A DNA stretch of 55,451 nt, taken from the NCBI GenBank assembly GCA_017395425.1, contig JAFPUM010000020.1, positions 1 to 55,451 on the forward strand, in the 5' to 3' direction. The notes below the pieces were generated by a model. It worked only from the letters and a program-made list of their open reading frames with translations. It had not been told where the DNA came from and did not search any database. Made by a program: the position numbers and the translations under genes. Below, piece after piece: positions 1 through 55,451 of the stretch (position 1 is the first letter of the stretch; the number at the start of each line of letters is the position of its first letter). This DNA comes from Clostridia bacterium (lineage in GTDB: Bacteria; Bacillota; Clostridia; Oscillospirales; Acutalibacteraceae).

Positions 1-192
1 ATTTAACGCTGCCTGTGATGATGTTTTATACATCGACAGCAGAAATCTCAACAGCTTATAGAACGGCATCAGCCGATTCCTTGTAAAATACTCCGGTCTG
101 AATCGACTCTCTTCCAGCGTAGAATCTGCATGGATTATCTCTCGGGTTATTTCTATTGCCGCCCATATCAACAACATGGCATTGCACCTCAT
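1..192 (-). CDS. IS4-like transposase, N-terminal part, cut by window edge
   Basis: The minus-strand frame starts with ATG at 192 and stays open to the left edge (64 codons). The N-terminal end of IS4-type DDE transposases carries a conserved segment in which an FTR motif is followed by a PF..LL.FLL core and a Q..L helix. Here the string FTRNRLMPFYKLLRFLLSMY is followed by a TSSQAALN-like tail, which fits that pattern. The DDE catalytic residues would lie outside the window, so activity cannot be judged. The element end should lie between about 193 and 310, but I could not define a terminal inverted repeat. The family call is from memory of the motif and could be another DDE family. Confidence 0.6.
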   Translation of the reverse strand, partial: MRCNAMLLIWAAIEITREIIHADSTLEESRFRPEYFTRNRLMPFYKLLRFLLSMYKTSSQAALN

Positions 193-342
193 GAATTTAA
201 GTAGTGTATCAATCTGATACCCACTTCCATTCTTTTGGCTTTCTCTTTTTGTCAAGTGGTATTTTGCATGAGATTTTGTTTATTTTTTGTGCTTTTTGCT
301 CTTCCCCTTAAGTTGTGGATAGTAAATATGAAAATACGCAAA

Positions 343-389
343 AAGCCCGCAAGCATCCCTCATCATTTCGAGAGACAGCCTGCGGGCTT
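343..389 (-). terminator. Hairpin terminator after a truncated minus-strand gene
   Basis: Arms AAGCCCGCA (343-351) and TGCGGGCTT (381-389) are perfect complements. On the minus strand the stem runs into TTTTT. It lies just past the stop codon at 397-399, so it looks like the original terminator of the gene whose 3' end survives there. Confidence 0.6.
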
Positions 390-396
390 CGGTGGT

Positions 397-519
397 TCAT
401 AATGCTTTCTTTAATGCGGCGCGTTCTTCCTCCAGCTTGCTGCCGACAATGGCGTCGGCGGAGAGGTAGTGCTTGCGCTGAAAGAACAGGACGGTTGCCT
501 TCGTTATTGATACCGACAC
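397..519 (-). pseudogene. 3' remnant of an unidentified minus-strand gene
   Basis: A minus-strand frame of about 40 codons ends at 397 with a charged C-terminus (SKLEEERAALKKAL) typical of a real protein tail. It is followed at once by a hairpin terminator. There is no credible start codon with a ribosome binding site, and the frame closes a little upstream, so the gene appears to have lost its 5' part. I do not recognise the family. The break falls at the 15-bp repeat CCGACACGGTTAATC, which recurs at 1016-1030. Confidence 0.3.
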
Positions 520-550
520 GGTTAATCTGACGGTGGTTGTCGGATTGGTA

Positions 551-580
551 TTGACACGCTCATCAAATGCGTGGTAGAAT
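551..580 (+). promoter_or_regulatory. Sigma-A-type promoter for the small membrane protein gene
   Basis: TTGACA (551-556) and TAGAAT (575-580) are separated by 18 bp, about 40 bp before the GTG start at 622. A related block precedes the next gene at 1048-1077. Confidence 0.65.
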
Positions 581-621
581 AAAATGTAGAATCATGTTCA
601 GAACGATGGGAGGGTGTAAAC

Positions 622-996
622 GTGAATATCAAAGCGATATCATGGATAGAATCGGCAGTTTTCTTTTTACTTGCCAATATCATCATGCTGCTTGGTTCGG
701 ATTTTCCTCCGCCTGTGGGGTTTTTATGGATCACGTTGACGGCTGCCTTGATGGCCGTCATACAATGGTTCTATGTCCGATGGCTATTGGCAAATGACAT
801 GAAGCGAGCGACATTGTTCATAACACTCGCCGTTTTTGCGCTTCTGGGAATTGTCGTTCCGGTGATTTTCGTTGCCTTCCGGGGCGGTTTCCAGACCGGA
901 ACCGGCATAGGAATATTCATCACAATGATCGTATTTATCGGTTATGGATTTGCACTTTGGATAGTCAACAGATTCCTGAAAAATCATTTGGGTTGA
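622..996 (+). CDS. Small four-helix membrane protein, unknown function
   Basis: This 124-residue protein starts with GTG, supported by a GGGAGG ribosome binding site 8-10 bases upstream. It is almost wholly hydrophobic, with about four predicted membrane segments (roughly residues 8-26, 31-50, 60-83 and 92-115) joined by short loops. It has no signal peptide beyond the first helix and no recognisable catalytic motif. It has its own promoter and is followed by a separate promoter for the next gene, so it is probably monocistronic. Function is unknown; small polytopic proteins of this sort are common in accessory regions. Confidence 0.7.
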   Translation: MNIKAISWIESAVFFLLANIIMLLGSDFPPPVGFLWITLTAALMAVIQWFYVRWLLANDMKRATLFITLAVFALLGIVVPVIFVAFRGGFQTGTGIGIFITMIVFIGYGFALWIVNRFLKNHLG

Positions 997-1047
997 ATCT
1001 ATGGGCCGTTTGACGCCGACACGGTTAATCCGATGACGATCTCCGAT

Positions 1048-1077
1048 TTAACCGAATTATGAAATGTGTGGTATGAT
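1048..1077 (+). promoter_or_regulatory. Promoter for MBL-hydrolase gene, related to the 551-580 promoter
   Basis: TTAACC (1048-1053) and TATGAT (1072-1077) are separated by 18 bp. The spacer and -10 region (ATGAAATGTGTGGTATGAT) closely match the corresponding part of the upstream promoter (ATCAAATGCGTGGTAGAAT), and both follow the shared 15-mer CCGACACGGTTAATC. Confidence 0.5.
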
Positions 1078-1129
1078 TTTCGTATAATTGATGGGAAGGA
1101 CAATCCATAAATTTGGAGGCGGAATATAG

Positions 1130-1849
1130 ATGATCATCAACCTTGGAAATCGTGTCGTAAACAATTACCTGATTGATTACGAAGATGGATATATACTGAT
1201 TGACACAGGCTATCAGAATGGGTTTCGACGGTTTCAGCGCAATATCAGGAAAAGGAATATCAATCCTGATGACATCAAATTTATCTTTCTTACTCACGCG
1301 CATGATGACCATGCAGGCTTTCTGAATGATGTTCTGCAAGCAACGGATGCCAGGGTCATTCTTCATCCGAAAGCACTTGATGGATTAAGACGGGGACAGA
1401 ATTCGTTTGAAGGTGGGTGTTCCAGCCATCTCGCGCATTTTTTCTGCCTTATTCTTGAGATGTTAGGTAAAGGTGACCATCGGTATCCTGTCATTCGGGA
1501 AGAGTTTACAAATCGACTTATCACAATTGATTCTGATGATTTTCGGGAGCTGCATTTCCCGTTTGAGATTGTTGAAACGCCGGGTCACACCGCTGATCAC
1601 ATCTCTCTGATCAAGGAAGATGTGATGTTCTGTGGCGATGCCGCTATGAACAATTTTCCGAGCATCCACAGAGTGATTATCTGGATCGAGAATCTTCAGC
1701 AGTATAAACAATCATGGGAAACCATGATCCGGATTCATCCAAAAATGATCTATCCCGCTCATGGTAAACCCTTCTCAATCGACGATCTGAATCAGAATCT
1801 ATCCTATTTAGACCAGATACGCCTGCTCCCTCTGAAAAAACAAAAATGA
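1130..1849 (+). CDS. MBL-fold metallo-hydrolase
   Basis: This 239-residue protein carries the metallo-beta-lactamase fold signature HAHDDH at residues 56-61, a third metal ligand in PGHT (His153), a bridging Asp in CGDAA (Asp170) and a late His in YPAHG near 217, so a dinuclear metal site looks intact. GGAGG lies 10 bases before the ATG. The family includes lactonases, glyoxalase II-like thioesterases and many uncharacterised hydrolases; nothing here fixes the substrate. There is no signal peptide, so it is cytoplasmic. The next gene, an alpha/beta hydrolase, starts 21 bases downstream with its own ribosome binding site, so the two are probably co-transcribed from the promoter at 1048-1077. 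Confidence 0.9.
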   Translation: MIINLGNRVVNNYLIDYEDGYILIDTGYQNGFRRFQRNIRKRNINPDDIKFIFLTHAHDDHAGFLNDVLQATDARVILHPKALDGLRRGQNSFEGGCSSHLAHFFCLILEMLGKGDHRYPVIREEFTNRLITIDSDDFRELHFPFEIVETPGHTADHISLIKEDVMFCGDAAMNNFPSIHRVIIWIENLQQYKQSWETMIRIHPKMIYPAHGKPFSIDDLNQNLSYLDQIRLLPLKKQK

Positions 1850-1870
1850 TAAACGAAAGGAAAGATCACT

Positions 1871-2638
1871 ATGCTGTTTCATACTTACGGGGAATTCAAT
1901 GCCCCAAAACTGCTGCTGATGCACGGTATGCTAAATGACTGGCACATCGTATATGATAAGATGAAAAGCCTCGCGGACAAATACTATCTGATCATTCCCG
2001 CGATGGACGGCTGCTATGACGGTTCGGGCGATTTCACGAGCTTTGCGGATCAGTGCAGACAGATCGAAGAATATGTCGGCATTCATCTCGGTGGAAAGCT
2101 GGATCTGGTCTACGGAATCAGTCAGGGCGCTACCCTCATGGACGAGCTGCTTTGCCGCAATAAGATAGAAATCCGCGTCGCCATACTTGACGGACTGTAT
2201 GTTGCAAGGCAGGGTGCTTTAGTCGGCAAGCTGACTGCCAGACAGCTTCTGAAGACGCAGAAAAACGGCGGTGAGTTGCCGTGGGGCATAAAGCATATTA
2301 TGATGCCGCTCATGGGCATGGACGAGAAGGATATGGCGGCATTCAATTGCCTTTACCTTGGCTTTTCAAAAGTCACCGCCGAAAGAAACGCTCATGAGCA
2401 GTATACTTACACGCAGTCGCCCGAAATTGCAAAAACAAACGCAAAAATCTACCTGTGGTGCGGCAGTAAGGAGCCTTACGCGATTAAATCCCATCACATC
2501 ATAAAACGATATATCACCAACTATGAAGAAACGGTGTTTGACGGGTGCGCTCACGGCGAGTTGTTCTTTTTTCAACCCGAAAAGCTGTGTGAGATGATCT
2601 CAGAAATTGGTCGGAAACTGAACGGAAACGCTTTATGA
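1871..2638 (+). CDS. Alpha/beta hydrolase
   Basis: This 255-residue protein has the alpha/beta hydrolase layout: an oxyanion-type HG at residues 18-19, the nucleophile elbow GISQG with Ser84, and a late His within DGCAHGELF near residue 232. A D-G-x-Y-x-G-S segment follows the second strand. No signal peptide or membrane segment is seen, so it is probably a cytoplasmic esterase or related enzyme. It lies directly behind the MBL-fold gene in a likely two-gene operon. The catalytic acid could not be assigned by eye; an Asp or Glu in the segment GSKEPYAIKS is the best candidate. Substrate unknown. Confidence 0.85.
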   Translation: MLFHTYGEFNAPKLLLMHGMLNDWHIVYDKMKSLADKYYLIIPAMDGCYDGSGDFTSFADQCRQIEEYVGIHLGGKLDLVYGISQGATLMDELLCRNKIEIRVAILDGLYVARQGALVGKLTARQLLKTQKNGGELPWGIKHIMMPLMGMDEKDMAAFNCLYLGFSKVTAERNAHEQYTYTQSPEIAKTNAKIYLWCGSKEPYAIKSHHIIKRYITNYEETVFDGCAHGELFFFQPEKLCEMISEIGRKLNGNAL

Positions 2639-2688
2639 ATAGTGAGAATTGACGGTATGAAATATTAACTGCATAGACGGAGGCAACT

Positions 2689-2778
2689 ATGCAGTACGAA
2701 ATAATACCGGCTCCTGACGGGCAAAAGAACATTTTGAAAAACAATAAAAAAACGTCCTCTCATTTTCCGTGCGGATAA
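2689..2778 (+). CDS. Possible 29-residue ORF, doubtful
   Basis: An ATG at 2689 follows a good GGAGG site (spacing about 7) and opens a 29-codon frame starting MQYEIIPAPDG. The end of the frame overlaps the hairpin of the hup terminator on the other strand, which argues against long-term coding. It could be the truncated start of a lost gene. Low confidence. Confidence 0.2.
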   Translation: MQYEIIPAPDGQKNILKNNKKTSSHFPCG

Positions 2779-2796
2779 TAACACGATGAGAGGACG
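2746..2796 (-). terminator. Rho-independent terminator of hup
   Basis: Perfect 11-bp arms CGTCCTCTCAT (2753-2763) and ATGAGAGGACG (2786-2796). On the minus strand the stem is followed by seven T residues (2746-2752). It lies about 90 bases past the hup stop codon. Confidence 0.85.
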
Positions 2797-2886
2797 AAAT
2801 CGTTTGTTTACGGATTTGTTTTGAACTATCCGCTTCCATGAAGATGAAGCAAATCGGAATACAGATAAGGATATCGAGGAGAAAAA

Positions 2887-3162
2887 CTACTTCTTTACCG
2901 CATCCTTAAATGCCTTGCCTGGCTTGAAAGCGGGAACAGTGGTCTCAGGAATGATTTGTTCCTCTTTGGTCTGGGGATTGATATTCTTTCTCTCTTTATG
3001 AACTCTGGTTTCAAATGTACCAAAGCCCACAAGCTGTACCTTATCTCCGTTCGCAAGAGTAGCAACTACCGTCTCCAGCACCGCGGCAACAGCCTTTTCA
3101 GCGTCCTTCTTTGCGAGACCGGATTTTTCGGTAACCGCTTCAATCAATTCTGTCTTGTTCAT
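2887..3162 (-). CDS. hup: HU family DNA-binding protein
   Basis: This 91-residue histone-like protein starts MNKTELIEAV, as HU proteins typically do, with GGAGG 8-9 bases before the ATG at 3162. A longer in-frame extension upstream is not supported. The GFGTFE motif of the beta-arm base and the C-terminal PAFKPGKAFKDAV are both present, as is the usual length. HU binds DNA non-specifically as a dimer and compacts the nucleoid. The gene stands alone between a flippase gene and a strong terminator. Upstream, 3247-3282 contains an inverted repeat (ACTGTCGGT and ACCGACAGT) that could form a leader hairpin or bind a regulator. Confidence 0.97.
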   Translation of the reverse strand: MNKTELIEAVTEKSGLAKKDAEKAVAAVLETVVATLANGDKVQLVGFGTFETRVHKERKNINPQTKEEQIIPETTVPAFKPGKAFKDAVKK

Positions 3163-3246
3163 TCGATTGTACCTCCATATACGTTGTTTTGATTTCAGTC
3201 CGGATATCAGATCTGAATTCAATCCACGCTCCTCGGTTGAGAAGCA

Positions 3247-3282
3247 ACTGTCGGTCTGCATACTGTCATTCATACCGACAGT
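3247..3282 (-). promoter_or_regulatory. Inverted repeat upstream of hup
   Basis: ACTGTCGGT (3247-3255) pairs perfectly with ACCGACAGT (3274-3282) across an 18-base loop. There is no T-run on either strand, so it is not a standard terminator. It sits about 85 bases before the hup start and could be a leader stem or a protein site. The rest of 3163-3431 shows no convincing gene. Confidence 0.4.
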
Positions 3283-3431
3283 CTTTGCAGCCCAAAGCAG
3301 CTATTCCATTTCGATAACGGGTTCTTTTTTTACACCGCAATCACTAAAACGCCATTGTGCAGCGAAATCCGCAAAGAATCCCATCAGATCACTCACACAA
3401 AGTCGAAAGAAATACCCGCCCATACATTCTA

Positions 3432-5198
3432 TCAAATTAAATTCCTTTTTTCAAGTACTTTTGCAAATTTTTCTCCCTTGGGCAGCATCAGGATATCTTC
3501 CTTGGTAACGCCCTTGATCAGAAGAATCACCGCTGCATACACCGCCATAGCCGCCGCGATGGAAACCACTGTAATCAATGCTCCCACCGTCCGTGACGAG
3601 GAATGCAGCATTGACGTCAGCAGCCCGTTGACCGACCATGCCGCCAGCGCACAAAGACCCGCTGCCAGCAGCGGCTTGAGATACGTCGTAACAATATCCG
3701 GCTTGATCTTGGCGCGGCGGTAGAGAATGAGAAGGCTGACCACCACGATGAAAATATAGCAACTTATCGAACCTACCGGCGCACCTTTGATGTTGATTTC
3801 CGGTATACCGACCAATGTGAAATTCATGAGCAGCTTGATGGATGCGCCAATCAGCATCAGGTAAACCGGCACCTTCTGACGTCCCACCGCCTGAAGCATA
3901 CTGTTGATAGGCGTCACCAAAGCGCCGAACAGTACCATGACGCCCAGCACCCGCAGCATGGGAACCGCGATAACTGCCGCCGGCTTGCCCGGATACAGCA
4001 ATTCGAGAATGGGTCCCGCCAGAGCGCAGATACCCAGTCCGGAAGGGAATCCGATCAGCACCGAAAGTTTGATCACCGAGTTGATGCTGCTGTGGATTTT
4101 GGATTTGCGATGCACCGCCCATGCTGCCGCCAATGTGGGCAGCGCCGATACACCCAGTGCCTGCGTGATATAAGGTACCAGATTGTAGAGATTAATCCCG
4201 AAATTATAAGCGCCATAGAGGAAATTCGGGATCTTCTCGTCTGTGACGCCCTGAAGCAGCGATCCATAGATACCCCGCAAAATCTGAGGGTCAATCCCGT
4301 CCAGACGGTTCTGAATGGTAATGGCATCGATAATCTGGGTGACGTTCAGCACCAGCACGCCCATGGCAATCGGAATGCCAATTGTGAAGAAATTCCGAAG
4401 AATCTCTCCGGCACTGTGCGGTGCGGGAGAGCCTGCCAGTTCTTCCTCGGTGATCTCGTCGCCCAGACGCTGATGACGTACAATTAAATAGCCCAATCCA
4501 AAAAGGGAACCCAGCGCGATACCCGCCAGAGAACCGGCTGCCGCGTAAGGATAGCTGGCAATATGGGCTTCCTCCAGCGTGTTGACCGTCGCGCCATAGG
4601 CGGTAAGACTGGTGTGGAACGTGTACTCGCCGTACTTCATAATGCCTACGGCAAGTCCCAGACCGATAAACAGCTTGCCAAGCGCTTCAATCACCTGTGA
4701 CGCCGCCGTAGGCGTCATATTGCGCAGTCCCTCATAATAGCCGCGATACGAAGCCATCATGCAGCAGAAAAACACCGACGGGCTCATCGCCAGCACACTG
4801 TAAATCGAATCGGGATCGACAAAGTGGATATAGATAAATCCGCCTCCCGCCATAGCGAGAAAGCCCAAGATGCCCGTGATTAAAAATACCCGCTGCGCTA
4901 CCCGATGTACCTTGCGTGCATCTTTATAGCGTCCCATGGCGATATTTTCCGCCACCTGGCGCGACAGTGCGGAAGGGAATCCCGCTGCCGACAACGTATA
5001 CACCGGCAAATACAGTGCATATGCCGCCGAAAAGTACCCCATGCCCGCTTCACCGATGACATTTCCCAGCGGAATCTTGAAGATGGCGCCGATTATCTTG
5101 ACCAGAATCGTGCCAAAGGTCAGTATGGCGGCTCCCTCTACCAGCGACTGCCCTCTCGAACCGCCTCGTTTTTTCTTGATTTTGTTGGTCTCTGCCAA
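3432..5198 (-). CDS. SpoVB/MATE-type oligosaccharide or lipid flippase
   Basis: This 588-residue polytopic membrane protein of the MOP superfamily matches the polysaccharide biosynthesis/SpoVB type: a basic cytoplasmic start, then GTILVKIIGAIFKIPLG-like first helix, and about 14 predicted membrane segments across the length. Such proteins flip lipid-linked sugars or peptidoglycan precursors across the membrane. I place the start at a TTG (5198) because AGGAG lies 8 bases upstream; the ATG six codons earlier (5216) overlaps that site. The gene lies between hup and a zinc-ribbon gene in the same direction, with a terminator separating it from the latter. SpoVB, MurJ-like or generic flippase roles cannot be told apart here. 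Confidence 0.88.
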   Translation of the reverse strand: MAETNKIKKKRGGSRGQSLVEGAAILTFGTILVKIIGAIFKIPLGNVIGEAGMGYFSAAYALYLPVYTLSAAGFPSALSRQVAENIAMGRYKDARKVHRVAQRVFLITGILGFLAMAGGGFIYIHFVDPDSIYSVLAMSPSVFFCCMMASYRGYYEGLRNMTPTAASQVIEALGKLFIGLGLAVGIMKYGEYTFHTSLTAYGATVNTLEEAHIASYPYAAAGSLAGIALGSLFGLGYLIVRHQRLGDEITEEELAGSPAPHSAGEILRNFFTIGIPIAMGVLVLNVTQIIDAITIQNRLDGIDPQILRGIYGSLLQGVTDEKIPNFLYGAYNFGINLYNLVPYITQALGVSALPTLAAAWAVHRKSKIHSSINSVIKLSVLIGFPSGLGICALAGPILELLYPGKPAAVIAVPMLRVLGVMVLFGALVTPINSMLQAVGRQKVPVYLMLIGASIKLLMNFTLVGIPEINIKGAPVGSISCYIFIVVVSLLILYRRAKIKPDIVTTYLKPLLAAGLCALAAWSVNGLLTSMLHSSSRTVGALITVVSIAAAMAVYAAVILLIKGVTKEDILMLPKGEKFAKVLEKRNLI

Positions 5199-5325
5199 GC
5201 TAACAGCTCCTATCATTCATGTAGTGATTCATGAGCGGCAAGAAACGGCTATGCACACTCTCTCGCCGATGCATAACAATGTTGATCTTCTCTCCCGCGA
5301 AACAGCGCGGTGCCGTGGTCAGGAA

Positions 5326-5367
5326 AAAGGAAACGCAGCAGCGGAAACCCACGGCTGCGTTTCCTTT
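5326..5367 (-). terminator. Terminator after zinc-ribbon gene
   Basis: Perfect 14-bp arms AAAGGAAACGCAGC (5326-5339) and GCTGCGTTTCCTTT (5354-5367). On the minus strand the second arm ends in a T-run. It follows the stop codon of the zinc-ribbon gene. Confidence 0.75.
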
Positions 5368-5417
5368 CCAAGATAGTTTGCCCGCATCTGCCCAAACAAT
5401 CTGAATGGACACAAACA

Positions 5418-5849
5418 CTACTGCGCCTGTTCACCGGTTTGTTCCGCATCCTTTGTCTGTTCCCCTCCGGACGCGGCAGCAGCATCGTTGTACTTGAGCT
5501 TCACGCCGCAATGACTGCAGAAAATAGCTCCCTCGGCATTCTGCTCGCCGCAGATCGGACATGCCGTCTTGTTGCGGAGCACGTTGATTTTCTCGTTTAC
5601 CTCGTCCAGCTTCTTGCAGAGAACGTCAATCGCCTCAATATATTCATCCACCAAACCTTCCGGACGTGCATCGGCTTTGATGGAATCGTATACCAGACGT
5701 CCCAGCGCCTCATATTTCCTCGCAATCTCTCCGTTGAGTTCCGCCGCGTTGACACGCAGCTTGGAAATATCCACCAGACGTTCCGCGTGTTTGCCAACTG
5801 TCGTGGCAGCTGATTTGGCGTTCATTACCACATCTTCCAAAACACCCAT
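5418..5849 (-). CDS. Zinc-ribbon, coiled-coil protein
   Basis: This 143-residue protein has an N-terminal helical part (residues 1-90, rich in heptad-like Leu, Val and Ala with charged positions, probably coiled coil). It is followed by a zinc ribbon formed by CPIC (about residues 97-100) and CSHC (about 111-114). The tail is acidic and Gln/Ala-rich. This is the common zinc-ribbon domain protein of Clostridia whose function is unknown. It is probably cytoplasmic. It has a very strong promoter (5933-5961) and its own terminator, so it is monocistronic and likely well expressed. Confidence 0.85.
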   Translation of the reverse strand: MGVLEDVVMNAKSAATTVGKHAERLVDISKLRVNAAELNGEIARKYEALGRLVYDSIKADARPEGLVDEYIEAIDVLCKKLDEVNEKINVLRNKTACPICGEQNAEGAIFCSHCGVKLKYNDAAAASGGEQTKDAEQTGEQAQ

Positions 5850-5932
5850 GATTGGTTCACTTCACCTTTCTTAAAAGAATCTGTTTGGCGTCAGGTCCGC
5901 GGATCAATGTTCCGCCACCTGTGCTACATAGA

Positions 5933-5961
5933 ATTATATGCCAATTTGCCCGCAATGTCAA
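5933..5961 (-). promoter_or_regulatory. Consensus promoter for zinc-ribbon gene
   Basis: On the minus strand, TTGACA (5961-5956) and TATAAT (5938-5933) are separated by exactly 17 bp, a perfect sigma-A consensus about 85 bases before the ATG. Confidence 0.85.
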
Positions 5962-6096
5962 TGGCTGCACAAAAATCTCCGATGGGCAAACAGACGCGAC
6001 GGACGCGTGATTCCCCTCCCCTTTCATTCATTATGAAATATTTGTAAAATTATTCCAAATTCACGGCGAATTTTTAACTCATTTACAATTATGGAA

Positions 6097-6126
6097 TTGA
6101 CATTGAAATGTCATGTGGGGTATAAT
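6097..6126 (+). promoter_or_regulatory. Consensus promoter for HATPase gene
   Basis: TTGACA (6097-6102) and TATAAT (6121-6126) with an 18-bp spacer. Confidence 0.85.
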
Positions 6127-6234
6127 ATGGGTTAGTTTATCTTGAGCGAATGTCAGCAATGCCGACGCACCCGTGTCAGCCATATGACCCGGCATAACCC
6201 TGCGCGGCGCGAAGACGGAGGTTGAAGCAATATT

Positions 6235-7914
6235 ATGAATTTCTTTGATTCGCTTTTTGAAAAGATACCGGTTCTCCGGGATATCGATCCCAAAAAGCGT
6301 AAGCTGGCTGCCATTTTTCTGGTATTTGTGGTCATTTCCATTCTGGGCATTCTGATTGACGCGATTGCCAAGGCGGGAGGTGCCATAGCCCTCACCGCCG
6401 TCGCCATCGGATTTCTGCTGATGGCAGTGATCATCATTGCAGATTACATGATGAATCAGAAAAAGCCCGCACCGCCGCCCCAAAAGCAGGAACAGTATAC
6501 CTTTTTTGACGATAGCCCCGACGGCGGCTATCAGGACGATTCCTATGAATACTATCAGGCCGAAGACGGCATTCCGGACAGCGAATACGACCGTTACGGC
6601 GATTATAACGACACCCCTGACTTCGACGACCGTATAGACGGAAACGACGGGAATTATGACGATTATCCCGAGCCGATCTACGGGGATGAATCCTACGGCG
6701 ACAGCGGAGACGGTTTCTCCGACTTTCCTCCCGCTGATTCCCCTCAGCCCGAACCTGTCCGCGAGGAACCCTCTCGCAAGCAGCGCTTTGGCGGCGTGTT
6801 CCGCCGCGGCGGTCAGCGCGCGCAGGCACAGGACACGACCGGACAGCAGCCCGTCGAACCTTCGCCGGAAATCCCCCTGCGCACCTCGTTTGATTTCCAG
6901 CAGTCCCATCCGGTCGAACCCTCCCCTGTCGGTGAACCTGTTATGAATTTTGCGGCTTCCCCGGCATTGCGTAACGAAGTGACCATGGCAGCCGAGGCGG
7001 TTGCACCGGGTGTGGTTCCCCCTTCCCCCTCTTCCCGCGGAGACGTGATCGGCGGACCGGTCATGTCCATTCCCTTCCGGGGCGAACCCGCCGCACCCGC
7101 TCCCGTGGAAGAATCCCACGCGGCGGCATCCTATACGCCGCCCGTGCCACCCGCTTCCGCGCAGGCAGTACCGGTCGCGCAGCCCCGTTCACTCTATCAG
7201 GACAGACGGGACAGCCGCGGCAAGGAAATCGACGAGTTCTTTGAGGAAATGACGGATGAAGAGCTTCGTTACAGCGATTGCGTGGAAGTATGGGCGGCTG
7301 ACGCCAAGCCCGCCGCCATCCGCCTGCTCAAGCTGGTAGAAGCCCTGCCCGACAAGAAAACCGCCGACGCGCTCGGACGCGAAGCGGAATATATCAACGC
7401 CATGCTCGACCGCATCTACTACTTCACCATGCTCGACAGCATCCGCGACAACCTCGAGCTCAAGGAATACAACTTCTCCGCAGTGGTCAAGGACTGTCTC
7501 CGGCGCTTCTCTCCCTTCTTCATGGAAAAGCGCATCGGTCTGCTGTGGAAGGGTCTGGACATCAGCATTGTCACCGACAAGCGCTGGCTCATCTTCGCGC
7601 TCACGCAGGTGGTTTTTAACGCAGTAGAGTTTACCGGTCTGGGCGGCAAGATTGCCATTTCCGCCAAGAAAGAAGGCAGCCTGATTCATCTGATGGTGGA
7701 CGACAACGGCTGCGGCATCCCGGAAGCCGAACTGCCCAAAATCTTCCTTGCCGGTTATATGGGCGACAACGTCCCCAACGAATCCGGCAGACGCACCGGT
7801 ATGGGACTGTTCATCACCCGTTCGGTGGTGGAAAAACTCGGCGGTTCTGTCACGGTGGAATCCACCGTCGGCAAAGGCACCCGTATCACCATGATTCTCC
7901 CCGAAAAGCCATAA
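6235..7914 (+). CDS. Membrane-anchored HATPase (histidine-kinase-like) lacking a phosphoacceptor His
   Basis: This 559-residue protein has two N-terminal membrane helices (about residues 25-45 and 50-70). A long acidic Tyr/Asp-rich then Pro-rich linker follows (about 78-320), and then a GHKL ATPase domain. The N box (VVFNAVEFTG, about 458-468), G1 box (DDNGCGIP, about 489-496) and G2 box (GMGLF, about 523-527) are intact, so ATP binding is likely. The helical segment before the ATPase (about 335-440), where a DHp phosphoacceptor would lie, contains no histidine. No response regulator gene is adjacent. It may therefore be a degenerate kinase, a phosphatase-type or scaffold protein, or a kinase acting on a partner's DHp. 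It has its own promoter and terminator. Confidence 0.8.
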   Translation: MNFFDSLFEKIPVLRDIDPKKRKLAAIFLVFVVISILGILIDAIAKAGGAIALTAVAIGFLLMAVIIIADYMMNQKKPAPPPQKQEQYTFFDDSPDGGYQDDSYEYYQAEDGIPDSEYDRYGDYNDTPDFDDRIDGNDGNYDDYPEPIYGDESYGDSGDGFSDFPPADSPQPEPVREEPSRKQRFGGVFRRGGQRAQAQDTTGQQPVEPSPEIPLRTSFDFQQSHPVEPSPVGEPVMNFAASPALRNEVTMAAEAVAPGVVPPSPSSRGDVIGGPVMSIPFRGEPAAPAPVEESHAAASYTPPVPPASAQAVPVAQPRSLYQDRRDSRGKEIDEFFEEMTDEELRYSDCVEVWAADAKPAAIRLLKLVEALPDKKTADALGREAEYINAMLDRIYYFTMLDSIRDNLELKEYNFSAVVKDCLRRFSPFFMEKRIGLLWKGLDISIVTDKRWLIFALTQVVFNAVEFTGLGGKIAISAKKEGSLIHLMVDDNGCGIPEAELPKIFLAGYMGDNVPNESGRRTGMGLFITRSVVEKLGGSVTVESTVGKGTRITMILPEKP

Positions 7915-7932
7915 GCTTTTATGACAACAGAC

Positions 7933-7970
7933 GACCTCCGTATATTTTTCCATACGGGGGTCTTTTTTTT
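7933..7970 (+). terminator. Terminator of HATPase gene
   Basis: GACCTCCGTAT (7933-7943) pairs with ATACGGGGGTC (7952-7962), followed by a run of eight T. Confidence 0.85.
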
Positions 7971-8065
7971 CTCTGTTTTAAAGTGGGTTTAAGGTCAGGG
8001 GAATACACTGAATGTATCCTCAAAAACCGGAAACAATATCACACGACAAGAGGAGGAACGGCTTT

Positions 8066-8977
8066 ATGACCAGAAAAAACATCATGCTGATCGTCAATCC
8101 CTGCGCGGGACGCAGATGGGGCGAAAAGCATTCGGAATCGGTGGCGGAATGGTTTCGTGAGGGCGGTGCGGAATGCAGCCTGTATTTCACGAACAAGCGT
8201 GGCGACGGCACCGAGTTCGTCTGCCGGGACGGCGACCGCTTTGATATCATCGCCTGCATGGGCGGCGACGGCACCCTGAATGAAGTCATCAACGGTATGC
8301 TCAAAAGTCATCTGGACACCCCGCTGGGCTATATTCCCACCGGCAGTACCAATGATTTTGCCGCCAGTATGCAGCTCGCCAGTCAGCCGGAACAGGCTGT
8401 CAGAGACATTCTCGCCTGCCGCACCGAAGCCATCGACGCGGGACGCTTCACCGGCAAAGAGCGGAGTTATTTTGGCTATGTCGCCTCTTTCGGCGCGTTT
8501 ACGGCAACTTCCTACCGCACGCCGCAGCCCATGAAAAACCGCTGGGGACGTCTCTCCTACTTTCTCGAAGGCATCAGGGATTTAGGCGATATCCGCGCCG
8601 CGCATAAGGTTATCTACACCGACGGTCAGACCTTTGAGGGGGACTACCTCTTCGGGGCATTCAGCAATTCCCGCCGCATCGGCGGTCTGGTTCAATACAG
8701 TGAGAACGATGTAGACGTCAGCGACGAACAGCTCGAAATGCTGCTCATCAGAAAGCCGACCTGCCTTTCCGATCTGTATGCTATCCTGCACAGTCTCGCT
8801 CACAGCTCCTACGAGGGGAATCCCTATATCCACTTCTGCCGCTCGGACAGATTTGTGGTAGAATCCGATAGTGCTACCCAGTGGTCACTGGACGGAGAAT
8901 ACGCCGACAGCGAACGGGAAACGGTGATTTCCTGTATCAAGCATAAAATTAATTTTATCAGACCTGTATACGCATAA
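8066..8977 (+). CDS. Diacylglycerol kinase family lipid kinase
   Basis: This 303-residue protein has the DAGK catalytic fold motifs: an N-terminal strand ending NPCAG (residues 11-15), the nucleotide loop GGDGT (66-70) followed by LNEVINGM, and the PTGSTNDFA segment near 87-95. The C-terminal half is the beta-sandwich of the YegS/DgkB group. It probably phosphorylates diacylglycerol or a related lipid at the inner membrane face. The ATG at 8066 has AGGAGG nine bases upstream; an in-frame ATG 18 codons earlier has none. The gene is monocistronic, lying between the HATPase terminator and a convergent terminator shared with ktrA. Confidence 0.92.
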   Translation: MTRKNIMLIVNPCAGRRWGEKHSESVAEWFREGGAECSLYFTNKRGDGTEFVCRDGDRFDIIACMGGDGTLNEVINGMLKSHLDTPLGYIPTGSTNDFAASMQLASQPEQAVRDILACRTEAIDAGRFTGKERSYFGYVASFGAFTATSYRTPQPMKNRWGRLSYFLEGIRDLGDIRAAHKVIYTDGQTFEGDYLFGAFSNSRRIGGLVQYSENDVDVSDEQLEMLLIRKPTCLSDLYAILHSLAHSSYEGNPYIHFCRSDRFVVESDSATQWSLDGEYADSERETVISCIKHKINFIRPVYA

Positions 8978-9031
8978 AAAGCCCGCCGTTCCGATACCGT
9001 GGTTGTTTTCCACGATTCCCGAACGGCGGGC
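8976..9031. terminator. Bidirectional terminator between lipid kinase and ktrA
   Basis: Perfect 11-bp arms GCCCGCCGTTC (8981-8991) and GAACGGCGGGC (9021-9031) lie between convergent genes. The U-run is best on the minus strand (five A at 8976-8980). Confidence 0.8.
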
Positions 9032-9071
9032 ATTTCTGTCAAATCATCACTGTCCGCCCTATTATGGTTTC

Positions 9072-9716
9072 CTATATTCTGAAACACCGTTGAATATCAC
9101 GGATTTCTCCGATAGCAAACACAATGTCATCGGTCTGCATAACGGTATCAAAGGAAGGGATAAAAACCTCTCTTTTTCGTTTCACAGTCAGGATATTGAC
9201 TTTGTATTTTTTTCTCACGTCAATTTGTGAAAGCGTCTTGCCATACCATTCCTTCGGCACTTTCATTTCATAGATGGAATAATTGTTATCCAACTGAATA
9301 AAGTCCAGAATACTGTCCGACGCATATTTTGTCGCGATACGCAGTGCCATCTGTTTTTCGGGATAGACCACTTCATCGGCGCCGTTCCGGAGCAGAAATT
9401 TCATCTGCACATCATTTGTCGCACGGGAGATAATCTGTTTTGCGCCCAGCTCGCTGAGCAGCGAGGTGGTTTCCAGAGAGGACTGGAACAGACCGCCAAG
9501 CGCCACAATGCACACATCATAGTTATCTACACCGAGAGAACGCAAAAAATCTTCATTAGTACTGTCCCCGATTCTTGCATTGGTCACATAGGGCAGGATT
9601 TCATTGATACGATCCTCGTTGAGATCTACTGCCATAACCTCGCATCGAAGTTCCGCCATACGCTTTGCGATATGGCTTCCGAATTGTCCTACGCCGATAA
9701 TCAATACGGTTTTCAT
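9072..9716 (-). CDS. ktrA: Potassium uptake regulatory subunit (KtrA/TrkA family)
   Basis: This 214-residue cytoplasmic protein starts with a Rossmann RCK domain: GVGQFG at residues 8-13, then an acidic residue at the end of the second strand (VDL) that contacts the ribose of NAD or adenine nucleotides. A C-terminal RCK_C domain (about 135-214) ends the protein, as in KtrA/KtrC. These octameric rings gate the KtrB channel-like transporter in response to ATP/ADP, and in many Firmicutes to cyclic di-AMP bound by RCK_C. It lies 11 bases downstream of the ktrB-like gene in a two-gene operon that ends at the terminator at 8976-9031. Confidence 0.93.
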   Translation of the reverse strand: MKTVLIIGVGQFGSHIAKRMAELRCEVMAVDLNEDRINEILPYVTNARIGDSTNEDFLRSLGVDNYDVCIVALGGLFQSSLETTSLLSELGAKQIISRATNDVQMKFLLRNGADEVVYPEKQMALRIATKYASDSILDFIQLDNNYSIYEMKVPKEWYGKTLSQIDVRKKYKVNILTVKRKREVFIPSFDTVMQTDDIVFAIGEIRDIQRCFRI

Positions 9717-9727
9717 ACGATTTCTCC

Positions 9728-11071
9728 TTATCCAACGGAAATTTTATCAAGTGGAAGGCGTGAATGTTTACTGTCTGAGGACGGCAACGCCGCATAAATC
9801 ATGGTCAATCCTCCGACTCTGCCAAAGAACATCAGTATCATCAGAATCACACGGGACAGTGCCGACAGCTTGCTGGTAATGCCGAGTGTCAGCCCCACGG
9901 TGCCGATGGCGGAACCTGTTTCAAACAGGCACGTCAAAAGCGGCAAATGCTCGGTGCGGCTGATGATGATGCCGCTCGCAAAAAACAGTACAAGGTACAT
10001 AAAGAAGATTGCCCCCGCGTTGCGGACGGTTTCATCCGAGAGTCTTCTTTTGAAGCACTGGACGTCGTTCCGGCGGCTGAATACCGTGATCGCGGCAAGA
10101 AACAGCACCGCGAAGGTGGCGGTTTTCATTCCTCCCGCAGTAGAGCCGGGAGAACCGCCGATGAGCATCAGGATAATCATGATGGCTGTGCCGGATTCGT
10201 CCATGGCGGCAAGATCAGTGGTATTGAATCCCGCGGTTCTTGTGGTGACGGACTGAAACAGTGAATAGAGAAACCGGTCATGGAATCTGACGTCTGCATA
10301 TTCATAGAAGAAAAAATACAATGCCGGCAGAACAATCAGAATGGCAGACGTAAGTAATACGACTTTGCTTTGCAGCGAATATTTTTTGAAATGCTGCCGA
10401 TAGGTTCCCACATCGCTCCAGACCAGAAAGCCGATACCGCCAGTGATAATCAGCAGCATAATGATGACATTCAGATAGAGATTGGTGCGGTAGGACGTCA
10501 AGGACGAAAACGGCTCCCGTATTCCCAAGAGGTCGAATCCCGCATTGCAGAAAGCGGAAATACTGTGAAAAAGGGAATACCAGATTCCTTTCGGAAATCC
10601 AAAATCTTTAAGAAATACCGGCGCAAGCAAAACAGCTCCGATGAGTTCCATAATGGCGGACATTTTGAGGATAAAGCCCGTCAGCCGGACGATGCCGCCG
10701 ACCTGCGGCGCGGAGATCGATTCCTGCATGGTGCTTCGCTGCCACAAGCCGATTTTTTTCCCGGACACCATCATAATTGCCAGTCCGATGGTGATGACTC
10801 CCATTCCTCCGATCTGAATGAGCAGCAGAATGACCGTCTGTCCGAACAATGACCAATAGGTAGCGGTATCCTTCACCACAAGACCCGTCACACAGGTCGC
10901 GGAAACAGCGGTGAACATCGCGTCGGGAAAAGAAGTGACACACCGCTGACGCGAGGAAATCGGCAGCATCAGAAGAAGTGTCCCCAGAAGAATCAGCGAA
11001 AAGAAGCTCAGAATAATAATCTGGAATGAGTTAAGTTTCTTTTTGTTGATTCTGATATTTTTTAGATTCAT
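9728..11071 (-). CDS. ktrB: Potassium uptake membrane subunit (KtrB/TrkH family)
   Basis: This 447-residue integral membrane protein has the repeated M1-P-M2 layout of the TrkH/KtrB superfamily. The selectivity-loop glycines are visible in four pore loops, for example FNAGFDLLG and SPGSTAGGMKT. It is basic at the N-terminus, and the 447-residue length is typical of KtrB. With KtrA it forms a potassium (often sodium-dependent) uptake system of the plasma membrane. The promoter region has TATAAT about 40 bases before the ATG, but a matching -35 at normal spacing is not clear. No cyclic di-AMP riboswitch was seen upstream. Confidence 0.93.
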   Translation of the reverse strand: MNLKNIRINKKKLNSFQIIILSFFSLILLGTLLLMLPISSRQRCVTSFPDAMFTAVSATCVTGLVVKDTATYWSLFGQTVILLLIQIGGMGVITIGLAIMMVSGKKIGLWQRSTMQESISAPQVGGIVRLTGFILKMSAIMELIGAVLLAPVFLKDFGFPKGIWYSLFHSISAFCNAGFDLLGIREPFSSLTSYRTNLYLNVIIMLLIITGGIGFLVWSDVGTYRQHFKKYSLQSKVVLLTSAILIVLPALYFFFYEYADVRFHDRFLYSLFQSVTTRTAGFNTTDLAAMDESGTAIMIILMLIGGSPGSTAGGMKTATFAVLFLAAITVFSRRNDVQCFKRRLSDETVRNAGAIFFMYLVLFFASGIIISRTEHLPLLTCLFETGSAIGTVGLTLGITSKLSALSRVILMILMFFGRVGGLTMIYAALPSSDSKHSRLPLDKISVG

Positions 11072-11161
11072 TTCTACACCTCTGTCATAGAAAATATCAG
11101 CTTTATTATAGCACGAAAATCATACGGGTGCTGTTAAGATTATTTAAACAATGAAAAAATC

Positions 11162-11205
11162 AAAAAATTCCGCGTCGGATGATAGGCAAACTGCCATCCG
11201 ACGCG
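11162..11205 (-). terminator. Terminator downstream of membrane-anchored hydrolase
   Basis: Arms CGCGTCGGAT (11171-11180) and ATCCGACGCG (11196-11205) are perfect. The minus-strand stem is followed by GAA and six T. Confidence 0.75.
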
Positions 11206-11231
11206 GTAAACGGTAGGAACTAATCTAAACA

Positions 11232-11351
11232 CTAATCACTCATCACTATATTCCTTCTGCCAATGCGCGAGCCGTTGGTTGAACTGACCGGCGGCACCAG
11301 ATAGGCGCTGAGCCCCAGCGTCGTTGCGGGCAGCAGAATACTCCCCAGCAC
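11232..11351 (-). CDS. Possible 39-residue membrane peptide or truncated gene
   Basis: Directly after the hydrolase stop codon, a GTG at 11351 opens a 39-codon minus-strand frame with one hydrophobic segment (ILLPATTLGLSAYLVPPV) and a short polar tail. The hydrophobic stretch ending in prolines resembles the membrane anchor of secreted lipase-like proteins, so it could be the start of a decayed second hydrolase. No convincing ribosome binding site is present. Doubtful. Confidence 0.2.
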   Translation of the reverse strand: MLGSILLPATTLGLSAYLVPPVSSTNGSRIGRRNIVMSD

Positions 11352-11357
11352 ACTCCA

Positions 11358-12650
11358 TCAATATTCGTCCGCGAGGGCAAGATTGCCCGAATCTTTGAGA
11401 TAGTAATTGAAATATTCCAGCACCATCTCATTGACCGTCTGAATGCACTCTCTCGGGTCGCGTTTGCCGGTGCCGAACATGGCGGCAAGCGGCGGCGAAA
11501 CCAGCGGCAGGTCACAGAAATTCATGTGCGCCGCATCTTTCAAAGTCACTTCTCTCGCGTCCACACCGTGCTTGACCACATAGAAATTGATGTATTCATC
11601 GGTGTTGTGGTAATCCTTGGCTAAGTTGGTCAGCAAAAAATCGGAATTCACATCAAGCAGCGGCAGCGGATAGGGTTCTGTATTGAAGAGCAGCCGGTCG
11701 CCGTCACAGCCCACATAATCGCCCAGCACCGTGCCTTCCAGCACAATCACCGCGTCGATATCTTCGCGCTGACGTCCCACGGCTTCACAGGTCGCGCCGC
11801 CCAGCGAATGCCCGAACAAGCCGATATGCTCCGGGTCAATGCGCTCAAACGCTCCCTCTTCCCTCTTGGCAGCCTTCGCCAGAATGGTATCCAGCACAAA
11901 ATTCATGTCGCCCGTGCGCACGCTCATCCAGTCCTGATAAATCGCCAGCAGTTCCTGTGAGGACATGCCAATGGTGCCGCCCGTCGCCAGACGCATAAAT
12001 TCATTGTCAATCGTCGTGACATTCCCGTCCGTATCCTCGACGAAAATCGCATGATAGGGGTGTGCCACTGCTGCCACGACATAGCCGTGCGACGCAAGTT
12101 CGCGGCAGGTGGAATCGTTGCTTTCGATCATGGAAGCCGCGCCGTGCGAGAAAACCGCCAGCGGATACTGTCCGGCTGCTTCGGGATAATACATCTGCAC
12201 CGTGACCTTGCGTTTCTCACCCGTATCGGCATAGGTTTCCACGCGGCTTTCGTCCGTCCATGTATAGAGGGAAGTCTGCACGTTCAGATCGCCGGTCGGG
12301 ACAATAGCCTTATATTGCGGAAAGATAATCGCGGGCAGCATGACGGCGGTATACAGCAGACCGCTTCCTACGGCACGGAGCACCGAACCGCTCACCTTGA
12401 TATCGCGTTCACCCTTGACGCGCAGTGACACAAAGGAAAGCAATCCCAGCACCGTCAACGCAAGGATAATGCCCGCGTACCGCGAAAGACCTTCCAGCAC
12501 ACCGACGATCATCAGTACCGTCAGAACAGCCGCCAGTCCCAGACGTGCAATACCCTTCCAGCGAAGGTGCGTGCGCTTTTCCTTGATGTTCCACACGAGA
12601 AAGAACATTTCCAACGCGGCGAGTACCAGTAAAATGATGTTTGTGATCAT
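11358..12650 (-). CDS. Membrane-anchored alpha/beta hydrolase, PAF-acetylhydrolase-like
   Basis: This 430-residue protein has about four N-terminal membrane helices (residues 4-20, 33-52, 58-76 and 88-110). A C-terminal alpha/beta hydrolase domain, probably on the outer face, follows. An oxyanion loop FSHGAAS lies near 165, and the nucleophile elbow GHSLGG near residue 278 is preceded by HIGLF. The arrangement FSHG...CRELASHGYVV...DHP-like (here AHPYH) matches platelet-activating-factor acetylhydrolase and dienelactone hydrolase relatives. A late AAHMNFCD segment supplies a candidate catalytic His. Likely an esterase or lipase; the substrate is unknown. Its promoter is at 12677-12704. Confidence 0.85.
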   Translation of the reverse strand: MITNIILLVLAALEMFFLVWNIKEKRTHLRWKGIARLGLAAVLTVLMIVGVLEGLSRYAGIILALTVLGLLSFVSLRVKGERDIKVSGSVLRAVGSGLLYTAVMLPAIIFPQYKAIVPTGDLNVQTSLYTWTDESRVETYADTGEKRKVTVQMYYPEAAGQYPLAVFSHGAASMIESNDSTCRELASHGYVVAAVAHPYHAIFVEDTDGNVTTIDNEFMRLATGGTIGMSSQELLAIYQDWMSVRTGDMNFVLDTILAKAAKREEGAFERIDPEHIGLFGHSLGGATCEAVGRQREDIDAVIVLEGTVLGDYVGCDGDRLLFNTEPYPLPLLDVNSDFLLTNLAKDYHNTDEYINFYVVKHGVDAREVTLKDAAHMNFCDLPLVSPPLAAMFGTGKRDPRECIQTVNEMVLEYFNYYLKDSGNLALADEY

Positions 12651-12676
12651 AGCTATTAACCGTCCTTTCGCTTTTC

Positions 12677-12704
12677 AGTATAGCAGAACAAAAACAAAAT
12701 GCAA
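12677..12704 (-). promoter_or_regulatory. Promoter for membrane-anchored hydrolase
   Basis: On the minus strand TTGCAT (12704-12699) and TATACT (12682-12677) are separated by 16 bp, about 27 bases before the ATG. Confidence 0.6.
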
Positions 12705-12752
12705 CCCCCTGACGGATAACATACAGATACCGCGGATAAGATGCACAGGCAG

Positions 12753-12800
12753 CCTAAAAAGCCGCTCCCACCAACGCACTCAGCATCGAAGGGAGCGGCT
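12753..12800 (-). terminator. Terminator of the acidic unknown gene
   Basis: Arms AGCCGCTCCC (12760-12769) and GGGAGCGGCT (12791-12800) are perfect. The minus-strand stem ends in five T. Confidence 0.75.
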
Positions 12801-12813
12801 ATATGGGAAAAAA

Positions 12814-13293
12814 TTAAAACACAATATCCTTGTAGCCGATCTGATCGATCTGCTCATCAAGAAACGTCACTGCCACACCGTTGTCATCGAGGTCTTCACC
12901 GCCCCAGATGCGGCTGAACAGCAAGGCAATCCGCCGACCCTCGTCATGCACAAAGTCCTCCGGCACAACCATCATTTCGGGTGTGACTGCCTGCGCCATT
13001 GCCTCGGGCATGTCAATCTCCGGCCACCACGCGGCATTTTCCTCCGGGTCATCGGGACCGTAGCTGAAACGTTCCTCCTCGTTGTAATAGCGGAGCAGCG
13101 CTTCCAGCATGGGCTGTTCCAAGGACTGCCATTTTTTTATAAATTGGGAATACGACTGTTTTTGCGCTTCAGAGATAGGCTCGTCTTCTTCACACTGTAT
13201 TTCCAATGCTACTTGACAGGGCTTGCCGCCGAACATCAGCGTCGTGCTGCCCTGCCAGCCGAACTCGTCATAGGTCAGTTTGTCCCATATCAT
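12814..13293 (-). CDS. Acidic cytoplasmic protein, possibly DUF6985-like
   Basis: This 159-residue protein is rich in Asp and Glu, with no signal peptide or membrane segment. The ATG has AAGGAG nine bases upstream. The C-terminal pattern, an IALLFSRIW core followed by acidic residues, GVAV and a final IGYKDIVF, recalls small uncharacterised DUF6985-type proteins, some of which sit in toxin-immunity loci. That assignment is from memory and weak. It is flanked by its own terminator and, upstream, by a copy of the GC-rich intergenic repeat, so it appears to be a single-gene unit inserted between unrelated genes. Confidence 0.75.
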   Translation of the reverse strand: MIWDKLTYDEFGWQGSTTLMFGGKPCQVALEIQCEEDEPISEAQKQSYSQFIKKWQSLEQPMLEALLRYYNEEERFSYGPDDPEENAAWWPEIDMPEAMAQAVTPEMMVVPEDFVHDEGRRIALLFSRIWGGEDLDDNGVAVTFLDEQIDQIGYKDIVF

Positions 13294-13340
13294 GTTGCTT
13301 GTCTCCTTTTTTTGGAGGACTTGGTGCGGCTTGGTTTGGT

Positions 13341-13510
13341 AGGGGCGCTGAATGGAATTCGCCCTTTCCCGTTGATTGTCCGGGCTGGTTTCGCCCGGCA
13401 GGCTTACGCCTGCCTTGTGGGACGCCGTCCCACTCCCTGCAAGGGCTACTCGCCCTTGACCTCGGCAGGGAGCTCACCCCCTGCACCCCGCGCCGCTTTG
13501 CGGCTAATTG
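13341..13510 (-). repeat. GC-rich dispersed intergenic repeat, copy 1
   Basis: This block shares with 18833-19027 the end ATGGAATTCGCCCT, a GGCAGGCT-N-AGCCTGCC hairpin followed by TTGTGGGACGC, then ACTCCCTGC, GGGAGCTCACCCCCTG, ACCCCGCGCCGCT and GCGGCTAATTG, all in the same order. The two copies differ by substitutions and a central length change. No coding frame is conserved. It lies between ilvN and the acidic unknown gene and could act as a structured terminator or a MITE-like element. Confidence 0.8.
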
Positions 13511-13520
13511 GGCTTGATTT

Positions 13521-14012
13521 TCACTTCTTGGTCGTATTGGCGCCCAGCTCAATCGCACTGATACCGGTACGCACCAGTTCCTTGATACCGAACGGCTTGA
13601 GCAGCGAAATGAAATTTTCGGTGCGGGCGGTGGTATCGGTGAGTTCGAGCGTCAGAGACGTGGCGGTCACATCGATAATCCGGGCGCGCATAATCTCCGC
13701 CAAATCCATGATTTCGGGACGTGTCTTGGCGTTGCAGGAAACCTTGACCATCGTGAGTTCACGGGCGATATACGCGCCTTCTTCCAGCACCTTGACCTTA
13801 ATGGTGGGAATGAGCTTATTGAGCTGCTTTTCCACCTGCTCGATGCCGTTCTCATCGCAATCGGTCACAATGGTCATACGGGAAATGTCGGAATTTTCCG
13901 TCACACCCACCGCAAGAGATTCGATATTGAAGCCGCGCCGGGCAATGAGTCCCGACACCTTGGAGAGAACGCCATAGTGATTCTGTACCAGTACGGTGAT
14001 AATATATCTCAT
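13521..14012 (-). CDS. ilvN: Acetolactate synthase small (regulatory) subunit
   Basis: This 163-residue protein starts with an ACT domain (VLVQNHYGVLSKVSGLIARR, about residues 7-26, then GFNIESLAVG). A second domain of the small-subunit C-terminal type (about 80-160) follows. The length matches IlvN/IlvH of Firmicutes. It binds the catalytic subunit and confers valine feedback inhibition on the first common step of branched-chain amino acid synthesis. GAGGAGG lies 10 bases before the ATG, and the gene follows ilvB by 18 bases in the same transcript. Confidence 0.95.
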   Translation of the reverse strand: MRYIITVLVQNHYGVLSKVSGLIARRGFNIESLAVGVTENSDISRMTIVTDCDENGIEQVEKQLNKLIPTIKVKVLEEGAYIARELTMVKVSCNAKTRPEIMDLAEIMRARIIDVTATSLTLELTDTTARTENFISLLKPFGIKELVRTGISAIELGANTTKK

Positions 14013-14030
14013 AATGCAGCGTCCTCCTCT

Positions 14031-15668
14031 CTAGTCTTCCTGTCGCGACGGAATCTCCGCCGCCACCTTGCACACCAGCACATACGGCTGCTCGCTGGAA
14101 ATCATGCGCTCAATCGCGCCTTCCACGTCCGCGTCGTCGGAAATCGCCTCGGCGGGAATGTCATAGGACTGCGCCAGTCTGACAAAATCGGGCGAGCCGT
14201 CCAGCATAACCCCCGAATACCGTCCGCCGTAGAGCTTATCCTGCAACTCCCGCACCATGCCGAGACGGTTGTTCTCCATAATGACCACCTTGACCGCCAC
14301 GCCGTGCTGTTTGGCAGTGGCAAGCTCACACATCATCATCTGGAAGGAACCGTCGCCGCACACCGCGAACACCTGCCGGGCGGGCTTGGCAATCTTCGCT
14401 CCGATCGCCGCGCCGAGAGAATAGCCCATCGTCCCCAGACCGCCGGAGGTCAGGAACCGTCCGCCCCGGAAGTCGAAATTGTTGGCGGACCAAATCTGAT
14501 TCTCGCCCACGTCGGCAACCAGAATCGCCTTGCTGCGCTTGCTCACCATCTCGGAGAGCGTGCGCATGAAGTTGCGCGGATCCACCTGTCCGGGAATGCT
14601 GGCAAAGACCGGCGTATGCGCCGCCTTGCACTGCTGCAAATCATTCACCCATTTCGTGTGGTGCTGTTCCTCGCACTTTTCGGTGATGCTTTTCAGGACG
14701 TTCTTGATGTCACCGACGATGGGAATATCCGCCTTCATATTCTTGCCGATTTCGGCAGGGTCAATGTCGATGTGAATAATCTTGGCTTTATTGGCAATCT
14801 GATCCGGCTTGGACATGGCTCTGTCCCCCACGCGGGCGCCGCAGAGAATCACCAGGTCGGCTTGATGAATCGCGTAATTGGCGGAATAAATGCCGTGGGT
14901 GCCGAGCATTCCCATGTAAAGCGGATGCTCGGTGGGCATCATGCCCACACCCATCAGGGTGGATACCACCGGAATATCCAGCTTTTCCGCGAATTTCAGC
15001 AGTTCCCGCCGCGACTGCGCCGACACCACGCCACCGCCCGCGCAGATCACGGGAGACTTCGCCTGCGCGATCGCCTCTACGGCACGCTTGATTTGCAGCG
15101 TGTGACCGGTGGTACGCGGCTTGTAGCCGATGATGTCCACATGGTCGGGATAGACAAATTCGCCCTTGAATTCGCGTTCCAGCGTATCCTGCGGCAGATC
15201 AATCAGGACGGGTCCCGGTCTGCCGGTGGAGGCGATATGGAAGGCTTCTTTGAGAATGGTGGGAAGCTCCTGCGGGTCGGTCGCGAGATAGCTGTGCTTG
15301 GTGAAGGGCTCGCAGGCACCGGTGATGTCGGCTTCCTGGAAGACGTCGCGCCCCAGCAGGTCGGAACGCACCTGTCCCGTCAGCGCCACCATGGGGATAG
15401 AATCCATATAGGCAGTCGCCAATCCCGTGATGAGGTTGGTCGCGCCGGGTCCCGAAGTGGTACAGCAGACGCCCACCTTGCCCGACGCACGCGAATAACC
15501 GCTGGCAGCGTGACCGGCATTCTGCTCCTGCCGCACCAGCACATGACGGATACTGCCGTCGCAGATCAGCGCGTCATAAAACGGGGCGATGGTCGCGCCC
15601 GGGTATCCGAAAATAACAGAAACACCCTCTTTTTTGAGGCATTCCAGAACAATCTGGGCTCCTGTCAT
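14031..15668 (-). CDS. ilvB: Acetolactate synthase large (catalytic) subunit
   Basis: This 545-residue thiamine-diphosphate enzyme condenses pyruvate (or pyruvate plus 2-oxobutyrate) to acetohydroxy acids. The N-terminal FGYPGATIAPFYD loop and the catalytic Glu within RQEQNAGHAASGY (about residues 47-59) are present. The ThDP-Mg motif GDGSFQMMMCELATA...ENN is seen in the last third. The start at 15668 (MTGAQIVLEC) is supported by AAGGAG 11 bases upstream; upstream in-frame TTG codons lack a site. ilvN follows. The promoter at 15734-15762 is overlapped by an inverted repeat, suggesting transcriptional control rather than a T-box, since the leader is only about 60 bases. Confidence 0.96.
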   Translation of the reverse strand: MTGAQIVLECLKKEGVSVIFGYPGATIAPFYDALICDGSIRHVLVRQEQNAGHAASGYSRASGKVGVCCTTSGPGATNLITGLATAYMDSIPMVALTGQVRSDLLGRDVFQEADITGACEPFTKHSYLATDPQELPTILKEAFHIASTGRPGPVLIDLPQDTLEREFKGEFVYPDHVDIIGYKPRTTGHTLQIKRAVEAIAQAKSPVICAGGGVVSAQSRRELLKFAEKLDIPVVSTLMGVGMMPTEHPLYMGMLGTHGIYSANYAIHQADLVILCGARVGDRAMSKPDQIANKAKIIHIDIDPAEIGKNMKADIPIVGDIKNVLKSITEKCEEQHHTKWVNDLQQCKAAHTPVFASIPGQVDPRNFMRTLSEMVSKRSKAILVADVGENQIWSANNFDFRGGRFLTSGGLGTMGYSLGAAIGAKIAKPARQVFAVCGDGSFQMMMCELATAKQHGVAVKVVIMENNRLGMVRELQDKLYGGRYSGVMLDGSPDFVRLAQSYDIPAEAISDDADVEGAIERMISSEQPYVLVCKVAAEIPSRQED

Positions 15669-15708
15669 ACATTTATCAGCTCCTTGGCTTGTTGATGCCA
15701 ACAAAAAT

Positions 15709-15755
15709 TCCGTACTGCATGTACATAATTAAGATTATATACAAAACAGTACGGA
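15709..15755 (-). promoter_or_regulatory. Inverted repeat spanning ilvB promoter
   Basis: TCCGTACTG (15709-15717) and CAGTACGGA (15747-15755) are perfect 9-bp complements that flank the -10 box. Only one arm would be transcribed, so this is more likely a DNA operator pair than an RNA hairpin. A second small palindrome, TTGTTG-GCAT-CAACAA on the minus strand, lies at about 15688-15704 in the leader. Confidence 0.5.
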
Positions 15756-15762
15756 TTTGCAA
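15734..15762 (-). promoter_or_regulatory. Promoter of ilvBN
   Basis: On the minus strand TTGCAA (15762-15757) and TATAAT (15739-15734) are separated by 17 bp. Confidence 0.75.
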
Positions 15763-15796
15763 GACATTTTGGCTATATTAACAATTTGTTATTCTT

Positions 15797-16498
15797 TCAT
15801 TCTCTCACGGAAGCCTGCGGAAACGACGACAGAAGGATTTCCGCTGCCTGCTCCGGCGTGTCCGCGAGAAATTCGGCGCCTGCTTTCAAAAGTTCTTCCC
15901 GGCTTCCGAATCCGTAGGTAACCCCCATCGCCCGCACACCGGTTTTCACCGCGCCTTCCATGTCATAGAAGCGGTCGCCGATCATAAACACGCGATCCTT
16001 CTCCACCGGTTTGCCCCCGTGGAACTGTTCCGCGAGTTGACGGCAAACCTCGTTAATCAATTCCACCTTGTCGCTGCGGCTGCCGTCCAGATTGGCGCCG
16101 CACACAATATCAAAATACGGCGCCAGCCCGGAAAAGTTGAGAATCTTCTCCGCCATGACCTGCGGCTTGGTGGTCGCCAGACAGATAACGCAGCCGTTCT
16201 CACGGAGCTGCCGTATCGCTCTGTCAATGCCGTCATACATCTTCACCTGATAGATACCCTCGGCGGAATAGCGGTCACGGTAAATCTTCACCGCTTCCGT
16301 TACCTGCTCGCCTTCCAGACCGAAGAAATCATGGAAGCTGAGGTAGAGAGACGGTCCCATGATCTTGTCCAATTCCCGGTCGTCCTTCACATAAATGCCG
16401 AAATGCGACAGCGCCTCGCGGTAACAGCTTTTGATGCCTTGGGAAGAATCAAAAATTGTTCCATCCAGATCAAACAGCGCGTATGGCTTGCGGTTCAT
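15797..16498 (-). CDS. HAD family hydrolase, phosphoglycolate-phosphatase-like
   Basis: This 233-residue protein has HAD motif I (FDLDGTIFDS near residues 7-16, with the nucleophile Asp), a helical cap, motif II Thr in CLATTK (about 107-112), motif III Lys and motif IV GDRFYDMEGA (about 173-182). This layout matches the Gph/PpaX group acting on small phosphate esters. The ATG at 16498 overlaps the stop of the upstream thioesterase gene (ATGA), and GGGGGAG lies six bases upstream. The six-base upstream ATG has no room for a site. It is the last gene of the truB-ribF group. The substrate is not determined. Confidence 0.9.
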   Translation of the reverse strand: MNRKPYALFDLDGTIFDSSQGIKSCYREALSHFGIYVKDDRELDKIMGPSLYLSFHDFFGLEGEQVTEAVKIYRDRYSAEGIYQVKMYDGIDRAIRQLRENGCVICLATTKPQVMAEKILNFSGLAPYFDIVCGANLDGSRSDKVELINEVCRQLAEQFHGGKPVEKDRVFMIGDRFYDMEGAVKTGVRAMGVTYGFGSREELLKAGAEFLADTPEQAAEILLSSFPQASVRE

Positions 16499-16887
16499 AA
16501 CCATCTCCCCCGTTTCTTTGCCTTTTCCTGAAACACATCGAGCGAAACTGCCACGCGGTGATGCGTTGCCTCGCCGATCGTGCCGCCCGCGTCGCTGGCG
16601 GCAATCTCAAAATAGAAATTTCCTTCTCCCCGTTCGAGCAGCGTTGCCGTTGCCTGTACCTCACTGCCTGCCACGGCAGGCGCCACACGGGTCACATTCA
16701 TCATCACGCCCACAGTGGTCACGCCTTCCGGCAGATACCGTCCGGCAAGCTCTCTGGCAGCCTGTTCCATGAGCGATACCATCATACCGACGGCGTAGAT
16801 TTCGGTCTCACCGCAGCCTAATGTCTTTTCCAGCATACCCTCCGTAACCACACACGACACGGTGCAGGTCTCAGGTTGCGATATCAT
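16495..16887 (-). CDS. FlK-like thioesterase (hot-dog fold)
   Basis: This 130-residue protein matches the fluoroacetyl-CoA-thioesterase-like group of hot-dog proteins. A Glu-containing MVSLMEQAARELA helix, a TTVGVMMNVTRVAP strand pair and GEATHHRVAVSLDVF near the C-terminus carrying the conserved His are all visible. In most genomes such proteins are general acyl-CoA thioesterases of unknown substrate; resistance to fluoroacetate is not implied. The gene overlaps the end of ribF and the start of the HAD gene, so the three are translationally coupled. The start at 16887 has AAGGGGG eight bases upstream. Confidence 0.85.
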   Translation of the reverse strand: MISQPETCTVSCVVTEGMLEKTLGCGETEIYAVGMMVSLMEQAARELAGRYLPEGVTTVGVMMNVTRVAPAVAGSEVQATATLLERGEGNFYFEIAASDAGGTIGEATHHRVAVSLDVFQEKAKKRGRWL

Positions 16888-17797
16888 CCCGCGTTCCCCC
16901 TTCCGCAATGTAAGGCGCCGCCAACCGCTGTGCGGCGGCTTCGTCGTGCAGAATCGCCTGTTTCAGCTCTTCCAGCGAGGCAAATCGCCGTTCCTCCCGC
17001 AGAAATGAAATCAGGCTCACCCTGACGCGCTGTCCGTACAAATTGCCCGAAAATCCGGCAATCCACGTTTCACTTAATGGTACGGGAGAACCGACTGTCG
17101 GCTTGACCCCGATATTGGTCACGGAGCCGTATGTCCTGCCGTTCCACTCGGTCATCGAAGCATACACTCCGCGCCGGGGCATCAGAAAGCCCTCCGGGAA
17201 AAGCTGATTGATGGTGGGCGTTCCCAGCGTCCGACCGAGTTCCCGCCCATGCACGACCTCGAATTCATAACGGAACCGCCGACCCAGCATATCTCCTGCC
17301 TGTTCCGCGCAGCCATCCGCCAAAGCCTGCCGTATGCGGGAGGAAGAGATAATCTTCCCTTCAACCATCACCGGCGGCACAATATGACACGCGATGCCTT
17401 CCGTCTCGCACAGCCGACGCATGGTATCTGCCGTACCCGCCGCGTTTTTACCGAAGCGGTAATTCTCTCCGCAGGCGATCACCTCCGCACCGAGCTTTTC
17501 GCGCAGTATCGCATGAAAGAAGCGTTCGGGCTCATAACTCCGCACCGCTTCAAACGGCGGCGCGATCAGATGGATTGTTCCCAGTTCCGCCAGCAGACGG
17601 CATTTTTCTTCAAACGTCATCAGACGCGGCGCGCCGCTTTTGACTGTCCTGCCGTCCGCGAAGGTAAACACGGTGCGTTCACAGCTTTCTCCCTGTGCCG
17701 CCTGAATCACCGCCTGATGTCCGAGATGTACGCCGTCAAAACAGCCCAGTGCCACCGCGGTATGTTTTAATTTCGGAATATCATGATACAGCTTCAT
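16871..17797 (-). CDS. ribF: Bifunctional riboflavin kinase / FAD synthetase
   Basis: This 308-residue protein has an N-terminal nucleotidyl transferase domain with GCFDGVHLGH (about residues 18-27) and ISSSRIR (about 150-156). A C-terminal flavokinase domain begins at GTPTINQLFP (about 193-202) and contains PRRGVYA and TNIGVKPTVG. It converts riboflavin to FMN and FAD in the cytoplasm. The usual ETH triplet of the kinase domain reads ETW here, a small deviation; the Glu, the likely base, is kept. The gene follows truB by 21 bases, the common rbfA-truB-ribF order of Firmicutes. Confidence 0.95.
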   Translation of the reverse strand: MKLYHDIPKLKHTAVALGCFDGVHLGHQAVIQAAQGESCERTVFTFADGRTVKSGAPRLMTFEEKCRLLAELGTIHLIAPPFEAVRSYEPERFFHAILREKLGAEVIACGENYRFGKNAAGTADTMRRLCETEGIACHIVPPVMVEGKIISSSRIRQALADGCAEQAGDMLGRRFRYEFEVVHGRELGRTLGTPTINQLFPEGFLMPRRGVYASMTEWNGRTYGSVTNIGVKPTVGSPVPLSETWIAGFSGNLYGQRVRVSLISFLREERRFASLEELKQAILHDEAAAQRLAAPYIAEGGTRDDIAT

Positions 17798-17818
17798 TTA
17801 TGTTGTCCTTTTGATACG

Positions 17819-18772
17819 TTAAAACCGTTTGGCGACGCGCAGTTCGTCCTGCCGCTTCACGCCCAGTCCCAGAAACCGCCTGTCCGAACGGGCATAGACC
17901 CGATAGAGCGATTCCTCCGGGTAACGGTCGTGGCAAAGACGTTCGGTTTGCCGCACGCCGTCAATGACCGGAGGGAACAGCCGCTCCAGCGCCAGTCCCG
18001 CACCGTTGTTGAACCGCACCGCCTGAGTATCCGCGATATACAGTGCCGGATAGCAGGCAAACACCGTGTCAACCGGCAGGAGTTGTTCCGCAAGCTGATC
18101 CGTGTCTTTATATGCCTGCGCCTGCGACAGCGTCATACACTGTTCCACCGTAAAACCGGAGGCTTCGGTACGTCTCAGGGAAGTCAGCACTGCGCCGCAG
18201 CCCAGCACCCTGCCTACGTCGTCAATCAGCGTGCGGATATAGGTTCCCTTGGAGCAGGACACCGTGATCACTCCCGCCGCGCATTCCGGTTCATATTCGT
18301 TCAGTCCGATGGCATACACCGTCACCGGACGAGCCTCTCTCTCGACTTCCACGCCTTCCCGCGCCAGATCGTAGAGTTTCTTGCCTCCCACTGATATGGC
18401 GGAATACATGGGCGGCACCTGCATGATGTCTCCCGTAAAGGAGTGCAGCACGTCGCGCAATGTCTGCTCCGGCACGTCGGCGTGCTGTTCCGACAGCACT
18501 TTTCCTGTGATGTCCAGTGTGTCGGTGGTGACGCCCAGACGGAAACCTGCCACATAAGTTTTGTCGTGCGACGGAATCAAATCCAGCGCCCGTGTCGCCG
18601 AACCCACCAGAATCGGCAGTACACCCGTTGCCATCGGGTCGAGCGTGCCGGAATGTCCTACCTTTTTGGTGCGCAGCATTCCTCTGACCACAGCGCACAC
18701 GTCAAACGACGTGAAATCCGTCGGTTTGTCTATCAATAAAAGCCCGTTCACCGCGCTGTTCTGCCAGCCCAT
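17819..18772 (-). CDS. truB: tRNA pseudouridine(55) synthase
   Basis: This 317-residue protein begins with a GLLLIDKPTDFTSFDV segment. It contains the catalytic GHSGTLDPMATGVLP motif (about residues 39-53, Asp as nucleophile) and the KTYVAGFRLGVTTDT strand. A C-terminal PUA-like region fits the length. It isomerises uridine 55 in the T-loop of tRNAs. The ATG at 18772 is preferred over the GTG four codons upstream, which overlaps the GAGG site. It follows nrnA but is separated by a repeat-bearing gap of 265 bp, so it may have a separate promoter. Confidence 0.96.
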   Translation of the reverse strand: MGWQNSAVNGLLLIDKPTDFTSFDVCAVVRGMLRTKKVGHSGTLDPMATGVLPILVGSATRALDLIPSHDKTYVAGFRLGVTTDTLDITGKVLSEQHADVPEQTLRDVLHSFTGDIMQVPPMYSAISVGGKKLYDLAREGVEVEREARPVTVYAIGLNEYEPECAAGVITVSCSKGTYIRTLIDDVGRVLGCGAVLTSLRRTEASGFTVEQCMTLSQAQAYKDTDQLAEQLLPVDTVFACYPALYIADTQAVRFNNGAGLALERLFPPVIDGVRQTERLCHDRYPEESLYRVYARSDRRFLGLGVKRQDELRVAKRF

Positions 18773-18784
18773 GGTTTTCCTCAC

Positions 18785-18832
18785 CTCTCTCCACTATTCA
18801 CTATTCATTATTCACTAGTCATTATTCATTAT
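18785..18832. repeat. Short tandem TTCACTATTCATTATTCACTAG-type repeat
   Basis: This AT-rich block consists of loosely repeated 7-9 base units (ATTCACT, ATTCATT, AGTCATT). Similar strings occur at about 43008-43029 next to another degenerate repeat and, weakly, at 11231-11249. It directly abuts the GC-rich repeat copy 2. Confidence 0.5.
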
Positions 18833-19027
18833 AATGGGGTTCCCTGATGGAATTCGCCCTACCCTGTTGCATATCCAAGCTCATCTCGCTCGGCAGGCTA
18901 AAGCCTGCCTTGTGGGACGCTGTCTTAGCTGTCGCCAGCGACAGCTTACTCCCTGCCGGTGGCGCTGCCCCCGGACCCCTGCCAGGGAGCTCACCCCCTG
19001 GACCCCGCGCCGCTGCGCGGCTAATTG
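18833..19027 (-). repeat. GC-rich dispersed intergenic repeat, copy 2
   Basis: Same element as 13341-13510, in the same orientation, between nrnA and truB. It contains the GGCAGGCTAAAGCCTGCC hairpin and ends GCGCCGCTGCGCGGCTAATTG. The central part, with AGCTGTCGCCAGCGACAGCT (a perfect inverted repeat), is absent from copy 1. Confidence 0.8.
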
Positions 19028-19037
19028 CGTGCCGCTT

Positions 19038-20048
19038 TTATTTGTTTATGACTTCTTCTACTGCTGCCACGAGCTTTTGCTTGGCTTCTTCGTAACTCTC
19101 GGTAAACTTACAGCCTGCCGCTCTCGCGTGTCCGCCGCCGCCGAATTTTCCACAGACTTCCGCCGCGTTGACGTGTTCGTCCGAGCGGATGGATATCTTC
19201 CAGCCGTCCTCTACCTGCTTCATAGTAATGCCGCACTGTACGCCTTGCACACTGCGCGGAATATTGCTCACACCGTCGGTATCTTCCGGCGACGCCTGAT
19301 ATTTTTCCATCATGTCAGTGGTAATCGTCACGATAGCACATTTATCATCACAGTGATATTCCAGTGTGGACAGTGCCTCACTCTTGAGCCCCAGCTGCGC
19401 CTTGGTCACTTCGTCGAGCAGCCTGAAATTCATGCCGGCACAGTCAATCCCGTATTTCATCAGTTCCACCGCGATCTGATGGGTACGTGCCGTCACATTG
19501 CTGTATTTAAAACAACCGGTATCGGTGGTAATCGCGGTAAACATCGCCTCTGCCATCGGTTTATCAATCTTCACATCCATCGTGGTAAGCAGCATCCAGA
19601 TCATCTCGCCCACGGCTGCCGATTCTTCATCTACCCATTTCAGCGGCGCTTCCATCGAATTCTTCATATGATGGTCAATTGCCACGTCAATCTTCCCGGC
19701 ATATTTTTCTTCCAGCTTACCCAGCAGGTGCGGCGCGGCAATATCCACCGAAACAACATTTGCCGGCTGGAACTGCTGCTCGTCCAGTCCTTCCAATAAA
19801 AACTGATACTTCTGCGGAATCATGTCGGCACAGACCACATTGGCTTTCTTGCCCAGAGAACGCAGACCCCGGCAGAGTGCCACTGCCGAACCCAGCGTAT
19901 CGCCGTCGGGGGCGCGGTGGGACAGAATCTCTACCTGATTCAGTTCGAGAAGCCGCTGCGCGGTTTTCACCAACTGATTGGCATAGGACTTATCGTCCAC
20001 GCCAAGCTGCTTGAAAAGGTTCTTCACGTTTTTCCTGACATTTGCCAT
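19038..20048 (-). CDS. nrnA: DHH family nanoRNase / PAP phosphatase
   Basis: This 336-residue protein has the DHH superfamily motifs: SHRAPDGDTLGS (about residues 38-49), SVDIAAP, the DHH signature (about 119-121), TDTGCF (about 170-175) and a C-terminal DHHA1 GGGGHARAAG loop. NrnA degrades 2-5 nucleotide RNAs and dephosphorylates pAp. The ATG at 20048 is chosen because GGAGTG lies eight bases upstream; a TTG five codons earlier overlaps that site. Location after rbfA matches the rbfA-nrnA-truB order of many Firmicutes. The first DHH motif has Thr where Ala is common, a conservative change. Confidence 0.95.
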   Translation of the reverse strand: MANVRKNVKNLFKQLGVDDKSYANQLVKTAQRLLELNQVEILSHRAPDGDTLGSAVALCRGLRSLGKKANVVCADMIPQKYQFLLEGLDEQQFQPANVVSVDIAAPHLLGKLEEKYAGKIDVAIDHHMKNSMEAPLKWVDEESAAVGEMIWMLLTTMDVKIDKPMAEAMFTAITTDTGCFKYSNVTARTHQIAVELMKYGIDCAGMNFRLLDEVTKAQLGLKSEALSTLEYHCDDKCAIVTITTDMMEKYQASPEDTDGVSNIPRSVQGVQCGITMKQVEDGWKISIRSDEHVNAAEVCGKFGGGGHARAAGCKFTESYEEAKQKLVAAVEEVINK

Positions 20049-20141
20049 ACATACACACTCCAATCATTTCAGCAATGTAATAATATCATAGCACAATGGA
20101 CTTTTCGACAAGCCGCCAAAAAGTCCATTGCTTTTACCCGA

Positions 20142-20525
20142 TCAGTTCTTTGCCTCACTGCCATCGGCGGTCATATCGTCGTCATCGACGTGCAGCTCCC
20201 GCAGTATTTTGTTGATTTCCGCACTGTAAGCGATGGAATTATCCGCCACAAAGCGCAGCTCCGGCACATGGCGCAGACGGAGCGCCGTGCCAAGCTCATG
20301 CCGGATAAAACCCTGCGCGGATTTGAGTCCCTTGATGGATTCCTTTGTCTTTTCCTCGCCCTCGATGGTGCTGACATGAACCGTCGCATAGGACAAATCG
20401 CTCGTGACTTCCACGCGCAGCACGGTAATCATGCCGCTGATTCTGGGGTCCTTCAGCTTTCTGAAAATGGCCGACAGTTCACGCTTGATGTCTTCGCTTA
20501 CCCGGTTGATTCTGTGTCCTGCCAT
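20142..20525 (-). CDS. rbfA: 30S ribosome-binding factor A
   Basis: This 127-residue protein has the RbfA KH-like fold signature: HRINRVSEDIKRELS at the N-terminus, LKDPRISGMITVLRVEVTSD, then YATVHVS and LRHVPELRFVADNSI. It assists maturation of the 5' end of 16S rRNA in 30S subunits. The acidic tail (HVDDDDMTADGSEAKN) is a modest extension. It lies 27 bases after infB in the nusA-infB operon. Confidence 0.96.
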   Translation of the reverse strand: MAGHRINRVSEDIKRELSAIFRKLKDPRISGMITVLRVEVTSDLSYATVHVSTIEGEEKTKESIKGLKSAQGFIRHELGTALRLRHVPELRFVADNSIAYSAEINKILRELHVDDDDMTADGSEAKN

Positions 20526-20552
20526 AGACAAAAATCCCCTTTATTCGTTAAA

Positions 20553-23500
20553 TTAGTCTCTGTATTCCTCAATCGTAAAGGCTTCGAGCATGTCGCCTTC
20601 CTTGATGTCGCTGTAACGCTCCAGCGTGATACCGCACTCATAGCCCTCAGCGACTTCCTTCTGGTCATCCTTGAAACGCTTGAGCGAGGCAATCTTATCC
20701 TCCGCCAGCACAATGCCGTCACGCACCACGCGAATCTGCGCGTTACGCGGAATCTTGCCATGCGTCACATAGCAGCCCGCTACGATACCGACATTGGTAA
20801 TCTTGTAGACCATGCGGATTTCCGCCTTGCCGAGTTCCACCACGCGGGTCTTGGGGGCAAGCATACCCTTCATCGCGTCCTGAATCTCTTCGATGCAGTC
20901 GTAAATGATGCGGTAGAGGCGCATATCCACGCCCTGACGCTTGGCGTATTCCTCCGCCACGGGGTCGGGACGGACGTTGAAGCCCACAATGATCGCCTGC
21001 GACGCGTCCGCCAGCATGACGTCGGATTCGCTGATCGCGCCGACAGCACCGTGAATCACATTGACGCGCACTTCCTCGTTGCTGAGTTTCACCAGCGACT
21101 GACGCACGGCTTCCACGGAACCCTGCACGTCGGCTTTGATGATGATCTTGAGTTCCTTCATCTCGCCTTCCTGCATCTGGCTGAAGAGGTTGTCGAGCGT
21201 GACCTGTGTGCGCTGCTTGAAGATTTCATCCTTGATCTTCTGCTTGCGCTGCTCTACGAGTTCTCTGGCAAGGCGCTCGTCGGACACCGAATCGAAGATA
21301 TCGCCGCCGGTCGGCGCTTCGTCCAGACCCGTGATTTCCACCGGAATGGAGGGACCTGCCGTCTCCACACGCTCACCCTTATCGTTGATCATCGCGCGGA
21401 CACGACCCACGGCAGTGCCTGCCACAATGATATCGCCTACGCGGAGTGTACCGTTCTGTACCAGCACAGTGGCAATCGGACCTCTGCCCTTGTCAAGACG
21501 CGCTTCAATGACAATACCCTTGGCAGCGCGGTCGGGATTGGCTCTGAGTTCCATCACGTCCGCCACCAGCAGAATGCCTTCGAGCAGATCGTCCAGACCC
21601 TCGCGGGTCTTTGCCGATACGGGAACGCACATTACGTCGCCGCCCCATTCTTCCGGCACCAGTTCATATTCCGTGAGCTGCTGCTTGATGGCGTCCGGAT
21701 TCGCGCCCGGCTTATCCATCTTGTTGATTGCCACGATGATCTGCACATTGGCAGCTTTGGCGTGATTGATGGCTTCCACGGTCTGCGGCATGATGCCGTC
21801 GTCCGCCGCCACGACCAGAATCGCGATATCGGTCGCCTGGGCGCCGCGCGCACGCATGGACGTAAACGCCTCATGACCCGGCGTATCTAGGAACGTAATC
21901 TCACGGTCAGCTACCTTGACGCGGTAAGCACCGATGTGCTGGGTAATGCCGCCCGCTTCGGTCTCGGTGACATGCGTGGTGCGGATCGCGTCGAGCAGGG
22001 ACGTCTTGCCGTGATCGACGTGACCCAGCACCGCAACGACAGGGCTTCTGGGAACCAGCGTTTCATCGGTATCCTCGCTGTCGTCAATGATTCTGTCTTC
22101 GATGGTGACGACGACTTCCTTCTCTACCTTGGCATGGCACTCTTCCGCCACTAAATACGCCGTATCAAAATCAATCACATCATTGATCGTCACCATCGTG
22201 CCCATGAGCATGAGTTTTTTGATAACCTCGGACGCCGTCACCTTCAGACGAAGCGCCAGTTCTCCCACCGTAATTTCGTCGGGCACCGTAATGGTGATGG
22301 GCTTGCTCTTGCGCTCCTTTTCGATACGGCGCATACGCTCGGCTTCGGTTTCCTTTTTGGCGCCGCCCTTCTTCTTGCGGTAATCCTGCGATTTCTGATG
22401 AATCTTCTGTTTGCCGGCGGGACTGTCGCCGCGGCGTCCCTGTTTTTCGACAGCCATATCGTCGTAACGGGTGTTGTACTTATCCGCGTTGAGTTCAGTG
22501 GTGCGGGTATCGACGATACGGGTAGTCGGCGGCTCCACACGGCGTGGCTGCTGCGAGGGATTCTTCTGTTTGACAGGCTGCTGGAATTTCGGATCAATGG
22601 GTTTATTGGTCGCAGCCTTGACCGGCGCCTTGACAGCGGGCTGTCTGGGCGTCACAGGCTTGGATTCGACACTACCGTTCCGGGCGGGTGCCGATGCTTG
22701 ACCGTTCTGCCCTAAGGGACGGCTGCCGTTCTGACGGTCTCTGTCGGTACGCCGACGATCCTCCTGTGAAGCGCCCCGGCGGTCACGATTGTCCTTCGGC
22801 TGGGAGGCAGACTGATCCTTGCGGCGATCGCCCCCTGACTTACGCTGCGGCTGCTGCGGCCTGATCTGAATCTGTCCGATGACAACTGCCGCGCCGCGCT
22901 GCGGCACCGGCGCTGCGGGCACTTTTACAGCTGCGGGCTTCGCTTCGGTCTTTTCGACCTTTTCCACCTTGACAGGCTTCTCGGTTTTTTCGGTCTTCTC
23001 CACCTTTTCGACCTTCACGGGCTTCTCGGTTTTTTCGGTTTTCTCCACCTTTTCCACCTTAACCATTTTCTCGGGTTTTTCGGTTTTCTCCGCCTTTTCC
23101 ACTTTTACCGCTTTCTCCGCCTTTTCGACCTTCACCGGCTTCTCGGTTTTTTCAGCGCCTGCCGGTTTCACTTCTGCTTTTTTGGCTTTCTTCTCGTCGG
23201 TATGTTCCTGGGACGGTTGCTTGACGGTGGATCTGACTGTTACCTTATCGGACGCCGGATTGGGTTCAGACGGTGTCTCCGCGGCATTCACCGCTGTTTT
23301 TTTGTGCTTGGCGGCTGCTTCCACTTCTTCCATCGACACTGCGGAAACTTCCATCCGTCTGGCCTGCGACAAAAATTCGTCAAAATTCTCCACCGAATGC
23401 TCTTTGGTAACAATCTCATAGGCCAAATCCAATTCCTCACCCGTGAGCATCGTGGTGGCGGAGTATTTTTTGTTTGGGTCGCCCTTCTGCTTCATCAGTT

Positions 23501-23570
23501 CCACCAGCGTCTTGCCTGCCAACCCCATATCCTTTGCCAATTGGCTGATTTTATATTTAACTTTATCCAA
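20553..23570 (-). CDS. infB: Translation initiation factor IF-2
   Basis: This 1005-residue GTPase places initiator tRNA on the 30S subunit. The N-terminal IF2_N domain (residues 1-60) is followed by a low-complexity Lys/Glu/Val/Thr linker (about 139-209) and a Gln/Arg/Pro linker to about 400. The second IF2_N comes next, then the G domain with GHVDHGKT (516-523), DTPGHEAF (562-569) and NKMD (616-619). The EF-Tu-like domain 2 and the C-terminal fMet-tRNA-binding domain complete it. It starts with TTG, with GGGGAGG eight bases upstream. The linker contains nearly exact 15-residue tandem repeats, which make it long for Firmicutes. Confidence 0.97.
22944..23156 (-). repeat. Tandem repeat coding for the IF-2 linker
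   Basis: The DNA encodes residues 139-209 of IF-2 as units of the type [15 protein letters not shown]; two adjacent 15-residue units are identical at protein level and nearly so in DNA, with shorter degenerate units before them. Such tracts expand and contract by slippage. Confidence 0.85.
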
Positions 23571-23630
23571 ATATGATTCCTCCCCGTGATTCTCATAAAC
23601 AGCACCCGTTTTGCAGCGGGCATCCGATGT

Positions 23631-23933
23631 TTACGGCGCTTCCATCAAAAGTTTTGCCTTTTGAGCGAATCCCCTGTCATTGACAGAAATAATTTTCACG
23701 TTTTTTCCGATGGCTTTTCCCAGTGTTTCCTGCGAACAGTCCAGCGGTAAAACGCAGACGGTTTCATGAATTTTGTAATTCAGCTCCTTTAAGGTCTTTG
23801 GTGAAATATCCGCGGTGGTAAGAATCAGGCAGCTCTCGCCCGAGGCCACACTGTCCGCCGCAGCGTCAAAGCCGAGTGACAGCTTTCCCGCCCTTCGCAT
23901 GAGTCCGAGCAATGAAAGCAGTTGGTTATTCAT
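23631..23933 (-). CDS. ylxQ: L7Ae/L30e-like RNA-binding protein
   Basis: This 100-residue protein is the YlxQ-type member of the L7Ae/L30e/S12e/Gadd45 family. It starts MNNQLLSLLGLMRRAGKLSL, followed by a G-x-D-A..D.V.SG pattern and a central LILTTADISPKT strand, as usual. These small proteins probably bind kink-turn RNA, but the YlxQ role is not settled. The ATG at 23933 overlaps the end of rnpM by eight bases, indicating translational coupling. The gene sits between rnpM and infB, the conserved position. Confidence 0.93.
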   Translation of the reverse strand: MNNQLLSLLGLMRRAGKLSLGFDAAADSVASGESCLILTTADISPKTLKELNYKIHETVCVLPLDCSQETLGKAIGKNVKIISVNDRGFAQKAKLLMEAP

Positions 23934-24201
23934 CTGCGGCAAGCCCCCTCGTCAATTCATCATATACTTCTTCCGGAATCTGCATGGAAAAGGATTTCTC
24001 CAGCCGTCTCGCCTTTCTGGCTTTTTTGAGACACTCCGCGCTGTGGCAGATATAGGCGCCTCTTCCGTTCTTTTTACCGGTCAGATCCACACTGAGCTGT
24101 CCCTCCGGGTCGCGAACCACACGAACCAGTTCTTTTTTCGGTTTGGCAATACCGCAGCCGATACAGGTTCTCAGCGGTATTTTTCGCTGCTTTTGCTGCA
24201 C
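23926..24201 (-). CDS. rnpM: RNase P modulator RnpM (YlxR)
   Basis: This 91-residue protein has the YlxR fold pattern: IPLRTCIGCG near residue 8-17, KKELVRVVR, then VDLTGKKNGRGAYICHSAEC and LEKSF. It is a small basic protein reported to bind RNase P RNA and modulate its activity. The start is GTG with GGAGG eight bases upstream. It lies between nusA and ylxQ as in most Firmicutes. The cysteine pattern CIGC...CHSAEC is the usual one. Confidence 0.95.
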   Translation of the reverse strand: MQQKQRKIPLRTCIGCGIAKPKKELVRVVRDPEGQLSVDLTGKKNGRGAYICHSAECLKKARKARRLEKSFSMQIPEEVYDELTRGLAADE

Positions 24202-24233
24202 GACGGATTCCTCCTTTCCTCTCTGCCGAATGA

Positions 24234-25469
24234 TTATTCCGCGCCGTCCGAATCCGCAGACTCATCGCCGTCGGCTGTATTTTCTGACAATTCCTCTTGG
24301 GACGGCGTTTCGTCTTCCTCCGTCAAACCGTCCTCAACATCATCCTCATATGCCTCATCATATTCATCTTCCGCTGCCTGAGCAGCCTCTTCTTCGGCGG
24401 CTCTCACATCTTCCTCCGAGCGGACGTCAATCTTCCAGCCGGTGAGCTTCACCGCGAGACGCACATTCTGTCCCTTGTTGCCGATTGCCAGTGAAAGCTG
24501 ACTGCCCGGTACTGTGGCATAGCAGGATTTGGCGGCTTCATCGAGAATCACTACGCTGGTGACATCGGCAGGCGAGAGTGCCTTGGCAATGAACTCGGTA
24601 ATATCTTCGCTGTATTTGATAATGTCAATTTTTTCGCCGCCCAGTTCCTCGACGATTTTGCTCACGCGGGAACCGCGCGGTCCGATACATGCGCCCACGG
24701 GATCCACATTTTCGTCATTGCTCCATACCGCGATTTTCGTCCGGCTGCCGGGTTCTCTCGAAACGGATTTGATCTCCACCGTGCCGTCGGAAATTTCGGG
24801 AACTTCCATCTCAAACAGCCGCTTGACCATGCCGGGATGTGTACGGGATATCGTGGTACGGGGTTCTCTGTCGCCCGACCGGATTTCCACCACATACACC
24901 TTGATGAGATCGCCCACGGTGTAGGTTTCGTTCTCCACCTGTTCCTTGCGGGTGAGCACCATCGTATTGTTTCCGATCTTCACAATCACGTCGCCCGTTT
25001 CGGGATTCACACGTTCCACCGTGGCAGTAACCAATTCCTGAATCCGGCTCTGGATTTCCTTTTCCGCCTGCCCTTTTTCCACGTCGCGGATACCCTGGTG
25101 AATGATGTGCTTGGCGGTCTGCGCCGCAATGCGTCCGAACTGCTTGGGATCCTGCTTGATCGCGACGGTCTCGCCTATCTCAGCCAGCGGATCGTTTTGC
25201 AGCGCGACATCCAGCAGCACTTCCCGTCCGGGATCCGTGACCTGCTCCACCACTTTTTTATGGATAAACACGCTGAAAACCTTGCTCTCCGGGTCAATGC
25301 GAATCATGATATCGTCATTGCCGTTATTGCTTTTTTTCAGCGCAATACGGATCGCACTTGTGATTTTCTCTATCATATAATCCACAGGGATGTGCATTTC
25401 CTCTTCGAGAAGTGCCAGCGCCTGAAAGATGTTTTCTTCTTTTTCCTTTTTGGCTCTGCCTTTTGCCAT
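24234..25469 (-). CDS. nusA: Transcription termination/antitermination factor NusA
   Basis: This 411-residue protein has the NusA order: an N-terminal RNA-polymerase-binding domain (about 1-130), an S1 domain (about 140-205), and two KH domains carrying DPVGACIGPRGSRV and SLAIGNKGQNVRLA (about 250-340). The acidic Glu/Asp tail (about 345-411) is longer than in Bacillus, and the E. coli-type C-terminal repeats are absent. It pauses or terminates RNA polymerase. GGAGG lies eight bases before the ATG. It follows rimP by 25 bases, and a terminator-like leader lies before rimP. Confidence 0.97.
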   Translation of the reverse strand: MAKGRAKKEKEENIFQALALLEEEMHIPVDYMIEKITSAIRIALKKSNNGNDDIMIRIDPESKVFSVFIHKKVVEQVTDPGREVLLDVALQNDPLAEIGETVAIKQDPKQFGRIAAQTAKHIIHQGIRDVEKGQAEKEIQSRIQELVTATVERVNPETGDVIVKIGNNTMVLTRKEQVENETYTVGDLIKVYVVEIRSGDREPRTTISRTHPGMVKRLFEMEVPEISDGTVEIKSVSREPGSRTKIAVWSNDENVDPVGACIGPRGSRVSKIVEELGGEKIDIIKYSEDITEFIAKALSPADVTSVVILDEAAKSCYATVPGSQLSLAIGNKGQNVRLAVKLTGWKIDVRSEEDVRAAEEEAAQAAEDEYDEAYEDDVEDGLTEEDETPSQEELSENTADGDESADSDGAE

Positions 25470-25494
25470 ATTTCAAACCTCCAAAAATAGCCGC

Positions 25495-26028
25495 TTATAC
25501 TTCGGGCTGATCCGTCACATCCGGCGCATCATTCCCGTCCTCCCCGCAGTCATACAGGTCGTACAGCCGAACCGATACGGCGTCCTTGCGGTTGATCTCA
25601 AACGGTATCCCATCGAGATCGCGCAGCAGAATCCGGTCGCCGTCCAGCCCCGCCAGTTCGGCAATGATTTCTTTTTCCCCGCTTTCGGTAGGACGGAACA
25701 GCTTGACCGAAACGTCCCTGCCCCGCATGGCTTCAAAGTGTGTCGGCCGGGTCAGTTCCCGTTCGATGCCCGGGGACGAAACCTCCAAAAAATAAGCCTG
25801 ACTTATGGGATCGGCTTCGTCGAGCGGGTCGTTGATAGCACGGCTCATCGCCTCACAATCATCCAACGTCACACCGCCCTCTTTGTCAATGAATACCCGG
25901 AGATACCAAGAGGCGCCTTCCTTGACAAATCGCACATCCCACAAAATCAGACCTAATTGCTCCGCTATCGGTTTGACAATCTTCGTGACAACGGCAACGG
26001 TATTGTTTCCGTGACTTTTTCCTGCCAA
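25495..26028 (-). CDS. rimP: Ribosome maturation factor RimP
   Basis: This 177-residue protein matches RimP: VKPIAEQLGLILWDVRFVKE and YLRVFIDKEGGVTLDDC in the N-terminal domain, YFLEVSSPGIERELTRP at the domain junction, and an SH3-like C-terminal domain. It is needed for 30S assembly. I choose a TTG start at 26028 because GGAGGTG ends seven bases upstream. The ATG two codons earlier (26034) would leave almost no spacer. It is the first gene of the rimP-nusA-rnpM-ylxQ-infB-rbfA run; its leader carries an attenuator-like hairpin (26051-26081). Confidence 0.95.
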   Translation of the reverse strand: MAGKSHGNNTVAVVTKIVKPIAEQLGLILWDVRFVKEGASWYLRVFIDKEGGVTLDDCEAMSRAINDPLDEADPISQAYFLEVSSPGIERELTRPTHFEAMRGRDVSVKLFRPTESGEKEIIAELAGLDGDRILLRDLDGIPFEINRKDAVSVRLYDLYDCGEDGNDAPDVTDQPEV

Positions 26029-26050
26029 ATACATACACCTCCCGATAATA

Positions 26051-26081
26051 CAAACAAAAGAGTGGGTCGCCCCACTCTTTT
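26051..26081 (-). promoter_or_regulatory. Attenuator-like hairpin in the rimP-nusA leader
   Basis: Perfect 11-bp arms (AAAAGAGTGGG and CCCACTCTTTT on the minus strand) enclose a GCGA tetraloop of GNRA type. The stem is followed by TTTTGTTTG. It lies between the promoter (26110-26138) and the rimP start, so transcription would pass through it. In Bacillus subtilis NusA controls its own operon by termination in this leader; a similar role is likely. Confidence 0.65.
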
Positions 26082-26109
26082 ATCCTTTCTACCATAATTC
26101 TTGTTTATT

Positions 26110-26138
26110 ATCTTAGCACAAACCAATTCAATTTACAA
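26110..26138 (-). promoter_or_regulatory. Promoter of rimP-nusA-infB operon
   Basis: On the minus strand TTGTAA (26138-26133) and TAAGAT (26115-26110) are separated by 17 bp. Each box matches consensus at four of six positions. Confidence 0.5.
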
Positions 26139-26225
26139 GATGTTTCCTTTTTTTCTCTTTTTTATGCAAAACAGCCGCGAAAACAGCTGGATTGGATTGT
26201 GCAAAACTGACAATCCGCTGCCCGG

Positions 26226-27698
26226 TCAAAGCTGTCCCGCACTGTCCAGGAGCCGATGAAGCCATGTTGCCGATACCGTGTTGACCGGTTTGTCACCCCA
26301 CACCACCGCGTATTCGCGTTCCTGATAAGGGTAAAACGAGATGGTATCCGCCTTTCGCCCATAGTTATCAAAATAGGCAATCTTCAGCGTCACGGCGGGC
26401 TTTCCTTCCGGCATCGCTACGTCCCACTGCTGAATCACACTGCCCTGAAGCTGTTTGACAAAATTGGTATAGACACTGTACTTGATGGATTTCCCGTTTG
26501 CTTTGGCGGCATAGGTGTAAATGACGTCGCTTTCTCCCATTGCGTTTTCATTTTGCTCCCGCGTCACACGCAGTTTTACCGTTGTCTCCTCCCACGACAC
26601 ATCGATGCCGGAAATCGGTTCCAGCTGGAGGGGAACCGCGTTCAGGCTGTACAGGTTCTGCGGCGACAGTTCGTGCAGAATCGACAGCGAAGAGGGCTTG
26701 AGCAGATACACCATTTTTCCGCCCTTGAGCATGGCGTACATCATTTCCTTATCGTGCTTGCTCACATACAGCGTGCATTTTTTCCCATTGCGCCGGAAGG
26801 TCACCGTCAGCGACGGGTCGTCCAATCCATAGGAAACCAGATCCTTCCGGGAAGGATTGCGCTGCACCACATCGTCCGCCATCAGATAGGTCAGGTCATA
26901 GACCAGCTCCGACGCGGCGGTGTTTTTGACCGGCCATTGAATCGGCTTCGTCACCATATAGCTGTAACCGTATGCCGGGTCACTCATGTCGCTCTGCTGA
27001 TTCACCTTCATGACAAACTTCCCGTCAAACGCGTCGCCGCTGAGTGTGATGTTCCCGATTTTGATATCACTGCTCTCGATGCCCTCATCATATTCGTAAA
27101 AAATATCGTCATTGATAAAATAACTGTCCCCCATGAAGAAGGGAATGTCGATGGGACAGGCATAGACGTGTTTATCTCCTTTGAGCAGCGTATAATACAC
27201 GTCGGTTTCCTCTCCCTTGACGGCATCGCCCGCCTGAAAGCTGACAGTGTGTCCGTCTTTGAAGGAAGCGGTAACGGTGAGGGAAGGCTTATCCAGCCCG
27301 TAGGCTTTGGCGGAATAATCATCCGCGTCGGTCGTGGTGATGATGTGACTGTACGTGAGCTGCACCGCCCCGTACCAGACATATTCCATAAACGCGTTGT
27401 TGACCGGCAGTCCTTCCAGTTCCCGGAAAACCACTTCGCCCTTTTTGGAATCGACATACGCCGTATAGCGCCCATTGGCATTACGGAACACGACCTTCCG
27501 GAGATCGTCGGCGGATTCGTTGACCAGCGTGCCGGTATCCGATTCATGTGTGTGGTCATGGTCGCTTTCGGAAGTGATGTGGGTATGGTCTTCCGGCTCC
27601 CCTGCAGTGTCGCTCGAAGCCATCAGCCACCACAGCAGTCCCCCCAGTAACAGCGTGACCGCCAGCAGTGCCAGCAGATTGCGTCGTTTTTTACTCAC
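26226..27698 (-). CDS. DUF4340-type membrane-anchored protein of a Gld-like ABC system
   Basis: This 490-residue protein has one N-terminal membrane helix (about residues 8-28) and a large domain, probably outside the membrane. The repeated pattern of a Y-G-L-D/DDPSLTVT motif, seen twice (about residues 131-142 and 290-301), is typical of DUF4340 proteins. Just after the membrane helix comes a short His/Asp/Glu-rich segment (about 37-55, five His) that could bind metal. The ATG overlaps the stop of the GldG-like gene (ATGA). It is the last of four genes (ATPase, permease, GldG-like, DUF4340), the standard composition of this ABC group. Function unknown. Confidence 0.85.
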   Translation of the reverse strand: MSKKRRNLLALLAVTLLLGGLLWWLMASSDTAGEPEDHTHITSESDHDHTHESDTGTLVNESADDLRKVVFRNANGRYTAYVDSKKGEVVFRELEGLPVNNAFMEYVWYGAVQLTYSHIITTTDADDYSAKAYGLDKPSLTVTASFKDGHTVSFQAGDAVKGEETDVYYTLLKGDKHVYACPIDIPFFMGDSYFINDDIFYEYDEGIESSDIKIGNITLSGDAFDGKFVMKVNQQSDMSDPAYGYSYMVTKPIQWPVKNTAASELVYDLTYLMADDVVQRNPSRKDLVSYGLDDPSLTVTFRRNGKKCTLYVSKHDKEMMYAMLKGGKMVYLLKPSSLSILHELSPQNLYSLNAVPLQLEPISGIDVSWEETTVKLRVTREQNENAMGESDVIYTYAAKANGKSIKYSVYTNFVKQLQGSVIQQWDVAMPEGKPAVTLKIAYFDNYGRKADTISFYPYQEREYAVVWGDKPVNTVSATWLHRLLDSAGQL

Positions 27699-29287
27699 AG
27701 CCGTTTCCTCCTGAAATAGACCGCAAATCCCGCTGCCAGAACCATCAGCGGAATGACATAGCAGAAAATCACGCTGATGATGGACAGTGTTTCAATATCC
27801 ACCGAAAAATCCACTGCGTAGAGCGATTTGGGTTCGATATCCACCGCGTCGGTGTCGATGCCGCAGCGACGGTCAGCGACATCCAGCAGCAGCGGCATAT
27901 TGCCGTAGATATCCGCGCCGAGGAAATCAATATTGTAAAGGCTGTCGGGCGCGATGATGATATCCGTCCGCCGTTCCTCCCCTTCCAGCGTCTCGCGGTA
28001 GGTGGTGGAAGCCGCCATGATCGTGCGGGTATCCTGATCGGCGCGGGTATACTGCGAGGGGTCAAATTCCTTGTCGGCGTCGCAGAGATAGCCCTGACTG
28101 CTCGATGTCAGAATTGCGTTGACCTCTGTGCTGCCCTTGTGGTCAAACAGCGTGCGGAGCGCCACCGCGTTGGCGACGGCAGGATTTTTATTCTGCTCCC
28201 GCAGTTCATTGGTATACTCGGTTTCCTCCATCTGCGCCAGAAAGACGCTCATCTGCTTGGCAATGACATCAGAAGGACTGCCTTCATACACAATCTCCTG
28301 CGTCAGCGCCAGACCGTACTCCTTGAGCAGCGCGCTGAGATGGGGCATCTTGGGCATAATGGACGACGAAAACAGCAGCAGCGTCCGGTTGCCCGCTGCA
28401 TCGTTCAGAAAGGCGTCCAGCTTTTCGGTCTGCGCAAGGGTCAGATCGGTAGTGGGCGCAGCCATCATCACGATATCCGTCTCGGCGGGAAAGTCCTCCT
28501 TGCGGATATCCACCACCCGCACGTCGTAGCCGTTGAGCTGCATGGTCGAAACATAATCCGCGCTGTTGCCGTCCACATTCAGACCGTCCACAAAGGCGAC
28601 GACCGGCGTTTTGTCCATTGTGACGGTTTTCACCAGCGACGTCATATACGTCTCTGTATAGGACTGCGCCGCCGAAGCATCCGCCGCCGTGCTGTCATAG
28701 TTGACATAGTCCGACGAAAGCGACGGCAGCATCTCAAAGAAGGATGTCACCCGCGTGCGGCGGGCGGACTTGACCACCACCGAATAGTAATTCAGCGCGT
28801 TGCTGTATTCGGGGAATTGCAGCACATACGCCGGCGTGCGGGAGAGATCCACATAATTGATGGAGATGTGCTTGCTGCTCTGGGCATACCGCCGGATAAT
28901 CTCATGCGCGACGGGAATCTGCCCGTAGGTGTCCGTGACAAGCGCGGCGGAGGGATTGGTACACTGTTCCTCGGTCGCGAGAATATCAATTTCCACGGTT
29001 TCATCCACATCCGCCAGAATCTGCCTGGTGGCGTCGGTGAGGGTGTAGCGCTGATCTTCGGTCAGGTCGGGACTCAGAAACGAAAAGCGCTCGGTCAGTT
29101 TCATGGCAGTCAGATTGAGCAGCACCATCAGTACAAAGAAGACCGCCGTCATCACCGTGGCAATGCTGCCGTGACGGAACCGGCGGCTGGTACGGATGAG
29201 GTGCACCGTGCGCTTCACCCATGCCCAACCCTTGGCAAAGGAGATTTTTTCACCCGGTTTCCGCGTCTTTTTGGGTTTGACATTCAT
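27695..29287 (-). CDS. GldG-like ABC transporter auxiliary protein
   Basis: This 530-residue protein has a basic cytoplasmic start, a membrane helix at about residues 42-64, a long external domain and a final membrane helix (about 505-525) followed by RRKRL. Features of the family include YTLTDATRQILADVDETVEI and the tail segment VLAAGFAVYF. In Bacteroidota, GldG works with GldA and GldF in gliding; in Clostridia the related operons are uncharacterised exporters. The start at 29287 has GGGAGG nine bases upstream; two codons earlier the spacing would be too short. It overlaps the DUF4340 gene by four bases. Confidence 0.85.
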   Translation of the reverse strand: MNVKPKKTRKPGEKISFAKGWAWVKRTVHLIRTSRRFRHGSIATVMTAVFFVLMVLLNLTAMKLTERFSFLSPDLTEDQRYTLTDATRQILADVDETVEIDILATEEQCTNPSAALVTDTYGQIPVAHEIIRRYAQSSKHISINYVDLSRTPAYVLQFPEYSNALNYYSVVVKSARRTRVTSFFEMLPSLSSDYVNYDSTAADASAAQSYTETYMTSLVKTVTMDKTPVVAFVDGLNVDGNSADYVSTMQLNGYDVRVVDIRKEDFPAETDIVMMAAPTTDLTLAQTEKLDAFLNDAAGNRTLLLFSSSIMPKMPHLSALLKEYGLALTQEIVYEGSPSDVIAKQMSVFLAQMEETEYTNELREQNKNPAVANAVALRTLFDHKGSTEVNAILTSSSQGYLCDADKEFDPSQYTRADQDTRTIMAASTTYRETLEGEERRTDIIIAPDSLYNIDFLGADIYGNMPLLLDVADRRCGIDTDAVDIEPKSLYAVDFSVDIETLSIISVIFCYVIPLMVLAAGFAVYFRRKRL

Positions 29288-29302
29288 AGCCATCCGCCTC
29301 CC

Positions 29303-30007
29303 TTAACTCCAGCGGCGTTTTTCCAGCACCCGCACGGTCAGAAAGATAAACGTCGCCGTAATGCTCAGGAAAAACACAATGCTCGAAAAATCCAGAATCC
29401 CGTTCTTGAAGGGCGTGTAACGTCCCACAAATGAAATATCGTTGATCAGTTTCACGATAAACGCGTTACTGGTGCGCAGCGGAATCACGTCCAGAATCAC
29501 AAACACCGTCGCGATGGAAAAGGATCCCATCGCCGCCACAAACTGGCTTTCCGTCATGGACGAGATAAACATGCCCACCGCGATAAACGCCGCGCCGAAC
29601 AGCGTCGCGCCGAAGATGTTCCCGATCACGAGCGGCCACGACGGAGATACGAAAAACCGGAATACGGCGGCATAGATCAGCGTGAACAGCAGGCAGCCGA
29701 CATACACCGTCAGCGCCGACAGAAATTTTCCCATCACCAGCGGTGTGAGATTGACCGGCGCGGTTAAAAGCACCTGATCGGTCTTGTATTTGCGTTCCTC
29801 GCTGAACAGCCGCATGGTCAGCAGCGGCAGCATCAGCAGGATAAAACTCAGCATCCCGTAATAAATCTGGGGAAATTCCGACGACTGTCCCGCCGACAGC
29901 ACCGAGCTGAAATACATGGCGCTGAAAAAGAGATAAATCGCGCAAAAGACGTATCCCGTCGGCGATTTGAAATAGGCATTCAGTTCGCGTTGATAGACGG
30001 CTTTCAT
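29303..30007 (-). CDS. ABC transporter permease (GldF/ABC-2 type)
   Basis: This 234-residue protein has six predicted membrane helices and begins with a short amphipathic segment RELNAYFKSPTGYVF, which is characteristic of the GldF/NosY-like ABC-2 permeases. The sequence SEERKYKTDQVLLTAPV between helices 2 and 3 is the usual coupling region. It partners with the ATPase encoded just upstream; its ATG overlaps that gene's stop (ATGA). The substrate is unknown. Confidence 0.9.
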   Translation of the reverse strand: MKAVYQRELNAYFKSPTGYVFCAIYLFFSAMYFSSVLSAGQSSEFPQIYYGMLSFILLMLPLLTMRLFSEERKYKTDQVLLTAPVNLTPLVMGKFLSALTVYVGCLLFTLIYAAVFRFFVSPSWPLVIGNIFGATLFGAAFIAVGMFISSMTESQFVAAMGSFSIATVFVILDVIPLRTSNAFIVKLINDISFVGRYTPFKNGILDFSSIVFFLSITATFIFLTVRVLEKRRWS

Positions 30008-30969
30008 TTCGACGCTGCCTCCTTCTCTGATTCGTTCGGATTCTGTCCCACCAGCGACAGGAAAATATCTTCCAGTGAATACTCGGCGGTTCTCATCTCC
30101 ACAATCGGCAGCTTTCTGGCGGCAAACGCGTAGAAGATCTCCTCCCGCGCGTTCTCGGAACCGTCGAGCTGTACGAGGAAGGTCTGGATTTTCTCCCCAT
30201 CTTCCGCGCCGTTTTTTTCAAACCGCCTGACGCATTTCAGCGTATTGAGCAGCGCCTTCACGTCGCTCTCGCTTCCCGCCGCTTTGAGCGTGATTTCATG
30301 TCCTCCCAGACGTTGTCCCAGTGAATCGGACTGACTGTCCGCCACCAGCCGCCCGTTGTTGAGCACGATCACCCGTCCGCAGACCGCCTGTACCTCGCCC
30401 AGCAAATGGGACGAGAAAATCACCGTATGGTCTTCACCGAGCTGCTTGACCAGCGTGCGCGTCTCCACAATCTGACGGGGGTCAAGTCCCACGGTGGGCT
30501 CATCGAGAATCAGCACCGGCGGATTGCCCACCAATGCCTGCGCGATACCCACCCGCTGCCGATAGCCCTTGGACAGATTTTTGATCAGCCGACCCCGCAC
30601 CGCTTCGATGCGGGTCAGTTCGCAGATTTCCTTGAAATGCGCGGCTTTTTTCTGCCATGCACCTTTGAGCGCGTAGATAAAATCCAGATATTCATTCACC
30701 GTCATGTCGGGATACAGCGGCGGCACCTCCGGCAGATAGCCAATGCGCTTCTTCGCCTCGGTGGGTTCTTCGAGAATGTCGTACCCGTCAATGCTCACAC
30801 TGCCCGACGTGGAAGAAAGATAACCCGTGATGATATTCATAGCAGTGGTTTTTCCCGCGCCGTTGGGTCCGAGAAATCCCACCACTTCGCCTTTTTTTAC
30901 CGCAAAGCTCACATCTCTCAGCGCGGTAATGCTGCCGTACTGCTTGGTCAGATGGCTTACTTTGATCAC
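30004..30969 (-). CDS. ABC transporter ATP-binding protein (GldA-like)
   Basis: This 321-residue ATPase has Walker A GPNGAGKT (34-41), the Q-loop region with YLPEVPPLYPDMT, signature LSKGYRQR (about 129-136), Walker B VLILDEPT (about 151-158) and the H-loop SSHLL. A C-terminal extension (about 225-321) is typical of the GldA group. It drives the permease encoded downstream. The start is GTG. It is the first gene of the four-gene system; a clear promoter was not found in the short upstream gap. Confidence 0.93.
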   Translation of the reverse strand: MIKVSHLTKQYGSITALRDVSFAVKKGEVVGFLGPNGAGKTTAMNIITGYLSSTSGSVSIDGYDILEEPTEAKKRIGYLPEVPPLYPDMTVNEYLDFIYALKGAWQKKAAHFKEICELTRIEAVRGRLIKNLSKGYRQRVGIAQALVGNPPVLILDEPTVGLDPRQIVETRTLVKQLGEDHTVIFSSHLLGEVQAVCGRVIVLNNGRLVADSQSDSLGQRLGGHEITLKAAGSESDVKALLNTLKCVRRFEKNGAEDGEKIQTFLVQLDGSENAREEIFYAFAARKLPIVEMRTAEYSLEDIFLSLVGQNPNESEKEAASK

Positions 30970-31066
30970 AACAACGTCCCCCTGTCATCGTTGATTCGTC
31001 CGCTTTTCAGATGATTCCATTACACCATATAATTATGAAAGAGGCATGAGGATTTTTTGAATTTTT

Positions 31067-31993
31067 TCAATCCACATCACCCGGTTCCGTCACCTCACTG
31101 AGATCAAACGGCGGCACATATTCCTCCTTTGCCGACGAAAGCTCCTGTCGGAATCCTTCAATTCCCAATTCATCCGCCACACGCATCACTTTGTCATATT
31201 CCCGCTGCGTAATACGGCGGGACAGTTCCGGATACTGCGGAAGCCCCCTCACGCGACCGTTGGGTGTGTACTGGCTCATGAGGCTCATGAGCGTCCCCGG
31301 CGGAAGAGTGTCACGGAGCAATCGCAGCGCCGCCACGGAATTGCGCGTATGTCCCGGCATCACCAGATGCCGCACAATCACGCCCTGGGTCATCACGCCG
31401 TCGCTGAACCGGTTGCCGCCCCGCTGTTCATTGAGCCGACACATTGCAAGGATGGCTTTCAGAGCGACCTCCGGATAATCCGCCGCACGGCACCATTGTC
31501 TGGCGAGCTCCGGCAGCGCGAATTTATAATCCGGCAGCCAGATATCCACCCATTCGCCCATCCGCCGCACGGTTTCCACGGTCTCATAGCCGCCGCTGTT
31601 CCACACCAGCGGAACAGATGGATGATAAATTGCCAGCGCCTGTTCAATGGCTGGCAGATAATGGGTGCCGGTCACAAAGCTGATGTTGTGCGCCCCTTGC
31701 TGTTCCAGCGACTTCATCGCGTCCGCCAGTTCGTGCGGAGTGACAGCCTTTCCGTGCAGTTCGGCTGAAATCGCGGCATTCTGACAGAAAATACAGCCCA
31801 GCGTGCATCCTGAAAAGAAGACCGTTCCGCTGCCGCGGAAACCGCTGATCACCGGTTCCTCCCAGAAATGCAGCGCCGCCCGGGAAATCACCGCTGTACT
31901 GCCGCCGCCGCAGAAGCCTTTGCCCCGCACGCCCTGCCGCACCACGCCACAGCCGCGCGGACACAGCCGACAGCCCTGTTCTCTTTCCTTCAT
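31067..31993 (-). CDS. Radical SAM protein, pyruvate formate-lyase-activase-like
   Basis: This 308-residue enzyme carries the radical SAM triad C63-x3-C67-x2-C70 in SGCTLGCIFCQN. It also has an N-terminal Cys group (C8, C11, C15 and C28, in CRLCPRGCG and FCGG), which is characteristic of the PflX-like branch of pyruvate formate-lyase activase relatives. The later WNSGGYE and DIWLPDYKF segments fit that branch. Members of this branch are uncharacterised and often lie away from any glycyl radical enzyme, as here. GGGAGG precedes the ATG. No partner gene is adjacent. Confidence 0.9.
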   Translation of the reverse strand: MKEREQGCRLCPRGCGVVRQGVRGKGFCGGGSTAVISRAALHFWEEPVISGFRGSGTVFFSGCTLGCIFCQNAAISAELHGKAVTPHELADAMKSLEQQGAHNISFVTGTHYLPAIEQALAIYHPSVPLVWNSGGYETVETVRRMGEWVDIWLPDYKFALPELARQWCRAADYPEVALKAILAMCRLNEQRGGNRFSDGVMTQGVIVRHLVMPGHTRNSVAALRLLRDTLPPGTLMSLMSQYTPNGRVRGLPQYPELSRRITQREYDKVMRVADELGIEGFRQELSSAKEEYVPPFDLSEVTEPGDVD

Positions 31994-32011
31994 CCGTTTT
32001 CTTCCTCCCGC

Positions 32012-32053
32012 AAAAAAACGGGCAGGTGGAGCGCAAAACGCCCCGAACCTGCC
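32012..32053 (-). terminator. Terminator of the DEDDh exonuclease gene
   Basis: Arms GGCAGGT (32021-32027) and ACCTGCC (32047-32053). The minus-strand stem is followed by CG and a run of seven T. Confidence 0.65.
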
Positions 32054-32079
32054 ATCGTCGTTTTTGAATGAAAAAACGC

Positions 32080-32988
32080 CTACGCATCACCGACAATCTG
32101 CGGCGTCTGCTTCCCATCGACTGACGCGGGCAAATCCGTCCCCGGTTCCACGGACGGCTCTGTCCGATTGCACACCGCCTTGTGCTCCAGACCGTCATAG
32201 GTTACGCGGAACGTATGTGCCACATGGTACGTAATTTTGCAGAACTTACAGCGATATGTCGCGTAATGTTTTTTATTGCGATAGACATAGCCGGAAATAC
32301 GCTTCATATAGTGACCGCATTCCGGACACATCGTCATCAGATCGCATGGATGAATCATCTCATCGCTCAGATCCTGCAAGCAGTAGGACTTGAAGTTCAT
32401 GCGCTCATAAAATTCCCGGTCAGCCGGCTTGACCAACGCTCCGAAGCATTCGGAGCGGAACACCTTCGTTACACACCTTGCCGTCAACCGGCTGTCGGTA
32501 ATCGCGCGGTGAAGGGGATCGTCGCCGATTTCCACACCTGCCAGTCCGGCAAACGCCGAAAGCCCCACCTGCTTGGTCAGCGGAATATCCATTGCCATCT
32601 GACACATGAGCTGCGCGTCGCAGTAATGCCGGATGGCATAAATCTCGTCGAGCATATCGTAGCGCTCGAGATTTTCGTAGAGCACCTGAATATCCGAATT
32701 GCCCCACGAGAGCATACAGTTGTCCTCGTCGCCGAGCCATTTCCGGAACTGCCGGAACGCGGTGAGAAAGCCAGGTGCCTTTTTGAGATCATCATTGCTG
32801 ATATGGGTCAGTTCCTTGATGCGCCCCCGGAGCCTTCTGGTAAACTTAGGAGAGACAAAAGACTGAAACTCGCCCGATACCGTCAGATTGTCATCCAAAG
32901 CCACGGCGCCGATTTCAATGATCTCATTGAAATACCCCTGATCCGTGCCGGAGCCGTTCCATTCTAAATCCATAATGATATACTTCAT
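32080..32988 (-). CDS. 3'-5' exonuclease (DEDDh, KapD-like) with zinc ribbon
   Basis: This 302-residue protein has an RNase T/DnaQ-like exonuclease domain: Exo I MDLEWNG (residues 6-12, Asp and Glu), Exo II around LSWGNSDIQVL with Asp, and Exo III HRAITDSRLTA with His and Asp five apart. A C-terminal CPEC...CKFC zinc ribbon (about residues 210-245) follows, and an unstructured tail. Such proteins trim nucleic acid 3' ends; the exact substrate is unknown. The ATG at 32988 is chosen because an 11-codon upstream extension does not resemble the family. It has its own promoter and terminator. Confidence 0.88.
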   Translation of the reverse strand: MKYIIMDLEWNGSGTDQGYFNEIIEIGAVALDDNLTVSGEFQSFVSPKFTRRLRGRIKELTHISNDDLKKAPGFLTAFRQFRKWLGDEDNCMLSWGNSDIQVLYENLERYDMLDEIYAIRHYCDAQLMCQMAMDIPLTKQVGLSAFAGLAGVEIGDDPLHRAITDSRLTARCVTKVFRSECFGALVKPADREFYERMNFKSYCLQDLSDEMIHPCDLMTMCPECGHYMKRISGYVYRNKKHYATYRCKFCKITYHVAHTFRVTYDGLEHKAVCNRTEPSVEPGTDLPASVDGKQTPQIVGDA

Positions 32989-33090
32989 CGGGTTTTCCGT
33001 TGTCTTATGCCATAAAAACACATTTCATGGAATTGAAGGCAAACATCCTTTCCGAACATTATTAAACATGTTCCTTATTTGGTACCCTTT

Positions 33091-33119
33091 ATTGTACATC
33101 ATCATAGAGAAAAAATCAA
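33091..33119 (-). promoter_or_regulatory. Promoter of the DEDDh exonuclease gene
   Basis: On the minus strand TTGATT (33119-33114) and TACAAT (33096-33091) are separated by 17 bp, about 100 bases before the start. Confidence 0.6.
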
Positions 33120-33191
33120 CCAGTTTTTTTTCTCACACGCATTTCTGTATCCGTATGGATTCCGTCTGACGGGACAGGAGCGGGTTTATCC

Positions 33192-34388
<1,197 letters not shown>

Positions 34389-34450
34389 TTTTTACACAAT
34401 CCTTTCTTGCTATTCAACAATCGCGTCGGCAGGTTTTCCTGTCCTGCCAT

Positions 34451-34606
34451 AAAAAAACCCGATATCATGAGATATCGGGGAAACCAACCGTCTCAACCCC
34501 TCATCTCTCGGCAGAACGCCGCAGGAATTGGCACCTTGCCGCACCGTCAAAGCAGGCAGGTTGCCGGACTTCACAGGGCCTGAACCCTCCGTCACTCTTG
34601 ATAAAG
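34451..34606 (-). ncRNA. SAM-I (S-box) riboswitch with terminator, upstream of metK
   Basis: The minus strand shows the S-box core in order: CTTATCAAGAG-like P1 strand with GACGGAGGG, TTCAGGCCCTGTGAAGTC, CCGGCAACC, GGTGCCAATTCCTGCGG and GAGAGATGAGGGG closing P1 (aptamer about 34606-34497). It is followed by a perfect terminator (CCCGATATC, ATGA-like loop, GATATCGGG at 34458-34479) and seven T. SAM binding should favour the terminator and switch off metK. Confidence 0.97.
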
Positions 34607-34633
34607 GTTTTTTATATTTTTATTGCTCTGTTT

Positions 34634-34661
34634 ATTATACCGATTTTAAAACGGTTGTCAA
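34634..34661 (-). promoter_or_regulatory. Promoter of riboswitch-metK transcript
   Basis: On the minus strand TTGACA (34661-34656) and TATAAT (34639-34634) are separated by 16 bp, with the start expected about 20 bases before the aptamer. Confidence 0.85.
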
Positions 34662-34671
34662 TAGACAATTC

Positions 34672-35691
34672 TTATAAAATTACCACATGAAATCCCGCCG
34701 CACGCAGCAGACGGTTATACACCGCCATGCCGACGCCTTCCGTGGAGGGACAGCGGGCATACACCGTCTTCGCGCCGCGTTCGTCCAGTTCCCGCAGCGC
34801 GGTAAACAACCGGTGGGACTGGGTGAGCGGGTCATCCTCCCGTCCGTAAGTCACGCACGACAGCGGTATGGTATTCTGTTCGCCGTCGAAACAGAGCGCA
34901 AAGACTTCGGATTTGTCCCGCACCTGTTCCGTGAATCGGCAAAAGGCTTCCAACGTGGATTTCACGATGGTGACTTCCGCCTTCGGACTGTAATGCCGGT
35001 ACTTCATGCCGGGAGAGGCTGCCTTGACGCCCTCTTTGAGTTTGCCCATGACCGCCTCGTCAATTTCCAGCCTGCCCAGCACATCACGCAGTTCTTCCGG
35101 CGTAACCGCTCCGGGGCGCAGCAGGCGCGGCACTTCCGTCGCCAGTGTGACCACGGTGGATTCCACGCCGAAGTTGCAGTCGCCGCCGTCCAGCACCGCG
35201 TCAATGCGTCCCCGCATGTCATCCATCGTGTGCCGGGCGCAGGTCGGACTGGGACTGCCCGACAGGTTCGCCGACGGTGCTGCCAGCGGCACACCTGCCG
35301 CGTCAATAATGCGCCGCGTCGTGCGCATGGACGGAAAGCGTACCGCCACTGTATCCAGTCCCGCAGACACTTCGTCGGGAATAATATCGCTTTTGGGCAG
35401 AATGATGGTGAGCGGTCCCGGCCAGTACGCTTTGGCAAGTGCCATCGCACTGTCGGGGATATCCCGCACCAGCGGACGCCATTGGGATATATCCGAAATG
35501 TGTACAATAAGGGGATTGTCCTGCGGACGACCCTTCGCCACGAAAATGCGCGCCACGGCTGCTCCGTCCAGCGCGTTGGCTGCCAGCCCGTACACCGTCT
35601 CGGTCGGAATGGCTACCAGCCCGCCCCGCCGCAGTATTTCTCCCGCGCAGGCAATATCCTGATCGGTATTTTGAAGCAAAAGCGTTTGCAT
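34672..35691 (-). CDS. tsaC: L-threonylcarbamoyladenylate synthase, Sua5 type
   Basis: This 339-residue protein has the YrdC fold with GGLVAIPTETVYGLAANA (about residues 23-40), KGRPQDNPLIVH and SANLSGSPSPT. A C-terminal Sua5 domain follows (about 220-339), which gives the Sua5-type length. It makes the threonylcarbamoyl-AMP intermediate of the t6A modification of tRNAs. The ATG at 35691 has AGGAA eight bases upstream. Gene order prfA, lipoprotein, tsaC differs from the usual prfA-prmC-tsaC. Confidence 0.95.
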   Translation of the reverse strand: MQTLLLQNTDQDIACAGEILRRGGLVAIPTETVYGLAANALDGAAVARIFVAKGRPQDNPLIVHISDISQWRPLVRDIPDSAMALAKAYWPGPLTIILPKSDIIPDEVSAGLDTVAVRFPSMRTTRRIIDAAGVPLAAPSANLSGSPSPTCARHTMDDMRGRIDAVLDGGDCNFGVESTVVTLATEVPRLLRPGAVTPEELRDVLGRLEIDEAVMGKLKEGVKAASPGMKYRHYSPKAEVTIVKSTLEAFCRFTEQVRDKSEVFALCFDGEQNTIPLSCVTYGREDDPLTQSHRLFTALRELDERGAKTVYARCPSTEGVGMAVYNRLLRAAGFHVVIL

Positions 35692-35716
35692 ACGCGGGGT
35701 TCCTTCCTTTAATGAC

Positions 35717-36139
35717 TTACTCAAACACCGAACCGTCCTTGAATTCGCCTGTCCATGTTTCCTTGGAGGAATTCTTGCCGTCCAGCACCAGCGTACCGTC
35801 CACCACTTTGAAGGTATAGTGGTACTGTCCGTCGTCGGTTTTCAGGGTCAGCACGTCGCCTTCCAGCGTGTACTGTCCGTGACCGACGTACTCGCTCAGG
35901 TGAGAGAACGTAAAGGTAAAACTGCCGTCCTCACCCAGAACAATGATGCTCTCATGCGCCGCGTCGGAACCGCCGAACACATACTTGCCAAAGAAATCCG
36001 CGTCGGCACTGACCACAGCGGTACTCTTGGTGTCGGTGTTCTTGGTTTTCTTCTTGCCGCAGGCACTCAGCGAAAACAGCATCGCAACCGCCATCAGAAG
36101 GGCAAGCATTCGGGCAATAATTTTTCCTGTTTTCATCAT
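35717..36139 (-). CDS. Small secreted lipoprotein
   Basis: This 140-residue protein has a signal peptide (about residues 1-25) ending in a lipobox LFSLSAC, so a lipidated Cys is expected. A Lys/Thr-rich stretch comes next, then a beta-rich domain with alternating GSFTFTF, GQYTLEGDVLTLKTDDG and YHYTFKVVDGTLVLDGK strands. The pattern resembles small beta-barrel or lipocalin-like lipoproteins seen in Clostridia. Its role is unknown. AAGGAG lies eight bases before the ATG at 36139. It occupies the spot normally held by prmC, between prfA and tsaC. Confidence 0.85.
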   Translation of the reverse strand: MMKTGKIIARMLALLMAVAMLFSLSACGKKKTKNTDTKSTAVVSADADFFGKYVFGGSDAAHESIIVLGEDGSFTFTFSHLSEYVGHGQYTLEGDVLTLKTDDGQYHYTFKVVDGTLVLDGKNSSKETWTGEFKDGSVFE

Positions 36140-36186
36140 AATCGCTCCTTGTTGAGATTTTTTTATTGACACAATAGCAGCTATCG

Positions 36187-37275
36187 CTATTGCTGTGCGC
36201 TTTCGTCGATAGACGCTTCCAGCTGTGCGGCTCTGGCGGATGTGATAAGCGCGTCGATCACTTCGTCGAGGTCGCCGTTGAGAATCGCGTCGAGTTTATA
36301 GAGGGTCAGACCAATGCGATGATCGGTCATGCGCCCCTGCGGATAATTATAGGTGCGGATGCGTTCCGAACGGTCGCCGGTACCGACCTGCGACTTGCGT
36401 TCGGCGGCGAGCTTGCTGTTCTGCTCTTCCAATGCTGCCTCATAGATGCGGGAACGCAGAATCTTCATGGCGCGGTCTTTGTTTTTATACTGGCTGCGCT
36501 CGTCCTGACATTCCACCACAATGCCGGTGGGCAGATGGGTAATGCGGATGGCGGATTCGGTTTTGTTGACGTGCTGACCGCCCGCGCCGCTCGAACAGAA
36601 GGTGTCAATTTTCAGATCGGTGGGATTGATTTCCACATCCACGTCGTCGGCTTCCGGCATGACTGCCACAGTCGCGGTGGAAGTCTGAATGCGTCCCTGC
36701 GATTCGGTTTCCGGCACCCGCTGCACGCGATGCACGCCGCTCTCATATTTCAGCTTGGAATATGCCATTTCGCCATTGACCAGAAAACTGATTTCCTTAT
36801 AGCCGCCGAGTTCCGTTTCATTGGCGTTGACTACCTCAATCTTCCAGCCGTTCCGCTCGGCGTACATCGAATACATCCGGAACAGCACGCCCGCAAAGAG
36901 TGCCGCTTCCTCGCCGCCCGCGCCGCCGCGGATTTCGATGACCACATTCCGGTCGTCGTTGGGATCCTTGGGCAGCAGCAGAATTTTGAGTTCCTCCGAG
37001 ATGACTTCCAGCGACGCGCGCGCTTCCGCCAGTTCGCTTTCCACCAGTTCCCGGAAATCCTTGTCCGAAACGCCCTCATCCAGCAGCATACGGGATTCCT
37101 CTTCGATTTCCTTTGCCTTCTTATACTCCCGGTATTTATCCACCAGCGGCGTAAGGTTTTTGTACTCCCGCATGGTATCGCGGTAGAGATGATTGTCGTT
37201 CACCAGCTCAGGATCACAGAGCTTCTGAGCGAGTTCCTCATAGCGTACCTCGGCAGCCGACAGTTTATCAAACAT
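36187..37275 (-). CDS. prfA: Peptide chain release factor 1
   Basis: This 362-residue protein has the RF1 stop-codon-reading tripeptide PET in [10 protein letters not shown] and the catalytic GGQ in [15 protein letters not shown]. It recognises UAA and UAG and releases the peptide at the ribosome. Total length is standard. I take the ATG at 37275 as start; a GTG three codons upstream is possible, and neither site is strong. It lies after a DUF951 gene (57-base gap) and before the lipoprotein gene. Confidence 0.97.
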
Positions 37276-37332
37276 ATCTTTCACCCATATCCTTTATTTT
37301 TTCATCGCGCATAGATCAGCCTATGACCTTCA

Positions 37333-37536
37333 TCACGGCAAAGGCTCCCCGTCGCGAAGGATTTTCCTGATATTCTTTTCAATTTTGTTCCGCGGCGCCA
37401 TGATCTCATGACCGCACCCGCAGCATTTGATCTTGAAATCCATCCCCACCCGCAGCACATCAAACTGCTTTGAGCCGCAGGGATGCGGTTTTTTCATGTC
37501 CAGCCGGTCACCCACCCGAACGTCCACATTTGTCAA
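37333..37536 (-). CDS. DUF951 family protein
   Basis: This 67-residue protein has the DUF951 signature: VDVRVGDRLDMKKPHPCGS, then VLRVGMDFKIKC and CGHEIMAPRNKIEKNI. The Cys residues (CGS, CCGC) suggest a small metal site. These proteins are widespread in Firmicutes, usually next to housekeeping genes, and their role is unknown. It starts the prfA transcript, with a strong promoter at 37565-37593. Confidence 0.93.
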   Translation of the reverse strand: MTNVDVRVGDRLDMKKPHPCGSKQFDVLRVGMDFKIKCCGCGHEIMAPRNKIEKNIRKILRDGEPLP

Positions 37537-37564
37537 CTCCTCTGATATTCACTCAATCTTCTAT

Positions 37565-37593
37565 ATTATACATGAATGACGGGCAGATTGCAA
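37565..37593 (-). promoter_or_regulatory. Promoter of DUF951-prfA transcript
   Basis: On the minus strand TTGCAA (37593-37588) and TATAAT (37570-37565) are separated by 17 bp, about 30 bases before the ATG. Confidence 0.75.
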
Positions 37594-37670
37594 TGCCAAA
37601 AACGCCAATGTTTTTCCGATTCCTCCCGGAGTTGTGTGAATTATAGCAAGAGGTACCGCGGCGCTTGCAT

Positions 37671-37722
37671 CAAAAAAGGCCGTCCCGGCGGCGCTTTTCC
37701 ACAGCCTTGCCGGAACAGCCTT
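37671..37722 (-). terminator. Terminator of the histidine operon
   Basis: On the minus strand AAGGCTGTTCCGGC (37722-37709) pairs, with two G-U pairs, with GCCGGGACGGCCTT (37689-37676). Six T follow. It lies just past the hisE stop. Confidence 0.8.
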
Positions 37723-37747
37723 CTATCGGGCAGAATCATTCTGAATA

Positions 37748-38086
37748 TCAGGAATTTTTGTCTACTGTTTTAAAATTTTTCAGATTGCCGCTTTTCAGGC
37801 TGCGCTTGTCCAGTTCCGCATACACGTCTTCCAGCGGAATCCCGCGCTTGACCATCAGCACCATCAGATGATACATCAGGTCGCTGATCTCGCCCACCAG
37901 ATCGCTGTCACTGTCGTTCTTGGCGGCAATGATGGTCTCGGAACATTCCTCCCCCACCTTCTTGAGAATCTTGTCCAGACCGGTATCCAGCAGATAGCAG
38001 GTGTAGGATTTCTCCTGCGGATGGTCGCGCCGCTCGATGACCGTATCATACAGGGCTTGCAGTACATCATATGTTTCGTTTTCCAT
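37748..38086 (-). CDS. hisE: Phosphoribosyl-ATP pyrophosphatase
   Basis: This 112-residue all-alpha enzyme carries the MazG-like motif GEECSETIIAAKN followed by EISDLMYHLMVLM, which supplies the Mg-binding acidic residues. It removes pyrophosphate from phosphoribosyl-ATP, the second step of histidine synthesis. In many bacteria HisE is fused to HisI; here it is separate because HisI is fused to HisA in the gene just upstream. The ATG at 38086 has GAGGAGG nine bases upstream. It is the last gene of the operon. Confidence 0.95.
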   Translation of the reverse strand: MENETYDVLQALYDTVIERRDHPQEKSYTCYLLDTGLDKILKKVGEECSETIIAAKNDSDSDLVGEISDLMYHLMVLMVKRGIPLEDVYAELDKRSLKSGNLKNFKTVDKNS

Positions 38087-38110
38087 AAAAAGGCTCCTCC
38101 TCAAAGCGGT

Positions 38111-39169
38111 TTATTCCTTGTTTTCCTTGAACGGCTTGAAGCCGACCGGCTGGAAGAAGCAGGAATGCTTCCCCGTGTGGCACGCCGCGCCGACCTGATT
38201 CACGCGAATCAGCAGGGTATCGTCGTCACAGTCACCGTGAACTGATACCACATACTGATAATGTCCCGACGTTGCGCCCTTGTTCCAGAGTTCGCCGCGG
38301 GAGCGGCTCCAGAACCATGTGGTGCCGGTTGCCAGCGTCAGGCGCAGCGATTCCTCGTTCATATACGCGAGCATCAGCACATCGCCGGTAGACGCTTCCT
38401 GCACAATGGCGGGCAGCAGCTCCGATTTGGCAAAATACTTCGACACATCGCGAGGCTTACTGCCCTCCGCGATGGCTTCCGCCACATCCAGCGCGCCGGT
38501 GTAAATCGCCTTGCCCGCAATCGCGCCATACAGACCTTCGTCCCGCAGGGCAACAATATCTTCAATGCCCGACACGCCGCCGCTCGCAATGATATCGCAG
38601 GTCACAGCGGAATTAATCTCCCGAAGCTGATTGAGATTCGGACCGGTCAATGTGCCGTCGCGAGAGATATCGGTGAAGATAATGGTTCTCACACCGATTT
38701 TCTCCATCTCCCCGGCAAGCGTTACAAAATGCACATCGGACGTATCCAGCCAGCCTTCGGCGGCAACCATGCCGTCACGCGCGTCGATGCCGATGGCAAT
38801 CTTCTCGCCATATTTCTCGACCGCTTCTCTGGCAAAGGCGGGGTTTTTGACCGCCGCCGAACCCAGTATCACGCGGGTAATGCCGTTTTGGAGATACCAG
38901 TCCACGGCTTCCATCGTGCGGATACCCCCGCCGACTTCCACTTTCAGACCGGTTTCTTTCGCCACGCGGACAAAAATGTCCTTGTTGACCAGCGCGGCGT
39001 CCTTCGCGCCGTCGAGATCCACCATGTGAATCCACTCGGCACCCGCCGCCTCAAAGGAACGGGCAGTCGCCAGCGGATCCTCGGCGACCTTGTGCGCCGT
39101 GGCATAATCGCCCTTGACCAGACGGACGCACTGTCCGTCTTTGATATCTATCGCAGGAAAAATTTTCAT
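38111..39169 (-). CDS. hisAI: Fused HisA-HisI: ProFAR isomerase plus phosphoribosyl-AMP cyclohydrolase
   Basis: This 352-residue protein joins two enzymes. Residues 1 to about 237 form a HisA TIM barrel: [17 protein letters not shown], the [10 protein letters not shown] strand and [14 protein letters not shown] with the second catalytic Asp. Residues about 242-352 form His[24 protein letters not shown] and the metal-site run [11 protein letters not shown], ending [10 protein letters not shown]. The two steps, ring opening of PR-AMP and isomerisation of ProFAR, are consecutive, so the fusion may channel substrate. No stop or frameshift lies at the junction. In most bacteria hisI is fused to hisE instead, or stands alone. 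The ribosome binding site (AGGAGTG) is unusually far from the ATG (about 17 bases). Confidence 0.93.
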
Positions 39170-39199
39170 ATGTTTTTAATCATTCACTCCTGTCTGTTT

Positions 39200-39772
39200 C
39201 TATGGAAGGTTCACCAATCGGTGAATCGCTTCCTCGCTCCAGAATTCATTTGACCAGAAGAAATACTCGGTCTTTCGCTTTTTGAAAATCCGGAAAGGTA
39301 CGCTGGAATTGTCGTAAATATGCATCACATCACACACCTTGACCAGTTCCGGCACCAGCGCCAATGCCTTGACATAGCGTGAACGGATTTTATCCTCCGG
39401 AACACTATGTCCCCCGTTTTCGGCACGGGATTGAACACGCTGAACGTTCGTTTCCGCATCATTTGTCAACACATATACGCACCGAATAAAAAAACCGTTT
39501 TCTTTTGCCCTTCGCAGCAATTTTAAGTTTCTATCAGTGGAAAGTACCGTTTCAAATGTAAAGCTGATCTTTTGCGCTAAGGCATTCTCGCGCATTTGTT
39601 CCGCCAGAATTGCCGCTTCCAAATCGGTGCAATGGTTGGTTTTTTTGATGTCATCTGCGTTAATATAAATCCCCGCTATTTTGGCTAATTGGGTTATTGT
39701 GGACTTACCGCTGCCGTTGGGTCCGGCAAAAACAAATACTTCCGGTTTCTTATCTTTTGAATCATCTGGCAT
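39200..39772 (-). CDS. Zeta-toxin-family P-loop kinase
   Basis: This 190-residue protein has Walker A GPNGSGKST (residues 17-25), an INADDI segment, SFTFETVLS, and a helical tail, the pattern of zeta-toxin-like kinases. Classical zeta toxins phosphorylate UDP-N-acetylglucosamine and block cell wall synthesis; related proteins differ in target. The ATG at 39772 has GGGAG eight bases upstream. It overlaps the end of the small upstream gene (39762-39971), which is likely its antitoxin. The pair lies between hisB and hisAI, inside an otherwise biosynthetic operon and in the same direction. Confidence 0.85.
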   Translation of the reverse strand: MPDDSKDKKPEVFVFAGPNGSGKSTITQLAKIAGIYINADDIKKTNHCTDLEAAILAEQMRENALAQKISFTFETVLSTDRNLKLLRRAKENGFFIRCVYVLTNDAETNVQRVQSRAENGGHSVPEDKIRSRYVKALALVPELVKVCDVMHIYDNSSVPFRIFKKRKTEYFFWSNEFWSEEAIHRLVNLP

Positions 39773-39971
39773 ATTTTCTGCTCCCATCAGGATATTCCAA
39801 ATAAGAGGATTTTTTTTGCGTATCATAGCCGCAAATCGGCACGCCTTTGATTCGCTTGATTTCGTTTTCGATACGAACCGCTTCAATAAATCTGCGTGTC
39901 AATTCCTCATCCGATAACCCATAAGTGGAATCCAGCTCATTGCCGCCTTCTACCGTGTCTCTCTCGTTCAT
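39762..39971 (-). CDS. Small antitoxin-like protein paired with zeta toxin
   Basis: This 69-residue acidic protein has a predicted helical stretch YGLSDEELTRRFIEAVRIEN and a short basic tail. It starts at ATG 39971 with GGGGTG nearby, and overlaps the zeta gene by 11 bases. The order small gene then kinase, with overlap, is the usual antitoxin-toxin layout. It is not similar in sequence to the epsilon antitoxin of streptococcal plasmids, but other zeta pairs also have different antitoxins. The antitoxin role is inferred from context only. Confidence 0.65.
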   Translation of the reverse strand: MNERDTVEGGNELDSTYGLSDEELTRRFIEAVRIENEIKRIKGVPICGYDTQKKSSYLEYPDGSRKYAR

Positions 39972-40023
39972 CTGAACACCCCGCTTATCCTCTGAACGTA
40001 AAAAAGCAAAATACATAAAATAC

Positions 40024-40611
40024 TCACAGCACGCCCTTCGTGGAAAGCGTACCCTCATATTCGATTTTCGCTGCGGCTTTCAGCGCATGGGCGACTGCCT
40101 TGAACATCGCTTCGATGATATGATGGGAATTTTTGCCGTACATCGAGCGGATATGCAGGGTCACACCCGCATTCACGGCAAAGGCGCGGAAGAATTCCTC
40201 GGTCAGACAGCAGTCATACTCTCCGCAGCGCCACTGGGGAAAATCCGCCTCGAACACCAGAAACGGGCGTCCGCTGATGTCCAATGAGCAGAACGCCAGC
40301 GCTTCGTCCATCGGAATATAAAAGCTGCCGTAACGGGCGATGCCCTTCTTGTCACCGATTGCCTGCGCGAACGCCTGTCCCAGCGCAATGCCGCTATCCT
40401 CGGTCGTATGATGACCGTCCACTTCCAAATCGCCTTTGCAGTCCACGGTCAGTCCGAAGCCGGCATGTACGCCCAGCGCGGTCAGCATATGATCAAGAAA
40501 GCCGATGCCGCTGTCAATACGCACCTCTCCCCCGTCGAGGTTCAGTGTGATGTGAATATCGGTTTCCTTGGTGGTTCTTACAATTTCGCCGGTTCTCGTT
40601 GTCTTTTCCAT
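40024..40611 (-). CDS. hisB: Imidazoleglycerol-phosphate dehydratase
   Basis: This 195-residue enzyme has the metal-binding motifs GIGFLDHML, DGHHTTEDSGIALG and NSHHIIEAMFKA, and the strand SLDISGRP. It is the monofunctional dehydratase. Its start overlaps the hisC stop (TGATG). It is followed downstream by the toxin-antitoxin-like pair rather than hisH. Confidence 0.97.
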   Translation of the reverse strand: MEKTTRTGEIVRTTKETDIHITLNLDGGEVRIDSGIGFLDHMLTALGVHAGFGLTVDCKGDLEVDGHHTTEDSGIALGQAFAQAIGDKKGIARYGSFYIPMDEALAFCSLDISGRPFLVFEADFPQWRCGEYDCCLTEEFFRAFAVNAGVTLHIRSMYGKNSHHIIEAMFKAVAHALKAAAKIEYEGTLSTKGVL

Positions 40612-41669
40612 CACAGATTTTCCTCCAGCAGCCGCACAACTTCGATATTTTCATGTGCCGTGCCGCAGGTGATTCTCAGGTAATCGCCCATATGCCGCAC
40701 AATCACGCCTTCCTGCTTCATGGCTTCAAAAATGCGCTTTGCTTCTCCGCTCGGCAGCTTCACATAGACGAAATTCGCCGACGTGGGCAACAGGGAGAGT
40801 TTATCGGGATATTTGTCCGCCAGCGCCTTGACGGAAGCATACAGCGCGTCGCGGGATTCAATGACGGCTTCCGTGGCGCTGTCCAGTTCATGCGGATAGT
40901 CAAAGAGCGTCGCGGCGGCGGTCTGTGTCATGGAATTGACATTGTAGGGCGATTTCACCGCCCGCATCGCGTTGGTGAGCGTAGGATTGGCAATCGCAAA
41001 CCCGCACCGGATACCCGCCATGCGCAGCGATTTGGAACAGGTTTTGAGTACCATCAGATTGTCGTACTGTTCCACACAGTCCAGCACCGACTGATTCCAG
41101 AATTCCATATAGGCTTCGTCCACCACCACCAGACAGTCCGGCACGCTCTCGATCAGCCGCAGCACCTCCACGCGCGGCAGTCCCACGCCGGTGGGATTGC
41201 AGGGATTGGAGAAGATAACCATTCGCGCCTGTTCTGCTTGGATAAGAGACGCCAGCGCGTCCACGTCAATGGTGAAATCGTCGTTTTTGGCAAACGGAAT
41301 ACATTCATTCTCCGCCAGATAGCCATAGCACTGATACATTGAGAAATCCGGCGTGGTATAAACCAGCTTTTCGCCCTTCATCATGATGGCTTGCGTGAGC
41401 AGTGTGAGCAGTTCGTCCGAACCGTTGCCCACCGTCACGAGTTCCGGCTTCACGCCGTAATATCTACCGAATCCTTCGCACACCTCTCGCGCCAGCGGGT
41501 CGGGATAGCGGTTGAGGTGCAGCGCCCCGATACGTCCAAGCATATCCGCTTTGACATGTTCGGGGATTTCCAGAAAGGACTCGTTCGCGTCCAGTCGTAT
41601 GCGATAGCTGCCGCTGATCGGTTCATACGGCACCATATCGCGCACTTTTTCATTGAGCTGATATGCCAT
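40611..41669 (-). CDS. hisC: Histidinol-phosphate aminotransferase
   Basis: This 352-residue PLP enzyme of fold type I has the N-terminal RLDANESFLEIPEHV segment, the VGNGSDELL loop, SNPCNPTG, and the PLP lysine in KTCSKSLRMAGIRCGF. It transaminates imidazole-acetol phosphate. Its stop overlaps the hisB start, and it follows hisD by 25 bases. Confidence 0.96.
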   Translation of the reverse strand: MAYQLNEKVRDMVPYEPISGSYRIRLDANESFLEIPEHVKADMLGRIGALHLNRYPDPLAREVCEGFGRYYGVKPELVTVGNGSDELLTLLTQAIMMKGEKLVYTTPDFSMYQCYGYLAENECIPFAKNDDFTIDVDALASLIQAEQARMVIFSNPCNPTGVGLPRVEVLRLIESVPDCLVVVDEAYMEFWNQSVLDCVEQYDNLMVLKTCSKSLRMAGIRCGFAIANPTLTNAMRAVKSPYNVNSMTQTAAATLFDYPHELDSATEAVIESRDALYASVKALADKYPDKLSLLPTSANFVYVKLPSGEAKRIFEAMKQEGVIVRHMGDYLRITCGTAHENIEVVRLLEENL

Positions 41670-41694
41670 TTGGTGATTACTTCCTTTAACTCGT

Positions 41695-42984
41695 TTAGTC
41701 CTCGAAACGCACCTTGACGGCGTTGGCGTGAGCGGTCAGACCTTCCGTTTCCGCCAGCTTGATGACGTCGTCCTTGACCGCACGGAGCGCGGGCTCGTTA
41801 TAATAAATAAAGCTCGATTTCTTGATAAAGGTGTCCACCGACAGCGGCGAGAAGAACCGCGCCGTACCGCTGGTGGGCAGCACATGGTTGGGTCCCGCGA
41901 AGTAATCGCCCAGCGGTTCGGGGGCATAATTGCCGAGGAATACCGAACCGGCATTGTCAAAGCGTCCGATATACTCCATCGGATTGTCCACGCAGACTTC
42001 CAGATGTTCGGGGGCAAGCTCATTCGCCATATCCACCGCGTCGTCCAGCGTATCGCAGACAATGATGCCGCCGTAATTGGCAATCGATTCCTCGATGATC
42101 TCCCGACGTGCCAGCGTCGCGCTCTGGCGCACGAGTTCCGCGTCCACCTGTCCGGCAAGTTCATCGCTGGTCGTCACCAGAATCGCGGAGGCAAGTCTGT
42201 CATGCTCCGCCTGGCTCATGAGATCGGCGGCAAGGAATTTCGGATTCGCGCTGCCGTCCGCCACAATCAGAATTTCACTGGGTCCGGCGATCATGTCGAT
42301 ATCTACCGCGCCGTACACCAGACGCTTCGCGGTTGCCACAAAGATATTGCCAGGTCCCACGATCTTGTCAACCTTCGGGATTTCCGCCGTGCCGTAAGCC
42401 AGCGCACCCACTGCCTGCGCGCCGCCGCACAGGAATACTCTGTCTACACCCGCAATGGCAGCCGCCGCGAGAATGTCGCGGTTTGCCCTGCCGTCCTTGC
42501 CGGGAGGTGTGACCATGATGATTTCCTTCACGCCTGCGATTTTGGCGGGAATGATGTTCATCAGCACGGAAGACGGATAAGCTGCCGTTCCGCCGGGAAC
42601 ATACACGCCCACTCTGTGCAGTCCGCGGATTCTCTGCCCCAGAATCACGCCGTTCTCCTTGGGCGTGAGCCAGCTCTGCTGCACCTGACGGGCGTGAAAA
42701 TCGCGGATATTCTCCGCCGCCCGCTTCAATGCGCCGATAAAGGCAGGATCGCAGTCCTTCTCGGCACTTTCAATCACCTCACGCGGCACCTCATAAAATT
42801 CCGGGCTGGCGTTGTCAAATTTCGCCGTGTATTCCTTGACTGCCTTGTCACCGCGTTTTCTGATATCGTCCAGCATAGCGGTGACAATTTCCGTCACCTT
42901 CTTGTCGGTCTCGCCGCTTCTCTCCCGGAGCTGCGCCAGAAATTCCCGTTCGGCGGTACCGTCCGCCTTGACAATCCTGATCAT
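41695..42984 (-). CDS. hisD: Histidinol dehydrogenase
   Basis: This 429-residue zinc enzyme has GPSEILIVAD, AEHDRLASAILVT, a GPNHVLPTSGTARF loop and the AEHDR metal region. It oxidises histidinol to histidine in two NAD-dependent steps. GAGGAGG lies about 11 bases before the ATG. The gene lies downstream of a 250-bp gap and three non-his genes that separate it from hisG. Confidence 0.97.
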   Translation of the reverse strand: MIRIVKADGTAEREFLAQLRERSGETDKKVTEIVTAMLDDIRKRGDKAVKEYTAKFDNASPEFYEVPREVIESAEKDCDPAFIGALKRAAENIRDFHARQVQQSWLTPKENGVILGQRIRGLHRVGVYVPGGTAAYPSSVLMNIIPAKIAGVKEIIMVTPPGKDGRANRDILAAAAIAGVDRVFLCGGAQAVGALAYGTAEIPKVDKIVGPGNIFVATAKRLVYGAVDIDMIAGPSEILIVADGSANPKFLAADLMSQAEHDRLASAILVTTSDELAGQVDAELVRQSATLARREIIEESIANYGGIIVCDTLDDAVDMANELAPEHLEVCVDNPMEYIGRFDNAGSVFLGNYAPEPLGDYFAGPNHVLPTSGTARFFSPLSVDTFIKKSSFIYYNEPALRAVKDDVIKLAETEGLTAHANAVKVRFED

Positions 42985-43007
42985 ATTCGCCGTATCCTCC
43001 TCAAAAA

Positions 43008-43234
43008 TGGTTCACTGTTCACTATTCATTTAGCCGCAAATGCGGCGCCCACGTCCCACCCTCACAGATGACAGTCAATGCCGCGGTAATAAAGATACGT
43101 TGTAACAATACGTTTGTACGTTGTCGGGGCATAACCGTTATGGGGGAAGCCTGCCCTTAGGCTTCATTACAGTGCGACTTACGCTGTCGCCGCGCCGACA
43201 TTCGCCCTGTCTTCTGCTACCACAAATTCTTGCG
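43008..43234. repeat. Degenerate relative of the GC-rich intergenic repeat
   Basis: This gap before hisD contains TTCACTATTCATT, TTAGCCGCAAATGCGGCG (the reverse complement of the repeat end in copies 1 and 2), the hairpin GAAGCCTGCCCTTAGGCTTC and TTCGCCCTGTC. The arrangement suggests an inverted, decayed copy of the element at 13341-13510 and 18833-19027. No gene was seen here. Confidence in the relationship is low. Confidence 0.35.
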
Positions 43235-43696
43235 CTATTCGATTTCCATCAGTTCGGTAGTCCAGTTGGTTTCCTGAATCCGGTTGTCCAGCAGGCGGAG
43301 TTCTTTCGCCATAAAGTCTACCTGCTTCTGAATTTCCGCCACCTTCACGGTAGAAATAATTCTGATTTCGCTGTAACGCGCACGATCCACTGCATTTCCG
43401 GCTTCACTAACAAAATCCCGGTAAAACGACAGCTTTAGTCCCAATGTATCCTTCCGCGCAATCATCTCCGTAATACTCTGACCGTTCACCACAGTACGGC
43501 AGTTGGTGAGATTAATGCAGGCAATCAGCCACGCCAGCCGGTCGATGCAGCCATCCAGTTCCCGCTTCAGGTCGGCAGGATTCTCGGCAGGCTGTTCCCC
43601 TTCCTGCACCAGAATATTATTCATCATACGCGACCTGAGCTGATGAATTCGGATATTGAGATCCGCACGTTCCTGTAAAGCTTCAGCCAGTTTCAT
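43235..43696 (-). CDS. DIP1984 (septicolysin-like) family protein
   Basis: This 153-residue helical protein matches the DIP1984 family: start MKLAEALQERADLNIRIHQL, then VQEGEQPAENP, INLTNCRTVVNGQSITEM, RKDTLGLKLSFYRD and a C-terminal DNRIQETNWTTEL. The family name septicolysin reflects an old annotation; a lytic activity should not be assumed. The protein is cytoplasmic with no signal peptide. It lies between a lipoprotein gene and hisD, reading in the his direction, with GGAGGAG before the ATG. Confidence 0.92.
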   Translation of the reverse strand: MKLAEALQERADLNIRIHQLRSRMMNNILVQEGEQPAENPADLKRELDGCIDRLAWLIACINLTNCRTVVNGQSITEMIARKDTLGLKLSFYRDFVSEAGNAVDRARYSEIRIISTVKVAEIQKQVDFMAKELRLLDNRIQETNWTTELMEIE

Positions 43697-43716
43697 ACGT
43701 CATCTCCTCCCATCCA

Positions 43717-44937
43717 TCAGGACTGCGTGCCAAACCAGAAATATACCGCGTCCTTGTCCTTCTTTCCGAAGGTAAACGGAACGGCACGGCTGTTGGGCGA
43801 ACAGAGACAGGTGGCATTGTAGAAATCGCCATTCATATTGTAAGCGTAAAAGCTGCGCTGACGTTCCTTGAGCGGGGCATATTCCGTGATATCCTCGTCG
43901 CTGTCCTTCATCACAAACGCCAGCTTGTATTCATCGTAGTTCTGCGCCGCGACATTGGGCGAGAATTTGACCTGATAGACGGGTTTTTCAAAATTAACGC
44001 TGCGCTTTTTGGTCACATACTTATCCATCAGGTTCATGTCCTTGGTGTCCATATTTTCCAGAATGGATTTGGAAACAGCATCGGAATTGCTCACGGGTTC
44101 CAGCTCGATATCACCGTCAGCGAAGGCATAGGCGTTCTTGCTGCAAATCATCGCGTACAGACCTTCCACGCCTTTCACCTTGACAAACTGATGCTTGGTC
44201 AGATCCACCCGGTCGGAACGGAAGCTCATCAGATGACTGCACCCGTCCACTGTTTCGTCAATGGTATCCGCGTCAAAATTCGCGCTCTTATGATAGGCAG
44301 TCTTGACGATGTAGAACCGCACGTCGTTTCGCGTACCCTTGAAATAGGTGGTCATACAGTCATCCAGCACGTTGGTCAGGCTCTTGAGCGGGGGATTGTC
44401 GCTCACCAGAATCAGATTTTCAGTGGACACCGAGAGAAAATGATTGTAGGCAAATTTTTTGGCGTCACCGGAATAATAATCGTGGTACATACTGTATTTG
44501 TATTCCTCGCCGCCCTTGTCAAACCGGTAAATCAGATTGAAATCCTGCGACCAGTCGCCCACGTTGTCATACACCACATCCATACGCTTAATCATAGGCA
44601 TCCAGACGTTATTAAAAAGCGCCTCATTGATGACGGGTGATTGACGGTCGTCATAAAATGTTTCCTCGTCCGCGTCATAAAAGGCATGCACGTCATTGGT
44701 AAAGGTGACAAAGATATCGTTTTCATACTCGTCACCTACCGCGAATTCACACTTTTTCACCTGAAATCCACGATTGTACTTCTCACGCATATAAGTAACC
44801 GCCTGTGCGCTGATCTCATCGGTTCTCGCGCGGCGCTCCGCCAGCTTGTCAGCCGATACACAGCCCGAAAGCACCATCGGCAGCAGCAGCGCGGCGGCAG
44901 CAAGAAAAACCAAACTCCGTTTTACGTTCATTTTCAT
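43717..44937 (-). CDS. Large secreted lipoprotein, unknown function
   Basis: This 406-residue protein has a signal peptide (residues about 4-24) ending in lipobox VLSGC, so it should be anchored on the outer membrane face. The mature part has many Asp/Glu and aromatic residues, with no recognised domain. It lies between GNAT and DIP1984-family genes within the his operon, co-directional, with a 53-base gap from the GNAT gene. AGAGGTG lies seven bases before the ATG. It may be part of a separate small operon inserted into the his cluster. Confidence 0.85.
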   Translation of the reverse strand: MKMNVKRSLVFLAAAALLLPMVLSGCVSADKLAERRARTDEISAQAVTYMREKYNRGFQVKKCEFAVGDEYENDIFVTFTNDVHAFYDADEETFYDDRQSPVINEALFNNVWMPMIKRMDVVYDNVGDWSQDFNLIYRFDKGGEEYKYSMYHDYYSGDAKKFAYNHFLSVSTENLILVSDNPPLKSLTNVLDDCMTTYFKGTRNDVRFYIVKTAYHKSANFDADTIDETVDGCSHLMSFRSDRVDLTKHQFVKVKGVEGLYAMICSKNAYAFADGDIELEPVSNSDAVSKSILENMDTKDMNLMDKYVTKKRSVNFEKPVYQVKFSPNVAAQNYDEYKLAFVMKDSDEDITEYAPLKERQRSFYAYNMNGDFYNATCLCSPNSRAVPFTFGKKDKDAVYFWFGTQS

Positions 44938-44990
44938 AACAATACACCTCTTATTTACATATTATCGTCAGCCGGAAAAACTGACCCACG

Positions 44991-45431
44991 CTATCCCTCG
45001 CAGCGTCTGGTCATCACGCACATCTGCTCCAGCACCCGGAAGCCGTGCCGCCGGTAGAAGTCCTCCGCCGCGTCTCCCCGCATACTCAGCATATACACGG
45101 CGGTAATGCCCTGCTGGGCGAGAAATGCCGTCAGTTCATCGAGCAATTGATCGCCGATGCCCTGGCCTTTTTTGTCATTGGCGGTGCAAAGCTCGAGAAT
45201 CTGGAAATGAATGCCGTCATAGGACTGTTCTCCGTGTCCCATAATCATACCAACAGGTCGGCTCCCGTCGTATTCCGCTATGCCGAAAAACTTGGGGCGG
45301 CGCATGATATCCCGCAGACGGGTTCTCGCCTGATCACGGATCCATGTGTCGTTCCACGGCGGCGCGTTGAACACTTCCATAAACAGATCGGTCAGTTCGT
45401 CGAGCATTTCGCCCGTAATCTGCTTCATCAT
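44991..45431 (-). CDS. GNAT family N-acetyltransferase
   Basis: This 146-residue protein has the GNAT acetyl-CoA loop KKGQGIGDQLLDEL (about residues 87-100) after the strand HFQILELCT, then VYMLSMRGDAAEDFYRRHGF. These are the usual motifs A and B. The acceptor is unknown. GGGGAG lies eight bases before the first ATG. It starts 17 bases after the hisG stop, so it is in the same transcript. Confidence 0.92.
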   Translation of the reverse strand: MMKQITGEMLDELTDLFMEVFNAPPWNDTWIRDQARTRLRDIMRRPKFFGIAEYDGSRPVGMIMGHGEQSYDGIHFQILELCTANDKKGQGIGDQLLDELTAFLAQQGITAVYMLSMRGDAAEDFYRRHGFRVLEQMCVMTRRCEG

Positions 45432-45448
45432 GGGTAATTCTCCCCTTC

Positions 45449-46081
45449 CTACTGTCCGGAAATCGCGTCTTCCATCTGCTGTGCCAGCGCTTCAATCTCT
45501 GCCTTGCGCAGCTTCAGACTGGCGGTGTTGCAGATCAGCCGTGCGGAAATGGGGCAAACATATTCTTTGACCTCCAGCCCGTTTTCCTTGAGCGTGGTAC
45601 CGGTTTCCACGATATCCACTATCGCGTCGGACAATCCCAGCAGCGGCGCCAGTTCCACCGAGCCCTCGATTTTGATCACCCGCACGTCCATGCCCTTGGA
45701 TTCAAAATACCGGCGGGTCACGTTGGGATATTTGGTGGCGATGGTCTTGGTGCCGAAGCCCGCCAGCGGATCAATGCCCTTTTTGCCCGCCACGGCAAAC
45801 CGGCACCGTCCGAATCCCAAATCCAGAATTTCATAGAAACTCGTGCCGTTTTCGAGAATGGTATCCTTGCCCACCACGCCGAGGTCACACACGCCGTTCT
45901 CCACATAGGTGATGACATCAGGCGCTTTGGCAAGCACTACTTCCATGCGGTCGCCGACCGGCAGAATCAGCTTGCGTCCCTTTTCACGGACTGCTGAACA
46001 GTCATAGCCGATGGTTTCAAACAGACCCACGGTATCCTTTTCCAGTCTGCCCTTGGTCAATGCAATTCTCAAAGGTTTCAT
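45449..46081 (-). CDS. hisG: ATP phosphoribosyltransferase, short form
   Basis: This 210-residue enzyme is the short HisG, without the C-terminal regulatory domain. Motifs are RIALTKGRLEKDTVGLF near the N-terminus, VVLAKAPDVITYVENGVCDLG and the PRPP-binding DAIVDIVETGTTLKENGL. It needs HisZ to form the active hetero-octamer; hisZ lies 18 bases upstream. It catalyses the first step of histidine synthesis. Confidence 0.97.
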   Translation of the reverse strand: MKPLRIALTKGRLEKDTVGLFETIGYDCSAVREKGRKLILPVGDRMEVVLAKAPDVITYVENGVCDLGVVGKDTILENGTSFYEILDLGFGRCRFAVAGKKGIDPLAGFGTKTIATKYPNVTRRYFESKGMDVRVIKIEGSVELAPLLGLSDAIVDIVETGTTLKENGLEVKEYVCPISARLICNTASLKLRKAEIEALAQQMEDAISGQ

Positions 46082-46099
46082 CTGCTTCCATTCCCCCTC

Positions 46100-47290
46100 T
46101 CACAGCGTGATGATCTCAATGGATTCGCCCACCAGATCAATCCGTCCGATGCCCTTGACCCTGGCATACGCCATCGCTTCCTCCGCCGTGTCAAAAACGG
46201 AGAATTCGTAATTCTGCTTTTCCTCCGCCAGACCCGCCGCGTATTCCAGCGCCTTGATTTCAAACCCTTCCGCGGAATGCACTAAGATTTCGGGAATCTT
46301 CGCCACGACGTCCTTGCCGTCGGTACACGCCTTGGTGAGTTCGTCCAGATACACCGCAAAGCCGCAGGCAGGCGTCGGGAAACCGAATTTCGCCAGCAGG
46401 TCGTCATACCGTCCGCCCGACAGAATCTTGTTGCCCGAACCGTGAGCATAAGCGGCAAACAGAATGCCGGTGTAATAATCCTTGCGATGCACCATGCCGA
46501 AGTCAAAGATCAGCTTGTCGCCAAGTCCCAGCGCCGAAAGGGTGCGATAGATATCGCCCAGTTCGTCCAGATAGTCCGACACGCCGCAGCCTTCAAACAG
46601 CGTATATGCCTGTTCCAGCACCTCAGCGCCGCCGAACATGCGCGGCAGCTGCCGCATGGCCTCCGCCGTCGGGCTGTCGGGAAGCTGTTCCAGTTTTTCC
46701 GCCAGTGCGCCGTAATTTTTGGATTCGATGTCGTCGCGGATTTCCTCGCGGGTTTCATCGTCAACCTTCAGACCTGCTGCCAGCGCCTTAAAAATACCCG
46801 CGTGACCGATTTCAAAACGGAAGTCGGAAAGATGGGCGCGAAGGGCGTTGATTGCCATCACGATGACCTCGAGATTTGCCTTGCGCCCGCCTGCGCCGAT
46901 CAGCTCGATGCCGGTCTGGGCATTCTGATCGCTCTCGCCGCGCAGACTCTGACCGATGGCGAAGCTGTGCTGCGAATAGTAGACCCGGATGGGAAGCTGT
47001 GCGTGACTGAGCTTGGTAGCAGTCATACGCGCGATGGGCAATGTATTGTCAGGGCGCAGCACCATCAGCCGTCCTTTATTATCGGTGAGCTTATACATGC
47101 TGTCCATAGAAATTGCCTCGTCGCCGAGATTGAAGACATCGTAGAATTCAAAGAACGGCGTGCGCACTTCATTGTAGCCGCCGCGCGCAAACATACGGCA
47201 GATTCTCGATTCAATGGCACGGCGTTCCACACATTCCGAAAAGAGCAGGTCTCCTGTTCCCTCGGGGGTAATTTTATAATTCTTTCTCAA
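46100..47290 (-). CDS. hisZ: ATP phosphoribosyltransferase regulatory subunit
   Basis: This 396-residue protein resembles the catalytic core of histidyl-tRNA synthetase. It begins with KITPEGTGDLLFSEC, contains LRPDNTLPIARM and GGRYDDLLAKFG, and lacks a full anticodon-binding domain. It activates and regulates short HisG. I place the start at the TTG (47290), since GGAG lies seven bases upstream; an ATG 15 codons earlier has no site. It is the first gene of the his operon, and its promoter carries a palindrome. Confidence 0.94.
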   Translation of the reverse strand: MRKNYKITPEGTGDLLFSECVERRAIESRICRMFARGGYNEVRTPFFEFYDVFNLGDEAISMDSMYKLTDNKGRLMVLRPDNTLPIARMTATKLSHAQLPIRVYYSQHSFAIGQSLRGESDQNAQTGIELIGAGGRKANLEVIVMAINALRAHLSDFRFEIGHAGIFKALAAGLKVDDETREEIRDDIESKNYGALAEKLEQLPDSPTAEAMRQLPRMFGGAEVLEQAYTLFEGCGVSDYLDELGDIYRTLSALGLGDKLIFDFGMVHRKDYYTGILFAAYAHGSGNKILSGGRYDDLLAKFGFPTPACGFAVYLDELTKACTDGKDVVAKIPEILVHSAEGFEIKALEYAAGLAEEKQNYEFSVFDTAEEAMAYARVKGIGRIDLVGESIEIITL

Positions 47291-47352
47291 GATATCACTC
47301 CGATGTGAATAAAATAGTAAGCCGGATAGCGGCATCGCTTTAGCGTGGTAAT

Positions 47353-47381
47353 ATGATAATCTATTATCACAAGAAAGTCAA
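47353..47381 (-). promoter_or_regulatory. Promoter of the histidine operon
   Basis: On the minus strand TTGACT (47381-47376) and TATCAT (47358-47353) are separated by 17 bp, about 60 bases before the hisZ start. Confidence 0.7.
47354..47369. promoter_or_regulatory. Candidate operator in his promoter
   Basis: TGATAAT-CT-ATTATCA is a perfect inverted repeat with 7-bp arms that overlaps the -10 box and fills most of the spacer. A repressor bound here would block RNA polymerase. Confidence 0.6.
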
Positions 47382-47432
47382 GCAAATGTCACTTATCTTT
47401 CGGATTTTTTTAGAATGTCCCTTTTTCAGCGA

Positions 47433-50400
47433 TTAAAAATCAAACAGGCTCACCTGATTGCTCTCCGCCATGCCTGCCAGTACGCCTGCACCTTCCAGGA
47501 TTTCCATCACGCTCTTGGACACGCCCGACCGCATCTGTACGTCGCTCTTGGACATAAAGGTATAGCCGTCCCTGCGGGATTCTACCAGACTGATCGCCGC
47601 CGCTTCGCCCAGACCTTTCAGTGTGGTGAAAGGCAGGCGAATCTGCTTGCCTTCCATCACAAATTTCTTTGCGTCGCTCCGGTAAAGATCGACCGGCAGG
47701 AAGATCACGCCGCGTTCCCGGGCTTCATTGAGAATCTGCAGCGTTGCGAGCTTGCCTGCTTCCTTGACAGACGCGCCGCGTCCCTTCGCGTCGAGTTCCC
47801 GGATGACTGCTTTCATCTCGCCCATATCCCCCACCGCCAGCGACGCGTCAAATTCGTCCGCGCGCACGGTGAAATAGGCGGCATAGTATTCCTCCGGGCG
47901 GTGTACCTTATACCAGCCCAGCCGCAGCGTCGCGATCATATAGGCTGCCGCGTGCGCCTTGGGGAACATATACTTGATCTTAAAGCAGGAATCAATATAC
48001 CATTCCGGCACATTGTTGTCGCGCATGGTCTGTACATGTTCATCGGTCAGCAGTTTTTTGGCGTTGCCTTTCCGCACAATCTCCATGATCTTGAAGGACA
48101 TCTGATTGGGCACGCCCTTGGCAATCAGGTAGGTCATGATGCTGTCACGTGTACCGATGACCTCTGAAATCGTACAGGTTTTGTTGGCGATGAGGTCCTG
48201 CGCGTTGCCGAGATATACGTCGGTGCCGTGAGAAAGACCCGCGACTTGCAGCAGGTCCGAAAAGGTCTTGGGCTGGGTATCGATGAGCATCTGCCGCACG
48301 AAATTGGTGCCTACTTCGGGCAGCGAGAAGGTGCCGGTCTGACTGAAACACTGTTCCGGCGTAATGCCCAGCGCTTCGGTGGAGGTGAAGAGGCTCATCA
48401 CCTGCGGGTCGCTCATGGTAATATTGGAAATTTTTACGCCGGTATATTCTTCGAGATATTTATAAATGGTCGGCACATCGTGTCCCAGCTCGTCAAGCTT
48501 CAGAATCGTATCGTGAATGGAGTGGAAGTCGAAGTGGGTGGTAATCGTGTCGGAATCCTTTTTGTCGGCGGGATGCTGCACCGGACAGAAATCCTCGATT
48601 TCCATATCTCGCGGCACAACCACCATGCCGCCGGGATGCTGTCCCGTGGTGGATTTTACGCCCATACAGCCCTGCTTGAGCCGCTCGATTTCGGCAGTCG
48701 GCAGATGCAGCCCCATTTTTTCCTCGTAGCCCTTGACATAGCCGTAGGCTGTCTTTTCGGCGACGGTGGAAATCGTACCGGCTTTGAAAACGTTGTCCTT
48801 GCCGAAGAGTTCCTCCGTGTACTTGTGTACCTTGGACTGCACCTCGCCGGAGAAATTCAGGTCGATATCCGGCTGCTTGTCGCCGTTGAAGCCGAGGAAG
48901 GTTTCAAACGGAATCTCGTGACCGTCGCGGTTGAGTTCCGCACCGCACTGCGGACATTTTTTTGCCGGCAGGTCAAAGCCGGAGCCGTATTCCAGGCTTT
49001 TTTCAAAGAACTGGCTCCACTTGCACTGGGGACAGACATAATGCGGCGCGAGAGGATTGACCTCCGAAATGCCCGACATGGTTGCCACAAACGAAGAACC
49101 CACCGAACCTCGCGACCCCACCAGATAGCCGTTTTCCTCCGAGTAGGCAATGAGCTTCTGAGCGGTCATATACATCACGGCAAAGCCGTTGCCGATGATG
49201 GAATTGAGTTCTTTGTCAAGACGCGCCTGCACATACTCCGGCAGCGGGTCACCGTATATCTCATGCGCCCGCGCGGTGGAAATATCGCGGAGCTGCTGTT
49301 CCGCGCCGTCGATGGAAGGCGGGAACACACCGTCGGGAATGGGCTGGATTTCCTCGGTCATGTCGGCAATTTTGTTGGTGTTGGTGACTACAATCTCATA
49401 TGCCTTCTCAGGCGACAGATAGTCAAATTCCGCCAGCATTTCTTCTGTGGTACGGAAATAGAGAGGCGGCTGTTTGTCGGCGTCGTCAAAGCCCTGCTGC
49501 ACCATCAGCACTTTGCGGAACTCCGCGTCCTCCGGTTCCATGAAATGCACGTCGCAGGTTGCCACAACCGGAATACCCAGTTTTTCGCCCAGCCCAATGA
49601 TGCGCTTGTTGATGTCGATCAGTCCCTGCCGGTCCTTGACCGTGCCGTTGCGCAGCATGAATTCGTTGTTGCCGAGCGGCTGGATTTCCAGATAATCGTA
49701 AAACCGGGCGATTTTTTCGATATCCTGCTTACTCGCACCGCGCAGAATCGCCTGATACAGTTCGCCCTGTTCGCAGGCGCTGCCCAGAATCAGACCTTCC
49801 CGCCGTTTGATGAGATCGCTGCGGGTGATACGGGGCTTGCGGTGGAAGTGCTTTAAATTCGAGGCGGAAATCAGCTTGTAAAGGTTTTTCAGACCGACAA
49901 GATTTTTCGCGATGATAATCTGATGATAGGGGCGCAGCTTGGTGGTATCGGTGGATTTGGCGTTGGTATTGATCTCCGCCACGCTGCTCACCTGATATTC
50001 CTTGCCGAGCAGCGCAAATTCCTTCTGCACAATCTGCGCCAGCGCCAGCGCGTCATCACAGGCGCGGTGGTGTTCAAAGGGAGGGATTTCCAGATACTCG
50101 CCCACTGTGTCGAGCTTGTGGTTTTTCAGCGTAGGATGCAGCGCTCTCGCGAGCGGCACCGTGTCAATGTAGACCGGATCAAACGGAATGCCGCACCGCT
50201 CACAAGCCGCCCGCATAAAGCCGATATCAAAATTCGCGTTGTGGGCGACAAAGATCGGGTTTTCTCCCGCGAATTCCAAAAATGCCCGCACGGCTTGGTC
50301 CTCATCGGGCGCGTCTTTCACCATATCGTCCGTGATGCCGGTCAGCTCCACGATTTTGGGAGGAATGGGCATGTGGGGATTGACAAAGGTATTGAACTTA

Positions 50401-51818
50401 TCCGCGATTTCTCCGCCGCGATACCGCACCGCGCCGATCTCGGTGATGCGTTCCGATACCGCGCTCAGACCGGTGGTTTCCAGATCAAACACAATGAATT
50501 CTCCGTCAAGGGAACGGTGATCCTCTCCCTTGACAATATCCACCATGTCATCAATATAATAGGCTTCGATGCCGTAGAGAATCTTGATGGGCTTGCCGCT
50601 CTTCTTGCAGGCACGCGCGGCGTTCATCGCGTCCGGAAACGCCTGCGCCACGCCGTGATCGGTAATGGCAATGGCGGGCATTCCCCAGTCCGCCGCACGC
50701 TGCACCAGTTTTTTGGTGGGCGTCATGGCGTCCATCGCGGACATATTGGTGTGCAGGTGAAGCTCCACGCGCTTGACCTCCGCGTGATCGCTCCGCTTGG
50801 TTTCCTGCATCAGCGCTATGCACTGGGCACGGACAGCGTATTCATGGTCAAAGTCGTCCAGCTTATAGTCGCCCTGCACCACTACGCATTTTCCGTCGCC
50901 GAGTGATTCCAGAAAGCCGTCTTCATCCTTTTTGACAATCATCTTGACGGTGACGGAGGATGTGCGGTCGGTCACGGCAAAGGATACAATCCATTTGTCG
51001 CCCGCCTTGGTATCTCTTTTATTATAAGAAAAGACCGTACCGTACACCGTGACTTTCTTGTAATTGGCATTAAGGTCTACCGTCCGGACGGCAGGAACGT
51101 TCTTTGGGGTACCGTAGATGATTTCCGGGTCGTGGTAGGCTTCGGGAATTCCCTCAAACGTCAGAGATGCGGGACCTTCCTGCACCTTCACTTTTTTGGC
51201 ACGCACCTCACCGGTAAATTCCGGACGGGGAGGCGGCGCGGCGGCAGCGGTTTCCCACGGCGGCGGCATTTTCGGCGCTTCCGAAGGTGCTGCCGGAGGC
51301 GGCGTCGGTTCAGGCGGGGGCAATTCCACGCGCTTAAGGGCATTCCCGTCCACCGTGAGCCGTATCTCCACATTCCGCCCGAATTCCTCCCGCACCAGTT
51401 TCACGAATTCGTCGCTGAAATGCTTTTCTTCCAGCAGTGCCAGCGCGTTATGTGCCAGTTGACAGGACACCACACCATTGGCGCTGTCAAACGTCCATTT
51501 GCAGCCCGCAAAGGAACCGTTGACCGTGGAAATCTGCCGTTTCAGTTCCAGCACCATGTCATCCAGCACGCTGCGGGTGAAGCATTTTTCGGGGAAACGC
51601 GGCTTGATGCGCACCGAGGAAAAGCCGTAACGTTCCCGCAGGGCGTGTTCCGCCTTAAAGAGCAGTTCCCGCTCAATGTATTCGCGGTAAGCGACAAACA
51701 CCGTCATCACACGGCATTTTTCCGCAAAACGGATGCGGGTGATCTCTCCGTCTCCCACCTGCTTTACGTCATACTGGTCTGCCGCCTCCGCAAAAATATC
51801 TGTGATTCTGCTTGTCAT
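47433..51818 (-). CDS. polC: DNA polymerase III alpha subunit, PolC type
   Basis: This 1461-residue replicative polymerase has a basic N-terminal domain, a Pro-rich linker (about 167-200) and an OB domain (about 240-340). A PHP domain with LHLHTNMSAMD (about 352-362) is split by a proofreading exonuclease: Exo I DLETTG (445-450), Exo II AHNANFD (about 525-531) and Exo III HHRACDD (about 583-589). The polymerase core follows, with a C4 zinc motif (CPQC...CPQC) and PDIDLNFSGE. This order is unique to PolC of low-GC Gram-positives. Downstream of it the his operon begins; upstream lie small genes and ispG. Confidence 0.98.
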   Translation of the reverse strand: MTSRITDIFAEAADQYDVKQVGDGEITRIRFAEKCRVMTVFVAYREYIERELLFKAEHALRERYGFSSVRIKPRFPEKCFTRSVLDDMVLELKRQISTVNGSFAGCKWTFDSANGVVSCQLAHNALALLEEKHFSDEFVKLVREEFGRNVEIRLTVDGNALKRVELPPPEPTPPPAAPSEAPKMPPPWETAAAAPPPRPEFTGEVRAKKVKVQEGPASLTFEGIPEAYHDPEIIYGTPKNVPAVRTVDLNANYKKVTVYGTVFSYNKRDTKAGDKWIVSFAVTDRTSSVTVKMIVKKDEDGFLESLGDGKCVVVQGDYKLDDFDHEYAVRAQCIALMQETKRSDHAEVKRVELHLHTNMSAMDAMTPTKKLVQRAADWGMPAIAITDHGVAQAFPDAMNAARACKKSGKPIKILYGIEAYYIDDMVDIVKGEDHRSLDGEFIVFDLETTGLSAVSERITEIGAVRYRGGEIADKFNTFVNPHMPIPPKIVELTGITDDMVKDAPDEDQAVRAFLEFAGENPIFVAHNANFDIGFMRAACERCGIPFDPVYIDTVPLARALHPTLKNHKLDTVGEYLEIPPFEHHRACDDALALAQIVQKEFALLGKEYQVSSVAEINTNAKSTDTTKLRPYHQIIIAKNLVGLKNLYKLISASNLKHFHRKPRITRSDLIKRREGLILGSACEQGELYQAILRGASKQDIEKIARFYDYLEIQPLGNNEFMLRNGTVKDRQGLIDINKRIIGLGEKLGIPVVATCDVHFMEPEDAEFRKVLMVQQGFDDADKQPPLYFRTTEEMLAEFDYLSPEKAYEIVVTNTNKIADMTEEIQPIPDGVFPPSIDGAEQQLRDISTARAHEIYGDPLPEYVQARLDKELNSIIGNGFAVMYMTAQKLIAYSEENGYLVGSRGSVGSSFVATMSGISEVNPLAPHYVCPQCKWSQFFEKSLEYGSGFDLPAKKCPQCGAELNRDGHEIPFETFLGFNGDKQPDIDLNFSGEVQSKVHKYTEELFGKDNVFKAGTISTVAEKTAYGYVKGYEEKMGLHLPTAEIERLKQGCMGVKSTTGQHPGGMVVVPRDMEIEDFCPVQHPADKKDSDTITTHFDFHSIHDTILKLDELGHDVPTIYKYLEEYTGVKISNITMSDPQVMSLFTSTEALGITPEQCFSQTGTFSLPEVGTNFVRQMLIDTQPKTFSDLLQVAGLSHGTDVYLGNAQDLIANKTCTISEVIGTRDSIMTYLIAKGVPNQMSFKIMEIVRKGNAKKLLTDEHVQTMRDNNVPEWYIDSCFKIKYMFPKAHAAAYMIATLRLGWYKVHRPEEYYAAYFTVRADEFDASLAVGDMGEMKAVIRELDAKGRGASVKEAGKLATLQILNEARERGVIFLPVDLYRSDAKKFVMEGKQIRLPFTTLKGLGEAAAISLVESRRDGYTFMSKSDVQMRSGVSKSVMEILEGAGVLAGMAESNQVSLFDF

Positions 51819-51855
51819 TCCGCGTTATGTTCTCCTTCTCACGTTCAAAAAATCA

Positions 51856-52398
51856 TCAATAAATATAGACACTGTAAAAATGCCGTTCCTCATCCACATA
51901 GTGCTTGAATTCCTCCATGGACATGATCTTTTCATGGTCTTTAAAACATCTCGCGTCGATGAGCGTAAAGGAAGAGAGCGGAATATGTGCCATACAGCCG
52001 TCGTTTTTCATGATAAAAAGCTGGCGATGACTCTTTTCGTCCCATTCGTCGTCTTTCTTATAGATGATAAAATTCTTGCGGTTGGCTTTGAGCAGCGCGT
52101 CATCCTCTATCACATGCCAGCGGTCGGCATAATAGTAGGCGAGCGTGTAGTGATTTTCATCACTCGCGGGAATGGCGTTGAGCGGGTGACTGTACCCTGC
52201 CCCGACATTCTTCTGCTGGTCATAGTCAAACATCGGCAGCAGTCCGAAGGTGACGCCGAAGTAGGTATAATACAATACGGGAATCGCCACCAGCAATCCG
52301 ACGATGGGCAAAATAATCTTTGCCGCCGTCCCCAGACGCTGCCGGCGTTTGGCTTTTTTGATTTTCTCCTTGGTGGAGAGAGGCTTCTTTGCCATCAT
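51856..52398 (-). CDS. Single-pass membrane protein, unknown function
   Basis: This 180-residue protein has a very basic N-terminus (KKPLSTKEKIKKAKRRQR), one membrane helix (about residues 26-46) and an outside domain rich in Tyr, His, Asp and Asn. A SHPLNAIPASDENHY segment and a C-terminal KHYVDEERHFYSVYIY are noticeable. AAGGAG lies eight bases before the ATG. It lies 37 bases before polC and after two small cationic-protein genes, in the same direction. No family recognised. Confidence 0.75.
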   Translation of the reverse strand: MMAKKPLSTKEKIKKAKRRQRLGTAAKIILPIVGLLVAIPVLYYTYFGVTFGLLPMFDYDQQKNVGAGYSHPLNAIPASDENHYTLAYYYADRWHVIEDDALLKANRKNFIIYKKDDEWDEKSHRQLFIMKNDGCMAHIPLSSFTLIDARCFKDHEKIMSMEEFKHYVDEERHFYSVYIY

Positions 52399-52441
52399 TC
52401 AACACGCTCCTTGCCGTAATCAATAGAATAATTCATATCGT

Positions 52442-52603
52442 TCAGGATTTCCGCAAACTCTTCAGAATATCGATGGCAACATTGGCCGCCGCGTCCACCG
52501 ACTGATTGGCTGCCTTTTGGAGCTTGCGCTTGCTCCTGCGGGATATCTTGATTTTTCTCACAGCGTCCACGAGGAACGCGGACGCAATCTGCCACAGATT
52601 CAT
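52442..52603 (-). CDS. 53-residue cationic amphipathic protein
   Basis: This 53-residue protein starts MNLWQIASAFLVDAV and continues with a basic patch KIKISRRSKRKLQ, then an Ala/Asn-rich helix ending LKSLRKS. GGGTGA lies six bases before the ATG. The basic patch closely matches the start of the neighbouring 73-residue protein (KIKLSRRTKWRL), so the two are probably diverged duplicates. It is predicted to be mostly helical. It lies between ispG and polC. Function unknown; nucleic-acid or membrane binding would fit its charge. Confidence 0.6.
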   Translation of the reverse strand: MNLWQIASAFLVDAVRKIKISRRSKRKLQKAANQSVDAAANVAIDILKSLRKS

Positions 52604-52638
52604 ACGCTGTCACCCACCGTCTGTGATTTGGAATGGAA

Positions 52639-52860
52639 TTATTTGGGCGCGGGCAGTCGCAGCACCTTCCCGGCAGCTCTGCCGAGCGCCTTGGCTGTGG
52701 CGGTTCCCGCCGCCTCAATGCCTTTTTCGATGCCCTTCTCAATGCCTCTGGCGGCAGCCGAACCCGCCAGCGCTCCCGCCGAACGCCAGAGTTTGCGCCC
52801 GGTCTTCCGGCATTCCCGCCGCAGCCGCCATTTCGTCCGTCGCGACAATTTGATTTTCAT
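52639..52860 (-). CDS. 73-residue cationic protein with Gly/Ala-rich helix
   Basis: This 73-residue protein starts MKIKLSRRTKWRLRRE and is very basic. A Gly/Ala-rich segment follows with a near repeat GIEKGIEKGIEAAG and AGKVLRLPAPK at the end. GGAGG lies about 11 bases before the ATG. It shares the KIK(I/L)SRR(S/T)K motif with the 53-residue neighbour and lies 39 bases after the ispG stop. The gene is likely real given its position, good ribosome binding site and frame. Function unknown. Confidence 0.65.
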   Translation of the reverse strand: MKIKLSRRTKWRLRRECRKTGRKLWRSAGALAGSAAARGIEKGIEKGIEAAGTATAKALGRAAGKVLRLPAPK

Positions 52861-52899
52861 AGCAGCCAACACCTCCGAAAACGGTATCGGTATGTTTTC

Positions 52900-53949
52900 T
52901 CAGAGCTTTTCGATTTCCTTGAGCAGTTCGGACAGCAGATCTTCCTCCGACACCTTGCGCAGCACTTCGCCCTTCCTGAAGATCAGACCGCAGCCCACGC
53001 CGCCTGCCACGCCGATATCGGCTTCTCTCGCTTCCCCGGGACCGTTGACCACACAGCCCATGACTGCTACCTTGATATCTTTATCCACGTCTTTCAGGGC
53101 TTCCTGCACGTCCTCCGCCAGCTTGATGAGATCAATGCGCGTGCGTCCGCAGGTGGGACAGGACACAAATTGTATGCCGCCCTTGCGGATTTCCAGCGAG
53201 CGCAGAATATCCTTCGCCGCGTAAACCTCCCGCACCGGATCCGCCGTCAGCGATACTCGCACCGTGTCGCCGATACCGTCCATGAGCAGCGCGCCCAGAC
53301 CCGCCGAGGACTTGATCAGTCCCAGCCGTTCGGTGCCTGCTTCGGTCACGCCGAGGTGCAGCGGATAATCGCACTTCTCGGACGCCAGCCGGTAGGCTTC
53401 CACCATCGTCTGCACGTCGGAGGATTTCATGGAAATGACGGTATCGTAAAAATCAAATTTTTCCAGCAGCGATACATGATAGAGCGCACTTTCCACCAAC
53501 GCTTCGGCTGTCGGCGCACCGTATTTTGCCAGAATGGATTTCTCCACCGAGCCGGAATTGACCCCCACGCGAATCGGAATCTTCCGTGCGCGACAGGCTT
53601 CCACCACCGCTTTCACACGGTCTTCGCCGCCGATATTGCCGGGATTGATGCGGATTTTATCCACCCCTGCCGCCGCCGATTCCAGCGCCAGCTTGTAGTC
53701 AAAGTGAATGTCCGCCACAATCGGAACCGATACGGCTTCCTTGAGTGCCGCGATGAGTCTGACCGCTGGCATATCCGGCACTGCCGCCCGGATAATCTCA
53801 CAGCCCGCGGCTTCCAGTGCCTTCGCCTGTGCCACACTGTCTTCGATGTCCGTGGAGGGCTTGTTGAGCATGGACTGAATGGTAATCGGCGCGTCCCCGC
53901 CGATAAACAGGTTGCCCACCTGCACCTTGCGCGTCTTTTTTCTTTCCAT
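52900..53949 (-). CDS. ispG: 4-hydroxy-3-methylbut-2-enyl diphosphate synthase
   Basis: This 349-residue iron-sulfur enzyme of the MEP isoprenoid pathway has VGGDAPITIQSM-like N-terminus, IRINPGNIGGEDRV, and the cluster ligands in FVSCPTCGRT and MGCVVNGPGEA. It converts MEcPP to HMBPP in the cytosol. A consensus promoter (54027-54055) lies upstream. It heads a minus-strand run continuing through the small genes to polC, the ispG-polC order seen in many Firmicutes, here with three genes inserted. Confidence 0.97.
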   Translation of the reverse strand: MERKKTRKVQVGNLFIGGDAPITIQSMLNKPSTDIEDSVAQAKALEAAGCEIIRAAVPDMPAVRLIAALKEAVSVPIVADIHFDYKLALESAAAGVDKIRINPGNIGGEDRVKAVVEACRARKIPIRVGVNSGSVEKSILAKYGAPTAEALVESALYHVSLLEKFDFYDTVISMKSSDVQTMVEAYRLASEKCDYPLHLGVTEAGTERLGLIKSSAGLGALLMDGIGDTVRVSLTADPVREVYAAKDILRSLEIRKGGIQFVSCPTCGRTRIDLIKLAEDVQEALKDVDKDIKVAVMGCVVNGPGEAREADIGVAGGVGCGLIFRKGEVLRKVSEEDLLSELLKEIEKL

Positions 53950-54026
53950 AGAGTAATACCGTCCTTTCTCGATGAATCAAAATTGGTTTCGTTGGATATG
54001 TGCAACATCATCTGTTATTGATATCT

Positions 54027-54055
54027 ATTATAAAAGATTGGAAGGGGGTTGTCAA
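54027..54055 (-). promoter_or_regulatory. Consensus promoter for ispG
   Basis: On the minus strand TTGACA (54055-54050) and TATAAT (54032-54027) are separated by 17 bp, a full sigma-A consensus. Confidence 0.85.
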
Positions 54056-54127
54056 TGCGTTTTTGTGGGGAGGCGCTCAAAATGCCGCCACACGCCGCCT
54101 CGCCAAACGCTCGATGAATTTTTCCGG

Positions 54128-54143
54128 CAAAATGCGCATTTTG
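54128..54143. promoter_or_regulatory. Perfect 16-bp palindrome upstream of TIR gene
   Basis: CAAAATGCGCATTTTG is a perfect palindrome ending two bases before the -35 of the TIR promoter. The same half-site CAAAATGC occurs again at 54077-54084, between the two divergent promoters. A dimeric repressor site is likely. Confidence 0.6.
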
Positions 54144-54145
54144 TC

Positions 54146-54176
54146 TTGACGTTTACGGAAAAATATGTCATACTAT
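54146..54176 (+). promoter_or_regulatory. Promoter-like element for TIR gene
   Basis: TTGACG (54146-54151) is followed by CATACT at 17 bp (54169-54174) or TACTAT at 19 bp (54171-54176). Either could serve as the -10 box. The start codon is at 54253. Confidence 0.5.
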
Positions 54177-54252
54177 TCTAAAGACTTGTCTTTATCGGGA
54201 TATTTTTTATATTTTCATATTTTCATGATTGACATAAGGAGGCTGATGTTTC

Positions 54253-55451
54253 ATGCCGGATTCCACCCTTACCTACCGCACACGAAACGGCAAAATTACC
54301 AACGCGACGGGACTGAACGTCGTGTTTCTGAGCTATCGCAAGCAGAACAAGGTCTTTCGCAACGACGTGGTGAGAGACATCCTCGACGCGAACGACTGCG
54401 CCGTGTGGTGCGACCGCCATCTTTCCGCCGGCGAGGATTTCAATGAGGAAATCGCCGCCGCGCTGGAGCGCATGAACGTCTTCGTACTGATGGTCACGCC
54501 CGCCACCTTTGAGCCGGGCTGCTATACGCTGACCAAGGAGATTCCCCGCGCGCTGGAACGGAAAATCCCCATCATTCCCATTCTTCTCGAGGAAACCGAC
54601 ATGAAACGGTTTGCCGAGGTGCTGGGGGACATCCACGCGCTGGACAAGCGCGAGCCGGACGAATATGAGGACGAGCTGCGCGACCGGCTGGGCAAGATAC
54701 TCCCCACCAAGGACGAGAAGGAGAAAATCCGCATGGCGCAGAAGGAGAGCGGTTCGCGTGCCGCGAAAACGATCTATTATCAGGGCTTGGGCTGGCTGAC
54801 CGGCGAAAACTGTGAACGCGACCCGGACAGGGGCGTGCAGATGATCACCGCCGCGGCAATCAGCGGCGAAGCCCCCGAGGCGCTGCTGCGTCTGGCGGGG
54901 CTATACGAGACCGGCGACGGCGTCACCCGCGACTGGCAGCAGGCGCTGGAGTGGTACGACCGATACACCGCCGCCATGGAGTCCCGCTTCGGCGAGAACG
55001 AGGACGACGATGTTTCGCTGGCAGATGCGTATGATTCCAAAGGGAAACTGCTGAAAAACCACGGCAAACTGACGGCAGCCAAAGCCGCGTTTCTTTCCTG
55101 CAACCGTGTTTGTGAAAAACTCGTATTCCTCTACGGTGCAAGGCAGGAGAGAAATTTGTCCGTCAGCTACGAGCGCCTCGGCGACGTCTGCATGGCTGAT
55201 GGCGACCTGACCGGCGCAAAGGAGTATTATGATAAATCTCTGACAATCTACGAAAAATTGGCAAAGGATTCTGAGGATTATCTTGCCAAAAGGGCTCCAA
55301 CAGTTATATATGACAGGCTAGGTGATATGTGCAAGGCGCAAGGCGACCTGACCGGCGCAAAGGAGTATTATCTGAAAGATTTGGCAATCAGCGAGCGGCT
55401 GGCGGCGGATGCCGAGGGTACCGACGCACAGCGCGATTTGTCCGTCAGCTA
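54253..55451 (+). CDS. TIR-Sel1-TPR protein, C-terminus beyond window
   Basis: The frame is open from ATG 54253 to the edge (399 codons, no stop). AAGGAGG lies 10 bases upstream. Residues about 20-130 form a TIR domain: VVFLSYRKQNK (box 1, 23-33), WCDRHLSAGEDF (52-63), a VFVLMVTPATF strand and TLTKEIPRALE, in which Glu96 aligns with the catalytic Glu of NAD-cleaving TIRs. A linker is followed by a Sel1-like segment (about 170-238) and TPR units from about 250. The two clearest share a 47-residue period and identical 30-base DNA. This is the layout of bacterial TIR effectors with TPR/Sel1 sensor regions. Partners may lie downstream. Confidence 0.85.
   Translation, partial: MPDSTLTYRTRNGKITNATGLNVVFLSYRKQNKVFRNDVVRDILDANDCAVWCDRHLSAGEDFNEEIAAALERMNVFVLMVTPATFEPGCYTLTKEIPRALERKIPIIPILLEETDMKRFAEVLGDIHALDKREPDEYEDELRDRLGKILPTKDEKEKIRMAQKESGSRAAKTIYYQGLGWLTGENCERDPDRGVQMITAAAISGEAPEALLRLAGLYETGDGVTRDWQQALEWYDRYTAAMESRFGENEDDDVSLADAYDSKGKLLKNHGKLTAAKAAFLSCNRVCEKLVFLYGARQERNLSVSYERLGDVCMADGDLTGAKEYYDKSLTIYEKLAKDSEDYLAKRAPTVIYDRLGDMCKAQGDLTGAKEYYLKDLAISERLAADAEGTDAQRDLSVS
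55201..55371 (+). repeat. Direct DNA repeats inside the TPR region
   Basis: A 30-base string beginning GGCGACCTGACCGGCGCAAA occurs identically at 55201-55230 and 55342-55371 (141 bp apart, 47 codons). TTGTCCGTCAGCTA occurs at 55156-55169 and again at the window end, 55438-55451 (282 bp, two periods). Confidence 0.9.

Follow-up and report, generated by a model that had tools for sequence, protein, structure and literature searches.

The question raised by this locus is whether a gene which joins a TIR domain to Sel1 and TPR repeats, and which lies among housekeeping genes, serves in immunity and, if so, whether it belongs to one of the named bacterial defence systems. The window analysed here, a stretch of 55,451 nucleotides, is the entire contig C12 of the Clostridia bacterium genome G000 (2.36 Mb, 98.7% complete, 62 contigs). 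At its right end an ORF on the plus strand begins with an ATG at 54253 and stays open for 399 codons up to the last base (54253..55451); a ribosome-binding-like AAGGAGG, read from the sequence, is located ten bases 5' of the ATG (54236..54242, plus strand). The gene had been expected to continue past the edge, and it does. The edge is an assembly break within a repeat array, the last 97 bases of the window (55355..55451, plus strand) reappearing without a change at the start of contig C57 (C57:1-97), where the reading frame continues to a stop codon at C57:1290-1292 to give a protein of 797 residues ending in a hydrophobic helix. The left neighbour is the divergently transcribed ispG (GcpE; 52900..53949, minus strand; Pfam GcpE E 7e-154), and the right neighbour, on C57, is a GGGtGRT gene (PF14057; Pfam). 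Since these two genes are adjacent on a single contig in genomes G014 and G017, in the same order as across the join, the linkage of C57 to C12 is supported. The gene thus stands alone in a housekeeping context, as the original prediction had it.

The completed protein consists of a TIR domain (residues 24-144; 54322..54684, plus strand), Sel1-like helical repeats (residues ca. 168-240; 54754..54972, plus strand), eight TPR units of 47 residues each (306-681) and a tail with the single strongly hydrophobic stretch of the protein, at the C-terminus within residues 757-785. Units 1 and 2 occupy 55168..55308 and 55309..55449 of the plus strand, while units 3-8, the tail and the hydrophobic helix are encoded on C57; the count of eight is as assembled and may be off, because the contig break falls inside the array. 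All three predicted domain types were confirmed by Pfam: TIR_2 (53 bits against a cut-off of 28), TPR_2 (37.4 bits against 27) and Sel1, for which one repeat scores barely above the threshold (30.8 bits against 30.7). The Sel1-like region is further indicated by phmmer matches to Sel1 structures and by helices in the model. That one gene encodes a TIR domain with its glutamate, a Sel1 linker, a TPR array and a C-terminal hydrophobic helix is strongly supported.

The TIR domain was recognized by Pfam, by a genome search, in an AF2 model and by comparison of that model with the PDB; the fold prediction proposed as a check therefore came out in favour of a TIR fold, the nearest structure among the matches listed being the SPARTA TIR-APAZ protein. 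The structural matches to TIR proteins were obtained with a second aligner only, Foldseek giving no TIR structure among the 50 matches listed for the AF2 model, and a sequence search with the TIR part alone against solved structures gave no match up to E 10. The solved TPR protein 9m0n reached only E 0.17 with the TIR profile, and a search for literature on PDB 9m0n and 9umd led to nothing. The tail is poorly modelled (pLDDT <50 at 553-609 of L058). Box 1 reads FLSYR, and Glu96 (codon 54538..54540, plus strand) lies within CYTLTKE and is invariant in 11 of 11 aligned rows, a set in which two rows carry the same sequence. Both of these elements had been named beforehand, and on conservation and the TIR-1 profile alignment Glu96 is a putative NADase catalytic residue. 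Among the profile matches are the NAD+ hydrolases TIR-1/SARM1 and AbTIR, plus Cat1. As read from the alignments, Glu96 pairs in TIR-1 with the VHKE glutamate and in Cat1 with the second glutamate in WDELEQ; in AbTIR a Leu is opposite Glu96, and the Glu of NYEL occurs four residues earlier. A conserved glutamate in helix C characterizes the catalytic TIR NADases, and Glu96 is such a residue. A glutamate in the same motif is found in 19 of 20 distant relatives sampled. All 20 (L148-L167) possess in addition, at the N-terminus, a weaker TIR-like match that lacks the catalytic motif and might be a regulatory pseudo-TIR.

Comparison with G017, a genome of the same genus, bears on the history of the gene. 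There a copy with 98.5% DNA identity over 54129-55451 (the left part of the common block; plus strand) is located not beside ispG but downstream of tsaD, its immediate neighbours by Pfam being TsaD and ABC2/FHA-ABC genes. The block common to the two genomes begins 124 bases 5' of the ATG and ends at C57:1294, two bases beyond the stop codon, and neither a transposase nor a terminal repeat was found at its ends. At the tsaD site G000 lacks the gene, 53 bases separating the matching stretches against 2,118 in G017. The left flanks of this site match over 2.9 kb at 95.7%, while on the right a match of 57 bases at 93% is followed by different genes; because the right flanks match over only 57 bases this is not a clean empty site. 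At the window's own site both flanks match between the genomes, and in place of the TIR gene G017 carries a gene for a 469-residue ATPase (L093:848-2257, G017:C23) of the ATPase_2/DUF234 type, assigned by PADLOC to PDC-S27 (E 6e-63), the PDC families being phage-defence candidates only. In G014 approximately 730 bases, without a match to the TIR gene, lie between the GGGtGRT gene and ispG. The GGGtGRT-ispG interval resembles a swap site.

Synonymous divergence between G000 and G017 is 5/300 (1.7%) in the non-repeat parts of the gene, as against 25/272 in ispG, 32/259 in tsaD and 229/1,048 in polC (9-22%); the exception is the partial GGGtGRT gene with 4/156 (2.6%). Since the value is lower than those of ispG, tsaD and polC, the gene was most likely exchanged between the two lineages after their split. 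The G017 assembly is 79% complete, which leaves room for a misbinned contig; even so, the TsaD proteins of G017 and G000 share 98% identity, and close relatives are being compared in either case. That nearly the same gene, with its promoter, occupies a different intergenic site in each of the two related genomes is strongly supported, as is the conclusion that it is younger than the split of these hosts; the suggestion that it had been recently gained is thereby upheld. Such a change of site between closely related genomes is what is expected of mobile-element cargo. Two more orthologues, with 71 and 73% identity, again have different neighbours: in G004 a gene for an ABC ATPase lies upstream, and in G008 one for an FtsX permease lies ca. 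2 kb downstream. The search for a co-occurring second gene gave none common to the orthologue loci.

The original prediction had also credited the gene with its own promoter and an operator-like palindrome, of which the former stood and the latter did not. The promoter (TTGACG, 17 bp spacer, CATACT; -35 at 54146-54151, -10 at 54169-54174) is taken as real because it is conserved, and it is part of an element, GCATTTTGTCTTGAC-N7-GAAAAATATGTCATACT (54136..54174, plus strand), which is common to other TIR genes. The 16-bp palindrome CAAAATGCGCATTTTG (54128..54143) is imperfect in the relatives, and we have rejected it as a conserved unit; what is conserved in this region is the asymmetric GCATTTTNTCTTGAC...GTCATA. 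A strict search for GCATTTTNTCTTGAC-N7-GRAAAATRTGTCATA with up to 3 mismatches in 18 genomes of the genus gave six sites and none with the reversed control, and all six are directly 5' of a TIR-type gene. Three of these are TIR-TPR genes (G000, G017, G004); the fourth, in G000:C10, is a TIR gene with WD40 repeats and a middle part that is NACHT-like by our own label, the Pfam matches listed giving TIR and WD40; the fifth, in G010, encodes a DUF6273 protein with a hydrophobic helix and a TIR match below the cut-off (21.5 vs 28); and the sixth, at 3 mismatches in G004, encodes a TIR-LRR protein. The G000:C10 and G010:C17 loci have ca. 270 upstream bases in common, in two pieces, plus the first coding bases. 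A helicase gene and a primase-type gene lie ca. 1.5 kb or more upstream of the TIR gene in G000:C10, and an integrase gene is found ca. 3.3 kb from the promoter-bearing gene in G010:C17. Thus TIR genes that differ in other respects have one promoter type in common, and mobile-element genes lie near at least two of these TIR genes. A looser search raised the number of sites to 22, of which 8 precede TIR genes and 14 do not, with one match in the reversed control; 12 of the 22 loci were checked, five were known from the strict set and five were judged by near-identity to non-TIR sites that had been checked. Mobile TIR genes without a defence-island context would escape neighbour-based searches, and the strict-search promoter, which precedes TIR-type genes only, would help to collect those outside defence islands.

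A profile of the TIR-Sel1 region matched at E 1e-20 or better in 19 of 394 genomes of the order, G000 included, and in 17 of 169 genera. Among 20 neighbourhoods sampled, four contain Pfam-confirmed mobile genes, namely a serine recombinase (L155), a phage portal (L161), a relaxase and recombinase (L167), and an integrase ca. 4 kb from the relative (L158). Five contain other defence-type genes, one of them being counted also as mobile: a TIR-Sel1 gene just upstream of the relative (L158), TIR genes (L160, L165), a DUF4062-NACHT gene (L156) and, in L153, an ATPase of the PADLOC candidate family PDC-S01. The abstract of PMC13174449 describes DUF4062 as a TIR-like NADase. The original prediction was to fall if homologues lay consistently in non-defence loci with a settled function; the outcome is divided, with mobile or defence-type genes in 8 of the 20 neighbourhoods and none recognized, mostly on translations read by eye, in the other 12. 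Two of these loci have features of their own. In L158:5064-10538 a TIR-Sel1 gene is followed after 18 bases by a TIR-TIR-Sel1 relative, with the integrase ca. 4 kb downstream, a possible two-TIR operon; and L160:3426-4190, ca. 3.3 kb from the TIR-TPR relative, encodes a protein of 254 residues in which two stretches are of the TIR type (TIR_2 104 bits, ThsB_TIR 37.6 bits). Viral contigs, when scanned, added two relatives, one directly after Tn916-type Xis and Int genes (L117) and one with a McrC-type gene ca. 5 kb upstream (L118). No match was present in 50,697 phage records, and plasmid records gave one weak match only.

The genus is rich in TIR genes, with 4-18 TIR_2 matches per genome in 18 of 18 genomes; in an order-level comparison 34 of 117 genomes have any TIR_2 match, and 26 of these 34 have one to three. 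Such numbers may mean that TIR domains act here as general adaptors, and this gene could then specify a scaffold for ordinary membrane-linked signalling, its TIR and TPR parts assembling complexes and leaving NAD+ uncut. The TIR found in a frame of 535-626 residues in 17 of the 18 genomes points the same way, as do the 12 sampled relatives among genes without a recognized mobile or defence role. Two observations weigh on the other side: the invariance of Glu96, set beside the motif-less N-terminal TIR-like match of the 20 sampled relatives, suggests selection for catalysis in one domain, and the patchy distribution and recent transfer are ill-suited to a core pathway. We consider the scaffold a distinctly less probable reading, roughly the second choice. 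The 535-626-residue frames, which were not aligned, are perhaps one core protein.

Several other TIR genes of the genus join the TIR domain to different parts. L021:2096-3355 (G000:C18) encodes a TIR, a hydrophobic helix and a BspA-type LRR, which are the parts of animal Toll-like receptors in reversed order. Five TIR fusions to DUF6273, a domain of unknown function, were seen (L022:7481-8917, L024:2945-4012, L028:6998-8428, L111:6872-8063 and 8097-9377); some have a hydrophobic helix between the domains, the TIRs of two are below the Pfam cut-off by hmmscan, and the two in G010 are tandem neighbours. L025:5367-8510 (G000:C6) combines a TIR, a hydrophobic helix and a long YD/RHS-like repeat array, with a C5-cytosine methylase gene ca. 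2 kb downstream.

The hydrophobic tail recurs in the G017 and G008 orthologues and, in a more distant version, in a double-TIR protein of G017 (L064). Some pathogen TIR proteins disturb animal TIR signalling, and the assemblies of two relatives (L059, L060) derive from sheep colon and cattle caecum. A host-directed role for the present protein is nonetheless very improbable, the strongest hydrophobic stretch being at the C-terminus and the distribution and mobility fitting an intracellular defence.

As assembled, the array has eight TPR units in G000 and four in G017, with DNA identities between units reaching 93% in G000 itself and 99% when units of the two genomes are compared. The G008 orthologue has one clear unit and one damaged, the contig of the G004 orthologue ends inside the array, again at a repeat, and the L117 relative has several 47-residue units of the same kind. 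The pN/pS ratio between units is 0.55 in G000, 0.52 over 12 units and 0.73 in L117. Values of ca. 0.5 give no sign of positive selection in the repeats, so that variation of the array owes more to gain and loss of units than to selected residue changes. Near-identical sensor repeats of variable length resemble the concerted repeats of fungal NLRs (PMC4986451, in the part consulted), and together with the high number of TIR genes per genome they would suit a gene for kin recognition, killing upon non-self, in which the variable array senses a protein of another strain. We regard this as unlikely: neither a delivery route nor a partner was found, pN/pS shows no positive selection, and the Tn916-type integrase and McrC genes near relatives better fit conflict with phages or elements.

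The explanation which we favour, with a probability of a little under 0.6, is that of a solitary, mobile gene for a TIR NADase receptor which triggers abortive infection. Since the gene moved between related species on its own, it probably serves in defence against phages, as a gene whose type is known in part. The C-terminal helix would anchor the protein in the membrane with the TIR and TPR parts in the cytosol, where the TPR array might bind a protein of the phage or one of the host that infection has altered. Binding would cluster the TIR domains, Glu96 would enable them to cleave NAD+ to ADP-ribose or its cyclic form, and the loss of NAD+ or the resulting signal would stop the infected cell; changes in the number and content of repeats would retune the sensor. 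Against this explanation are the 12 of 20 sampled neighbourhoods without recognized mobile or defence genes and the Leu opposite Glu96 in AbTIR, and the core-looking TIRs of the genus may do something else. The near-identical four- and eight-repeat versions, with the same effector, nearly the same promoter and a different sensor length, permit a direct test of how solitary bacterial TIR proteins recognize infection. More tentatively, the genus may hold a repertoire of single-gene TIR receptors with interchangeable sensors, some under one travelling TIR-linked promoter, in which the TPR sensor varies its repeat number between close species; such a set would be the bacterial equivalent of the NLR repertoire in fungi, and its sensors would conceivably comprise TPRs with a hydrophobic tail, a NACHT-like part with WD40 repeats, a membrane helix with DUF6273, and LRRs.

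The first interpretation, as a TIR-Sel1-TPR gene of possible immune function, is thus supported in part: the recently gained solitary gene and Glu96 remain. Membership in Thoeris, CBASS or an Argonaute system was rejected, the profile matches being weak and no such gene being present among the immediate neighbours. With Thoeris the protein has the TIR domain in common, at weak scores (ThsB 30.6 bits; ThcB4 29.3 bits against a cut-off of 220); it differs in its Sel1-TPR array and tail and in having no second gene beside it, and by Pfam no ThsA partner was found among the immediate neighbours in G000 and G017. As to the SPARTA TIR-APAZ protein, Pfam revealed no APAZ or other SPARTA part here and no Argonaute among the neighbours it named. 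SpbK, which is carried on ICEBs1, has a sensor part different from the TPR array. It resembles our protein, by description only, as a TIR NADase with the abortive infection proposed here (PMC12847820; for ICEBs1, PMC11984713; both consulted in part).

The closest published architecture is that of the group 6 bacterial TIR proteins, which, in the sections of Toshchakov and Neuwald 2020 (PMC7075850) consulted, have an N-terminal TIR, many TPRs and more than 700 residues, and occur mainly in Actinobacteria. The present protein has the same N-terminal TIR and several TPRs, with 797 residues and 8 units across the contig join. Box 1 and box 2 patterns are given in that source; the likeness rests on architecture, and the sections consulted mention no membrane tail, whereas ours ends in a hydrophobic helix. 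A review (PMC9153377) names TIR-NBD-TPR proteins from both plants and bacteria, and TIR-AP-ATPase and TPR effectors appear among NTP-dependent conflict systems (PMC7159879), each in the part consulted. Fungal NLRs have near-identical, length-polymorphic TPR or WD repeats behind an effector domain (PMC4986451, as above); the repeat pattern is the same, but here no NTPase domain lies between effector and repeats, and the resemblance is a likeness of pattern, not homology. The consulted parts of PMC13142454, PMC9092222 and PMC10907252 describe no protein of the tailed TIR-Sel1-TPR kind, and in the open-licence literature searched neither the tailed, array-variable TIR-TPR form nor a promoter common to TIR genes is described. 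The view that the layout is not a system recognizable by name accordingly holds for the tailed, array-variable form and not for TIR-TPR proteins as such, which are in print as group 6; what is new is the hydrophobic tail, the variable array and the TIR-linked promoter.
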